Origin: Spinellus fusiger
Lineage: Eukaryota; Mucoromycota; Mucoromycetes; Mucorales; Phycomycetaceae
Assembly: GCA_025094145.1 (NCBI GenBank)
Contig: JALLLS010000073.1
Location: 112,869 to 176,868, forward strand
Direction: 5' to 3'
DNA: 64,000 nucleotides
This document shows positions 1-64,000 of this stretch, piece after piece; position 1 is the first letter of the stretch; every line of letters begins with the position of its first letter. The notes beneath the pieces were generated by a model that ran no database searches, was not told the DNA's origin, and worked only from the letters and a program-made list of their open reading frames with translations. Made by a program: the position numbers and the translations under genes.

Positions 1-484
1 TGGTCAATCCAATACTCTTTTATTGTATTTGCAGTATCTTTTTCCTTTTCTTCTTGTACCAATAGTCATCACAAGTAGATGAGATGCGTTGTATTTGAAA
101 TTTCCACTTCTTCCAATACCAAATGCTTTTTTATAGGCTTATGATTGAATTTCCTATAGCCACACTACATTGAACAGAGCCTTCTTTCTCTTACCAACCA
201 ATAAACATTCTTTTATAGTGATTTCTATACTCATCCAAGATACAGGGTGGGTCTTTGAACACTTCTATATTTTGTCTTATTCATTTCAAGTGTCTAAAAA
301 AAAGGACTCGCGTCAGAATTATTGAGGTGTCTTATTTATTTTTAAACATTGTCTCATTTTATATTAAAACACTGCATCCAAACAAGCGATACCCAGTACC
401 TGCGGGGTCATCACGTGCTGAGTTCAATGCAAATGAGCAGAGTGATAATGACAAAGTTTCAATTTCTCTTGGACAGTGTATACA
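1..484. other. 5' flank, no gene seen
   Basis: This stretch is AT-rich. A short open frame ends at the first bases of the next gene but has no recognisable content. It probably holds the promoter of the SNARE gene that starts at 485. Confidence 0.4.
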
Positions 485-1423
485 ATGAACAGTAAGCTAG
501 CAGCACAGCTTGACTTGCAGGCCGATAACACTCTCTCTGTTGTATTCGAACGCAATCGACTAAAGAGCCTAAAGTAATACAAGAGAAAGAAAAGAAAAGA
601 AAAGGCCGCAGTATTGATACTTTAGCAGACTTAACTACGACAAATACGAGGCAACTATTGAAAAGAACCTAATCAAGTTGAAAGATGGTATAAAGACACT
701 TGAGCAAGAACTTTCTTTAGAGGAACAAAAAGGCACTACGTAGGTTACCATTATTATTAGGGATGAACACCTTGCTCATGGAACATTAGAAATACAAAAG
801 ACAATGAGGACACACTCATTCAACTCCAAGTCAAGATGAACAGATTGGAGGCACTGCTTGGAGACGAAGACTCTGCAAGGTAAATCATAAACAAATGCCA
901 ATAATCAAACTGTATTCACTAGAGATATATTACTTGGCAATAAGAAGGACAAAACAGTACGGTTTTTACAACCTCATATGCTAGTAGACCCCAATGATTT
1001 AGAGAATGGACAAATACTTCAATTGCAACAACGCGTTATTGAAGGTACAGAGAGAAAATGAAATATCTCCTGTAGACATTATGTTTGAACTGTAATTTCT
1101 CCTGTCTAGACCAAGATCAGAATTTGGATCAGTTGTCGTTAGTGATAGGCCGTCATCGAGAACTCGGCCTTATGATAGGCGATGAGTTGGAAGATCATGC
1201 ACAACTCATTTATGAAACAGAAAGAATGGTGGATCAAACAGATGCTAAACTAAGAAGAGCAAAGAAAAAACTGGATTATGTTGGTAGAAAGGTGAAAGAT
1301 AACAGTAAGTGATTGTAAAGATAACAAACGATCAACAGGCTTTTTTCTTTCTTTCTAGAGTCTATATGTATTGTTATTGGCCTTATATTCCTGTTTTTCA
1401 TCTTACTTGCACTATTTCATTAG
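485..1423 (+). CDS. SYN8: Syn8-type Qc-SNARE, tail-anchored (6 exons)
   Basis: This is a predicted 223-residue t-SNARE of the syntaxin 8 (Syn8) type, acting in fusion at endosomes and the vacuole. Exons are 485-573, 629-739, 790-879, 923-1044, 1110-1304 and 1359-1423. All junctions are GT-AG and keep phase. Residues about 1-75 form the helical N-terminal region. The SNARE motif lies at about 140-200 (LDQLSLVIGRHRELG and onward). The last 20 or so residues are a hydrophobic tail anchor ending LALFH. The first ATG that opens a frame continuous with the SNARE helix is at 485. The zero-layer position looks like His (ELEDHAQLI) rather than Gln. AATAAA-like signals follow near 1490. The gene converges on the CSL gene. 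Family call is firm; the subclass is inferred from the DELEDH segment and overall length. Confidence 0.85.
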
Positions 1424-1788
1424 GAAATAAGTAGGTAGAACAAGTATTTTCACTAGACATAGATATGCTATTGTCTGTTTAGAATATGTTCATAATAAAG
1501 TGGTACTAGGTACTAGGTACTATGGTGGCTTGGTAAATATCAAACATTTATTATAATGACAATGTCGATGGCGCATGAACTTATTTAGAATTCTTAAAAT
1601 TTGCTCTTAGAAGATGGTTTAGTAGTAGTAGTAGTAAGAAAGGAAAGGTAAAAGAAAAGAAAGGCATAGAAAGAAAAGAAAAGAAAAGAAAAATGTGCAT
1701 ACATAAAAAGGGAAATAATATTAGTTACATAAAGAACTGTACTAGTAATAGAAAGGAGTGAATATATAATAAATGTTGTGTATCACTT
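1424..1788. other. Convergent intergenic region
   Basis: This region lies between the 3' ends of the SNARE gene (+) and the CSL gene (-). It holds a short (TAG)n tract near 1620-1636 and A-rich GAAAA runs at about 1640-1690. No gene is seen. Confidence 0.6.
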
Positions 1789-4700
1789 TTAGAATCGATA
1801 ATACACTTTTGTCTTATGAATGAGTCCATCTTCTCTGACCAGCATAATAGGAACAGTGTATTCTCCATCTCGATTTTCCACACAAATGCACTGCATTAAC
1901 TTTTTTCTTGAAGGAACCACACATACTATAATGTTATAACCACGATATTCGACAAAGGGAGAAATGATATCACCAAACCAAACCTGAAGGCCTTGATAGA
2001 AGTATTGTCCGTAAAGAAATAAAGCATCTATGCATTCATTTATTTCTCCCCGAGACAAGAATAATTCATTTGAATATGGGCCTGGTTGAAGTACAGTATA
2101 GTATAGAAGACTCGGGAAACAGTAAGGCTGAGGTATATATTTGAACAGATCCACTCTTTCTTGAGACAAAGGGGTTTCTGGAGTGATAAAGGTATGAACA
2201 AGGCATTCTAAAGAAAATAAGTGTGAGCTTTATCACTAAAAGAATAAATGTTTAAAGAAAGAGAATGAGACTTGCCTGTACCAACGATAGTCCATATTGA
2301 TGTATCCGATAAGACTTTGGACCAGTAAACGTCTAACTCTTGATTTATTTCAGGAGTTTCTGGCCCGTTGGATTTCCATGGACCTGCTATACAGGATGAA
2401 TGGGAAGACTGTAAGACAGTAGCTGTTTCATTGTGTGAAATATGAATAGGAGATGTAGTGTTTTCATCAAAATGGTCATTATAATGAGTTCCGTTGATTG
2501 AGTTCGACTTTGAGTTGAGAGTAGATTTTGAAGCACAAGGGGTTGGTCGTTTAATACTTGATGAATTACATGGTGAATAGTATAAATATTCAAGAATCCT
2601 ATTTTGCTTGCGTAGTTTTGATGACTGTCGCATACTAGTGGTTTCATCGATAAACGCTAAATAAGAGGGGTCTTCAGACTGTGGTATAAATAGTGGTGTT
2701 TCTTTAGGCGTTTCATAGGTGTCTTTTGGGAAAGGGTGATAATTTGATTGATTGAAGTTGTAATTGATACGGTCTTCATTTTTTTGGACAAAATTCTGGA
2801 CAAATTGAACGGCAATTCTATGCAGTTGAGAGACGGGATCTCCGTAAACCTTACTTTTACGTTCTCCACCTGCCGGTAGATTCTCAAACCCTTCTTCACA
2901 CAAAACGGCTGATGATTTATCTACCTTGCGAATGGTCATGATAGGACTCACTACACCAGTTCGAAGGCATTGGAGAACAATGGGCTGATTGTAATGAACA
3001 CCCAGAGGTTCTTTTGTTGTATTACAATAAGCAATTGAAGGAGGTGGTGGGTAGCTTAATGTATGATGAGTCATTGAAGGTCCAATGCAGTCTTTGGCTT
3101 CACGAACAGTATCATCTATAAGAGGGTGCTCTATATCAACAATCCAAATGATAAATGTATCCCAGCTATCAGTACGAGCTACAAAACGAGTTTTGTCTGG
3201 TGCTCTGGTATATCGAATAGTATTAGGATCCGATGGGTCACTATTAAAGAGACCACTGTTCAAAGATACACTGAGATATTTTGTAGATATAGTCTGAGAT
3301 CGTACACGGTTAAAAAGAGACACAATATCTCCATGATAAATACATACTATGACACACAAGACAAAAAATAAGTTATAATGACAATCTAAATAACAGCTTT
3401 TGATATTTCTTCAAGAAAGAGAATATAGAGGGAGAAAATCATACAAAAAATGTCTCAGTAATAACTTACATTCAGCATTTCTTCGACTCTTTTTCTTCTT
3501 GCTAGGTTTACTGATAACTTTGATCGGCAAACTAGGTAAGATGCCAATTGGAATATTATCTCCAAGTTTTACTTTGAACAAACATTCCACCTTTCCACCA
3601 TGTGTATTACTGTCACTAATAAATAGCTGCTTAGAGACGCATCTTCCTCTCACAGGAAGAACATTGTTCCGCTGATACCAGCGCTTGTCGATTTGCATAG
3701 GCTCCACTTTACGAGATTTCCGTCGAAGTACTTCACCCTCTTCACTCTTTTGTCGATGAAAGATAATATCCGACCCACAATCTGTTTTTCCAAGGATAAC
3801 TCCTAAATGATCATACCACTCGATATAACCAGCATGGACAAAAGGTTCGCCTGAAATGGATACAATAATCTGAGGGGGTATAGGTGGGCTTTTTCTAGTA
3901 AGAGATGAAGTATCATGCGAATCAGAGGTTTTTTCTAAGTCTGAAATTGAATGTTCGCTCGTCCACCATTGATTACTTATTAATAAAATAGTAGAAGGGG
4001 GACATAGGAATCTAAGAGGAGAAATATGTAAGAATATTGTATTATAAATGCTATCGTATTTACCGTTTCTCAGTGCCATAACTTTTTTGAGCTACTTTAC
4101 AAGTCTATAGGATCAATAAAAGCGTGATAAGAAGGTGTAAATTATAAATACTAATGACTTTTTACTTTTAATAGCTTGTTTTACATACCATTACTATGGC
4201 TGTTTGCTCTCTTGCCTTTCCGAAATTACCAGGTGACAAATAAGCTTGAAGAATGGCATGAATTTCTGATAGATGTAGGTTATCTGTAGCGCTTGGGAAA
4301 TTATTCCACAGATAATTATTTGCATAATGCGGAACAGATTTGGTGTTTGGCCATTGCTTAAACAATGGTAGTGGAGTGGGCACTGAGAATGATTTTTGAT
4401 TGTAGTTATTGGATAATCCCAAATCCAAATAGTTTGAAAGAATAGATTTACTGCCATCATTAGCATAAGGTGGTGATTGATGAAAAAGAGTAGCAATCGG
4501 TGCTTGGGTGTAGATTGTATCAAGTAGTTTTCTGGTGGGGCTATAAAGTGGTCGAGAACCCGTGTATTTACACGTAATATTTGACATTATAGGTTCTGAG
4601 TAAGGTATTGAAACTTGTGAATAAAAAGGGCAGCTCAATTCTGGTTTGGTATTGATATGAGGCAAATGGATTGAAGACTGAACACTATCTTGTTTGTTTC

Positions 4701-5341
4701 GATTTATCTATGAAGATAAATCGGATGTTAGACTTATAATCATTGTTAATCCTGTTTCAAATCAGTGTGTATAGATCATTTCACACAAGTAAAAAAAGAA
4801 GAGTAATGATGTTTACCGATGATGAATATAAATCAAAAGGTCCGTGAATATCTTGTGTGTATTCTATTGACGTTTTTTCGCCACTTCTTGGCATCGAGGA
4901 GTTGTCCGGAAGCAGTGTATCAAGAGAACCCAAATAACCGAAAAATGCTTGTTGATTCGGTGATAAAACAGTTTCATTTGTATTATCTGATAAATAGTTT
5001 TCCATTTCAGAGTTAAGTTGTGTTTTTTTTTTATCTGAACAGAAGGCATTTTGTTGTTGTTGTTGTTGTTGTTGTTGTTGGGACGATTGTAGATTAACAA
5101 GTGAGTGTAGACCTGGGATATGTGAAGTAGGCTGTGATATGCTGCAAAAACTATGATTATTCTGAGGGGGTAAAGGAGTTTGAGCTTCAACTGATTGAAA
5201 GGAATCATGAGGCAGGTTATGATTATAAATCGAGTAGTCATAATGATTGATGATATTATTTTGAGCCTTAATCTTCATTATTGGCTCAGAATCATTTGAA
5301 TTACAGGCTTTAGGAGATATTTCAAAGCGTTCTATAAGCAT
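1789..5341 (-). CDS. CSL (RBP-Jkappa/Su(H)/Lag-1) family transcription factor (6 exons)
   Basis: CSL proteins bind GTGRGAA-type DNA, and fungal members regulate growth and adhesion. Exons in transcript order are 5341-4817, 4707-4189, 4104-4064, 4011-3470, 3346-2276 and 2207-1789, giving about 1038 residues in continuous phase. The first 300 or so residues are disordered, with a run of 10 Gln (CAA repeat at 5051-5080) and many Asn. The Rel-homology N domain follows (CKVAQKSYGTEKRFLCPP). Next is the beta-trefoil domain (KVISKPSKKK, then NAELCIYHGDIVSLFNRVRS, with RSQTISTKYLS), and a C-terminal Rel/IPT domain (LQVWFGDI, VPIMLVREDG). The long N-terminus suggests the F2 (Cbf12-like) class. No ATG opens the frame upstream of 5341: the frame runs back to a stop at about 5437. 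An additional 5' exon is therefore possible. The last intron (2275-2208) needs a GC donor to keep the WTIVGT motif. Confidence 0.88.
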
Positions 5342-8300
5342 ACTTGCAGTGTTGATTTCTTCTTCATCATCATATATTGGGTGTGGAATATTATCAAAAG
5401 GACCTTTGAGAGATGAGTAGACAGGAGTTTTCAATTAAAAGGCACAGTCGCCGTTTTTTTTTTTTTTTTAAAAAAAAATTGGTTGGAATAAATAAGAGAT
5501 GAACATATTGGTCAATACTTTTATAGTATATGCTAATCTAGAATACATACTTTCTTCTACGGTTTTGTTCACTGGGGGGGCACATACTCTATAGGGCTGC
5601 ATAGTTGGATTAAATCAAGCACAGTCGAGAAGTGTTGTTGAAAAGAAACGTAAGTGGAAAACTTTTAGGCTGCTATAGACTGTAAAGTTGTCCTATCAAA
5701 AATATTTGATTTTCTTGCAGCAAATTATTACTAATAAAAGGTAGTCAAAGATGTTTAAAACAAATATTTAAGAAACAAAAAGGCAGATTAATTGTGGGGT
5801 AAGAATAAATTCAACTTATGCAACAATTTAGTATCGGTAATTTTATCTCACTTTTTAATGTTTTTTTTTACTGGGCTGACAAAAAGATGAAAAAAGAATG
5901 ATCTATAAGAGCCCGCGGATCAGACTTCATAATGACTATGACAGTAAACTACACAAACTAAAGAACTTTCGCTGGCTCTTTACTCACTGCCACGGTGTTT
6001 TTTTCTAATCTTTTAAGGGATCTAGCCTATAACTTATTTTATTAGGAAAAAATATAGAAGCAAATTTGATATATTGTGGTAAAACAATAAAGAAAACCAT
6101 ACAAGTTGGTTGTTAGTAAAATTATTAGAAAGTATATTTTGTATCTTAACATAATGAGATACTAATGGCTGTTTTAAGAAACCTTATTTATTCACAACAA
6201 ACAACATTAAAATGAGTTAGAATTCTCTAGATCTTTTTCAGCTCGTAATTTTTAGTAATATCTACAAAAAATTACTAAGAGTCAATAAAGACCTATTATT
6301 TTACTATTTTCCTTTATATTGAAATATATGAAGACAAATAAGTTTGAGCTTGGAAATTTATAATCAATATGAGAAACTCCAATAGTAGATTCACTTTGTA
6401 GCCATGCATATTTGATCTACTATTTTGGCTACATCTCAGCATCAGGCCTGCCATCTCTTTTAAAACCCGACTATATACTATTCATTTTACCTCAGGCCTA
6501 TGTTCTTAATCTCATCACTAACATTGCAATATCTTTGACTAAAGCCCAAATTTAATTTTAATCTCTAAAATCACTGCGAAATACGCAATTGAGGTCTTAC
6601 CAACCCGCTTCTTTGTATCCCCGCATATTTTAAGACCTACTTTGTTGTAAGTTTGAAAAATGGATATATCAATATGGCTAGCCATTAGCTATTCTTATTT
6701 AAGACTATCGTGAAGACTTTTTGTCATGTTTGGAAAATCACTCTCTTGAGAATTAGAACTCATTTATTGCTAAAAAAAAGGGGGGGACTCTATCGAACAT
6801 CAAGAGATGTTGATAGTTCACAGTATTTTCGATAGTTAAACCCTGAATACATACCATTAGAAAAGTATAAAAGACGCGTTTATTTCATTCAATAAACAAC
6901 ATAGTTTAACTACACATTCTACTCTTCCATATACCTTTGGCTTAAAAACCCAAAGACAACAAGACCATCATTTTGATAGTCTATAATGTCTGTAAATGAA
7001 TTACTGCTTTAATAAATTTACTCATATTTTAGTCATCACATTGATAATGCTTTATTTATGTCTATGCGTATATCATGAAATCATATACATCATATTTTAT
7101 AATGAATACAATATACTCAATAAAATGATTTTATAACTACTTTTACACTGCTTTGTATATTTATTTATTTATTTATAAATGCTTATAGCTATCTTCTATT
7201 TTGATTCGATGCATATATCTTAGCTTTATGACTCATAGACTCAGTGAAAAGTATAATCATACTGTTGAGATATTTTTGTTGTACAACACCAGTTAAAGAA
7301 TGTTTGATACCTATCAAAATAATTTAAGATGGTTTAACCTTTGATGGAAACCAAAGCAGGGTGTAAGATCGATTAGGTTAAGTAAAATAATTGGCTTTTA
7401 TATCTTGACTGATATTTAAAAAAGAAAAGAATATCTGAAAGATTGTTGCACCCTTTACTATTTGCTCTCAATCTGTTTAGCATAACCGGAAACTATTAGT
7501 GTAGTGACTATTTGTGCCCAAAGTATTGACCGAGCTACTTCAAATATCTTTTTTTTTTGAGCTCTAATCACCATAAGAAAAAGCTTAATATTTTAATGTT
7601 TTTTCTCTTACTAAAATTGATAGCTTTCAAAAGTCTCATTCCTTATTATTTATTATCTCACCTCCACTCTCATTTTTCCCTCATGAGAGATTTTATATTC
7701 CCTTTCTCCGTCTTCTCTGCAATTTTTTTTCAATAAATACATATAGACTGTTAAATATTATAGTGTTCATCAACTTGCAGTATGTCCATTACCTATGTTG
7801 TCTTATCACCATATTGGGTCTGTATTTCCTTTTCAGCACTTCTATTTTCTATTACTATGACTATGACTATGACTATGACTAATGACTATGACTATGACTA
7901 ATGACTAATGACTATGACTATGATTATGACTATGATTATGTAAAAGTTAGTCAATTCAATCCTGTTCTGTTATTTTATATCTCATATATCCGTTGTGTAA
8001 CAAAAGACTTATCAATTCTATAATATTCAAAAGGTTTTTTTTTAGTAAAATCATAAAATATGCTACTTTTTTTATCTAGAAGAATCAGGAATATAGAATA
8101 ATATGACGTCTGGTTTAGTTCATTGTAAATCTGTCTCTTCAAGATTGAGTTTTACCAACTAATGACAATTACAAGATAATAGTAGATAATAGTAATAGTA
8201 ATATTAGAATACTAATAAGAGAGGGTCATAATAGTCGATATAACTCTATGTACTAACCCTACACATATTTAGATGCCAATAGAGTGTTTGAGGCAGAAGA

Positions 8301-9345
8301 CTTCTTATACATATTGGTTTTTTTTATCTCCAGATGTGCCCCAGATGTGTTATTGGGTTAAAATTGTGATTTAGTATTGGCCACCTTGATATGGCAGCAA
8401 ATATGTAATTGTGTTGTGTTTTGTACTAAAGCTAAAGTTTATTTGTGTAGAGATATATGATCTGATCTACTGGAGTTTGTTTAAAAATAGGATGGGGTTT
8501 AATCGCATGTTCAGTAAGAAGGTATGTCTTTTTTAAGGCTACATGTCTATAACTATATAGTCTATGAGTATATGTAAATAAACAAACAATTCATTCATTA
8601 TTACTAGAAAGTATAGGATCTGTTCTTTACATCACCAATGAAGTGAAGTGTCTCCCAAGTCTTCTTTTTGTATTCATCTTTCTTTTAAATATAATTTTGT
8701 TGAGGTATCTTTTATAATCTAAATGACTAACTATTAAAAATGACAAACTTAATCTAATTTCTATTTTAGATTTTTGTTAAAGCAGCCGGACATATTGTTT
8801 TATCAGCCGTAATGTCTGTGTTATTATGAATGACCTGCAGCCACACCCACACACAACCTATCTTCATAAAGGGTAGAATTAAATACCCTACTAGTTATCT
8901 TCCCAACAAATTCTATAAAATCGCTACATTGGACCTAACGCTGTAACAGATCTGGTACAGACTGCTAATTAAGGAAAGGCTTTTAGACACAGAAACTAAC
9001 TGTTGCATAAAACAAGTAAATTATCTACCGCTGTTCACAAGATACCACTGTTCTTGTCAAGATATTAATAGTGTATTTTAATAGATACTTGTAATATAGA
9101 ATACCTTGGGGATTGTCAATAATGAAGATTATATTTTGTGTGCAGTGCTCACCATGACATGCAATCAAATAAAATGTGTGAAGCCTCCACATAAAAAAAA
9201 GGATTAAGGTAATATACTATGTCATTTCACTTAAGATCTCTCTTTATACTCACTATAGCATTTTTAAATACATCTATAATAAAAAGATATTGACTGTGAT
9301 AACTTTATATTAAGTGTGCTTTTATAGAGTTTATTCTAAGGACTA
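5342..9345. other. Gene-poor AT-rich region
   Basis: No convincing gene is seen across 4 kb. Open frames are short and stop codons dense on both strands. It contains long A and T runs (for example 5454-5478), a G-run near 5574, and an (ACTATG)n microsatellite at 7854-7940. A stretch near 8840-8940 weakly recalls reverse-transcriptase coding (PIFIKG-like) but is too short to call. Confidence 0.6.
7854..7940. repeat. (ACTATG)n microsatellite, interrupted
   Basis: Hexanucleotide ACTATG units are interrupted by ACTAATG variants and end in ATTATG units. No ORF is associated with it. Confidence 0.9.
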
Positions 9346-10671
9346 TACACACCAGAAGATTTTTCTCGCCTTTAAGCGATGATATCTCCTTCCTCTTACG
9401 TCCAAAAACATTTTGCCCTTTTATGGAACTGTATTTAAAACTAAAAAGTTTGTAAGTATCTGTACACACCAGGATATTTTTCTGGCCTTTAATAAGTGAC
9501 ACAATCATCCCTTTACGTCCATCCCGAATTTTGCCCTTACATGGAACTGTGTTTAAAATCAAAAGGTCTGCGGATATCCAAATATTTGTTTCCTTTTGTG
9601 GATACCTCAATATCAAATTGTATTATCAATGGAATATATTGTTTACGAATAATATTGTTGATTGTAATAGTATAGCTAATACTATATTATGACTATAGCC
9701 ACTGCATAAGTGCATTCCCTCATAGCAATAGAATCTATACCCTAAAAGCCTTGTGATTTATTCTTGGGAGATAGATAAATATGCTTAGGAGTATAATCTA
9801 GACATTATTGACCTTGTAGAAGACCACCTAAGACTGACTTGAGAGCCTCTGCTTAATAACAATACAATGAGTGTCTTGTGGAATACATTGAGCTCAAGTC
9901 CAGATGAAGACACTCCTTACCTTTTTATTACTAGAATAGTCCTTGGTAGTGTCTATTACTTCCTTCTATTGTTTCTCTTTGTCAATAATAGCACATTACC
10001 TTGCTCAGATATGCTTATTTTGAACAGTATTTGGGTGAAGTTGTATGTGCAGTGTGGAAAATAACAAGAGGAGGAGAATATCAAAACAAATAATAATGTT
10101 TCATCTATTATTCTGGTAATCTACTACACTATAGCCTCCACTCATAAAATTCACAAGTCAAACAATTCACACTCTATTTGCCTTGGACCTAAAAGACAGT
10201 ATTAGAAACAATACTTAGTTATCATTAAGTACTATTGTTAATACCAGTTACAATAACATAGTTGTTAAAGTGATTATTAATATTGAGTCAATGAATGGCT
10301 ATACTTCTCTTAATATAAGTAGGTTTGGTTCTATTTTTTAGACAATGACCACCAGAGTTAATTCAGTCCTATAATAAATCTTTCTTAAGCAATGTCATAC
10401 TGCAAATACTATGGGCTTAAGGATAACATATTATGTTAAACAATAAATCCAGTGTCTGAATTTTAGTATCGGCTTTATTTCTTCCTTTTATATTCAACTT
10501 TATAGCGTTTAATTGCAGTCGATAGTTATTGCTAGAATAGGCAAGTAAAGTTCGAAATAGACCATTTAAATAGCGAAAAAGCCTTCTCAAACACATTAGC
10601 CAATCATAATAATATTGTAATTTTATTCTCAGGATATTTCCTTATATATTCCAAAAATTTCCTGGTGTGTA
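9346..10671 (+). mobile_element. Shortened copy of the 46-kb TIR element
   Basis: This segment matches the left third of the element at 46010-48425. It carries the same terminal inverted repeat: TACACACCAGG on the left at 9463 and CCTGGTGTGTA on the right at 10661-10671. The left terminus is present twice, at 9346-9462 and again from 9463, as a diverged tandem copy of about 117 bases. After the region corresponding to about 46750 the sequence jumps to the right terminus, so the internal coding part is missing. A 65-codon open frame at 9867-10064 is shared with the other copy. TA dinucleotides border both ends, which could be a TA target duplication or part of the repeat. It is best read as a dead, internally deleted derivative. 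Confidence 0.65.
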
Positions 10672-13600
10672 AATAGGGCATTTAATAATACTCTATTGAC
10701 ACACACAAGATAGCTGACAGTATAGTATTCTTATTAATACTATAGGTTGTAATATACAATACTCTTTTATACTTTTAAAGCAAAATAAAGTCATATAGAA
10801 TTTGATATTGGATTCTAACATGTACCTCTTAAAAATTAAAGGGCTTGCTTTATCAACATAAGTTTCATAGACATATTGTTCAAGCGCTTAAGGCTAGATT
10901 AGTTCATTGTTACTGAATGATAAGTATTACGAATATTATCATCTTTAACTTTTTTTCTGTTTTACTGCTCAGCTTTATGTGTTTTCTCTGTACCCATCCA
11001 ATAAACGTATATTAGAGTTTTATTTTATTTTAAAAAAATCACAAAAGAAAACATTCGAAATTATAATATACAATAGTCTCAGCCTGCTCTCCACACACAG
11101 AATTTTTTCTGAAGCCACTAAAGGAATATGTAAGATAGACAAATAAATATAAATTTATGTCTTAACATTGTAAAATAATTATTTGCTTATTTTATCTCTT
11201 ATAGTTTGTATTTCTAACTACTCTACTCATAACAAAATAATGTGTGTCTTACCTTCCTGATGAAGAATACAAGAGGCTTTCAATGACATCTTGTAGAACG
11301 TTACTTTTTTTGTTTGTTTGAATTCTTTTCAAAAAATACTGTATATTGGATTTTTTAAACAATTTGCACGCCTGATTTATTATTTTGCGTATGCCATGAC
11401 ATTAAAGAAAAGTTTTACAATCTTGCTGCTTTTACCAAAGATAAAATCTTATTCATAGTAAGATTTAATAAAGCGTTGACTCAAGGGCTAAACACTTATA
11501 AGATATTGTCAGAAAAAAGAATGAGATTGTAAAGTTTTAGAATATTACCTATGTTTAGTATTGGTTGCAAAAACACACCTTTTCAAAGGTTGATTAAAAG
11601 ATTATATAAAAATATGTGATAATATTTACGCCGTATTTAGTAATTGACAAATAAAGTTATTATGTTTGTTTTAGGAAAATTGCTTTGAGAGACTCATTGC
11701 AGAAAACAATATATCTATTTTAAAACACGGCATCTTTCTTCTACGGCATTTATTGATTGTAACAACACGACTAATGTTAGTTCTTTTTTTTTAGCATTTC
11801 ATTCCATGGATTGAATATTTTGTTTTCTACTATTGTTGTTGTGCATATCCCCAGAAAAATATATATGCTCATAGGCATATTCTCTTTAGAAACATAGATT
11901 TGACATTTGTTGTATTTTTTGATATCAAGACTGCTGTTTACATATGAAAGGTCTATCTATAATTACTTATCCATTTTACTCTGTTATATGAAGCTCTATT
12001 GTAGGTATATTCCTGGGAGCAACTCTTCTTAGAGCAACAATAACTGTTGGATATATAAATTCTTAATATAAGCTATAATGAGTTTAGTAGCTGAATTATC
12101 ATTTAAGTTACGCGAGTATAATTTGTACTCAATTCAGTCAAGCCTACTTATCTATGTACTTAACTGCATCCCTTCATACTCGCCACAATAAGTCTTTAAA
12201 ACTATACCTTTACCAAAAAGGGATACATACTAAACCCATATTATTAGTATTAAAGAGAAGCTTGACACTCTCTAGACAGTTACTATAGATTTTTTACAGC
12301 AATTGAAGCAGTCAAATGGTGTGTGTATTGTCTTTTCAGAAACCGTAATGTCAAAAGTTCTTTTTATATTCATCCTTTGTCTGAGATCATCCCTATTTTT
12401 TCTTTACATTAATGTCAGATGAGTTTAAGTCTGTGATACTACTAAAAAACGGTCTTGGCATGTATTAGTAAAGGCTAGATTCTTCTCTTTTGTTTTACTT
12501 GGCACACAAAAAGGCAACAATTCAGTTAATACATTTCATTTCTCACAATAAGATTTTCGATCAAACCTTACACGACACATTGGAGAAAAACCTTAATTGA
12601 TATGGATAAAAGAATAGCTTAATATTGCTTTAAATAGTATCTCTCTTTCTGTTACAAAACATAGTGGCTGGGAGGAAAATATTAAACAAGATAAAGAGTG
12701 AATAAAAACAGTTAGGATACTCTTACAATAGAAAGATATCTCTAAGAAGAAGGAAATATAGATGAAAACTAAAATTAGAAAAGTGCAGGAGGATTTTCTT
12801 AATCATCTTGATAGAAAATAATGGTTGGAGAGTACTTTTGTTCTATTCACTGACAGTTCCTTCCCCACTATTTAACTGGCAAACTCATATTCTCTCTAAT
12901 ATTGTCCCTTTAAAAATAAACTCAGTGCTGGTCTATATCAACGTGGCTATTTAAATTGCTAAAAAGTTAAAATGGTGATATTTCGTGGCTCATATTGTCT
13001 ATTTCTTCTGGGCATTTATCGGACCACTTATTTGTATTCTATTTGTAGGTTTGTACTGTCTCTATTCTTCTCTTTTGTCTGTTTTAGTACTATAATGCGA
13101 GTAGGGTCTAGTTTGACTATTCTTTTTAATTAAAACATACACAAATTGCCACTTTTTGATATTCGGCAGTATAATAAAAGAGATACAAAGTAATCCATGT
13201 TAGTTAGAGTTTAGGTACTTTAGCTACAAGGTATTATAATATATTTTGCATGATAAAATTCAATAAGACAGACTGTATCACTTTTTAGATGATTTACTTG
13301 TATCATGGGTATCTGTCAATTAGTCAATCGAGGCTCCAATGATAACTGAGGAGAAAAAGGATGGGGATGAATAAGAAGGTTTGGATCTTTTATTGGTTCT
13401 AGGTGTATATTTGAAGTCATACTTTCTTTTGTTATATCCACAAAAGCACTATGAGTGGGTGCCATTTTATCTTAAAAACAACAGACTATGCCTAAAGTTT
13501 AATGTAGCAGCGAGATCACAATTCCAAAGCTTTAATGTCTTATCTTTCATACAATGTTGGTTTGAACATCTTTGATTATAAATTGACATGACCCTAAAGA

Positions 13601-13722
13601 TAACTTTTGCCAGTATAGCTCTTGTATTCTAAGATGTGATGGTTGTGTATCTTTGTGCTTTCATAGATAGATATTTGTTGAGCATTGGGTAGTTTGATTG
13701 GAGTGTAGGACGCATCTTGTCA
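10672..13722. other. Gene-poor AT-rich region
   Basis: No gene, RNA gene or element end is recognised. Open frames are all under about 65 codons and unremarkable. Composition is like 5.4-9.3 kb. Confidence 0.55.
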
Positions 13723-14034
13723 TTAGTCATCTTTCAACGGGTTGATCTTCTCTCTTATTTGACGCACGTTGGGTGTGAGGCATGTTTTACCGGAAGCATT
13801 ACCATATCTGATTTGCTTATTAATGAGGGACAGAAATACCTCACGGAAGAAATCATTGGCTATGCACTCATTCAAAGCAGATCCATCTTCACTTTCGAAT
13901 AGATGGATCAAGATATACTTAGAGAATGCATAAGTATGAGAAACAATAGTATTGATGTTATGGACCAAATCTTGCAAAACAGGTAGATGATCCGATCTCC
14001 AGCTAGTATCATGTAATGATGTTTTGATTGTCAT
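13723..14034 (-). CDS. Orphan ORF, possible transposon-protein fragment
   Basis: This is a 103-residue open frame with balanced amino-acid use, unlike the surrounding noise. It contains SLHDTSWRSDHLPVLQDLV, INTIVSHTYAFSKYILIHLF and FFREVFLSLINK, predicted as amphipathic helices. The style (a 'VSHTYAF-KYI-IHLF' helix followed by 'FF-EV-LSL') resembles what I recall of the N-terminal helical part of TnpB/Fanzor-like ORFs in Mucoromycota. That is recall and inference, not a search result. There is no recognisable continuation downstream on the minus strand below 13723, so it would be a fragment. Confidence 0.35.
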   Translation of the reverse strand: MTIKTSLHDTSWRSDHLPVLQDLVHNINTIVSHTYAFSKYILIHLFESEDGSALNECIANDFFREVFLSLINKQIRYGNASGKTCLTPNVRQIREKINPLKDD

Positions 14035-15316
14035 TACACTGGTAGGATTCTCACCTGGATAACTTGCTATAGGCTCTTCATTAGTCTCCTATAAAAATCA
14101 AATATATGCAAGAACCATAGATTGATTCTATAAGCATATTGTATCTTCTTTACTTCATTTGTATCTTGTTCATTGTATAGCATTTTTAGTTCAGAAATAT
14201 TAGATAGACATACAATAATAAATAAATAGTTATTTTATTAGCAACACTGAATAGTATCAGCTATTATTTATCATCTATTGATGTGATGGTGTCTTTAATA
14301 GCTTCTTAGGTCCAAAGGTATTTGTTTAGTTAACTTACAATTCACTCTGCTCTTTTTTATTCAATTTGTATATTATTCTTTTATTCTAATGATTATTACA
14401 GATAGAAGAACTTCAAGGAAATCACCACTAAAAAGCACACATTCTAATAAAGGCTGTTGTATTCTTATTCTATCTCTAAAAGATCTATCAACTTTATTCA
14501 AATACACTACGACTTATCATAGATGCTTTATTCAATGCCATTGATTCTGTGGCTGTTTTATTTATTTATTTATTTAAAAACTACAAACTGTTAACCTCTC
14601 GTTTCTTTAATAAATAGGGTATGGGGTAACAGTATCATTTACACCACTTAGTATGTCTCTTCTCAGTGTGTCTTTGTTATGCTGTATGAAATCAAAGTGA
14701 TCTTGTTCAATATTATCATATACTCTATACTAACAAAGATAGTTTTCCAAATGAATGCAAGTGAATGGAGTCATTTCTATACATCAATATGAGGCAGTAG
14801 TGTTTTATTGTGCTGATCTTAACATTTTGGTCATTGAATAAGTATGTATCTATAGTCCAACCTGACTGTCCTGTAGGAGAATAAAGTACATATCTCATAG
14901 GATTATATGACTGATTCATCTCACTCTTTCTTTACAGTAAGCTGCCATTTCTTGGTCATATCACACTGTCTCTACTTTCTGTTTGGTATCAATCATTATT
15001 TAGACAATTACAATAACTTTTGCGCAAACAGCCATACTTACAACAGCTTGTATATCTATTTTGACGATGGTTCACTCAAATGATGTTATTAGGTATATAA
15101 TTAGGATAAACCTACTTGTTCAATAAAGTGTGAATGCAGCCACACAACTGAATTGAATACTTTTGAAAATAAATATCAGGATAAGATAGATAGAGCATTT
15201 TCAACATTAAATGAAACACTAAAAATCTGATTTAGAAGCTTCAGACTTAAGCATGCCAAAGCTTAATATCTTTAATTATCGAAAATAAAATAATAATAAT
15301 ACAGTTAATATTTTGT
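14035..15316. other. Intergenic, no gene seen
   Basis: AT-rich. A minus-strand frame at 14725-14919 has no recognisable content. A (TTTA)n tract lies near 14557-14575. Confidence 0.5.
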
Positions 15317-16189
15317 AGGGTCTCCTTTGGCATCAATGACAGCCTGGCATCTATCAGTCATACTCAGAACTAATCGTTGTACAAGTTCAACACCAACTGT
15401 CCCCCACTCCTCTGCAAGTAGAGCCTTCAAACTTTCAACATTGGTAATAAATACTCTTTTTTCCTCAATTTGTCTTTCCAAGGCCTACCAGACGTGTTCA
15501 ATCGGGTTCAAGTCAGGATATTGTGTGTGATAGTACTCAAAGCCCCTAATTTGATGCGTCTCTTTCCACCCTCTGGCATAGGCCCCAGTATGACAACTAG
15601 CACTCTTTTATTGTAACAGAGCCTCATTGTCCTTTTTCTAATGTAATTCCATGAACCAAAGATCAAACTCACCAGTCATAACTTTGATATATTCGTCTTG
15701 ATTCACAATGCCACCAACAAAGACCCATCGGCCAAATCCACCTGCCCAAAAACAGCTCCGAAGCATGACCCCACCGCCACCAAACTTTGTTGTTGGAACA
15801 ATAGGATTATGATCATACCTTTCTCCAGCTTTTCTGATGACATAGGCATCTCTATCGTTTTCTTCTACAATTTACCTAGACTCATTAGACTAGATGACGC
15901 CTTTCCATAGGTCGTTTGTCCAATTGATATGTTCCTTAACCTAACAAAGTCGTTTTTCCTTGTATTTTTTTTCAGTTAAGACTGGCTTGTGGTCTACAGA
16001 AAAAGATCCAAACCCTAACTGATTACAGTAACTAATAAGAGTGTCTCTATACACATTCACCTCAAACTTCAACCTTTTTAATTTCAGCTGATTGTATGAG
16101 GCAAATGGGTCCTTTCTAATGGTCTTTTCCAGGTGTCTGAGGTCCCTCTCATTCACTTTTTTATGTTCTTCGTGACTCTTTAAATGCAA
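15317..16189 (-). pseudogene. Decayed Tc1/mariner-type transposase
   Basis: Read on the minus strand, the C-terminal part shows the hallmark DLNPIEHVW with the third catalytic acid, followed after an in-frame stop by ALERQIEEKR, then LSMTDRCQAVIDAKGDPTKY, a typical Tc1 family ending. Upstream are SCHTGAYARGWKETH, in the region of the second Asp, and a basic N-terminal piece at 15941-16189 (NQLKLKRLKFEVNVYRDTL). Several stops and frameshifts separate these blocks, so no single frame is intact. I did not find convincing terminal inverted repeats. This is a different family from the mariner-like pieces at 30.5-33.4 kb. Confidence 0.75.
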
Positions 16190-16538
16190 TGGTGACCCAT
16201 TTTTTTTTTATATTTCTGATACTATTTTGAACAATGGTGTTTTTTCTCTCAATCACACTCACAATCACAGCCAACTTTAATCTAGCCGCAAACAGGCAAT
16301 AAATACCCAATCATCTTCCATCTTTTGCCTTATCCTATTTTCCACAAATAGCTATATTATTCATGCATAAAAGTGAGCTGTTCATATCCTATCAGAGTAC
16401 AAACTATCGAATGGGGCCAGTAATGGTGGTTATCTCCTGCCCATCACATAGAGCCTAGGGTGTCTGCCGTCTTTACTGGTTCACCCTCTAAAGTGCCTAA
16501 TGAATAGAATGAAGATGAATATCTATCATCTTACACTT
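16190..16538. other. Intergenic
   Basis: Region between the dead transposase and the 3' end of BLOC1S1. No gene is seen. Confidence 0.5.
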
Positions 16539-17179
16539 TTACTTGCCTTGATGTACATATTCAAGGGTGGTCATAATGGTATGCATATCATGTTCCATTA
16601 TTTCTGCCCAGTGCTTTACGTCACCTAGTTCCTAACAAACAATAGAATACACGATTCAGTCTATTATGTAGATGTAGGCATCTATGCTGATGTCATAAAT
16701 AAAACTAAAACTAAAAAAAAGACAATAGAACTAGAAATAGATTGTATTCGCACTTTAAGTGATGCATTAAAGTTATCTACTAATGTCACCCATTGTTTTG
16801 TTTGTTTCATGTAACGTGTTGTCTGGGCTGCCAGTTTACGTGATTCCTGCTCAAGTTCCTTTTGACGAGCAAAGATATCAGAAACCCTATAGAATACACT
16901 CAGTGGGCACTGTAAAAGAAAAGAATAGAATAGAAAAGAATAGAAAAAGAGAGAGAGAGAGAGAGAGATTTCTTTTAACAGACCCTTCATTCACTTTGTC
17001 TGAAATGGTGTCTGTTAACTCATTCACTGTTTTTACAACATCCTTTCGCATTTGGTCTTTTATAGGTGAAATATTAACCACCTTCTCTTTCAAAAAGACA
17101 ACTGACCATTCTGTCTTTTATGGTCTGCTTGTTTCTGTTGGTGTGTTTTCAGGAGGTGGGCAAGTGATTGGGTTGACAT
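16539..17179 (-). CDS. BLOC1S1: BLOC-1 complex subunit 1 (GCN5L1) homologue (4 exons)
   Basis: This is a predicted 123-residue coiled-coil subunit of BLOC-1/BORC-type complexes that act on endosomes and lysosome-related organelles. Exons are 17179-17107, 17056-16984, 16886-16754 and 16631-16539, all GT-AG and in phase. The protein starts with LAHLLKTHQQKQADH and continues QMRKDVVKTVNELTD and RKLAAQTTRYMKQTKQWVTL. It ends with ELGDVKHWAEIMEHDMHTIM and TTLEYVHQGK, which match the conserved family blocks in order. Length is normal for the family (about 125). The intron before exon 3 holds a (CT)n tract read in the transcript sense. The ATG at 17179 is the first in frame and fits the family N-terminus. 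Confidence 0.9.
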
Positions 17180-18593
17180 GTGGGGAAAGGGAAAGAGAAG
17201 GAAATATAGGGAAAGAAATAGGAAATGGCTAGTGAGAAAAAAGAAAAAAAGATGGTCACGATGAAGGAGAAGCACGAGCTTAAGCAAGAAGCTTAAATGT
17301 AGTCTACACAATGTTCATTGGCTTCTTTGTCTTGTAGTTCATAAGACACGATAGATGTATGCATTACTTTATAAATTCTAAAAGAATAAATAAAGGGGTT
17401 CTCTACTTGAAAAATAAAACCTTGATAGATCTGCAATTCCTTATTTTGTAAGTATTTTGTATTCTAGGCGTATCAAGGAAGGAGAATTTATCCATTTAAG
17501 ATACTTTTTGTTCTTGTTGGAAGGATATGGTACTGCAGAAGAGAAGTATCAGGGGAACATGGGTTTAAGGTTCTACTTGTTATAAAGTCACTTACACTTT
17601 AAGGACAAGGTTGCTATTCATGTAGCTTTTATCCCCTTGGGTGATGGCTGTGGCTGGCCAACCTTGGTTTGATCAAGGAAAACAGAGTCAATATTATTGG
17701 TCCTTAAGGAAGAGCCTCCTGCCTCATGATTATGCCTTCAACACGTAATTATTTGTACGATGCACGTATTGCTACAGAAGCAATATAAGTAAACAATACC
17801 CATTCATAGGCCATTATGCTTTCCTTATTAGAAAGACAAGTGGTGTATATTATGAAGCTACTTCACACACTCTATTGAGCATTTATTATGGTAAGGCAAA
17901 TAAAGTCTTTTCTATGAAATGGTATGAATGCATTCACTGAGTTAAGAGTATATCCACCACAGTGATAATTACACAACATTCGTCAATGTATTAGCACTCT
18001 TTCCAATTTTAATGTTTTTTTTATTACAGTCCATTGAGGTATTGATGGTTACTAACACTACAACTCATAGTGGCTCTATTAATTCAAAGGAAATGACTCA
18101 CTTAAAGATGCGCCGTGATGCATGATAGTTTATCGTTTGATCTAATAAATAAATAAATAAAATACTGCTACAAAAGGTACTCACCCACCTGAGGTAGATC
18201 TACAGACCTTATGAAATAAACAAGACAATATACACTGAATGTAAATACCTCTTATGCTTCATTCCCATGATGGGTCCCTCATTAGCGAGCATTCTAAAAT
18301 ACAATTTACTCACAGAAAGAATGTAAAATACGGTATAAAGTATACCAAATGAAAAGAAGGTTCCCCCTTCTTTTACTGATATTTATCAAGTACTTCTCAG
18401 GGAGTAAGAACAATGATGATGCACTTTAACTGAACTCTCTGTTATAAATAAAATGGTTTCTTCTGCTCTTGTTCTCTCTTTTATTTATCATTTATTACAT
18501 TCTTTATTAAAAGAGAAAGAGGAGAGAGAAAGAGAGGAGAGAAAGAGAAAAAGAGAGAAAGAAACTATCTTCTTCTTCCCTTGTTGAAATAAA
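17180..18593. other. Divergent promoter region
   Basis: This region lies between BLOC1S1 (-) and the unknown gene (+). No gene is seen. A purine-rich GAGAGA/GAAAGA block at about 18515-18560 sits just upstream of the start at 18594 and may be 5' UTR. Confidence 0.5.
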
Positions 18594-19557
18594 ATGACAA
18601 CTCATCAGAAGCATAGTGATAAGTGGCTTAAGAAACTTGCTTCTATTTCTAGAGAACCCTCATATTCCATGTCAGAACACAATTATCCAACCACAAGCAG
18701 CTCATCACAAAAAAGTACAAGACGACACTCAATATTTCTTAGTCCATTTGTAAAATCCAACCAAAAATACACTTCATTCTTGTCCACCAAAGAAGATATA
18801 TCAACCGCACATACATCTACCCCTTTCTATTACGGGGTTCCTGAAGAAAAGCCTACAGAGAAGCGGAAGGAATTGTCAAGACTCTTTGCAAAGCTAAAAG
18901 TAAACTCAATCCTCCATATTCTATACTCAATGATTAGTGTAGAAATAAACAGAGATTGAGATGAGAAATAGCCATTGTATTTATACTAATACCTTCTTCT
19001 TTATAGGCCAGTGCCATCTCAAGAGGCACAGAAAGATTAAAGAAAGACCCATTACAGGACCTTTTTGACTCCAAAGACCCAGACAGTTCAAACACATGCA
19101 CACCTCAGGACAACGCTCCCTTGCCAACACTGAGCCATTGTCTGTCTGTGGATCAAGATAGCCTGGAGAGTGTCTTTGGTAAACAACCCAAGTCCACATC
19201 TTTCATGCATAGACTGTTCAGACGAAAAAAGGCCAACAGAAAAATGTTACAGGAGCCAGTTTTTCAGACTATTTTTATAGATAGTAGAAGAGGTAATACA
19301 TTGTTTCTATTTATAATTGTCTATGCTCATAAGTTTATCTATAAAATATTAATGCATGTGTATGTTCCTTAGAAAGCAGTGATACTTGTATGACATGTGA
19401 TATGCAATGCTATTCCTATGATAATATAACAATAGAAAACAGCATAGACAGTAAAGAACCAGGAGAAGAGTGCGATGAAGAGTTGTCTGATTCACAGATA
19501 AAACCCCACTTGAGCTGGTTAATCTCCAAGTTTCCGACCATTGAGAATAATACATGA
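18594..19557 (+). CDS. Unknown Ser-rich protein (3 exons)
   Basis: Not recognised. Exons 18594-18899, 19007-19292 and 19373-19557 are all GT-AG and in phase and give 258 residues. The N-terminus (DKWLKKLASISR) is basic. A Ser/Thr-rich region follows, then a KRKELSRLFAKLK helix. The middle has SLESVFGKQPKSTSFMHRL followed by a basic cluster (FRRKKANRK). A cysteine patch (CMTCDMQCY) and an acidic stretch (EPGEECDEE) precede a C-terminal LSWLISKF helix. There is no signal peptide or membrane segment. Clean splice sites, codon-like composition and phase continuity over three exons support a real gene. It could be a regulatory or scaffold protein, but function cannot be assigned. Confidence 0.6.
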
Positions 19558-20036
19558 CCTTATGCTTACTGGGTAGATTCACAGTCCAAACTATCATCTG
19601 ATAGCCTACAGAGTGATCCAATGCTAGATATTCTATCCAGTACTTCTTCTCCATAGTACATGAGTCAACATTCATATAGTAACTCCAATAGGTTGTAGTG
19701 ATACCAATGGACAGAGAATACATTCATATAAAATTGTAAATAAACAATTGGGTCTATTTCTTGTGCAGATAATGTGAGTATTTTCCTTTCCTTTTTCTTT
19801 ATGAGTATATGTGCAGATGTGAATGTGTAGAATGAATGAATAAATAGAGAGAGAGAGAGAAAAGACTTCTATTTCTTAACAATGTAAATAAAGAAAAGGA
19901 TGGAGACAAAAAAGAGAACAAGATACAATAGTAATAAAAAGAGCAGAGAACAGAGAATAGAAAGAAGAAGAAAGGCATCGAGTGAGTAAAATAGAGACAT
20001 TTGCATCATTATCTTCATTAACATGCTGTCTTGGTG
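19558..20036. other. Convergent intergenic region
   Basis: 3' flanks of the unknown gene (+) and LDB17 (-). Contains AATAAA motifs near 19738 and 19840 and a short (GA)n run near 19848. No gene. Confidence 0.6.
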
Positions 20037-21717
20037 TTATGTACAGATGGCTTCCCTTGTGCTTAAATCCGTCGATGTGATCTCCAATGTCTTTTTTACC
20101 TTGTTCTCCTTTTCTTTAGAATCAATGGCTAGATCACTCATATTCAATAAAGAATCCTCAAGAGAAGAAGCAAGTTCATTATGACAGTCAAGAAGAGGAG
20201 AAGGCTGAAGAATAGCACAATGTCCATCGCTTCCTTCAATCACTGCCCCTTGGGTATCTGCACCCAGAAGAGGTGCAAGTGGTTGTTCACAGACAGTAAC
20301 CCACCACTCTTCCAAGATCTTTTGTATTAGTCGTTGTGTGATAGGATCTACAGGTCGATGCATGGCAGGTGTCATGATAGAACACAGGAGACGGTGGATC
20401 TCATTGCGTTTGTAAGGCGTATCTTTCAGTTGAGTATTGACAAGCAGAGGTCTTAACACGCGCAGATAGGCATCTCTCAACTACACATAGCAAAGAGATC
20501 AATGAGGCTATGTCTTAAATTGACAAAATAAAAGGTGTATATCTTCTTACTGCTTCTGCTTCTCTCTCGTCTCCTAAATTGCATACTTCGCGTAGTATAA
20601 TATCAACAAGTACAAAGAGATCATTTGTATAAAAGTATTCGTGCAGTGATGGCTCAGTGAATATGCCATAGAGTAACTTCAAGATTAACAATTGAACGCA
20701 GGCATCATCTAGCAATACATTCTCCAAGTTAAATACATGCCTGTTGTGTGCTTTATTTGACCTACTTGATCTGTTGAGCATGAAGAAAAGGTTCTCACTG
20801 AATGTATTGCTTGTTCCCATACGTCTTGCCAGCATGTTTAATACCAAGTTATCGCAGGCTTTTTTCTGGGTCATCATGAATTGTTCGTTAAATACCAAAA
20901 TCAGTTTAATAGTTTGATAATTAAATAGTTCTTCTTCATCCCCGCGGGTTGACTCGATAATATCAAGCATGCAATCCAACAAAGAAGTTGTGATAATAGC
21001 TGGACATGCAACATTAGAAAGCAAGAAAAAAAGATCTTGTTTTTTATCCCCATGCAAACCATTACCTCTGTCAGAGCGCTTTAGTTTAGTGACCTTGCAC
21101 ATCTCAAAGCAGAGTGAAAGAAGAACACTGATTAAGGCAGGCTCATTCATGGGATTGACTATTTCTGGTATCATTTTTTGGAAGAGTCGATTTTGTTGTT
21201 GACTGCGTGCCTCAGCTACAATGTATTTCATCCAACGAGGATCTTCTCTCCCAGCATGAAGTAGAAATGAATAGGAGAAATAGAGAGCATTGGAATCAAA
21301 GGCCTCAAGGACATAGACATGCAATAGATGGCTGAGGATTGTCGTACTGTATTCGAGAAATAAGGTGGAGTCAAGGAGCTTATAAGCAACTGCAGCCATT
21401 TCATGCGTAGTCTGAACAAACTCATCTGTAAAAGAGTATGAAAGAGAGAGAGAGAGAGAGAGAATAACGAGGTATGAGTGCAAACAGTAGAAGAATGTTT
21501 TAGTATACTTACGCTGAAACCGTACAAGGAATCTGATATATTGATTAAAGATCTTTTCGGCACTCTTCTCATCCGCACAGTATTGATTTAGTACATCGTC
21601 TAGTTCTATTATAGGAAAGGCTTGAGTGAATACCATAGAAACTAAGAGAGTAACCAATGTACCAGAATAAAAGCTCTCGATATTATCAAAGTAATATTCA
21701 ATAGCCTCGTCATCCAT
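20037..21717 (-). CDS. LDB17: Ldb17/Dip1/SPIN90-family Arp2/3 activator (3 exons)
   Basis: This family (DUF2013, SPIN90/Ldb17/Dip1 leucine-rich domain) activates the Arp2/3 complex without a pre-existing filament, seeding linear actin filaments at endocytic sites. Exons are 21717-21513, 21425-20551 and 20480-20037, in phase, giving 507 residues. The conserved core is visible: IKLILVFNEQFM, then NLVLNMLARR, FSENLFFMLNR, LLILKLLYGIF, EYFYTNDLFVLVDIILREV, LRDAYLRVLRPLLVNTQL and the end of the domain, TPYKRNEI. The C-terminal 100 or so residues are low-complexity and acidic, as in fungal members. Intron 1 has a (CT)n polypyrimidine tract of about 20 bases upstream of its 3' splice site. Confidence 0.85.
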
Positions 21718-24424
21718 AATGAAGTTTTGTTTTCTAGTGTCAATGCTCTTGATGAATCTAATTTAAAGCTGTATCGACACTAGAGAAGAGAGAGGAAGAG
21801 AGAAGAGAGAGAAGAAAGAAGAAGAGAAAAGAAGAGAAAGCGCTGAAAAGAATCGAGAACAGGAACCCAGCAAGATGAGGAAAGAGAGGAGTCCATCCAA
21901 TTTATCACTATAAAAGGGAAAACGTGGTAATCTATGAAACTCCGATATTGACAGTATCTGTGAGTTTGGCTATTCCTTTCCTTTGTAACCAAGGGAAAGA
22001 GAAAAGGAAATAATAGCTGAGGATTAGGCCTGAATAAACAAGAAAAGAGATTTCAACAATAGGTCATCCCAAGGAAAGAATGGCATAGATTGTCATCAGT
22101 GGATGGCATTTCTTATTGGATTGATTTGCTCTCTTTAAAACCATAAATATAAATAAGAAAATATAAAAGAACACCCTTGAAAATATGCGTTGTTGATACA
22201 GCAAAGAGAGTATTCAATAGGAAAAGAGTGTCCTTTTGAAGATCAAACCAGAGAAAAGGGCCTTTGATCTGTGGTGTTCCTTTTATATGTATACCAGTGT
22301 AGGATATCTATATTTTGAGTTGATGGGATATGTTAAGCACTGGATGACAGAGATAGGTTTTATTGTTCACCAAGACATTTGGTAATAGAATTGATATCCA
22401 GTGATACAACTGATATCAGCTACTAGGATTCCTATGGATCAGACATCTGAATATTTGTTATTTACACCAACAGAAACAACTGCACTCTTCACAACAGTGC
22501 GTAGATGTGTTTGCATAATGCCTGAAGAATAGCTTAGAATAACTTTGATAGGGCCCATACCTGCCCCCTTTCAGCTGCTTGAGATACATGTACTATGTAT
22601 TCTGTTCACTCCTTTTCTTTTTATTGGGATGAGCCATCGGACATGATTCTTATTATTATTTGGGCATACTCCTCTCTAAAAGCCCGAGACTACATCTGTA
22701 ATGAGGCTTTATTACAGTATTGTCTGAATCTTCTTTCTTATTTTCCTTGATTCTCAAAACATAACTGCAAGATGTGTCAGATCCTCCACTTAACACAGCA
22801 GTAGAAACCAGATCATTTGTGTGTTACTTGCATATTTTTAATGAGAAATGGTGGGGGATGTGTTTCCATCAACCCCTTTGATCAATGCTACTATGACAAC
22901 AATAGAACAGTGTAAAGAATAGCTGTGATGTGTCTTGTGATAATCTTATCAAGGCAAAACATTAAAGTAGCTCTCTTTATAGATAAGCTTTTCTAGTTTC
23001 CTACTTTTATTGGCAGTGTTATCATTTTATGCACTGATTAGATAGGGTTTTTATTTTTATTTTTATTTTTATTTTTATTTTTACTATACAAAGAAAGGCG
23101 TATTTATAACAAAAAATAGGCTTTACTAGTTACTACTGTAGCCTTATTTAACATCTGCCATAGACTGATGTTTCCATCTCATGATAGCGGTGAGGGCGGC
23201 TGTCACTTCTCAAGATGTTATATCCAACTACAATATCAGGGCCCTCTTCAACTGCTGCTTAACAGTGTAGATAATCTCATCTTTCTTCATCACCTTCTTG
23301 AAGTAGGTCCAGATATACCCATTTGGCTATAGATCCTACTGATAAGAGATAGATGGATAACTTCATTAGATACACCTTTCTCAAGAGTCATGCATATATT
23401 GGGGATGGTACTGTCTCTTATTATGTACATTCACTCGTTAATCCTACAGCTAAGAGTACTCAATAAGTTTTACCCAATCTCTCTCACAGCCATTTCTCTC
23501 AGGAGAAATTCTATAAGTCGTTTGTCTATAGATGTTTCAACAGATTGTCCAGAGAAGAGGTAGGACATGTCGAGTATTCAAAATATCTCAGTTATGCTTG
23601 TACTCTTCTCTATTCTCTATTCTCTATTCTCTAATGAAAATCAAAAAGGGTCTCAAAGATAGGATATTCTATTTGAATCTCATGGCTTTTAAAGAGTAGG
23701 TTCATTGTGTTGAAAGATACTGATATTATAGAAGAAGAGCGATAGGAAACAAGTAGTGTATATGATTTTCTTAGTTACAAAATACCCCGGAATTTTAAAA
23801 AACACTCGATCGTAATCTCTGCCCTTGGTTTATTCATGTTACTGCTGCTTAAGAGTCATGCTACTTATCACTACCCCTTAACGAACTATAGCCCAAGAGA
23901 GAGTAGATTGACAGTTGAAGCAATAATCTACACTGGATTCTATAACATTGAATTGTGATTTTCAATATACTCTAGGCTGTCTATGTATGTATGTATGTAT
24001 GTATCTCTTGGTGAATATAATGCATGTATTCTAAACAGACTCCACAGAGATATCTTTATAAAGAGGCATATGTTGCTATTGAACAATGTGTCCTATAATA
24101 ATAATAAAAACACTTATTTAACTATTACCAAATTCAATTGACTCTCCCTTCTTCTTTTTTTATTGGATTTATTTTTCTCAGCAGCCCTCTTTCCTTGCCA
24201 CCGTTTGCCCTGTAGAATACCTTTGCCCTGTTCTTGTCCTCAGAGCCTATACAACCCCTCTACTTTATGCGGTATGAAATGGAAAGTGTGACTGTGTAGT
24301 AGTCTAAACTTACCCTTTCAAGTGCCTATTTATTTCTATAAGCACACTGGTTTATTCAGACCTTTCTCTTTCTTTTCTCCCTTTAATATCCCTTGTTGAC
24401 ATTTTTATTAGTTGGTGTACTACT
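21718..24424. other. Long intergenic region
   Basis: No gene is recognised over 2.7 kb. GAGAGAA-rich sequence lies at 21782-21840, a (TTTTA)n tract at 23048-23083, and a (TATG)n tract at 23982-24003. A minus-strand stretch near 23150-23260 reads GPDIVVGYNILRSD but is isolated. Confidence 0.5.
23048..23083. repeat. (TTTTTA)n microsatellite
   Basis: About six tandem units of TTTTTA. No gene association. Confidence 0.9.
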
Positions 24425-25810
24425 ATGCCACCTAAGCGAAAATTAAAAGATGCCGAGACAGCAAAAGAACAAGGCTCAAAAGGAAAGGCCTCCACTATTA
24501 AAAAACCACGTGTTTCCTCCAAGAAACCTGCCACTCGACAAACCGATCTCCTTAACAAATTAAAGTAAGCTCAGTCCACAGTCAATGATCGTCTTCTTGG
24601 AGACAGAGGCAGAGAAGGTTGTTCATTATTAACGTGTGACACTATAGAAAATCATCAGTGGTAAGAAAAGAATATTTTCAATTCTGTTCCGAAAGAGAGA
24701 AGAAAAAAGACAGAGAAATTAGACGGCAGATCATAATGCAAACCCACCTATAACAAAAGCCTGATTGTACAAGCATATTTTATTAGGAAGAAATTGGATT
24801 CAATCCCACCAAAGCAGAGGCATGGTTCAATCAATACAAAGATGAAGATGATCCTGAGATGATTACACCTCAAGGCAGTCAACAATTCTTTAATGACTTG
24901 GATGTACCATTAGAGAGTGTAAGATATATTGATATATATAAAAGATACCTTCCCTTGATATCTGACAGTAGGTGTCGATTAGATCATGCCTATTGTTATC
25001 GGTTGGCATCTGGGTGCAAGTAAAATGGGTAATTACAACAATAGCAATAATCACTCATGATAAAGTGAACAAATTCAACAAAAGGAGAACTCTCATTTGC
25101 TTGTTATAGGCTATTTTACCCTTGGAGAGTGGATGGTTGGAATGGAGAGACTGGGGTAAGCAGTATGACACATACTATGGGTTGATATTGACATTGTTAG
25201 AGTGGATTCTATTACTAAATTGCAGAGACTTCTTCCGGAATACCAAAAGCAGATGGAATTTGAGGAAGTCTTTAAGAAGGTCTATTTGTTTTGCTTTGGC
25301 TACTCGAAAACAAGCGGACAAAAGAGCATGGATGTGGATGTAAGCGATGGAAACAGCCATATATATATATAAGAGTACTGTGGACTCAATATGTCGGATA
25401 AAAGATGGCTATAGCTCTGTGGCAATTGATGTTCCAAGACACTTATCCTCATGTACCTGAGTTTATTGAGTATTTGCAGGTAACTATCTCCTTACATTCC
25501 TACACAAGAGAGGAAATACCACTGACAGTGCTGTGGATAGAAAGAATGCCCTGTCAAAGTCATTAATAAAGGTAATACCGGAGGCAGAGAAGACGGTGTA
25601 TTGACTGATTTATTTTGATAGATCAATGGTCAAGTTTGTTTGAATTCGTACGAAATGTACCAAAGGACCTTGTATCTTATGATGATACTTCCTCATGTAA
25701 GTTCCCTGGAATGGAGTCTTGGAATCCAAATTCACACTGGAGTGCTCCTAGGGCCTGTTCTATTTGATGAATTTGTAGCATGGAAAATAGATAAACCCAA
25801 CTACAAATAG
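24425..25810 (+). CDS. DCN1: DCN1-like (DCUN1D4/5 type) cullin neddylation co-E3 (10 exons)
   Basis: DCN1-like proteins bind cullins and the Nedd8 E2 Ubc12 to promote cullin neddylation. Exons are 24425-24564, 24648-24660, 24787-24918, 24983-25028, 25110-25155, 25201-25339, 25405-25479, 25541-25571, 25622-25696 and 25752-25810. All junctions are GT-AG and the phase sums to 251 residues. The N-terminus is basic (MPPKRKLKD), like the nuclear DCUN1D4/5 type. The PONY domain is complete: AEAWFNQYKDEDDPEMITP, WHLGASKMGYFTLGEW, KDQWSSLFEFVRNV, DLVSYDD and SWPVLFDEFVAWK. Exon 2 is only 13 bases; skipping it would break the frame. Intron density (nine introns in 1.4 kb) is the highest in the window. 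Confidence 0.88.
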
Positions 25811-26375
25811 ATTACCCCACCCACTCCCATAAATAAATAAATAAATAACAGGGCACATCACTACATATAAAGCCCTACACTTCATTGGAATGATTTATAA
25901 GAATGACCCCATAAAATAGAATAGACAATGTAACTTTATAGTAATTTACTCTAAAATAAAAAGAAACAAGTTGTAAGACGAGTTATAGATTGAGTTTGGG
26001 ATGGTATACACACTTATCTACCAAAGTATTGGTGTTGTATACAAAATAAACAGAGTGTGTTTGGACATTCTACTAGTATAAATCAACAAAAGTATGAGTG
26101 ATGTAGGTGGTGTTTACTTTGCCATTTCAATATGTATCCAAAATGTATCCAGTATGTATCCAAAATACAAGATAATCTGTTGAATATTCTTGTATTTCTT
26201 CTCTTTCTATGTTTCTATATATTATAGTTGCCTACACCCTACAATTCATATTGTCTTGATGATGGGGATTGTCTCGTTTTAAGCTATAACCCTGTAAGCC
26301 TGTACCAGTGTGACAGTGCACTGGGTTTCAATGTCTGAAAACAAGAGGAGACACTGACACTGTTTCAAGGTCGAC
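25811..26375. other. Intergenic
   Basis: Region between DCN1 and the next plus-strand gene. A short (AATA)n tract follows the stop near 25831. No gene is seen. Confidence 0.55.
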
Positions 26376-27184
26376 ATGCAACAAGTCCATCACCGCACCC
26401 ATACGCCTTTCCAGTCAGATGACACTACTGCTCTAGAAGATACCGTCGAGTTCCTTGATGAACAAGGTAATTTGTGTGCCTTGAGACCTCTTCTATGGAG
26501 GTGACAAAGAGTGACTCTTATATATAACTAGAACAGGAGAAGTTGCTGGAGGAGCTCTGGCTGCAAAATGAAAAGTCCAACCGCTTTATCCAGGTACAGC
26601 AATAACACATGCACTATAAGAACACGCTATAAGAATACGCTACTGATAGATGATTAGAGAGGCCTGGTACTGGTGGCTCTCTTAGTGTCTGCAATGTAAG
26701 AGCGCTCCAACCTACTCTTGTTTGCCTAATCAACCACTTTCCCAGTTATGTTGCATATTGGGTGGGTCCAAGTGGCTCGTTGTCCTCAGGAGCTCCCATT
26801 ATACCCATTCCTACTGCTATTCCCCAACCCTCTATTATCTCTTTCCCTCATTTAGCAGTGGCATGCAGTATTCTATCCCTCTATAGCTCCATCTACACTC
26901 TTCTCAACACGTGTCGACTGTCTCTGCGTGAACTCTTCTCATCCATCTCTGCTCACAGAGGTCTTGGGGCTCCTCCTCCAGCTGCGGTCATTGTGACTGG
27001 ATGTCTGGGGCTCACTAGTCCTCTCATGGCATTCTTGGAGAAAACAGCATGGCTTGAGATTGGATTCTGGACGATTCCTCTGCTTGTTCTCCTCCTTGAC
27101 TTTTCTGCAGTTCAAATGATGCGACAGGTAGAAGCCAACTTTGGGGAACTTGACAGGGCCCGTTATAAGTTTAAGGCTGTTTAA
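26376..27184 (+). CDS. Small multi-pass membrane protein, unknown function (4 exons)
   Basis: Exons 26376-26466, 26532-26593, 26658-26695 and 26746-27184 are in phase and give 209 residues. The cytosolic-looking N-terminus contains EFLDEQEQEKLLEELWLQNE, a coiled-coil-like stretch ending QNEKSNRFIQ. A first membrane span (GLVLVALLVSAIYVAYWV) is formed across the exon 3/4 junction, which supports the 38-base exon 3. Further hydrophobic segments follow: HLAVACSILSLYSSIYTLL, AAVIVTGCLGLTSPLMAF and FWTIPLLVLLLDFSAVQM. The C-terminus is short and charged. The EQE-LL-EL-NEKSN style recurs in fungal proteins of unknown role, as I recall. No catalytic motif is visible. Confidence 0.7.
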
Positions 27185-27218
27185 AATAGTGTATGGACTG
27201 TCTTCATTTCTTATGAAA

Positions 27219-27312
27219 GGAATAAATAAATAAATAATATATATATATATGTGTGTGTATATATATATATATAATATAATAAAGAATAAAGAATAAAGAA
27301 TAAAGAATAAAA
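27219..27312. repeat. AT-rich microsatellite cluster
   Basis: Consecutive (AATA)n, (TA)n, (TG)n, (TA)n and (AAAGAAT)n tracts lie between two convergent 3' ends. Confidence 0.85.
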
Positions 27313-27460
27313 CAAATATAAAGTGAATGGAGGATGCGGATATGTCTATTTTTTATAACAAAAAGAGTAGAGTAAAGTGTGTAGAATATACAGTAAGGAG
27401 GAAGAAGAAGCATCATTAAAGAAGTATGTCCAGTGCATAGATAGTATAATAGCAGCAATA

Positions 27461-28660
27461 CTAAGAACCCTCCTTTAAGTCTCCTCCCATCTCTTCCTCA
27501 AACGACTCAGTGTTATTGGTCTTGTGGATCATCATCAAAGCCAATAACAGAGGCAAATGAAGGATACTACCAAAGAATGCTTGTCGTCCTGTCTTTTCGT
27601 TACTAGTGATTCCATACCCACAGATGCATTAGAGAATAAGAAAATAAGAGAATGAGGGATAGATTCTACACCAACAAAGAGGAACTTACCTGTTACGCCA
27701 GAACTGCACTGCTCCCCAGATAAGACCTGCATTCACCACAGTAGAGTCTATAGCAAACAGCCAAGACGTCATGCCAAGGTAAGGTAGACACAAAGAGAGA
27801 GGCACCATGGCAAGACTGTAGCGCAAAGACACTCTGGCATTGAGTTTTGGATCTGTGACAGACATCATACGATAGCCAGCCTTTGAATAGTCTGCCCTGA
27901 GATTCCAAGCAAGGGCATTAAAGTGGGGAAACTGCCAAGCATAAAGTATTGCACCAAGAACCCATGCACCAGGCTCAAGGCCATTGGTAACAGCAGCCCA
28001 TCCCATCATTGGAGGAATTGCCCCCACAACAGCACCTGCCCATGTATTGGCAATGGAAGCACGCTTCAAGGGAGTGTAAATGGATGTGTAGAGGAGGATA
28101 TTAGCCGCTCCGAGGGCAGCTGTCAGTGGATTCACCATGGTAGCTAGCAGAGTCACTCCTGCTGTTCCAGTGGCCACGCCAAACCCAAAGGCATGGACAG
28201 AGGAAAGCTGGCGGCGGCCCAAGACACGGTTACGAGTACGCAGCATTTGTGCGTCGTAAGGAATCTCTATCCACTGATTAATTGCATTGGCAGAAGAGAT
28301 ACACAGTGCAGTGCCAAGGGTCGTGTAGAGTAAGTTGGCGATGGTGGCTGCTTCGGGTGCCATAGCATAGCCACACATAGTAGTGAGGGTGACAAGGCCT
28401 GCCAACTTGGCTTTGGAGAGTTCCTTGTACAGTTTGGGGACTTCTCCTAGAGTGGGTAGAGTGATGGGCCTGAATTTGGTCACTCTGTTGGTGCTGCCAT
28501 CGTCAGAAAGGGTGGTGTAGGTTGCTACAGGGCGTGGGCAGGTCCAGACAGGCTTATTGGGTAAAGGAAGGGAATACGTACCCAAAACAGAAGATGATTT
28601 CAGGTGTCTTGGAAGAACCGACGTCAGCCTGGAACCAGCACGTAGCATAGGCATGGGCAT
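27461..28660 (-). CDS. COX10: Protohaem IX farnesyltransferase COX10 (2 exons)
   Basis: COX10 farnesylates haem B to haem O in the mitochondrial inner membrane, the first step to haem A for cytochrome oxidase. Exons are 28660-27690 and 27602-27461, GT-AG and in phase, giving 370 residues. The N-terminal 75 or so residues are basic and Ser-rich, like a mitochondrial presequence. The UbiA-type prenyltransferase core shows the first Asp-rich motif region (NAINQWIEIPYDAQMLRTRN), the loop AILYAWQFPHFNALAWNLR and the second motif region (DYSKAGYRMMSVTDP). Multiple hydrophobic spans follow. The C-terminal exon (EKTGRQAFFGSILHLPLLL) matches the family ending. The start at 28660 is the first of three closely spaced Met codons. 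Confidence 0.93.
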
Positions 28661-29178
28661 AGAGAAAAACGAAGAATAGAGTCAAGCAGCTTTCATAAAG
28701 CAAGGCCTTGTTGGCTCTTGTCTTTTGTTTACACACCAGGGCATTTGTTTGAAAGTCCGTGAGGGAAAGACAGCAGTGGTCACAAAGAGATCTTCAATAG
28801 CAATGGCAAGAGAAGAGCAATAGAAGCAATAATAACAGTAATAATAACAGTAATAATAACAATGATAATAACAATGATAATAACAGCAGTAGTATTATTA
28901 GATAGAAATGAATGGGTGCAGTCCATTGATTCTGCACTCATGGATAGATAAGTTCATTTTATAGAATCAATATTCACTTCAAACACTTGTTCTGTTGACT
29001 AGAAGGTGCCTAGTCTTATTGGAACTTCCCCTATCATTGCTAAATACAAAAGAACATATCTGTTAACTATAGACAAATAAGAGAATTCTATTTATCTTAA
29101 TAACTCTTTCTATCTCTTAGCATTTCTAACCAATACTAATCAATATCATCTGCACTCACTAAAGATAAATAAACACTT
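28661..29178. other. COX10 upstream region
   Basis: Contains an (AATAAC/AATAATAACAGT)n tract at about 28828-28885. No gene is seen. Confidence 0.5.
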
Positions 29179-30079
29179 AAGAACTGCAACTGATTTTTAT
29201 TTTTTTTTGTATGGGAGTCACTGACTTCAATTTTATTTACACGCACAACCTATCAGAAGGAGGGAGGAGGGCGAGAGAAAAGGATATATCTATAAAGGAC
29301 AAAATAAAAGGAAACAAAATAAAATAAAACAACTACTGATAACTGTCTAGCTCTTGCTCTTCTGCCAGAGTAGTCACCAAAGAGACTGCACGTTGGGCTA
29401 CCACAGGGGGTAGAAAAGGCTCATCATCAAAAATAAGTCTCAAATGGGCTCTCCAAATGGCTAGTAAAATTGAACTGATGATTTGGCAAGAGTACATAGA
29501 CTCATGTGCATTTTCGTATGGAAAAGATAATGCAAAAAGAGCATCGGAAATGGTTAAGAAGGTAGGTGCATGTCCAAATTGAGACGACCAGACATCAAAC
29601 CAAACCTGCCACTTGGGTGGGCATTGGAATAAGAAGTGAAGAGGATCTTCAACAGGGTGGTTGCACAAGGGACAAGAGCTGGAAGCAAAAACTGCAGGAA
29701 CAAGAGAGTGGAGTCGTTGGCGGCAAGGTAGTTTACCATGAAGTAGGCGAAACCACACATTGCGCGCCGAGTGTTGTATTTGAAAGTGCCAGAAGTCCTT
29801 CCACTGTATTGCTGTGAGAGGATGGCTGAAGGAAGGAACTGCTTGAGCAGGCAGAGCCAGGCGACGGAAAGAGCGAGAGCTCAATTTGTGAATAGGAATA
29901 TTTCCTAATTTCAGGCAGCTCACCACTGGACAAAGATCGTAGATCCCTGGTCTATGTTCATCAGAATCAACCGTCAGGGGAGGAAGACAACATCTCACTA
30001 GCAGAGCAGCTAAGAGAATTTTCCTTCTAGCATGGGCACGACGAAGACGGTGAATCAAGCGGGGAAGAACTGCAACTGA
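29179..30079 (-). mobile_element. 5'-truncated LINE insertion with 15-base target duplication
   Basis: Read on the minus strand, this is the 3' end of a non-LTR retrotransposon. The C-terminal part of ORF2 (stop at 29333) has the zf-RVT zinc-binding block: WFRLLHGKLPCRQRLHSL, CPLCNHPVEDPLHFLFQCP and WQVWFDVW. About 140 bases of 3' UTR follow, ending in an A-rich tail (29194-29210). An identical 15-mer, AAGAACTGCAACTGA, flanks the insert at 29179-29193 and 30065-30079. The open frame continues upstream to 30184, but the first 35 or so codons there belong to flanking DNA. It is truncated and not autonomous. Confidence 0.85.
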
Positions 30080-30567
30080 GGGTAATCTACAGCACTTCCA
30101 ACAAGCAATGTTATAGCCAATCAAAATCAATTCCATATTTTCAAAAATATAAGTTGTATCTTTTGTTGAATAATCACCTTCCATAGATAGAGATATCGAT
30201 CATCCCCGTCAATAGAAACACAGACTACCTAAAAGAGGACCACACGATAGAAGAAGAGTTAGTTAGCAGGGCGTATATCTAAGGGATGATACCTTAGCAA
30301 GAGGGGATTTTTATTAGAATTAGTAGATAGTATCAATTAGAAAATTACAAAAGAAGTGAAAAATACCCATCAATAAAGATCAGACTTTATTTACTCTTTG
30401 AGCTGTCCAGGATTTCCCTTTGATTGAAGCCAAAGATGACACTTTGGAAGCCATATCGCTTGTTTAGAGGTTATGTCGTAATTCTTAGCATTAAAAAAAA
30501 TTTTTATTAGTATAGATAGAGTGAGTTTTTATTTTATTTGTTTGTGTTTTTCAATCCTTTACAACTT
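30080..30567. other. Spacer between transposon remnants
   Basis: No gene seen. It is the 5' flank of the LINE insertion and precedes the mariner-like remnant. Confidence 0.5.
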
Positions 30568-31436
30568 AACATGAGTATACTATTTTATATATGAAGATGG
30601 ACATGGAAAGGTTGTTGGTGAGAAGGGTGGTTCTGAGCCCATGGACTCTATTGTTGATCAGAATAAATTTATTGTTGAGACAATTGCTGCTAATTCTGAG
30701 TACCTGAAAACTGTGGCCTCTAGTGAATTTTCTCTTACTTGCCCAATATTGATAGAAAAGCCAAAGGATGAAGATGTCAGTATGAAGGAAGCAAATACAA
30801 AATGGGACTATGTGCGTTATATTGTCCAAGATAAAACTATATTCTTTGATCTGAAGACTGAAAAGTGTATGAGTGAATCAGTTGCAGCAAAGCAGTTGGG
30901 TATTCACGTTTGGACAGTACAGCGATGGGTAAAGCAGTGTAATATGTGCCCTGATAGCATTTTTGAGGATTGTAAAAAAGTAGGTCGTAGATGTATCTTG
31001 ACTGAAGAACATAAAATGACAGTTATCAACTTCATTGATGCTAATCCTTCTGCAACTATTGCTGAAGTGACTGAGCATTTATTGAAACGACTCAATGATC
31101 TTAAAGTTTCACCCAACACTGTTAATAACTTTATGACAAGCAAATGCAACCTTTTGTTGGAAAAAAAGCTGATTTTCATTCTATCAAAAGAAACAGTTTA
31201 GCAAAGATTGAAGAGCACCATAATCGAGTTTATAAATGAGAGAATACATAAGTTCAGGAACTGTGACAGGTCATTACCTTAGTTTGTTAAAAATAACTCT
31301 AGATGAAATAGACAAGTATCCACATATGAAAGATCATTCTGTTATTATGGACAATGCACCCATTCACACCTATGAAAACGTAAACAGGTATATTGAGTAT
31401 CAAGGATATAAATGTCGAAACAGAGAACTCATATAA
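30568..31436 (+). pseudogene. Broken mariner-like transposase (family shared with 32.7-33.4 kb)
   Basis: The main frame at 30641-31201 carries an N-terminal helix-turn-helix region (AAKQLGIHVWTVQRWVKQC, then KVGRRCILTEEHKM and FIDANPSATIAEVTEHLL). The frame then shifts (SIKRNSLAKIEEHHNRVYK in another frame). The segment that should hold the first catalytic Asp is missing. From 31236 the reading resumes with GTVTGHYLSLLKITLDEIDK and HSVIMDNAPIHTYENV, where MDNAPIH is the second catalytic Asp motif. It stops at 31435 before the third motif. The start region (GAAGATGGACA near 30594) matches that of the element at 32678-33385. No left terminal repeat was found. Confidence 0.75.
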
Positions 31437-31629
31437 TGACCACTGACAGTAACAAAAATCAGATAAGCAGAAACAGGTAAGAGTAAATTTTATTCATTTA
31501 TTTTTTAATGTAGGTCATGCAACATAATTATCTATGGTAATGGGGGAAAAAAGCAATGATGCTGGTCCTTGTTAAAACGCTGGCAAGCATCTGGCAGCTA
31601 GGATGCTGATTGGCTATCATCCGGCAGAC

Positions 31630-31672
31630 AACTGGCAGGCAGCTGGCAGGCAACTGGCAGGCATCTGGCAGC
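31630..31672. repeat. 11-base tandem repeat (AACTGGCAGGC)
   Basis: Three perfect or near-perfect 11-base units plus a partial fourth. Looser CTGGCA copies extend back to about 31579. It is much more GC-rich than its surroundings. Confidence 0.85.
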
Positions 31673-31857
31673 TGAGACTGTTTTGTCTGAACTGAAGAAT
31701 AAAGAGACTGATGAGTGACAGGACTTTATCCAAGAATAGATTGCTTTTTATTTAGTGGAATATACAACTCTTTTTATACTAATCAATTGTCATAGTTACA
31801 CTTATGTGCTTCCTGTAGTTGAGTCTACACACATGACCCATCTTATTTATCAGTAAT

Positions 31858-32529
31858 ATGCAATTGATTAGTGCTACTTCTGTTAGACATGTCTCTGTAT
31901 TGACTCCGGATACAACATCTACAATGATACAGATCAACGTCAATGGACACTTATCTCACCCTTTCCCACAGTTAAAAGGCTTGCGTCAGGGGAAACCATT
32001 GTCACCCATCTTGTTCAATCTTGCTTTCGAGCCTCTAATTTGTCGCCTGCTCCACGACACCCAACTTTCTGGTATCTGCTCTTCTCTTCCTAATTCTGTG
32101 CCACAGCCACCACCCATCAAATTGCTAGCTTATGCTGATGATTCAGTAGTGTTCTTGCCAGACATGGCACATATGGATCATCTACAAACTCATCCTAAGA
32201 CATATACATCTACCTTCAATGCTCGCACTAATATTCTGGCATCAAACTTCTTTTTGAGTGGAGCACCATTGCCCTCTTGGCCACACATACTTGCATAGTA
32301 TCAGATCACGGATTGGCATGATCGTCAGTCACTCCATCCATTGATATACTTGGTTTTTCCTTTATACTTTTCCACTGCAGATCACAACACCTTTCTGGCT
32401 TCTCTTCTGAACCACATCAGGACCACATGCAAGGTCTCTCTCACTTTAGCTGTGTTATGCTCGCTATCTAGGGACACCACCGGGCCTTTATTTTCGACGC
32501 CAATCCTTTCAAACCTACCCATGTTTTGA
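31858..32529 (+). pseudogene. LINE reverse-transcriptase fragment
   Basis: The open frame at 31858-32298 contains the reverse-transcriptase blocks GLRQGKPLSPILFNLAFEPL and IKLLAYADDSVVFL, the latter with the YADD catalytic motif. After a stop and frame change the reading continues to about 32529 (PLIYLVFPLYFSTADHNTFL, SLLNHIRTTCKVSL), which fits the region after the palm in LINE ORF2. The endonuclease and zinc-binding ends are missing, so it is an internal fragment. It runs on the opposite strand to the LINE tail at 29.2-30.1 kb. Whether both come from one family cannot be told, because they do not overlap. Confidence 0.8.
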
Positions 32530-32677
32530 CAACAGAGAATCGCTTGGTCTTCAAGCTGCAAGTAGGATTGGACTTGGAAAACTAATTACTATATTATAAA
32601 ACACAAAACACTCCAAAAACAGCTAGAAAATAGAAAAACACAAAAACAAGAGTTGTGATATTTCTTTATAGTCCCTG

Positions 32678-33385
32678 TACACTATCTTCGGAAATTATTC
32701 ACACAACCTCAGAACAAAATTGCACACTTCGAAATATTATTTCTTCAACAATGAGCTTACAAATTTACTATGAAGATGGACAGGAAAATGCTATCAAAAA
32801 ATTGGGCAATGCGCTCATCTTGATGGATGTAGATAAAGAATCTTCAAAATATTATAGACTATAGTACCTAATTGGACTTAAAACCACTTTAGAAGCCTCA
32901 GTCAGAACCTGAGGCCACCACAAAGGCTAAAGCTTTATGACAGAAAAAAGTGTGCCTTATCATTTTTTTTTAAAAAAAAAATAACACTTTCATTAAAATA
33001 ATTAGCAGACCTATTGTAAGTTATGGCTATGGATGTATATGCCTTCCACCCTACTCTTCTGAGCTTAATCTAATTGAACAATTTTGGTCTGTTGTGAAGA
33101 GTAAGCTTAAAAGAGAAAAGCTTTTAGAAAGTGAGACGTTAAATATGAGGATCACTCAAGCATATAGCAATGTTCTCATCAGTGATCTTAAGAGATTTTG
33201 TTGTTACTCTTCTTTGAAATTTGAAACATGCCTAAGTAACAATCCTCTGATAAGTTTCACACACTTTGTGCAAAAAATATTTATGGAATTGTGCAAATTA
33301 TAAAATATAAACTATGCAAAAAGTGGAAAAGAAAAGTGTGCAATTTTTTTCTGAGGTTGTGCGAATACTTTCAGAAAATAGTGTA
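32678..33385 (+). mobile_element. Mariner-like deletion derivative with ~52-base TIRs
   Basis: The ends are long inverted repeats. The left begins TACACTATCTTCGGAAATTA at 32678, and the right, read in reverse complement from 33385, begins TACACTATTTTCTGAAAGTA. Both then share CACAACCTCAGAA and AAATTGCACACTT. The TA at each end fits the TA target duplication of Tc1/mariner elements. Inside are the first 35 or so codons of a transposase (ATG at 32751, YYEDGQENAIKKLGNAL). A large deletion follows, then the C-terminal part with the third catalytic acid (CLPPYSSELNLIEQFWSVVK) and the end ETCLSNNPL, followed by further sequence to the right repeat. It is non-autonomous but has intact ends. Confidence 0.85.
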
Positions 33386-35793
33386 TCTTGGACAAACAAC
33401 AAGAGAAAGGCTTGTCACTCATCCACCCTTCTATGAAAAGGTATGGGTAGTGTGGAATAAGCTCTTTCTGCATTATGACTAAGATTCTTATCATCTTGTT
33501 CCTATTGTTTATATATCTATGAAACATATTTCCACTAAAGAAGAAGATCTAAATGAGACTTAGGATGATAGTATTGTAGTCTCAATGGAATATGTGTTAT
33601 CTTTGAGTGGAGTCTATTCACGCTTGGTTCTAAAATAGAAATAGGTGGATGTGATGTTATTTTGACTATAATCAGTGTCCAAGCCCAACAAACAAGGAGA
33701 GATCCCACAAGCATCGTAGATACTTCCTACACCACCAGTGACTGTGATAATAACTATAAAGATAAAGATAAATGTGCGAATAAAGAGCAGTAGAATGTAG
33801 AGATAAAAACAGTTATTTTCTATTCATCTTACATAGAAGCCAGAATAAACACGTAGAATGACATCCGAGAGCTATTAGGAATCCTTATCACTGACAGTAG
33901 GCGACAAAGTCTTTCGGTATCCCATTAGCACATAGATAGCAACAGGACTTTGTACTCCCTTTGTGGCTCCTTTCATTAGAAACTACGATACCTGGTTTCC
34001 TTGTTCTCTTCCTCTCATATCTCTATGTCTTATTTTGACCTGATTTTGGGTGATTTGGGCTATTTCTGATCTTTCTCATCCTTATAGAGACTCCTAATAA
34101 ATATGGAATTCATTGAAATAAGAATAAATTTCATAGAAGAAGACAGGAACAGTGCCATTGAATCATTACATAGTAAGAAAAGAGCAAAAATACAATAGAA
34201 CAAATAGCACTGGACCTTTGAAGAAAGATAAAGGGCGTGGGTTGAATTCCTACGAGAGAAGCAGAAGATTCAACCTCATCTTCACCGATACAGACTGATC
34301 TCTTGTGATACTGTGTTTCAAGAGAAGATAGTGGTGAATGACAGTGTGCTATCCATATTCCATATTTGTTCCTATGCATGGGCGTATATTATAAACTATA
34401 CACGTCAATAGTAATAAAAAAAAAGATAAAGCGTGTCTTTCTTGTTTAAAATGTGAGGTGGGTTTTATAGCGCAAATCCTTATGAGAAGAACACGTCTTC
34501 TATAATAAAAGAAGAGAAGAAAAAAGGGGGATTCAACATAATAAGACACTTCAAGCATAGAGTCTATTTCCATGCTGATAAGTCTGTCGTGGTAAATGCA
34601 GTTTTATTTCTCTCTTTATATATAGACATAGATAGATAAGAAGATGAGATCTTCCTCATAACAGACTTTGCTTTATAAACACCGATATATTAAAGCAATA
34701 TGTCTGCCATAGAAAACAGACCTGCAGAGTCTAGAGTCTGTCTTATTGCCTGCTCATGACGGTTGTACACTTTTCTATTTATTTGCCTTGTTAGCAAGCC
34801 ATGCTACTGAGGTAACACCACTTTAATTCTATCCTAATAAGCAGCTTTTATTGTCTTTGTCCATTGGTAATGTCGAGGCTGTCTTCTTGCACTGTATTAC
34901 AATTGTACTATATTGTGTTGTATAGAACATATGAACTAATTTACATATTTACAGATGAACATTTGATGGGCCCCTTTTATTATCCTCCATGACATAAGAG
35001 TCCATTTAATTATATTAGTATTTATATTAGTATTTGTATTAGTATTTATAAGTGTGTTGTTACGTGTCTGTCTATCTGTAGGGTTAGATATGTAACTATG
35101 GAAATGAACCAGATAGGAATAGCAATAAAAAGCAAGAGAAAGAGAAAGAGGAATTCAAAGACGATCTCTCCCCCATAGTCATACCACTTCTAAATTACGC
35201 ATGGTGTTGCCATAAAGTAACTTATGCATGCACTGTCCATGGATTCTGGTTTCATTGGTGTCTATTAAGAAAACGTCTGGATCTGAGAGCTACTCTTTCC
35301 ATAGGAGGAAATCCCAAAGATATTCTTTATGGCACCACTAGGTTGTCTTGCTTATCATCATGCAGACGACCAACATCACACCTTTGAAGAAAAGAGCTCT
35401 TCTCTTCCATCTTGCCCAGTGATAACAACTTATCTAGTAATAATAGCCAATCATCGGAAACTAAATATACCATGTGTCATTAATATAAGCGTGTCACTGG
35501 CCTAAAGACATGGCAAGTCAATAGTCTGACCCGGCCTCACACCCTTAATGCGCTAGTACCACCCATTCCATATTTCCATTGAACGGGCGCCCCTTTGTCA
35601 TTACAGTCACTGCTATTGCTACTGCTCCAGCCATTGCCACTGCTACTGCTTCAGTGAGTCGTGTCAATAATAGACTCCATCTTTGCACATAATTCTTTAT
35701 GAGAAGTGCCATGACAGTCACTAGGATATTGGCTATTTATTTCAGCCAAAAGAAAGAAAGAAAGAATACGCCTCTTATTCAACTGCACATACT
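33386..35793. other. Intergenic, no gene seen
   Basis: 2.4 kb without a convincing gene on either strand. Scattered short frames and A/T runs only. Confidence 0.5.
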
Positions 35794-36033
35794 TTAGCTT
35801 TTCATTTCTTTATCTTCTTGTCCACTACCTTTCCTTCCTAATAAAGTAATAAACAATACTAAAGAGAACAAGAAGAGAACAAGAAGAGAAGAAAGAGTGA
35901 CCGCCAGACATACACCAACTAGGGCGCTCAACCTACTTACAGTAAAAGAAACGCCATGCACTGTGCAACTCCCACCAACAGTATCCATAGAATCTCCGAT
36001 ACAGGTCAGAAAGTATTCTCGGAACTCTCCTTG
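35794..36033 (-). CDS. Possible C-terminal exon of a membrane protein
   Basis: This is a tentative exon. It follows a good 3' splice site (a (CCTTTT)n pyrimidine tract at 36041-36080, then CACGGACAG). It encodes GEFREYFLTCIGDSMD, then a strongly hydrophobic stretch (LAVTLSSLLVLFLFSLVLFI) and a short charged tail ending KEMKS. The upstream exon or exons could not be identified: the open frame continues to 36291 but is low complexity there. It may be a small tail-anchored or single-pass protein transcribed divergently from GMD, or no gene at all. Confidence 0.3.
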   Translation of the reverse strand, partial: QGEFREYFLTCIGDSMDTVGGSCTVHGVSFTVSRLSALVGVCLAVTLSSLLVLFLFSLVLFITLLGRKGSGQEDKEMKS

Positions 36034-36683
36034 CTGTCCGTGAAAAGGAAAAGGAAAAGGAAAAGGAAAAGGAAAAGGAAAAATAGTAGAAAGAGTCCAT
36101 AGAGCCCTTTTTAGAGCTCTTGGAGCACTGTTTTTTTTTCTTTCTTTCCTTGTATCTATGAAAAAGAGAGAAGAAAAAAAGACACCGGGATCTTTAAGCA
36201 TAGAGATATGTCTGTGCGTACATATCCTTTCTCTCTCTCTCTTTACTGTCTCTCTCTCTTTACTGTCTCTCTTTAGTATCTTTCTTCTCATCTACTGTCT
36301 TACTTTCCCAGGCTTGCTCACTCGACTACATTTCTATTGGTAAGTAGATCTTATAGATAGCTCTTTGTGTGGGAGTGACGTTGTCCTAGCAACCACTCCA
36401 TGTGGCCCACCAAATAATGTTGAAAGAGCGACGACTGTATTTGTACACATTATTGGTGAATTCCATGCCAAACATAGGCTAAAATGGACGATCTTTGAGC
36501 GGATCACCAAGTCACCAACACCGCATGGAGATGGCTACATACCTGTGATTGGAGGAGAGTGGGAACCGGAGTCTGTTTCTGTAGTGAGATGAGTGTGTGC
36601 TACTGGAGGAAGAGGGCGCAAGTATAAATAAATGTCCAAGGCAAAAAAGACATCGCCTTCTATTCCTCTCTCTCTCTGCCATA
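36034..36683. promoter_or_regulatory. GMD upstream region with X-box-like site
   Basis: Contains the (AAAAGG)n tract at 36041-36080, CT-rich runs at 36228-36275, and an RFX X-box-like palindrome GTTGTCCTAGCAAC at 36380-36393, about 290 bases before the GMD start. An open frame at 36365-36592 has no recognised product. Confidence 0.4.
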
Positions 36684-37942
36684 ATGTCTGAAAGTGTATT
36701 TGCCGATGTCAAGATTTCTCGCTCCAACACAATGAGTGTAGAAGAGTACAGATCCCGTAAAGTGGCTCTTATTACAGGTAAGTCAATAGGTCATGACTGT
36801 TTCTGATGGTGGGTGGTTAGGTGTCACTGGACAGGATGGTTCCTATCTTACAGAGTTCCTTCTCAAGAAGGGATATGAAGTGCATGGTATTATCCGTCGT
36901 TCTTCATCATTCAACACAGGACGCATTGAGCACATTTACAAAGATAGCCATGAGCAAGGTAACGTGCTTAGACACAAACAAAGAGAAAGAGAGAGAGAGA
37001 AAGAGAGAGAGAGAAAGAGCATCTTGGAACTCACTCTTACACTGTCTAGGCGTCAAGTTCTTCTTGCATTACGGTGACATGACAGATTCTACATGTCTCG
37101 TCCACATCATCTCCCAAGTACAGCCCACAGAAGTCTACAACTTGGCAGCTCAGTCCCATGTCAAGGTCTCCTTTGATATGTCAGAATACACTGGTGATGT
37201 AGATGCCCTTGGTACTCTACGTCTGTTAGATGCCATTCGTACCAATGGTCTCTCTGATAGAGTACGCTTCTACCAAGCATCTACCTCTGAACTGTACGGC
37301 AAAGTAGTGGAAACACCCCAGAAAGAAACAACTCCCTTCTACCCTCGCTCTCCCTATGGTGTCGCCAAGCTGTATGGCTTCTGGATTGTTGTGAACTATC
37401 GTGAATCCTATGGCATGTACGCCTGTAACGGTATTCTCTTCAACCACGAATCTCCTCGTCGTGGCCGTACCTTTGTCACCCGCAAGATCTCCCGTGCTGT
37501 GGCTGATATCCACTTGGGACGCCAGGAGTGTCTCTACCTCGGCAACATTGACGCCAAGCGTGACTGGGGACATGCCCGTGACTATGTAGAAGGCATGTGG
37601 CTCATGTTGCAGCAGGACGAGCCTGAGGATTTCGTCCTTGCTACTGGAGAAACCCACACAGTACGATCCTATGTAGAAAAGGCATTCGCAGTCACTGGCC
37701 GTAAGATTGTATGGGAGGGTGAGGGTGTCAATGAAATTGGCAAGGACGCCGACACTGGCAAGGTGCGTGTGCGCATTGACCCTAAATACTTCCGTCCTGC
37801 TGAGGTAGAGCTTCTTTTGGGTGATCCCACCAAGGCCCACACAATGATGGGTTGGAAGCGAAAAGTCACCTACGACGAACTGGTGACTGAGATGGTGGTG
37901 GCTGATATTGAAGGTGGCCTCAAAAATGATACTTACAATTAA
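36684..37942 (+). CDS. GMD: GDP-mannose 4,6-dehydratase (3 exons)
   Basis: This enzyme converts GDP-mannose to GDP-4-keto-6-deoxymannose, the first step to GDP-L-fucose, in the cytosol. Exons 36684-36777, 36821-36958 and 37050-37942 are in phase and give 374 residues. The NAD(P)-binding loop is formed across the first junction ([19 protein letters not shown]). [24 protein letters not shown] and [14 protein letters not shown] are classic family blocks. The short-chain dehydrogenase catalytic set is visible: STSELYG, and Tyr180-X3-Lys184 in [23 protein letters not shown] and [17 protein letters not shown] are also present. Intron 2 contains a GA-rich run. The length is normal. Fucose is a known constituent of mucoralean wall polysaccharides, so the likely role is wall or glycan synthesis. 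Confidence 0.95.
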
Positions 37943-38124
37943 AAACAGAAAAACAGAAAAAAAAAAATCCCTACATTCATTCATCCCATTTCATTCATCT
38001 GTAATAAATGCTACGTCATAAAGTGACTGTAAATGTCGACGCTTTGCTTTGTCCCCCTCCCTCTTTTCTCCCTTATCTCTTTTTCTATTTTCCTTCCTTC
38101 CCTTTTCCCTTGTTTCCTTTTCTA

Positions 38125-39193
38125 ATGGCCTCTGTCATTCCCTTTCCTCTTCGTGAGCCCCAACAAAAGGAAACCAGTCAGACCTTCCAGCCTAACCTCA
38201 ATGTGACGCTTGTTTGTCCTGACTGCAGAGTGTCCCCACCACAGATAGTAGAGGAGTTTGCGTCTGGAGATTTAGTCTGTGGTGACTGTGGCCTTGTTCT
38301 GGGGGACCGCATCATCGACACTCGTTCTGAATGGAGAACCTTTGCTAATGATGAGGGCGACGTAGGTCTTCATGTCCTTTTCAAGGCAAAAGGACCCGCT
38401 AATGTCTCTGTAGGACCCTTCTCGTGTGGGTGCTGCTGCCAATCCTCTGTTGGATGGAAACCAATTAGATACGGTGATCTCTAGAAGAGACGGCGGAACA
38501 GGAGCCGCCAAGGATTTGAATAAAGTGCATGGAAGAGCCACGGCTGTCAAAGGAGAGCGTAACCTTGTACAGGCTTACAAAGAGATCAGTGCCATGTGTG
38601 ACTCGATCTCTCTCTCCAAGCTAGTGAGCGATACTACCAAGCAGCTGTACAAAAGAGTAGAAGATGAGAAGCTGCTGAGAGGCAAATCCAGTGACGCCAT
38701 CATTGCTGCTTGCATCTTCATTGCCTGTCGACAGGAGAAGGTGGGGCGTACATTTAGAGAGATTTGTGCTTTGACTCGAGTGCCAAAGAAGGAGATTGGA
38801 CGCTGTTACAAGTCACTCCAGTCCAAACTACAGACCTCCACTACGATTATGAACTCAGAAGACTTGATGTCTCGTTTCTGCTCCAACCTACAACTGACCA
38901 ATTATGTGCAAAAGGCGGGCATTGACCTTGTCAAGCGTGCCAAAGAGTTGGGGACATTGGCAGGCAAGTCACCTATTTCAGTAGCTGCTGCTTGTATCTA
39001 CCTTGTCTCCTATCTCTACCGACAGCCCAAGAGCACACGTGACATTGCCCATGTTGCAGGTGTATCAGAAGTCACCATCAAGAGTGCCTACAAGACTCTC
39101 TATGCAGAGAGAGAGAATCTACTCGATTTGGTCTCTCTTCGGGCAAAAGCCAATGGAGAGAATCTGAGTTTTGATGATCTTGCTCTTCCTTAA
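38125..39193 (+). CDS. SUA7: Transcription initiation factor TFIIB (2 exons)
   Basis: TFIIB bridges TBP and RNA polymerase II at promoters. Exons 38125-38361 and 38414-39193 are in phase and give 338 residues. The N-terminal zinc ribbon is present ([15 protein letters not shown] with [10 protein letters not shown]). The B-reader/B-linker follows ([10 protein letters not shown], then [15 protein letters not shown] across the junction). Two cyclin repeats come next, for example [16 protein letters not shown] with [10 protein letters not shown], and [17 protein letters not shown] with [20 protein letters not shown]. The start was placed at 38125 because the family N-terminus is short. An in-frame ATG at 38008 lies in a pyrimidine-rich leader. 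It begins 182 bases after the GMD stop, on the same strand. Confidence 0.95.
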
Positions 39194-39256
39194 TAAATAC
39201 GTCACGCAGCTGTTCTTTTTTTTTTTTCTTCTTTTCTTTTCCTTTCTCATTTATTG

Positions 39257-42200
39257 ATGGACAGCATGTATGCACTGTTTGCGCTTATTCCCCTTGCACT
39301 GAGTGGACTGCTGTTATTCTATCATCAGAGAACATTCGGCACCCTTGATATCACCACACAGAACGTTGCTTACAATAAAAGTGCCTATGGTCATGTGTTG
39401 GACTGGAACTCATATGCTCTCAAGGTGCATGGCGTACCTACCATGATCCTCTCGGGTGAATTCCACTACTGGAGAGTGCCTGACAAGGAACGGTGGCCTG
39501 CTCTTCTGCGCCAGTACCGTGCAGCAGGACTCAACACAATTCGTATCTACTTTCATTGGGGATACCATTCTCCCGATGAAAATGTCTACCTATTTGACGG
39601 CAATAGAGACGTCGACTATCTCCTCAAGCTGTGTGAGGAGATTGGACTGTATGTATTAGCAGCACCTGGCCCTTATATCTGTGCAGAAACACAGGCAGGA
39701 GGCTATCCCTCTTGGCTAATCGCCAAACGCCATTTGAACATACGCCATAATAGAATGATGTTGTGGCGTACATACGACCCTTTGTTCGCTGCCTATGAAG
39801 TGCAGTGGCTGCATAATCTACTTCCCATCATTGCTAAACATCAAATCACTGAGGGTGGATGTGTTTTATCAGTTCAGATTGATAATGAATTGTTTGAGAC
39901 CCTTAAGATTCTACCTGTGGGTCTGAGAGATCAGATGAGAGTGTTGGCCAAGGCTACACGCGATGCAGGCACCAATGTACCACTCTTCACTAATGATGGG
40001 TTTGAGGAGGGTGGGTGGGTGCCAAATGCAGGGCATCCGTGGGGAGGATCCTCTACACGTTTTGGCATTGATCTCTATGGGTTTGATAAATATGTTGGTA
40101 AGTCCATAGTGTGTGTGTGTGTGTGTGTTATATCTAGGGAAGAAGTGCTAATGAGGGCGGGACATTAGTATTTGCTCCTAGTAGCTCTCCCAAGAGCTGG
40201 CTTGTGGATGGAAATTACTCTTTATCAGAATGGGGTGAGTGGAATCCAAAGACCATCGAGAACTCCATGGATGGGCTGGAAAAGACAGTGCGTGGGTTTG
40301 GAGGAGGTGCTAAAGAAGTGAGTTCTATTTCTACGCCTGTCAGATTGAGAACTAACGTTAGAATGTGCTTTAGTCTCCTTTGTTTATTCCTGAACTCCAG
40401 GGTGGTTGGTTCAATCATTACCAACTGTCTCATACGTATGATCATATTCATGACTATTATGGTGATCAATACACCAAACTTATTGTTGAATCTTCTCTTG
40501 CCCAGGGCATTACTATGGTCAATGTTTATATGTTCTATGGCGGTACCAATTGGGGTGCTTTGGGTGATCCGTAAGTACTCATGTCCCTCACTGTATCTAC
40601 GAATAGATGGCTTATTCTGTTATTACAGAGATGTCTATACTTCCTACGACTATTCAGCTTGTATCCGTGAGTTTGGTATGATGTCTTCTCGTGGAAGATC
40701 TTTGAGAGAAACACTCCTATTTGCCCACTCCTTCTCGCCTTATTTTACACAGACAGAGCGTGCAATGAAACCAAGCATCGAGACGTCTATTCCTCATACA
40801 TTGAATACACAGAGAGTGGCTGTGAATGCAGATCAGGCAGTGGAATTCAACTTCTTCCGTAATTTTGATAGAAAGCATCGCTCTACCTTTCAAGTATCGA
40901 TGCAATATCCTCACTCCTTCTCTTTGGATATCCACCTTCCTTACAAGACATCCTTCATAGGTCTCAGCAACTACACTGCTGACAATGGACTTGTTTTATT
41001 GTTATCCACTCTTCCTATCTACCTGAGAATGGTAGATGCACAAACACACCAAGAGGTATGGATCCTCCAGCCCAATGCTGTAGGAGCATTGGCTTTCCAG
41101 CATCAGGAGATGGAAGTCACTGGCACAATGCATGTGGAGGCTGTTCATCAACAAGGCCCTATTTCCATTATCAAGTTCAATAAGAAATCCGGCTACACTC
41201 TATTAGAAACAGCCAAAGGAAAACTGCATATCATTGGTCTTGATGCCCAAGACATCAGCACTCTGTATGCAGATTATACACTCCAAGGAAAAATAGGATT
41301 GGTAGCATGGGGTGCTGATACCTTTTTCCATGACACCATGTCCCACACACTGAATATTCACTACCAACGATCTCAAAGCAAGATCCATCTTCTCTCCTTT
41401 ATGCCTCCCAAAGACAGTCGCATGAAGCAGGCACTGGATTCTCTCTTGTACACAACGTCATTTGATGACCATCTTCATGAGAGATTCCCGTTGCCAGTGA
41501 ACATTCCCATCAGTGCATGGAAGGCACGGTCTGTAGACTGGGATTCCTTTGCTTGGGAGCCACTCCAGACACGCCACGGAAAACCTGTATGGGATTCCTT
41601 GGACTACCTTTATACCAGTGGCCATGTCCTGTACAAGACTCACTTCAACACACCTTCTGATGCCCGTGCTTCTCTTCGTCTCAATGTACGCCACAGAGCC
41701 ACTGTACTGGTGAATGGCCAAATCATAGGAGGCCACACCACCTACTCCCATCAGCTGTTCTCAGCAGGAGCCAAAATTGGACCTGATCCGTGGTTTTTGG
41801 GGAAAAAGACCTATGATATCTCGCCCTATCTGAATCGACAAGGTCATTTGGAGAATGAAGTGATTGTTGTGGTAGACAGCTTTGGCTTGAGTCGACAGGC
41901 ATTTATTATGAATGATGTGCGTAATCCACGTGGTGTTATTCATGCCAGTGTGCAAGGATCTCAGATGAAGCCTACTGAAGAATGGAAGATTGCAGGTGTG
42001 GATGTGCGTCGTCTTGAACAGCCTTACAATACCACTGGGTTTCCTGATGAACACAGTCATGAGAATGATGATAAGAGCAGCAGTCCATGGCAGTCTATTC
42101 ATGTCTATGAAGAAGAGGGCTATTCTTTCAAAGTGGAAAAGAAGGGGGTTCAGTGGATACAGTGTGTATTCAATGATGGGCTCAAGAGTGCCTCGGATAC

Positions 42201-42492
42201 AATGAAAGTGCCTCTCCGTCTTCATTTGGAGGGGGCCATGACAGCCAATGTCTATTTGAATGGTCTATTGATTGCTCGTTATTATGGCAATGGAGATGGA
42301 CCTCAGCATGACTTTTATCTTCCTGATGAGTTGGTGCAGAAGAAGTCAAATGTTCTCAAGATGCTTGTCTATACCTGGGAGGAGACAGTGGCCAAGGTAG
42401 TGGTTGCAGGATGGCCAGTGGATCCTGTGAGTGGCAATCTAGATACTGAAAAGGCCGAGTATATGGTGTGGAAGGATACCCTTTCTATTTAG
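39257..42492 (+). CDS. Beta-galactosidase, glycoside hydrolase family 35 (4 exons)
   Basis: GH35 enzymes remove terminal beta-galactose from glycans. Exons 39257-40097, 40169-40317, 40374-40570 and 40629-42492 are in phase and give 1016 residues. The N-terminus has a hydrophobic signal or anchor segment (ALFALIPLALSGLLLFYH). The catalytic barrel shows ILSGEFHYWRVP, AAGLNTIRIYFHWG and AAPGPYICAET. The acid/base is Glu211 in QIDNEL, and the nucleophile is Glu337 in FIPELQGGWFNHY. MFYGGTNWG closes the barrel. C-terminal jelly-roll-like regions follow (VLVNGQIIGGH, TANVYLNGLLIARY). The 3' site of intron 1 was chosen at 40168 because it restores YVVFAP. That intron carries a (GT)n tract at 40109-40128. 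It starts only 64 bases after the TFIIB stop. Confidence 0.93.
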
Positions 42493-44376
42493 TGGTCTTC
42501 TATGTGTATAGGAGACTGTGTATCATGATGTAATAGGATACACATCAAATAAACGGAATAGTCTCGTATGAACTAGTAGTGTGTGTTGATTGATACCAAG
42601 GAAGAGGATTGATTTCACAGTAGTGATGTGTATATAAAAATAAAAATAAAAATAAAAATATAGATAGTTTCATTCTTACATCTCACTTTCTATTCTTTGG
42701 ACTTCATATATGATGAACACTGCTCTTTATTACTGTTTTTATTGGTAGAACACCTTTCTTCTTCTATCAATTATGTGCAAATGTATAGATAAAGCCTTGC
42801 ACATGTTCCATATCAGCAGTAATTTATCATTCATATATCAAATATTATATCATTTGCGAATTATTGACAATGAAATTTAAATTCAAAATAGAATAGTTTT
42901 AATCTGCCACTTGTTTGCGAGAGAACGTGTTCATCACGAAATCAAAATAAATAAATAATAGTAATAATAGAATTCATAGTAGCTAGAATGAGCTACTCTC
43001 CTTTGAAACAGTAGCACACCCTTGGGATTCGTAGTCCACTGACGAGAGGGTCTTGGTATAGAATGAAATAAAGCAGAATGAAATAGAATTAGGATGGGTT
43101 TTGTGCATTCTATTATGTGATTCTGTAATGTTTGATTATTATTTCTCACTGAGCTAGGTATTACTTGTGGCACACCTTTCTATTTTATTTTATTTTATTT
43201 ATTTATTTTGCATAAAGAGGATATGCCTGTGCCTGAAAAATAAAAAGAGTCTTCTAGGTGAATATTTCTCCGATTCCTGGGTCTATTAAAATAAAGTTTT
43301 CATCAATAATAGATCGTCATTATAAGAATAGAATTGATGCTAGAGCAAGCACTAGAACAAAAGCAGAAGACTAGAAATAGAAGTGGCAATGACAATGACA
43401 ATGGACATTTTACCAGGAGTAGCAGAAACACTGCCAAGAATAGTAGAAAATAACAGAGATTGGATTAGAAACAATAGTCACCACACTTTTAAAGTCTATT
43501 TGGTGGGTATAACTAAGAAAGATACCTATCAGACTGTTTTGTAATCAATGCAGCCAGTCTTGCCGGACGATCCTTTCTTATTGAAAGATAAAAATACAAA
43601 CAGATAGATCTTCATGTGGCATACTCTATTTTGTAATAGTTCAGATAGATGTTTATTCAACGCCAAAATAAGATAGGGATCTAAAGACAAGCCAAGGCAT
43701 GACTCACATATCAATAGCAACTTGGGGAAAGTGCATTGACTGTTCAAAGGGTGTCTTTGTAGGGCAAACATATTCTTTATCAACTCATGTTGGGGCTCAG
43801 ATTTATTATCAAAGAAAAACCAAAAGACATGGCTAGTCCAATACATATTATTATTATTATTATTAGTGGTGGTGGTGGTGGTGGTATGAAAAGAAGGGAT
43901 TTGAGGGGTTTGAGGGATTTGAGGGGTTATTCATGATACTTATAGTATTAATACTATGAGTAAGTATCAATACTAATATTGCTTGTACCATCATTAGCAC
44001 TAGCACTAGCACCAGCACCAACACCTGCACTAGCACTTACTTCTAATAGTAGCTGTTAATAACAAGAGGGATCATTGTCTGGACACTCTTTCCTCTTGTA
44101 TCTCAACAGTGACCCGGGTAAAACCATCTTTTTTTCTTTTGCAGATTGACATCATAGCCATCAATAACTCATATTGTAAAAACCTGTAGATCAGTTCTAT
44201 CTCTTGGCAGAACTATGAATAGCTAAAACAGATAACACTAAGCCAAAAAGTGGCAAATGTTTATACTAAGAACTATTAAGCAAAGAAAAGAAAGAAATAG
44301 GAAAATGGGTTGATCTTGATTTATTATAAATACCCAAGCATCTCTCTAACAAAAGAGATCATTATTCAAATACATT
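42493..44376. other. Intergenic, no gene called
   Basis: Contains (AAAAAT)n at about 42626-42660, (TTTTA)n near 43181, and an (ATT)n-(GGT)n compound repeat at about 43848-43886. A 105-codon minus-strand frame at 43529-43846 has plausible composition but no recognised domain and no ATG context beyond the repeat. Confidence 0.5.
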
Positions 44377-45228
44377 ATGAAGACATCTCTTATCACTGCT
44401 CTTTTGTCTCTTGCTGCCCTTGCCTTTGCTCAAGAAATACCCACCACTACCACAACAACAACAACAACAACAAACACAACAAGTACTGTTGTTATTACCC
44501 AGCCCTTGCCTGGTGCTTCATGGAGGATTGGTTCTTCCCACAATGTTACTTGGCAAAATCCCCAGAACATTGTGGATGCATTAATGATTCGTCTCATGCG
44601 TGGAGATCCTGATGCCCTTGAGGTTGTGATAACATTGGCAACGGATGTAGATGTCTCCAAGGGATCTGCTATGGTGATACTGCCTCAGAATGTGACAGGT
44701 GGATCCAACTACTCTATTGCAGTTGGATCAAACCCCAGCCAGACAGCCTACATTGGTGGTTTGAATATTACAGAGGATGGTTCTAGTGCTTCTCCAGTCA
44801 GTGCTTCTACTTCTCCAGTCAGTGCTTCTAATTCTCCAGTCAGTTCTGCTGCTGTCACTGCTGCTACTCCTGCTGATATCACTGGTTCATCTGCTGCTCC
44901 CTCTGCTACTCCTGCTGTTCCCTCTGCTCTTTCCAGCTCTATCTTGGCCGCACCTGCTAAACGTCAAGTCAACAGTTCAAGTGGCCCTGCTGCACCTACT
45001 CCACCTACTCCACCCACTTCTGCTTCTGCCAACAATATTGGTTCTTCAATTGCCTCTGTTGTTTCTGCTGCTACAAGTGCTATTGCTGGTGTTGGCAGCA
45101 GTGCTACTAGTGTCGTTGGCAGCATTCCTACACAAACCCCCACTTCTGCTGGCATTCCAGGTGTTTTTATGAATATCCCTCTGCTTGTTGCTTCTGTCCC
45201 AGTGGTGGCTGTCTTTTTTACCCTTTAA
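44377..45228 (+). CDS. GPI-type Ser/Thr-rich cell-surface protein (Kre9/Knh1-like N domain)
   Basis: This is a single-exon gene of 283 residues. A clear signal peptide comes first (MKTSLITALLSLAALAFAQ), then a run of about 12 Thr. An Ig-like domain of the 'Ser-Thr-rich GPI-anchored membrane protein' family follows (VVITQPLPGASWRIGSSHNV, then TW, later NYSIAVGSNPSQTAYIGGL). Next is a long Ser/Ala/Pro/Thr-rich stalk with repeated SASTSPV units. A C-terminal hydrophobic segment (IPLLVASVPVVAVFFTL) preceded by small residues looks like a GPI-attachment signal. Several N-glycosylation sequons are present. It is likely a wall or plasma-membrane glycoprotein; no enzymatic motif is visible. Confidence 0.85.
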   Translation: MKTSLITALLSLAALAFAQEIPTTTTTTTTTTNTTSTVVITQPLPGASWRIGSSHNVTWQNPQNIVDALMIRLMRGDPDALEVVITLATDVDVSKGSAMVILPQNVTGGSNYSIAVGSNPSQTAYIGGLNITEDGSSASPVSASTSPVSASNSPVSSAAVTAATPADITGSSAAPSATPAVPSALSSSILAAPAKRQVNSSSGPAAPTPPTPPTSASANNIGSSIASVVSAATSAIAGVGSSATSVVGSIPTQTPTSAGIPGVFMNIPLLVASVPVVAVFFTL

Positions 45229-46009
45229 AAAAAGAAGAGATTTCCCTGTTCTCTCTATTTCAATGTTCGTCTATTGTAATGTTTCAATGCTTTATTGTAG
45301 AATACCCTATAGCTCCTTCTTCATTCCCAGTAGGCATTCCCAATAGGCATTCCCAATAGGCATTGACTTATTGCCCTGAATACCTCTCTTTTTATTTTTA
45401 TTTTCATTATCTTGCTATTATAGTGCCTATGCCTTTCTATCAAAAATATATACCAATTTACACAATCAATAGCATGGTTATCTACAGTAATGTGTGTTCA
45501 ATGAACACTTGTCTTGTTTTGTCTTATTCTTACTGCTGTGGTAATAGATAGAATGAACCCCTTCTACATCTCTAAAACAATGAAGAGTGTATTGAGTTCA
45601 TACCCACTTTTTCATCGAGTCATTGGAGATGGAAACAGGGACACACTAGTCATGTTTTCCTTTTCAAAGCTCTCTTGACACTTTCTAAAGCATTCCCTCA
45701 GGAGTCCTTTGGATCTCTTTTGGAATTAGAAAACATCCCCCTTTTCCCTTTGCTTATTTTCCCGCTCTTGGTCTAAGGATTCTAAGAATTCAAACTCATA
45801 GACTGTGTGGCTCTTTCTCCCCTTTTCCCCCCTTCAAATGCTGCTATTGAAATGATGTGCAGTCTGTGGATTCCACTTGGTGTTTCCATAGTATAGACTG
45901 TGGATTCGCATTTGCATTTCACACTTCAAACACTTATGCCATACAAACCCTTTGTTTATTTAAAACGATGATCTCTGTGGTGGCTGGTGTATTGACGAGG
46001 GAGGTAGTC
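45229..46009. other. Intergenic
   Basis: 3' flank of the GPI protein gene up to the left terminus of the TIR element. No gene is seen. Short direct repeats of AGGCATTCCCAAT occur at about 45332-45362. Confidence 0.5.
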
Positions 46010-48425
46010 TACACACCAGGAGATTTTCTGGCTTTTAACCAGATACACGCTATCTCCTTTACGTAAAAAAATATTCTGCCTTTTATGGGGCTGTGTTTAA
46101 AATCAAAGGTTTGCAAGTATCTAAATCTTTCTTTCCTTTTGTGGATACCTCAATATCAAATTGTATTATCAATAAAATATATTGTTTATGAATAAAATTG
46201 TTTATTGTAATACTGTAGCTAATAACATACTATTACTATAGCTACTGCTGCTCTAGGCGTATTCCTTCATAGCAATAGAACCCACAACCTAAAGGCCTTG
46301 TGCTTTATTCTTGGGAGATAGATAACTATGTTCAGGAGTATACCCTAGAGACTCTAGATAGTATAGAAGACCACCTAAGACTGACTTGAAAGGAGTCTTT
46401 ACTTGCCTAATAACAATACAATGAGTGTCTTGTGGAATACAATGAGCTCAAGCCCAGATGAAGACGCTGCTTACCTTTTTATCTCAAGAATAGTCCTTGG
46501 TAGTGTCTATCACTTCCTTCTATTGTTTCTCTTTGTTAATAATGGCACATTACCTTGCTCAGTTATGCTCATATTGAGGAGTACTTGATTGTTATACTGT
46601 GGGCTTAAGGATAGCACATGTTAAACAATAAATTCAGTGATTGAGTTGTAATGTCAGGTTTGCTTCTTCCTTTTATCCAACTTTCAGTGTTTAATTACAC
46701 AGTCCATAGTCAATGCCAAGACAGACAGACAGTGAAAATGTTCTTTTCAAATACATTGACCAACCAAAGAAATAGTGTGACTTTATTGTTCATATATTTC
46801 TTTTTTTTTACTATGAATTTGTCTAATTTGCTGTTCTCAAGCAATAGCTATGGCTTTTATAGAACATTCAAGAAGACTGGGAAGGGTAACTGTCCTGTCC
46901 TATAGTGTGTATACTCTTGATCATGTATTTCAAGTCCATAGAATTCCAGAAAGTGATTTTATTGTAAAAGAAGAAAAAAGGTTTCTCTCTTCCCTTGAAA
47001 CATACATAGGACAAGAAGAAGGAATCCATCTCTGAACTTACTGAGATGTTATTACCGTATAACTTTGATTCTTATAGCTTAAAAAGATATGTATATAAGT
47101 AGCCTCAAGATATATACTATTTAACTTTGTAAAAATATATCCTTTATTCTGTAATAAAGGGCACTGCAGTTATCAACAAGACGACTAAAGAGATGAATTT
47201 GTAGTAGTTTGGTCTTTAGCAGGGACAACGAAATGGAGTATTAGTAAAAAGGCTAGTCTAGGGAAACCAAAGAGGGTACATGAACAGGAACACAACACAC
47301 GATTTGATCACAACGGGTAACTAGGCAACTGTTTTTTAAGCAATTCTATTTCTTTTTTTAAATGTTGTTGTAGTCTGCATTACTTTGGTAGTTCTGATTA
47401 AGCAAATGAGTTGTGAAAATTCGTCTTGTTCTCTTCTGCTTGGATATTAATACCTGCTAATTGCACTGTCTGTTGTTTTTCATAACTTCTACCCTCTTTA
47501 ACTTGTTTGCCTTTGTCTGGCATATAAACCAACAGTTGTGATCTGGTGAGTGTTTGTGTATGTTTATTATGTCTGACATGTTAGTCAGTTTCTATTTTAT
47601 ATTCTTTTATTTTAATAAACCCAGTGAATCCGTTACAAAGACAAAGGCAGGAAGTAGGTGCCAGTGCAAGGGTAATACGACATACATAGAGAGTACATTA
47701 ATACATCTCGAACTAACTATTTTTACTATTATTTTATTAGTGAAAAGGAGTATTAGCACCTAAAAAGATTGGAGTATGATCCTACCAATCTGCCAGTCGT
47801 TGCTTATGACAGGAATAAAGGTAAAAGATGCTGTCAAGTTTAAAGGTCATCGTGTTAGTTTGACAAAAAATTTATATCAATCATTGAAAAAAGAGACAAA
47901 AGGATGGAGATCTTCTTGTAGTTGATGTTGATAAGTTCCGAACATCAAAGATGAACATGATTGACCTCTCACTCAATATGAAAAGCTCTTCTAACAGTTA
48001 TTTTCTTTTCTTCTTTTGTTCTCAAGATCTGCCACACTTGTAGCACACATAGCCTCACCGAAATATTAGTAAATTTCAACAGTATCCACGCTTGCCAAAG
48101 TTGCGGAATTGTTTGGAACAGAGATGTGAATGCATCAAAGAATATCTATACAATTTCAGAAGAGGCTTTGAATGGTCGCCACCGACCAGTTCCTTTCTGT
48201 CGAGAAGCATAGATACTCTTTGATGCATTCATATTATATATCGCCACATCGAAAGTGGTTTCCTCTGGGATTCAGATATTTACAGGTAAATCTACATAAT
48301 AATCTTTATTTAAGAACTAACATGAATATATTTCACTTTTTTTGCTCCTTTTCAAATTTATATCATTTCTAAACAATTGTATTTCGACTATTTCCTTTTA
48401 TATCCTAAAGACCTCCTGGTGTGTA
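46010..48425 (+). mobile_element. 2.4-kb TIR element carrying a Fanzor/TnpB-like relic
   Basis: The element is bounded by an inverted 13-mer, TACACACCAGGAG at 46010-46022 and CTCCTGGTGTGTA at 48413-48425. Outer TA dinucleotides could be the target duplication. The left 750 or so bases align with the shortened copy at 9463-10600, including a 60-codon frame at 46403-46588 that is about 90% identical. The right end (ATTTCCTT-TATAT-CC, then CTGGTGTGTA) aligns with the right end of that copy. The region from about 47160 to 48212 carries decayed TnpB/Fanzor-like coding sequence. No transposase of another class is seen inside, so the mobilising enzyme is unknown. Confidence 0.7.
47160..48212 (+). 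pseudogene. Fanzor (eukaryotic TnpB homologue)-like, decayed
   Basis: Fanzors are eukaryotic homologues of TnpB, and characterised members are RNA-guided nucleases. The C-terminal part is clear: a frame from 48027 reads ICHTCSTHSL, then ACQSCGIVWNRDVNASKNIY and a tail GRHRPVPFCREA ending at TAG 48212. This gives two CxxC pairs (48030-48041 and 48093-48104) and the final RuvC-type Asp in WNRDVNA. Upstream, in another frame, GDLLVVDVDKFRTSK (about 47905-47951) matches the 'DEFRTS' block. Before that, in a third frame, are NLPVVAYD and DAVKFKGHRVSLTKNLYQ. A possible start of the domain lies near 47190 (FVVVWSLAGTTKWS). At least two frame breaks (about 47900 and 48000-48027) and stops interrupt it; one could be a short intron. 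It is called a pseudogene; the 5' limit is uncertain. Confidence 0.7.
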
Positions 48426-48695
48426 TAAAGAGAAGCCTATTTGTTAAAGACAACAGAATCACAGAATCACAATGAAATAATAAATATTTATACTGCCTCC
48501 TTCCATCAACACCTTTACTGTCATTTTATACTGATCCATAGGTGAATAGGGCTAAACCACAAGCAGAAGAGAAGAAACCAGCCACTCTGCTATACTCTCC
48601 AGTCATTTCCCTCTCTTAACACTGCATGACTAACACTTTTATCAGATAAAAGGAGAAGAAAGAAAAAGGAAAAAGGAAAAAGGAAAAAAGGCTGC
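48426..48695. other. Short intergenic spacer
   Basis: Spacer between the TIR element and the SPRY gene 3' end, with an (AAAAAGG)n-like run at about 48664-48690. No gene is seen. Confidence 0.6.
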
Positions 48696-49547
48696 TTAAA
48701 CTTTTGTACCAGCCCAAACATCTCCTATAGCGTACAGGAATGGCGTCTGGCCAAAGTTCATCCGCACAGTGGCGGGTCCATCCGCACCTAGACTGGCAAA
48801 ATAAAAGTGCTTCTCCAGCCCCCTATAGGCATCATCTATTCTATGGCCATTGAGTGTATAAAAGACATTCCCCTGTTCTGGCTCAAACCCACACCCTACA
48901 GTGTCCCCCTGTCCCCAATGAGGTCCATAGGCCTGTCCTCCTGTTGCATCATCACAGAACTTGTGGCCATCGTCACTGTGATAGCCTACAGAGTACCGGT
49001 TCCAACCTGGCAACCGGAACAAAGGATAGGGTTGGGTGGTGAGCCCTACTGCCAACACCACCTCAGGCCCACACGCCAACACTGTCACTTCAAAGTAGTG
49101 TACAGAGGGTAGGGAGGGCCCCCCACACTCTGTCAGTGAGAGGAACGGGTGGGTTGCTTGGCAGGTAACATCCCAGTCTTCTCCTACAAAGGGTCTCGGA
49201 CGATGGGGCCAGAAAGAGACGTCTTGCCCCGTTACTGTCAGAGCAGGCGATGCAGGTGTGGCCCTGGGGTGTCGAAATAGAATGTTGGTTTGAGCATTGG
49301 CGTCCATGCTGAGAACATGAACGAGTCCCTTGGAGGCTATTTGTTCAGCAAGTGTCTTTGGGAATGAGTCGATGCGATGCTTCAATGCCTGGATAAACTC
49401 CTCTCCTCGGGCAAATGAATCATACGAGGCATCCTGGAACTTCCCATACTGACAGACAGCATTTTCAGGAGAAAGACCTGCTTGGAGTGCATGGTCATAG
49501 CTTGGTGGTTCTTCTTCCTGCTCTTGCTCTTTGTGCTGATAACTCAT
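48696..49547 (-). CDS. SPRY-domain protein with PPxY motif (Ssh4/Ear1-like)
   Basis: From the ATG at 49547 the product is 283 residues. An N-terminal PPSY motif (EEEPPSYDHAL) is the type of ligand bound by the WW domains of Rsp5/Nedd4 ubiquitin ligases. The C-terminal half is a SPRY domain: VHYFEVTVLACGPEVVLAVG, then FRLPGWNRYSVGYHSDDG, DTVGCGFEPEQGNVFYTLNG and ATVRMNFGQTPFLY. Yeast Ssh4/Ear1 combine SPRY and PPxY as Rsp5 adaptors for endosomal cargo sorting and carry a membrane span. Here the frame stays open upstream to 49601 and encodes a hydrophobic piece (PYLYILTGSLLYSL) without an ATG. An upstream exon giving a membrane anchor is therefore possible. Confidence 0.75.
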   Translation of the reverse strand: MSYQHKEQEQEEEPPSYDHALQAGLSPENAVCQYGKFQDASYDSFARGEEFIQALKHRIDSFPKTLAEQIASKGLVHVLSMDANAQTNILFRHPRATPASPALTVTGQDVSFWPHRPRPFVGEDWDVTCQATHPFLSLTECGGPSLPSVHYFEVTVLACGPEVVLAVGLTTQPYPLFRLPGWNRYSVGYHSDDGHKFCDDATGGQAYGPHWGQGDTVGCGFEPEQGNVFYTLNGHRIDDAYRGLEKHFYFASLGADGPATVRMNFGQTPFLYAIGDVWAGTKV

Positions 49548-50032
49548 AGGGTGACGTAAAGAGTAAAGGAGGGATCCAGTAAGGATGTACAAATAAGGCA
49601 CTAGTTTCCTTTTATAGAGTAAACAGTCCTTGCAGGAAAGAGATGATCCTCTAGTGTCGAAACACAGTAAGGATACTATTATTATTTCTTACTTTCTCTG
49701 TCTCTGTTGCTATGCAGAACAGCCAATCACAGAGCAGAGAAAGAGATGACAAGAGTAATAAAAAGAGACAGTAGAACATCATCCCAGAGTCAGAAGGTGG
49801 GGTATTAATAATAAATTGCATAGTAACAAAATGATGGATAATAATACAATTGGAAAATGCCTAAGTAAATTGCTGTGGTGGATGGGTGGACGGGTGGACG
49901 GGTGGATGGTTGAGTTGAGTTGATGGCTAAAGGACATGACTTTCTTTTTTTTTTTCTTTCTTTCTATTGAGCGCTTATTATTATTATTTTACTGTTATCT
50001 ATATTTCTTTCTTTTTTTTTCTTTTTTCTAAG
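49548..50032. other. Intergenic
   Basis: SPRY gene promoter and 3' flank of the surface-protein gene. T-rich runs at about 49942-50030 and a GGGTGGACGGGTGGAC direct repeat near 49884-49907. No gene is seen. Confidence 0.55.
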
Positions 50033-51699
50033 TTAATAACGCTTTTCGGGTGAGTATTCCAAGACTGCCTTGCTTTCTCTTCCAGCAATGGTCTTTATCC
50101 TTGTCGGTCTTCGTTCCATATGCTTAACGGAAGCACCATCTTCCGCCAATTGTCGCTGGAGTAGCTGTTCTCCTAATCTGCGTCTGTTCTCTTCTTCATC
50201 TTCGCCTTCCATCCCCATCGGCCATTCTACAGGTCTGTAGAGTGCATTGCGGAAGTTATCGGCAAGCAGAGTTGCATCTGTGGAAGAGAGTACAGGGTTG
50301 ATATTGGACAAGCGGGGTGGAGTGAGGGTGTAGGCACTTGAATTAGGATGTTGAGAGCCCAAAACAGCGACAGTGGTGTTGCTCACTGTATCAGTAGGAC
50401 GAGAAGAGGTGGCTGTGTTAATGGAGGAGGCCGCTTCTGTGGGAGAGGGGGCCAGCATACTGGTGACTAGCTTTCCTGTGTCTACCATAATAGGTGTGGT
50501 AGAGTGAATAGAGTCAAGGTCAAAGCCCTGCTTCATACCTAGTTTTTCATAGTCCACTTTCTGTGTGGTTTGGCTGGGCTTGACGGATACAGGAGATCTG
50601 CCTCTTGCTTGACTGGGTAGAATGCAAGGCGAGAGTTTGTTGGACCGCTGACGGCGACGGCGTATAGCAAGAAAAGCATAGACAATGATGGCTACTGCAG
50701 CAATAAAGACTATGCATGAGATAGTGATGACGGCAACAGCCCATGCAGGCAGGCCACTGCTAGTGTGGGGAGAATAAGAGGCGGCATTATCGGATGCATT
50801 GGACAGTGGTGGTAATAGTGTGGTAGTCTGATTGGTTGGTTCTAATGAACTGCCTAGAAATAAGCATCAGGATGTCAGTATCAGTAGGTATAAATATTAA
50901 TACAAGTGTAAATATAAATATATAAATGTAAATGTATATACATTTATATAAATAAATATAAATGTAATTATAAAAATAAATATACATATTAATATATATA
51001 CATATTAATATATATACATATTAATAGACATACATATTAATAGACATACATTTACATGTATAAATACATGGAGAAAGTGGACACTCAAGACACAGTCTTA
51101 TTACTTTTGCTATCTTATGCTGTTTGTCTCCATTCTTCTATACTTACGGAGCACTGTGAAATTGAAGGGTCGTGGATAGGAGCTGGTGGTACTTGTGAGT
51201 TCATAAGTTGCGTTTAGGTTGGAGGGTAAAAAAAATCCGAAAAGGGTCAATGTTTGATTTCCTGAACCAGCAGGAAGTGTCATCGGGAACCACGTGTCGT
51301 CAACTACAACATCCAATTCGCCTGACGAAGTACTCATGTCTGTCCAATTTTTGATAAGATTGTAGGCAAAGTTTTGTTTATAGTACAGGTAGAGGGATAT
51401 TGTTGGCTATAAATATAATACCGGAAAAGGGGGTTTATGCTTTCATTTCAATAGGCTGCCTACAGGTGTAGTCTATAAATTACTTACAGAAGAGACATAG
51501 AAAGGTTGTCTGTTAAGTAGAAGTAATAATAATAAAGGTCAGTACTCCAAAAGCATACTCCTGTTCTCTTGTAGCTTATCTGCACTTACTCATAGTTCCA
51601 GATAAAGTTGTGGGCTGTTCCATTCTCCCAAGTATCCACATAGGAAGGGACGCAGACTGTATAAGCATTCCCAAGTTTTCTACAGGCAGTTGCATCCAT
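50033..51699 (-). CDS. Single-pass surface protein with conserved ectodomain (>=4 exons)
   Basis: Exons in transcript order are 51699-51590, 51509-51488, 51406-51148 and 50853-50033. All are in phase and give 403 residues from the ATG at 51699. The ectodomain reads CVPSYVDTWENGTAHNFIW, then SLYLYYKQNFAYNLIKNW, GELDVVVDDTWFPM and LTLFGFFLPSNLNATYELTS, ending YPRPFNFTVL. A Ser/Thr/Asn linker follows, then a membrane span (AWAVAVITISCIVFIAAVAI) and an RRRR stop-transfer. The cytosolic tail is about 200 residues. Exon 2 is only 22 bases. Upstream of 51699 the same frame is hydrophobic (YFIYFIFFFLLVQLLYISLG), like a signal peptide, but lacks an ATG, so a further 5' exon spliced near CTGCAG (about 51760) is likely. 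The ectodomain pattern recurs in fungal membrane proteins of unknown function, as I recall. Confidence 0.7.
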
Positions 51700-54600
51700 G
51701 CCTAGAGAAATGTAGAGTAGTTGGACTAATAGAAAGAAGAAGATAAAGTAAATAAAATACAGCTGCAGAAATAAGAAGGAAATATGATTAAGGGAATTTG
51801 TACCTTTATTTTTTACACTAACAAATCTGAGCTTATGAGTTGAATATTTATACTACGATAGAAAAAAGAAAGGAAAAAAAAGGAAAATTAAAGCAGAGAA
51901 ATAAGTAGGAAATAATCTATGCTTAGGCTATCGAATAGTACTAGAGCGTATTATAGTAGACTCTAAACAATACTGCTGTGTATATAACTTGGTGTAATCT
52001 ATACTGTAATGTACTATAGGCTGTATTAATAAAGATCAATTCTACTGTCTCATTCTTTAGATGACTAATGTAGACAGCAGCACTCTCTATGAACAGTGCT
52101 ATTCTTTATCTTCCTTGGAACAGTCAAATTAAAAGGAGACTAACAGCAACTAAATGCCAATTGAAATGCAACTAAAGAAATACAGAAAGATAGAAAATAG
52201 AAAGATAAAAGATCAAGTCGCTTATGGGGACCCTCCTTCATAGAGGACAAAATAAAAACAACATCCAGGTCACACAGTAGAGACAATTCCCAAAAGCGGA
52301 ATGTTTTCTATTTTCTTTTCCTTGTGAATATCATTGTAGAAATTCAATCTCACTGGTCTACAACCTGTCGATTTTAACTTTTGATCATTACTGAAAACAC
52401 CATGGCTTGTTTCCATGGTGATAGCCTGGGACTTTTATATATATATATATTTTCTATTACAGTCTGGGCTACTAGAATAACTATTATTAGTAGCAGTAGT
52501 GGTAGTGTTGCTATTAGTGGTAGTGTTGCTATTAGTGGTAGTGTTGCTATTAGTGGTAGTGTTGCTATTAGTGGTAGTGTTGCTATTAGTGGTAGTGGTA
52601 GTAGCAGCAGTAGTAGTGGTGGTAGTAGCAGCAGTAGTGGTTGTAACAGTTATTGGAATTAAAAATGGAGTAAAAGAGTGGGGTTCTAGATCAATCTTCT
52701 TGGAGTACAAGGAGTGTCCTCTGCTCTTGTCAGAAGTAATAGTATGATTTCTCACTTTCTCACTGCTTCTACTCTCTCTCTCTCTCTTCCTGCTCTTGTT
52801 CTTTCTTTTCACTTTCTCAGATACATCTCTCTTCTCAGTGCCCCCGTATTGTCACTTTACCATGACTGTACACAGTCACTATTTGTGTATTGTGCAACAC
52901 CACCTCCATAAAGACTATTGATTGGCCAAATACAGTTAATTGCTCTCCATAGTGCATAAATAACCTCCTTCCCTATTACCTCAACTACAATAGGAAATGT
53001 CTAACAAACGACTATAAAATAGAATCTATAGATTAGAAGAGTTGTTACCTACATAGCAGAGAAGGATTTTTTCCCTCTTATTCTGTCTTACATCACCTAC
53101 ACCTTTTACTTATTTTATTCGCTCCCTTGTTGACTACCGACCTTTTGATGCCGAAGAAGAAGGTAAGAAAAGAGAGTCACACTGTTTCCTTTGAGCCCAT
53201 TAGACATAGGTCACTATCCGTGTCTTGGTGCTTCCTACCTATAATAGTAGCGGAAAAGCAAATAGATAAAGACTTTTGAAGGCTTGCTTATTTTAAAACT
53301 ATCGGCCATTTTCTATAGTGTTTCAACTTTTTTTTTTAAACATGAAAACACAACCCTACAGACAACTGCTCACATGACAACTTGTATGATCTCAGTTGAT
53401 TCGGATATGAGGATATAATACTAGTCAATTTGTACTTTAATATTAATAGATAGCAAAGGAGTGATGCAATTCTATACGATTCAAAGACAGGCTTCTGGAT
53501 TTCAGAAACAGTCAAATGTGGGGAGAAATCCGTCATTGCCAAATCGAATAAATCAAGCTATACGTTATTCCAATGCCATTACAAAGTCCAACCAGGACGA
53601 TAGATATCCCCTCTTCTCTTGGATTCTACTCTTTAATAATGATTCAATATTCCGGGAAGATAATATTTATAATTCCAAATGAGTGATCAAGAGTCTATTT
53701 CTCCTAAAAGAAAAGAAAAAAGAAAGAAATAGAATGAAAGTTAAGTTACATCTCAGACAAAAAGAAAAGGGGAAAAGAGGGGAAAAAAGACAGATACAGA
53801 GACAGAGACAGAGACAGAGAAACGTGCTCTTTAGTACGGATTCAGGAAAAAAAACAAACAAAAAACAAAAAGGAGAGTCTATGAAAGACGGGTAGAAAGA
53901 ATCAGTGGTGAACCGATGACTCTTGTTGAATAAGAATATACAACCTAAAACAGAGTACAGTTTGACGTGGCCAATTTGAGGTACAGAAACAGTAAGGTGG
54001 TAAAATTTGTTCAGAAACATACAAATCTGAACACAGAGTTAAAGTATAAACTTCCTGTGTGGATGACAGGTATTCAGTATGAATAGCTATAACATGAAAA
54101 ATAGCTTCTTCTTCTCTCTTTCTGCCCCATCTTCTTTACCATGTCAGGTTGAATAAAGTGCAGGCAGCCTGCGCTCAATTCTGACTTGTGATATTTCTTC
54201 AGCGTTTGGTTATTTATTATTATTATTTCAACCCTATACATTGTTATTGCAGGATACATACTTTACCAATTATATTGGTTTGATAATAGAATAGCATTTC
54301 TCATTCATCATGCATGTCTTTCTCTTTCTATCTCTTGAAAGTTTTATAAGATAGATCATCTGTCTTCATCTTATAGAAGACTGTATAATAAAATAAACCA
54401 AACGCTCTTCTCAGGAACGAACATTCTAAACATAGGATGTGGCATTGGAGTACATTATGAATATTTCTCACATAGAACATTGCTGCGTGTTGTATATAAA
54501 AAGATAAATGTTGGAGAGGCTATTATGCTTATTAACAGGATAAATATAGCCATAGCATTAGAGGCCTGTCTTTTAGGAATAAAACACATCTTTTATGCAA

Positions 54601-56965
54601 AAAAAATAAAGAAAAAGAAAATAGTATCATTTTATTTAATACAGTGTTTGATATCTGTAACCCTAGAATGGGATTCTTTCTATTATTATAATAAAGGGAG
54701 GCGTATAGCCTAACACAGATGAACGATTAGCTAAGCACCTTTTCTCATTTTTATAGAGAGGTTAGAGCCTGTCATTGCCTTTAAAAAGTATGGACATAGA
54801 TTACCCATATCACTTATTCTTGGATGTTTTGTCAACAACAAACAGAATGAGCTGAGAGAAACTACACCAATAAATCACAAAGGCACCAACCACTGTAGGC
54901 AATCTCTCCAGACAAGTATTGAAAATAGCCATTTTCAGAGAACGGGCCGTCCTAAACACCGATGAAGATTAGGTTTACAGTCCTTTATTATTTGCTAAGC
55001 ACCCTAAAGAGAGTTCTTAGAAATTCTACTACTTCAAGAGTTTCAATCGAGAGCTAGAATAAGTCCATGTATAAAATAGCTTGGGTATCGGGAGTTCTAT
55101 TCATTACAGTTTAAAAACATATACTCTCTATGAATCCTGATAGAAATGCACATCTATCCTATTGGGTAAGTAGGTGTGGCGCAAAGAAAGTGAAATGTCT
55201 ACATGCATTAATATATATCTGTAATTTGCTCTCATCTGGAATCCATGTAGACTGGCTTAGTGGCGTACTTATAATGCAACAGAAAGCAGCATTACTGTAT
55301 TATCAAGAGTAGATGGTTGATTTGTCTAATATTCATTTATTATGAATATAGAAACTATTAATAATCATCTCAAAACAAGTCAACATGTGTTCAGTTTTTA
55401 TTGAAACTGCAAAATGATCTATACTATAAGAAAGTCTATTTTAAATATTAACATTTAGTATTGATCACTTATACCACTAACTTAGTTCTTTATTTCAAGA
55501 CCATAGTCTGATAAAAGTTATCTAGTATATTTACCACTTTCTACATAGTTATTTTTTGTATTACTTTTACATGAATTACATGTAAAAGAAAACATATCTT
55601 CAGTGATAATAGTGCTATTTTATGCTCTTCTTTACTGCTCCCCAAGAAACTAAACATTTAAATCTACATATTACAACAATGAAACTATTTCTTCCTTGAT
55701 ACAAACATTGCAATAAGAAAAAAAAATAGGAATATATTTATATCTTTATTAGGTGTTGGAAGACTTATTCCAATAGAATAGATTCAAGTTTAACTACAAC
55801 CAACACTATCTATCAAATAAAATGTAGATTAGCATTAAATAGCATAGTGGCAAGTTGTTGAATCTCTTTTAAATATCAGAAAATCAGTTTAGTATTTGAA
55901 CTAATAATAATAATACTCTTTTTAATTTCTTACTCATAGCGTTCCTCTTTATTCTTGTACCATTATTTGATATGGCTATAGCTTTACACCAAAGTATAGT
56001 ATAGGAATAAATAAGAACACCATGGGTTGGAAAGTACAAGGAATAGGTTCCATTTAAGTTCCCGCAATATTTTTATCTTCCAAATACAATTTTATCCAAA
56101 CCATAGTTTCTTTGTTTATTTTTCTCATTACCTACCAGTTGTATTATCTTATGCCAACTTTATCTACCAAGAAATCAACCACTACTAGATAAACAAACAC
56201 TACCGAGAAAGTAGCCACTAATTAACAAGCAACTGCCACCGAGCATACTCCCAGCAATAGAAAGACATATGGGATTCGTAAAAATGATGTTAATAAAAGC
56301 ATACACAATAGTATTCTTCAATTGACTGTTTGCCTATTCTCTTCAAGAATAAGGGAGGATAAGACTCCTGGAGCCACAAGGAATGTAAGAACCAAGTTTA
56401 GGATGATGAAGAAATTAAAGCCTTCTCTATAAAGAAATTGTTTTCAAATCTGTCTTTATTGACAAACATAAGAATTAAAGTATGAACCAAACAGTGATAC
56501 TTTGATATGTGAGCTGATGATTCAAATTAATAGACTAAAGGGAAACAATTCCTTTACACTTTAAAGCATAGTATATAGATCAAGAAGACTACTCTAAATT
56601 TGAATATATAAAGTTGTTTCTTATCAGCTTATGACTATCTTAAATACCTAGTATTATCACATTAATGCTATCATTAGTCAGACTTAATAAATAGACTCAA
56701 TTCATGTGTATAGTTTGATACATTTGATTTATTACTATTAAAAATATCCACATATCCAACTTATGCAAAGAATAGAAGTGTATATGTAAAATAGACTATA
56801 TATTCATCTTTCTCTTTGTCATATAATAATCCTGTTATTTATAGATAAAAAAAAAGAAAGACCTGTTGAATTAAAATATCTATTGAATATACAGTACAGT
56901 TTCCTCCTTTCATCAATGTAAAATATAGATGGGCTCAACAAAGTCCCAGTCTTCTCTATTCTCCT
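51700..56965. other. Long gene-poor region
   Basis: No gene is supported over 5.2 kb. It contains an 18-base tandem repeat (52501-52590), a purine-rich AGACAG run near 53791-53820, and small open frames (53152, 53461, 54480) with no recognised content. A stretch near 54940-55030 has a TGRPKHR piece vaguely like a Tc1 helix-turn-helix linker, but nothing else supports it. Confidence 0.5.
52501..52590. repeat. 18-base tandem repeat, five copies
   Basis: Unit GGTAGTGTTGCTATTAGT is repeated five times without change, followed by GGT/AGT/AGC triplet-rich sequence to about 52640. It reads GSVAIS per unit in one frame and Asn/Thr-rich on the other strand. No gene model supports translation. Confidence 0.95.
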
Positions 56966-59900
56966 CTACCACATATCTGCTGCTCGCATTCTTGATCTGT
57001 GCTCTTTATCTTTTCGATTGTCTGTCTGATGATAACTGTGTTCTCGAGAATTCTCTGTGTATCTATGATCACTACTAGAATGTGTATGGGATCGATGACT
57101 TATAACCACAGGCTCCTTCTCAACCCATTCCGCCTCTTCTTCATTGAATGTATGCCGTGATTTGCTACTGCTATGCTTATGATCTCGCCTACGACTGCTG
57201 CTGCTGCTTTCTTTTTTTGACTTTTTCTTGTCTTTTCTTGAGGAGCGTTCTACACTCTGACTACGACTACGACTGCGTTTATGGCTATGCCTATGCTTTT
57301 TTCTACTTTTCTTCTCTCTTCTTTCTCTTCTTTCATCCTCACTGTTCTGTGTCTCTTCCTCATCCGAGACATCAATATGGCGTCTCTTGTTTCTTTCTTG
57401 CAGAGCACGGGATTTAAAGGGCTGTACAATAATTTCCTCGGAAAGAACCATGGGCTGCTGTGTTCCTCGTGGTGAAGGTGTGATCTCTGTCTGATAAGTA
57501 GTGGCCCGGTTGAACATGGGTCGAAAGGGTTCTGATGGTGTGGTTTCTAAGGGTGGAGGAAGTATCTCGGAGGGTGGAAGAATAGGGCCAATCATATCTT
57601 CTTCCACCTCCTCCTCCATAGGCAGTTTTTTTGCTGATCTGGTTTGATCCATAAAAGATCTTTTGGTACTGGTGTTTGTTTGATGTGTCTCTTCATCTTC
57701 CTCATCTTCTTCATCGTCAGAATTTTCAAAGATGGCCTTGAACACATCAATCGAGGGTCGTTCATAATCAAGGGCTGCGTCTGACAAGGGTGTTTCTTCA
57801 GCTAGTTTGGTGTTTGTTTCTACAGTAGAGGGTGCTGTGGGTGCATCGGCATCTTGAGAACGATCTGATGGTTTAGGAATAATAGCAGATAAGCCAGGAT
57901 CAACTGTTCCTTGTTTTGGTTTTGCAGGTGCCTTTCGACTCCGCAGCATGGCATCCATACTCTCTTCACTCAAGGCCTGATGAGAACCTGCTTCTGTTCG
58001 TCCATTGCCTTGTGAGGCGGCTGTTGTTTCTTTATGATGAGGATGAGGATTTCTCACATTGAACCGTTTACAGACCAGGTTGGTAGGATAAAATAATGTA
58101 ATAGAGCGTGTTAATTGTCCAAACATCTTCATTGAAGCAGCCTCGGCTTCTTGTGTCAACTATATTAAAGTGTTCCTTGTGAGTGAGTGATATTTCACTC
58201 TTGAAAAAAAAAAAAAAAAAACCTCCTCTCTCTAACTCTACCTCTTTTGTAGGTGCTTCCACAACAACTTCATTGTCTTTCTTCTCTTGTCTCCACTGTG
58301 CTTCTGTTTTTAAACCACCTCCAAACATGTTTTGTTCAACCGTAGTAGTACTTGCACTTGTAAACCGTCCACTCATCATGGCACTAATGGGTCTAAAGAT
58401 ACGAGCCGCCTTTGCGAATTCCTCGAGTTCTTTCATGCCATCTTCGTAGTTCATGCCCTCAGGAATAGGCAAGACCTCCTTTGGTTCTCTATTCTCTTCC
58501 TTTTTACCTAAACAGTTCTCAAGATAATCACGATAACGGGTCTGTTTTTTCATGTTATCTCCAAATGGCATGTAGCCTTGTAATGCCATGGCTGCTACTT
58601 CCTTGGTGACAGTGGTAAACCCAGACAGATGTGATGTGTCTTTGGGCTTACTTGTGCTTGTAATAAAGCGAAGGGCATGATCAAGTTGGTTTTTGGATCT
58701 TGCAGGAATAAAGTCAAAAACAGAACGTGCCTCAATTGGCTTTTCTCCTAGGATATTGCCACGTTGATCTGAGGAAAGATCATGTTGAGGACGAGCAATG
58801 GCAGTGTCTTGTCGAAGAGAAGGTGCATGTCTTCCATCAAAATCAGTGGGCACCTTTGGGGGTTTATACCTTTCATATGGGTTGGAAGAAGGAGTCATTC
58901 TTATTGTCAATGTCCCATCATTCTTCCTATTGATCTCTGTGGATATATCTATCGGATGACCTACCATTGACCTAGTTCTTGGGATTCTGGTGAATACACA
59001 AAGCCTTTGAGGGGTTCTCTTCCGTCAGAGAGGCATGTTACAGGTTCTTCTACTGGCTGTCTTTTGTATTTGGGTGGATTTGATTTCGGCCAAGCTGTGA
59101 GTTCTTCTCCCTGGTCTAGTTCATCATCGTACAAGGAGTGGTGGATGTTCTGTGGGCCAGAATCTCCATAGACATCTGTATCGTCATCATCTTCGAATGT
59201 ACCAAGGCCAAATCCAGCCCGTTGTGTGAAGGCGCTTGCCACACCAAAGGCAGTTCTGTCAGTGTCTGTTTTATGCCCCTGTGTGGCTAATTCACGCAAT
59301 CGTCGCATTTCTGCTACTTGAGGCACGGATTTCTCCAGATCATATCCCAACCCACGCGTGTTTTTCTTGGTACTAAAGTCAACAATAGGCGTATCTCTGG
59401 GTGCAAATGTGATGTTGGCCATAGCTTCTTCTTCTTCTGATACTGCTTCTTCTTCCTCTTCTTCCTCTGCTGGTTGTTGTTGGGCAGTGCTGTCTCTGTC
59501 TTTGTGCTGCCATTGTTTTCTATCTTTATGGCTCATACGTGGTCCAATGCCCTGTCCTGGCTTCCATCCCATCTTACGCAAGAGCCGTATTCCCACAGAG
59601 TCCTTAGGAGGACCTATCATGTTCATAATACTCGACCCCAAGAACCCAAGACTCCCTCCTCTGCTCTCGTCCTCTTGCTGGAGTTTCTTTCTAGCTGCCA
59701 ATTCTCGCTCAGTGCCTCCCAAAATATCGAATTCCTCAGTCGCCACGAGTTTCCTCGACCCTGCCATGAGCTGCACTGATGAGCCTCCTATGAAAAAAGG
59801 ACAAGAGACACTACCTCACGATCCTCATCATCCATATAGTCTTCTGGTTTCATTTCCTTGTTCTCATTGCGTGATGAGCGAGACGACACAAAGTTCGAGG

Positions 59901-60201
59901 GTTGCCATCCTATTCATGAGACACGCTTTCTGGGGTAGACATGCCCTTTACCTTCTTTGGACCCTACTGTATTGAAGTAGCCAGCAGAGAATCCTCCTGT
60001 GAATGCACCGTGGAACCGACGTCGACCGTTTTCGTCTCTTGCCTCTTGTTTCCATACAGGCACAAACTGGCCTGCATCACTGACCCCTGCTCGTTTGTCT
60101 TTTTCTGTTTGGTCAGGAAAGGCAGTACCAAAAACAACAAAGCTCTCTACAGGACCCCTTCTCTCTTCCTCATACAGTGGAGTGTCACGTAATCTTGACA
60201 T
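56966..60201 (-). CDS. GPATCH1: GPATCH1-type G-patch splicing factor (5 exons)
   Basis: GPATCH1 homologues associate with catalytic spliceosomes. Exons in transcript order are 60201-59952, 59909-59815, 59770-58972, 58936-58242 and 58159-56966, in phase, about 1010 residues. The N-terminal DUF1604 region is typical ([49 protein letters not shown]). The G-patch follows ([20 protein letters not shown]). Then come [38 protein letters not shown] and a C-terminal SURP-like linker block (MKMFGQLTR, then [14 protein letters not shown]). The tail is RS/SR-rich and basic ([19 protein letters not shown]). The intron after exon 3 is only 35 bases in this model and is the least certain junction. The intron at 58160-58241 contains an A-run (+ strand), that is, a T-run in the transcript. 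Confidence 0.88.
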
Positions 60202-60430
60202 GTCAACAGGAGTAGGTTAGTAGGGACAATTCAATGGTGTAGTCTATACAACACTGTAGACTAGAGATATTTATAGATAGATATTTATAGATAGATATTT
60301 ATAGAGAGAGAGAGAGATCGATAAAGAAGAGAAAAGTGTATGCCCAGATGCGTACTATGTATGAGTTTCTTTTCTTTTTTTCTATCTTTTATCTTTTTCT
60401 TGTCACAGTGACTGAGTTTATTAGGACAAA
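60202..60430. other. Spacer between GPATCH1 and HEM1
   Basis: Short region with three TATTTATAGATAGA repeats at about 60268-60305 and a (GA)n run. Both neighbours are on the minus strand, so this holds the HEM1 3' end and the GPATCH1 promoter. Confidence 0.6.
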
Positions 60431-62139
60431 CTAATTAAGCATTCTCTGCAAGTCTTGGGTTTCTCCCTTCAATTGCTCTTCTGTCCAAATAGGAGTCACA
60501 CCAGGCATGTCTGGCACACCCACACCCGCACACCCACCCTCTGCCTTCCAATCCTCCACTCGCTTCAGTCCGTACCGGTGCCAGATGCTCTCGAGGGAAT
60601 GTACCAAATGCTCCATCATAGCAGGGGTATGGCCTGGTGTAGGTGTAATGCGAAGACGCTCGTGACCCACAGGCACAGTAGGATAGTTGATGCTCTGGAC
60701 ATAGATGGAGTGCTCGGCCAGCAACTCATCCGAGGCCATTTTAGCCACTGCAGCATCCCCCACCAGAACAGGGACAATGTGAGAAGGATTGGGGACCACA
60801 GGAATATCCAGTGCCCCCAGACGCCCCTTGAGTGCACGGGTGTTGCGTTGCTGCAGCTGTCTCTCAGCAGAAGAGCTCTTGAGATGTCGAATGGACTCGA
60901 GCGCACCCGAAATCACCACAGGAGGAAGTGAGGTCGTGAAGATAAACCCAGGACCGTACGAACGCACCATGTCCACAAACGCAGCCGAGCCAGCAATGTA
61001 GCCTCCCACAACACCATAGGCCTTTCCTAGGGTGCCTGTGATGATGTCAATGTCATCAAGGACACCGCCATTGCCCATGGTAGGTGTTGTTTGGTTCAGC
61101 TCAAAATCAAGGTGCTCTGCCACACCAGCGCCTCGGGGACCGTACATTCCTACTGCATGGACCTCATCGAGAAAGGTGATGGCGTTGTATTTCTTGGCCA
61201 GAGCCACAATCGATCGAATGGGCGCCACAGAGCCACACATGGAATAGACGGACTCAAAGGCAATAATTTTGGGGACAGAGGGATTGACAGACTGCAGGAG
61301 TTGTTCCAGGTGCGCCATGTCGTTGTGGCGAAACACCTTTTTCTGAGCACCCGAGTGACGCATGCCTTGGATCATGGACGCATGGTTCAAGGCGTCAGAG
61401 AAGATGACACAGTTTGGCAGTCGACTTCCCAAGACAGACAGGGTATCGTCATTGGCTACGTAGCAAGAAGAAAAGACCAGAGCGTTTTCCTTGTGATGAA
61501 GGTCGGCTAGTTCTGATTCCAATGTCAGATGAAGGTCTGTGTTGCCGGCGATGTTACGAGTGCCCCCTGCACCAGCACCATAGCGATCCAATGTACGCCT
61601 AGAGTGGTAGTGGTGGTAGTGGTAGTTATATTAGCAATTATAGTAGTTGTAGTAGCAATCATTATCATTATCATAAAATAGTAGAAATAGAAATAGAAAG
61701 GTCAGTACAGGCCATACACAAACAAAACAAAACCCCTTCTTGAAACTCACTTCATGGCCTCGGACAGAATAGGACTTCTTCCCATGCCAAGATAGTCATT
61801 GGCACACCACACAGTCACCTCATCCTCACTACGGGCTGTATGGGCACGAGGGAACTTTTGTGCCAGTCGGTTAATATTGTTAAAGTAGCGATAACTTTTG
61901 TCAGAGTGCTTCTTTTCGAGTTGTTCATTATAAAAGGCCTCATAGTCAAACTTCTTTTCAGTGCAGGTAGATTGATGACGCTTCTGAATAGCCTGTCCCA
62001 TCACAGGACATCTCTTTGCCTGGGTCAGCAACATGGACTGAGTGGCGTGGGCAGGAGTGGCCAGAGTTCTTAGACTAGAAGCAGAAGAAGCATGCAGAAA
62101 TGGGCACGTCTTTTTGGCGTGAAGAAGAATAGATTCCAT
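60431..62139 (-). CDS. HEM1: 5-aminolevulinate synthase (2 exons)
   Basis: This enzyme condenses glycine and succinyl-CoA in the mitochondrial matrix, the committed step of haem synthesis. Exons 62139-61751 and 61598-60431 are GT-AG and in phase and give 518 residues. The N-terminal 60 or so residues are a presequence with two Cys-Pro haem-regulatory motifs (KKTCPFL at Cys12 and KRCPVMG at Cys44). The core shows [32 protein letters not shown] and [32 protein letters not shown] follows, then the PLP lysine Lys322 in [10 protein letters not shown], and IFTTSLPP. The C-terminal lobe ([24 protein letters not shown]) is complete. The intron follows codon 129 near the end of the N-terminal lobe. 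Confidence 0.95.
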
Positions 62140-62226
62140 CAGAGTAGGGGGGAGGAGAAAAGTAAAGAAATAAAGAATAGAAAAGAAAGAGTGAAAAAAA
62201 AAGCAATATTCTTTATTTCTTATTTC

Positions 62227-62269
<43 letters not shown>

Positions 62270-64000
62270 TTTTAAAAAAAAAGGCAGACTAATAAAAAGT
62301 AAAATCCAACCTGTGGATAATAAAGAGAATTAAGAAAAAGTGACTTGTTTAGAAAAATAGTGTTGACTCATCCCTCTGGGTTTTTCACTCCTTTTCCTAT
62401 CGGGCTATCAGTTGTAGACTATTTCCTTGTGTTTCTATTGGCCAGCGAGGATTCATGTCGAGTTGTTTTCCTTATGAGTTTACTCTGTTGACCATACAGA
62501 AGAGACGGGGCTTATGAGGGTAGTTGGAGAGACGCTCCTCTGAAGTAGTGCAGTAGTGAGGTGGTTGCCTACTCAACGATAATAGGAGGACAAACACCCT
62601 GGCAACCGATTCATCCAATGACTCTGTTATGGACTAGAGTGGTTGTCCTAGCAACTTCATTCATTCAGTATAAGGTTTACAGGGACACATTACTGTGAAT
62701 TATTCAATGTTCTCATTGGCCAGACAGTATCAGCATGTGTCAGCAGAGATACGAATCCCATTCAAGGCACTTAGGGAGGAAGGAGTGGGGATTTGCCATT
62801 GGTAGAAAAACCCCCCCTCTCCACCATGAAAAACAGTCCATAGTAAAACAGAGAAGAAAAAAAACACAGAAAAGACACAGAAAATAGCTGAGATTGCCCT
62901 CTGTCTTGTTCTTTGGATCATTCCTTCAAGAAGGCTGTTTTTGCAATGTGAATGCCACTCTTCAACAGGCTATGATAGCACTCATTAGGTGTCAAAAGAA
63001 ACAAATCAGCTCATTTACTCACTGAGACTCAATTGCAATAAAGTGAGTGTGCAAATATAAAGTGTGTTCTCTTTTCATATCATGACTTTTTCATGGGCAA
63101 AGCAAACAAAAAGATAATCCATTAGCCCACGATGAATAGATCGGTAGGTAAGTGGGATTGTTTCCTTAGCAACGCCTTGAGAGTCAAGATGGGCTAGAGT
63201 AAGAAAATAAAAAGTCATAAGGTGGACCATGCACAGGCATAAATAATAAATGCGCTTTTGGCTCTTGGGTTGCTAGGTTACTTGTGTTCCTCCGTATGTT
63301 TTATCTTTTTTCTTTCTTTTTTTTTCCTTCTATGCTTTTTGTATTGATAAACCTTTTTTCCTTCTCTTATGAATGATTCGTGGATAAACAATAAACAAAA
63401 GATGAAGGAGCTTGAATTTATATTATAGGACGTTGATTGCATAGCATATTGATTCAGTGAGTGGATGGATAGGAAGAAGAGACAAGGCCATAGCAACACG
63501 AAACAAGTCGTTTGGTTTGTACTGTGTAAGCTAATGTCCATTTATTAATAGTAATTAATAGTAATAGTAATAGTAATAGTAGTAAAAGAAGAAATACAGT
63601 TTCATTCTTTATAAAGTAACACCTTTTACAATAACAATAAAAGACAGCGGTTATTGATCCAAGGGTATTTCAATAGGGTACACTTATTACCGAGAAATAA
63701 ATAACTGTAAATCATTCAGCCACAACATAATAAGTAAATAAATAGATAATAAAGACCTCTTCTGATCCCCATAGAGAAAGACCAATGCTGATACATGTGT
63801 TCATACGTGCACTGCCCCAATGTATGGAGATTCTCTCTTATGAAGGAGGCTGTGTGGACATTTCCATTGTGGTTGCTTACTGCATTGACTTTATATCCAC
63901 ACACATTTCTACGCTTACAAACCATACATTTGAGTAACATTAACAAAGAAACTAGCATGCATTCTAGTGCTCCACTACATCACACCACCGCCTATTCACA
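62140..64000. promoter_or_regulatory. HEM1 upstream region and flank with X-box-like sites
   Basis: No gene is seen to the window end. Features are a (TTTA)n tract at 62219-62270, CCAAT/ATTGG motifs (for example near 62440 and 62715), and several imperfect RFX X-box-like palindromes: GTTGCCTACTCAAC at 62564-62577, GTTGTCCTAGCAAC at 62642-62655, GTTTCCTTAGCAAC at 63160-63173, and GTTGCTAGGTTAC at 63269-63281. A (TAGTAA)n tract lies near 63546-63585. No promoter element was tested. Confidence 0.4.
62219..62270. repeat. (TTTA)n microsatellite
   Basis: About eleven TTTA units, 80-130 bases upstream of the HEM1 start, on the side of its promoter. It is flanked by T- and A-runs. Confidence 0.9.

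Follow-up and report, generated by a model that had tools for sequence, protein, structure and literature searches.

The genome of Spinellus fusiger contains a large family of DNA transposons, which is non-autonomous as far as its copies have been read, and whose members can carry the two terminal exons of a Fanzor gene. Fanzors are the eukaryotic relatives of CRISPR nucleases. One copy of this family is located in the window, the stretch of 64,000 nucleotides of contig JALLLS010000073.1 that was analysed here (Table 1). A sequence-only reading had interpreted it as a Fanzor/TnpB-like relic within an element bounded by terminal inverted repeats (TIRs), and this interpretation is supported by the comparison of the copy with its relatives in the genome. 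The window copy is dead: a TAG stop codon interrupts the frame at 47754-47756, an indel near 47808-47811 shifts it (judged by eye against copy L033), the splice donor of the intron is lost, and the RuvC-II Glu is replaced by Lys.

Table 1. Features of the window that belong to the transposon family (positions are those of the window).
Feature	Position	Strand	Remarks
Whole element copy	46010..48425	+	2416 bp including the TA at each end; exact 13-bp TIRs; genome coordinates G000:C169:158878-161293
C just outside the left TA	46009..46009	+	TAM-like position; from end comparisons
Left terminal inverted repeat	46010..46022	+	TACACACCAGGAG, exact; first TA read as target duplication; 41 left ends compared
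Right terminal inverted repeat	48413..48425	-	reverse complement of TACACACCAGGAG, exact; 63 right ends of the same type compared
Fanzor exon preceding the zinc finger (exon 1)	47742..47950	+	..LPVVAY.., DKFRTSK; upstream splice site uncertain
Spliceosomal intron, 76 nt	47951..48026	+	donor lost here (AT); CTAAC at 47991; acceptor AG
Last Fanzor exon (exon 2)	48027..48212	+	C4 zinc ribbon; WNRDVNASKN including the RuvC-III Asp; stop codon
Strong hairpin	48123..48235	+	spans the RDVNASKN codons and the stop; z -5.8
Two small stem-loops just 3' of the stop	48243..48286	+	weak candidate omegaRNA remnant
Second family member, ghost-like	9463..10671	+	without Fanzor exons

Element copies and their ends

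The 13-base inverted terminal repeat that had been noticed in the window copy is exact at both of its ends, and the 38.1-Mb genome contains the same 13-mer 507 + 509 times, which amounts to 1,016 exact ends, versus 1 + 0 occurrences of a control 13-mer that was reversed but not complemented. A DNA search of the genome with the window copy, in which the best 40 of 1682 candidates were scored, returned other copies that are 85-99% identical to it. The relic interpretation hinged on the existence of further copies sharing both the coding region and the termini, and many of these were found. The end-to-end copies, 37 in number with some of them counted twice, are between 168 bp and 3.0 kb long, with lengths mostly of about 0.9, 1.2, 1.4 and 2.2-3.0 kb. 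For the comparisons described below, copies were gathered because of their TIR (8), a match to PF07282 (30), their resemblance to the window (30) or their location (4). The PF07282-gathered copies are biased towards an open last exon; counts for this exon are therefore not derived from an unbiased sample. After the removal of duplicates, 64 sequences were aligned, and the 60 sequences with more than 300 letters were used for the analysis.

Some arrangements of the family deserve a separate description. The 168-bp mini-element (L069, 44-211) consists of two right ends placed face to face. A 4.1-kb pair of ends in L069 was considered as an autonomous element and rejected, since the enclosed frames look like a host peptidase gene. 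The second family member in the window has a right half of a different type (type-B) and may be nested, as the sequence on its left also looks family-like by eye. Pairs of inverted matches with equal scores are common on single contigs of G000 (C172, C150, C167, C117 and others; e.g., C172:96007-, 97923+, 109277- and 111193+), which suggests fold-back duplications in the genome or in the assembly.

Target duplication and element class

The target duplication could be read from one of the 37 elements, the nested copy L040, whose joined flanks can be aligned across the junction in L048 with no gap, which thus represents an empty site. The joined flanks of L040 also align in L035, L068 and the window copy, and these relatives have CA in place of the TA of the joined flanks. 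TA is present at most of the compared ends, and a few have TG, CA or another dinucleotide. A 2-bp duplication together with TIRs fits the Tc1/mariner elements, and the class of the host element, which had been left open in the sequence-only reading, can be narrowed to a TA-duplicating, Tc1/mariner-like element. No transposase tied to the TACACACC ends was found at eight DDE_3 loci and in two 401-base pieces, taken from 174 DDE_3 matches in the genome (150 of 1544 candidates scored). Four of the eight loci end in TACACCTTTTT, and the two 401-base pieces have no TACACCTTTTT right end. At three of the eight loci, DDE_3 lies inside a family copy, namely after element base 61 in L078, after base 115 in L074 and between bases 174 and 260 in L073. 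The transposases in L074 and L078 have ends of their own, and none were recognised in L073; the differing sites and the own ends suggest that the transposases of L074 and L078 are parts of nested Tc1/mariner elements, and that of L073 may be nested too. The three genes are situated at different places in the left parts of the copies, as if these were insertion hot spots. Abundant Tc1/mariner-like DDE_3 elements with the ends TA-CACCTTTTT were observed in L074, L075, L078 and L080.

Asymmetry of the flanking base

A C directly outside the TA was counted at 35 of 41 left ends versus 21 of 63 right ends of the Fanzor-bearing type (p 1.3e-7), and C is also found at three of the four type-B right ends. 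The asymmetry was likewise seen genome-wide with exact end patterns, where C precedes the TA at 186 of 249 left ends (74.7%) versus 121 of 298 right ends (40.6%; p 9e-16); only copies lacking C ten bases out entered this count, and a pattern that also catches type-B right ends was left out of it. The background frequency of C before TA in the window is 19.6%. The relatives compared at the L040 site already carry C before the site, which means that in this case the C belongs to the target.

There is about an even chance that the C at the left flank reflects a plain integration preference of the transposase, in which the Fanzor has no role. C is enriched at the right ends as well when compared with the background, and also at the type-B right ends, so that a general C-TA preference exists, and a C that was already present before the L040 site is what any target preference would produce. 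Matching TIRs should, however, result in an equal preference at both ends, which is not what the genome-wide counts show; asymmetric binding is conceivable, given that left and right ends have different inner sequences. A more tentative interpretation, which we regard as possible and clearly the less likely one, is that the excess of C at left ends is a fossil trace of the TAM (C-TA) of a Fanzor and that the copies persist via RNA-guided cutting of empty sites.

The Fanzor exons and their intron

All C-terminal motifs that had been listed for the window copy are present in the proposed order, i.e., DKFRTSK (47930-47950), the two pairs ICHTC and CQSC, and WNRDVNASKN; however, DKFRTSK does not directly adjoin the zinc finger; the two lie in different frames, with the 76-nt intron between them. 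The open reading frame at 47982-48209 matches PF07282 with an E-value of 1.2e-8, but only from profile position 29. A genome search with PF07282 gave 457 first-look candidates, of which 150 were scored; apart from three, the matches listed all exceed the cut-off, two of them solely with the help of neighbours in frame. The exon before it gave 471 candidates, and each of the 150 that were scored matches with an E-value of 3.1e-29 or better. Because of these matches across the genome, chance can be excluded.

The intron donor is GT in 44 of the 53 copies with letters at this position (AT in four, CT in four and GG in one; seven more are gapped), and the acceptor is AG in 59 of 59 copies with letters. 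Ten of the 60 copies have both exons open together with GT-AG, and all ten match PF07282 after splicing, with a best E-value of 3.9e-13. In L033, removal of the intron extends the match from positions 29-60 to positions 9-60 of 60. The sequence-only reading depended on a profile match outside the zinc-finger segment, which is now provided by the first of the ten spliced copies, matching PF07282 from position 9, and by the exon before the finger, which has relatives among Mucorales proteins. A Spinellus fusiger protein continues straight across the position of the same intron. The conservation of GT and AG, the PF07282 matches of the spliced copies and this protein thus identify the 76 nt as a spliceosomal intron between the RuvC-II and the zinc-finger motifs. 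Behind the zinc ribbon, of which the window copy retains all four Cys, the R of the RuvC-III RD is present in 60 of 60 copies and the D in 59 of 60.

One further upstream exon is kept by L023 (EEMVNILINSGIKYNKYRRKKTKQN; P0005, E 2e-19). It was recognised only in this copy among the 85 sequences searched, with traces in L038 and L072, and a different stretch of about 0.7 kb occupies its place in 59 of the 85. The upstream exon and its traces imply that the family descends from a longer Fanzor gene. A profile search of the genome with PF01385 gave no match, NF040570 matched only with its positions 348-386 (best 106 of 239 candidates scored), and neither RuvC-I nor the N-terminal half was detected in the genome or seen in the copies examined. 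RuvC-I is where the DPG motif, a further mark of Fanzors versus canonical TnpB, would be located. The six frames of the long copy L053 yielded only PF07282, below the cut-off, and no transposase, and no coding signal upstream of exon 1 was conspicuous in the codon-phase divergence, which was judged by eye and is not a formal test.

Decay and selection

Exon 1 is broken or missing in 44 of 60 copies, and 28 of 58 have Tyr in place of the second zinc Cys. The RuvC-II Glu position is E in 34 and K in 19 of the 53 copies with letters there. The shared losses of Cys to Tyr and of Glu to Lys probably mean that broken versions of the element were amplified. Using an N/S expectation derived from the mutation spectrum of the intron and the flanks, exon-1 variants common to six or more copies show an N/S of 0.44 of the expectation, compared with 1.40 for variants in two to five copies and 1.15 for single-copy variants (shared versus rarer variants, Fisher p 0.006, no tree used). 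In exon 2, the corresponding contrast is absent (p 0.42, likewise without a tree). Old exon-1 variants thus look constrained and recent ones neutral; the source gene was probably functional early on, and the individual copies drift. In the family alignment, CpA is not raised, as it would be in a RIP-like context, and C-to-T changes affect 232 of 1618 CpG positions (14%) versus 7-8% elsewhere (alignment of window positions 47609-48425), hinting at cytosine methylation of the repeats.

The ten copies with both exons open and the constrained-looking old exon-1 variants might be taken as signs that the C-terminal fragment is no relic but a working short protein, either a zinc-ribbon peptide or a dominant negative. 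This is improbable, given that the rarer variants are neutral, that the second zinc Cys is lost in nearly half of the copies and exon 1 in most of them is broken or missing, and that the upstream exon can be recognised in L023 only, with traces in two other copies. The fragment is best regarded as the remainder of a longer Fanzor gene.

Assignment to Fanzor1

Judged from their sequences, the closest named relatives are Mucorales proteins, those near the top coming from Spinellus, Cokeromyces, Backusella, Phycomyces, Thamnidium, Mucor and Rhizopus; full-length relatives were not found among 121 and 3 candidates. According to PMC10711439, Fanzors are separated from canonical TnpB by a catalytic Glu that precedes the zinc finger by six residues. 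This Glu is invariant in 35 aligned relatives (35 of 96 aligned), and a Cys follows after six further residues in 32 of the 35. The family has the Glu spacing of Fanzors, with K in the window copy itself. For the predicted fold of the relative P0002, SpuFz1 and PpFz1 fill the six best rows, both in Foldseek and after re-alignment of its hits, at low TM-scores of 0.39-0.45 of the query. With Fanzor1 proteins as the closest structural relatives of this predicted fold, the gene would be assigned to Fanzor1 rather than to Fanzor2. An origin from a Fanzor2 or a TnpB of an IS607 or IS605 element is very unlikely, for although Fanzor2 L79 is found, together with LaTranC and Cas12m and without SpuFz1, among the sequence-only PDB matches up to E 1, and weak matches to TnpB profiles exist, Fanzor1 chains rank first among the structural matches, and TIRs and a TA duplication do not fit the transposons of IS607/IS605 recombinases, which are described in PMC3627910 as having neither TIRs nor duplications. 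Two TnpB-like genes on viral contigs were set aside, as by eye they have no Glu at this spacing, and the PHROGs and PADLOC matches were to C-termini of transposases and Cas12, from which nothing finer was gained.

The 3' region

In the window copy, the hairpin that spans the end of the coding region is far stronger than in shuffled sequences (Table 1). Covariation was not detected, as both-side pair changes and the covariation score were reached by 278 and 96 of 500 shuffles, respectively; for the share of paired cells (89.8 versus 89.4%), no more than 10 of 500 came as high. In 18 of 60 copies the hairpin has a perfectly or near-perfectly complementary 3' arm, and two other types of this arm are present in 12 and 30 copies. 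The sequence at 48209-48238 and its equivalents look as if template switching had repeatedly perfected a quasi-palindrome.

The two stem-loops 3' of the stop, predicted by alifold on the alignment, have 97% of their cells paired without a compensatory excess. Pair-preserving and pair-breaking changes amount to 54 and 18, in a structure that was chosen on the same alignment, and this bias was reached by 32 of 2000 random pair sets and, by change types, by 189 of 2000. Column shuffles, which are a weak control, gave z-scores of -11.3 for 48209-48320 and of -8.7 for 48209-48425, and no conserved fold was detected in the last 86 bases (z -1.2, column shuffles). A guide RNA produced from the right end and reading into the right flank as in Fanzor1 systems, which would be expected there by analogy with characterised Fanzors, is an unproven candidate. 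An Rfam match to MIR5200 (35.8 bits versus a gathering score of 70) was not taken up.

Comparison with known systems

The accounts in PMC3627910, PMC10432273 and PMC11423790 already describe Fanzor1 genes within elements that duplicate TA, as well as non-coding ghosts and Fanzors of Mucorales. The element SPu-1 of Spizellomyces punctatus resembles the family in its Fanzor1 C-terminus, its TIRs and TA duplication, its many gene-less copies (ghosts) and the conserved nucleotides outside its left end, as portrayed in the sections on it in PMC10432273 and PMC3627910. It is described there with an intact ORF of 633 amino acids in around 2.1 kb and with repeats of 30-33 bp, whereas no intact gene was seen in the family studied here, its gene is split and its repeats have 13 bp. 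In SPu-1, according to PMC10432273, a conserved CA outside the left end, which is also present in the ghosts, forms the TAM CATA together with the TA; PMC11423790 gives the motifs of SpuFz1 and GtFz1 in the other order. The family studied here has C rather than CA before the TA, C is raised at the right ends too, and its guide RNA is only a candidate. The flanks resemble those of SPu-1 closely, although asymmetric ends of a transposase would have the same effect.

The PUl-4 elements, in which Fanzor1 is found in Tc1/mariner elements, share the TA duplication and a Fanzor without a transposase; in the description given by PMC3627910, their TIRs are identical to those of confirmed Mariners, whereas the search in this genome revealed no partner of this kind. 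PpFz1 of Parasitella parasitica is a full-length protein with a reported TAM of ATN (PMC11423790). The ROr, PBl and MCi families likewise represent Fanzor1 in transposons of Rhizopus, Phycomyces and Mucor (PMC3627910); those in section 12 of that paper have duplications of 9 bp, 11-12 bp or 6 bp, unlike the TA here. The family is set apart from the section-12 families by description and may equal another PBl, ROr or MCi family. No description of it was recognised in the literature searched, the sequences of the named families lying outside that scope.

Origin and meaning of the family

The family probably originated, and we hold the explanation as a whole to be quite well founded, from an element with a Fanzor1 gene that contained an intron, the window copy being one of its dead descendants. 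A Tc1/mariner-type transposase encoded elsewhere would have moved the copies in trans via their ends. While the source gene worked, Fanzor1 and a guide from the right end might have cut empty sites adjoining a C-TA motif, which would have favoured the retention or the re-copying of the element; after the loss of the source gene, the copies would have decayed.

A Fanzor1 gene with an intron that splits the conserved C-terminal motif in two is thereby documented for a Mucorales-like fungus, and a plain zinc-ribbon scan detects only a fragment of such a gene. If the left-biased C is indeed the footprint of a TAM, the genome would hold population-scale evidence of a eukaryotic RNA-guided nuclease shaping transposon survival, and the hundreds of copies, whether or not they carry Fanzor exons, would have persisted because of such cutting. 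The family is informative on why Fanzors ride on transposons: its ends number in the hundreds, its two ends differ in structure, and sister copies lacking the Fanzor exist, which allows a test, on sequences alone, of whether retention needed a TAM-like flank.
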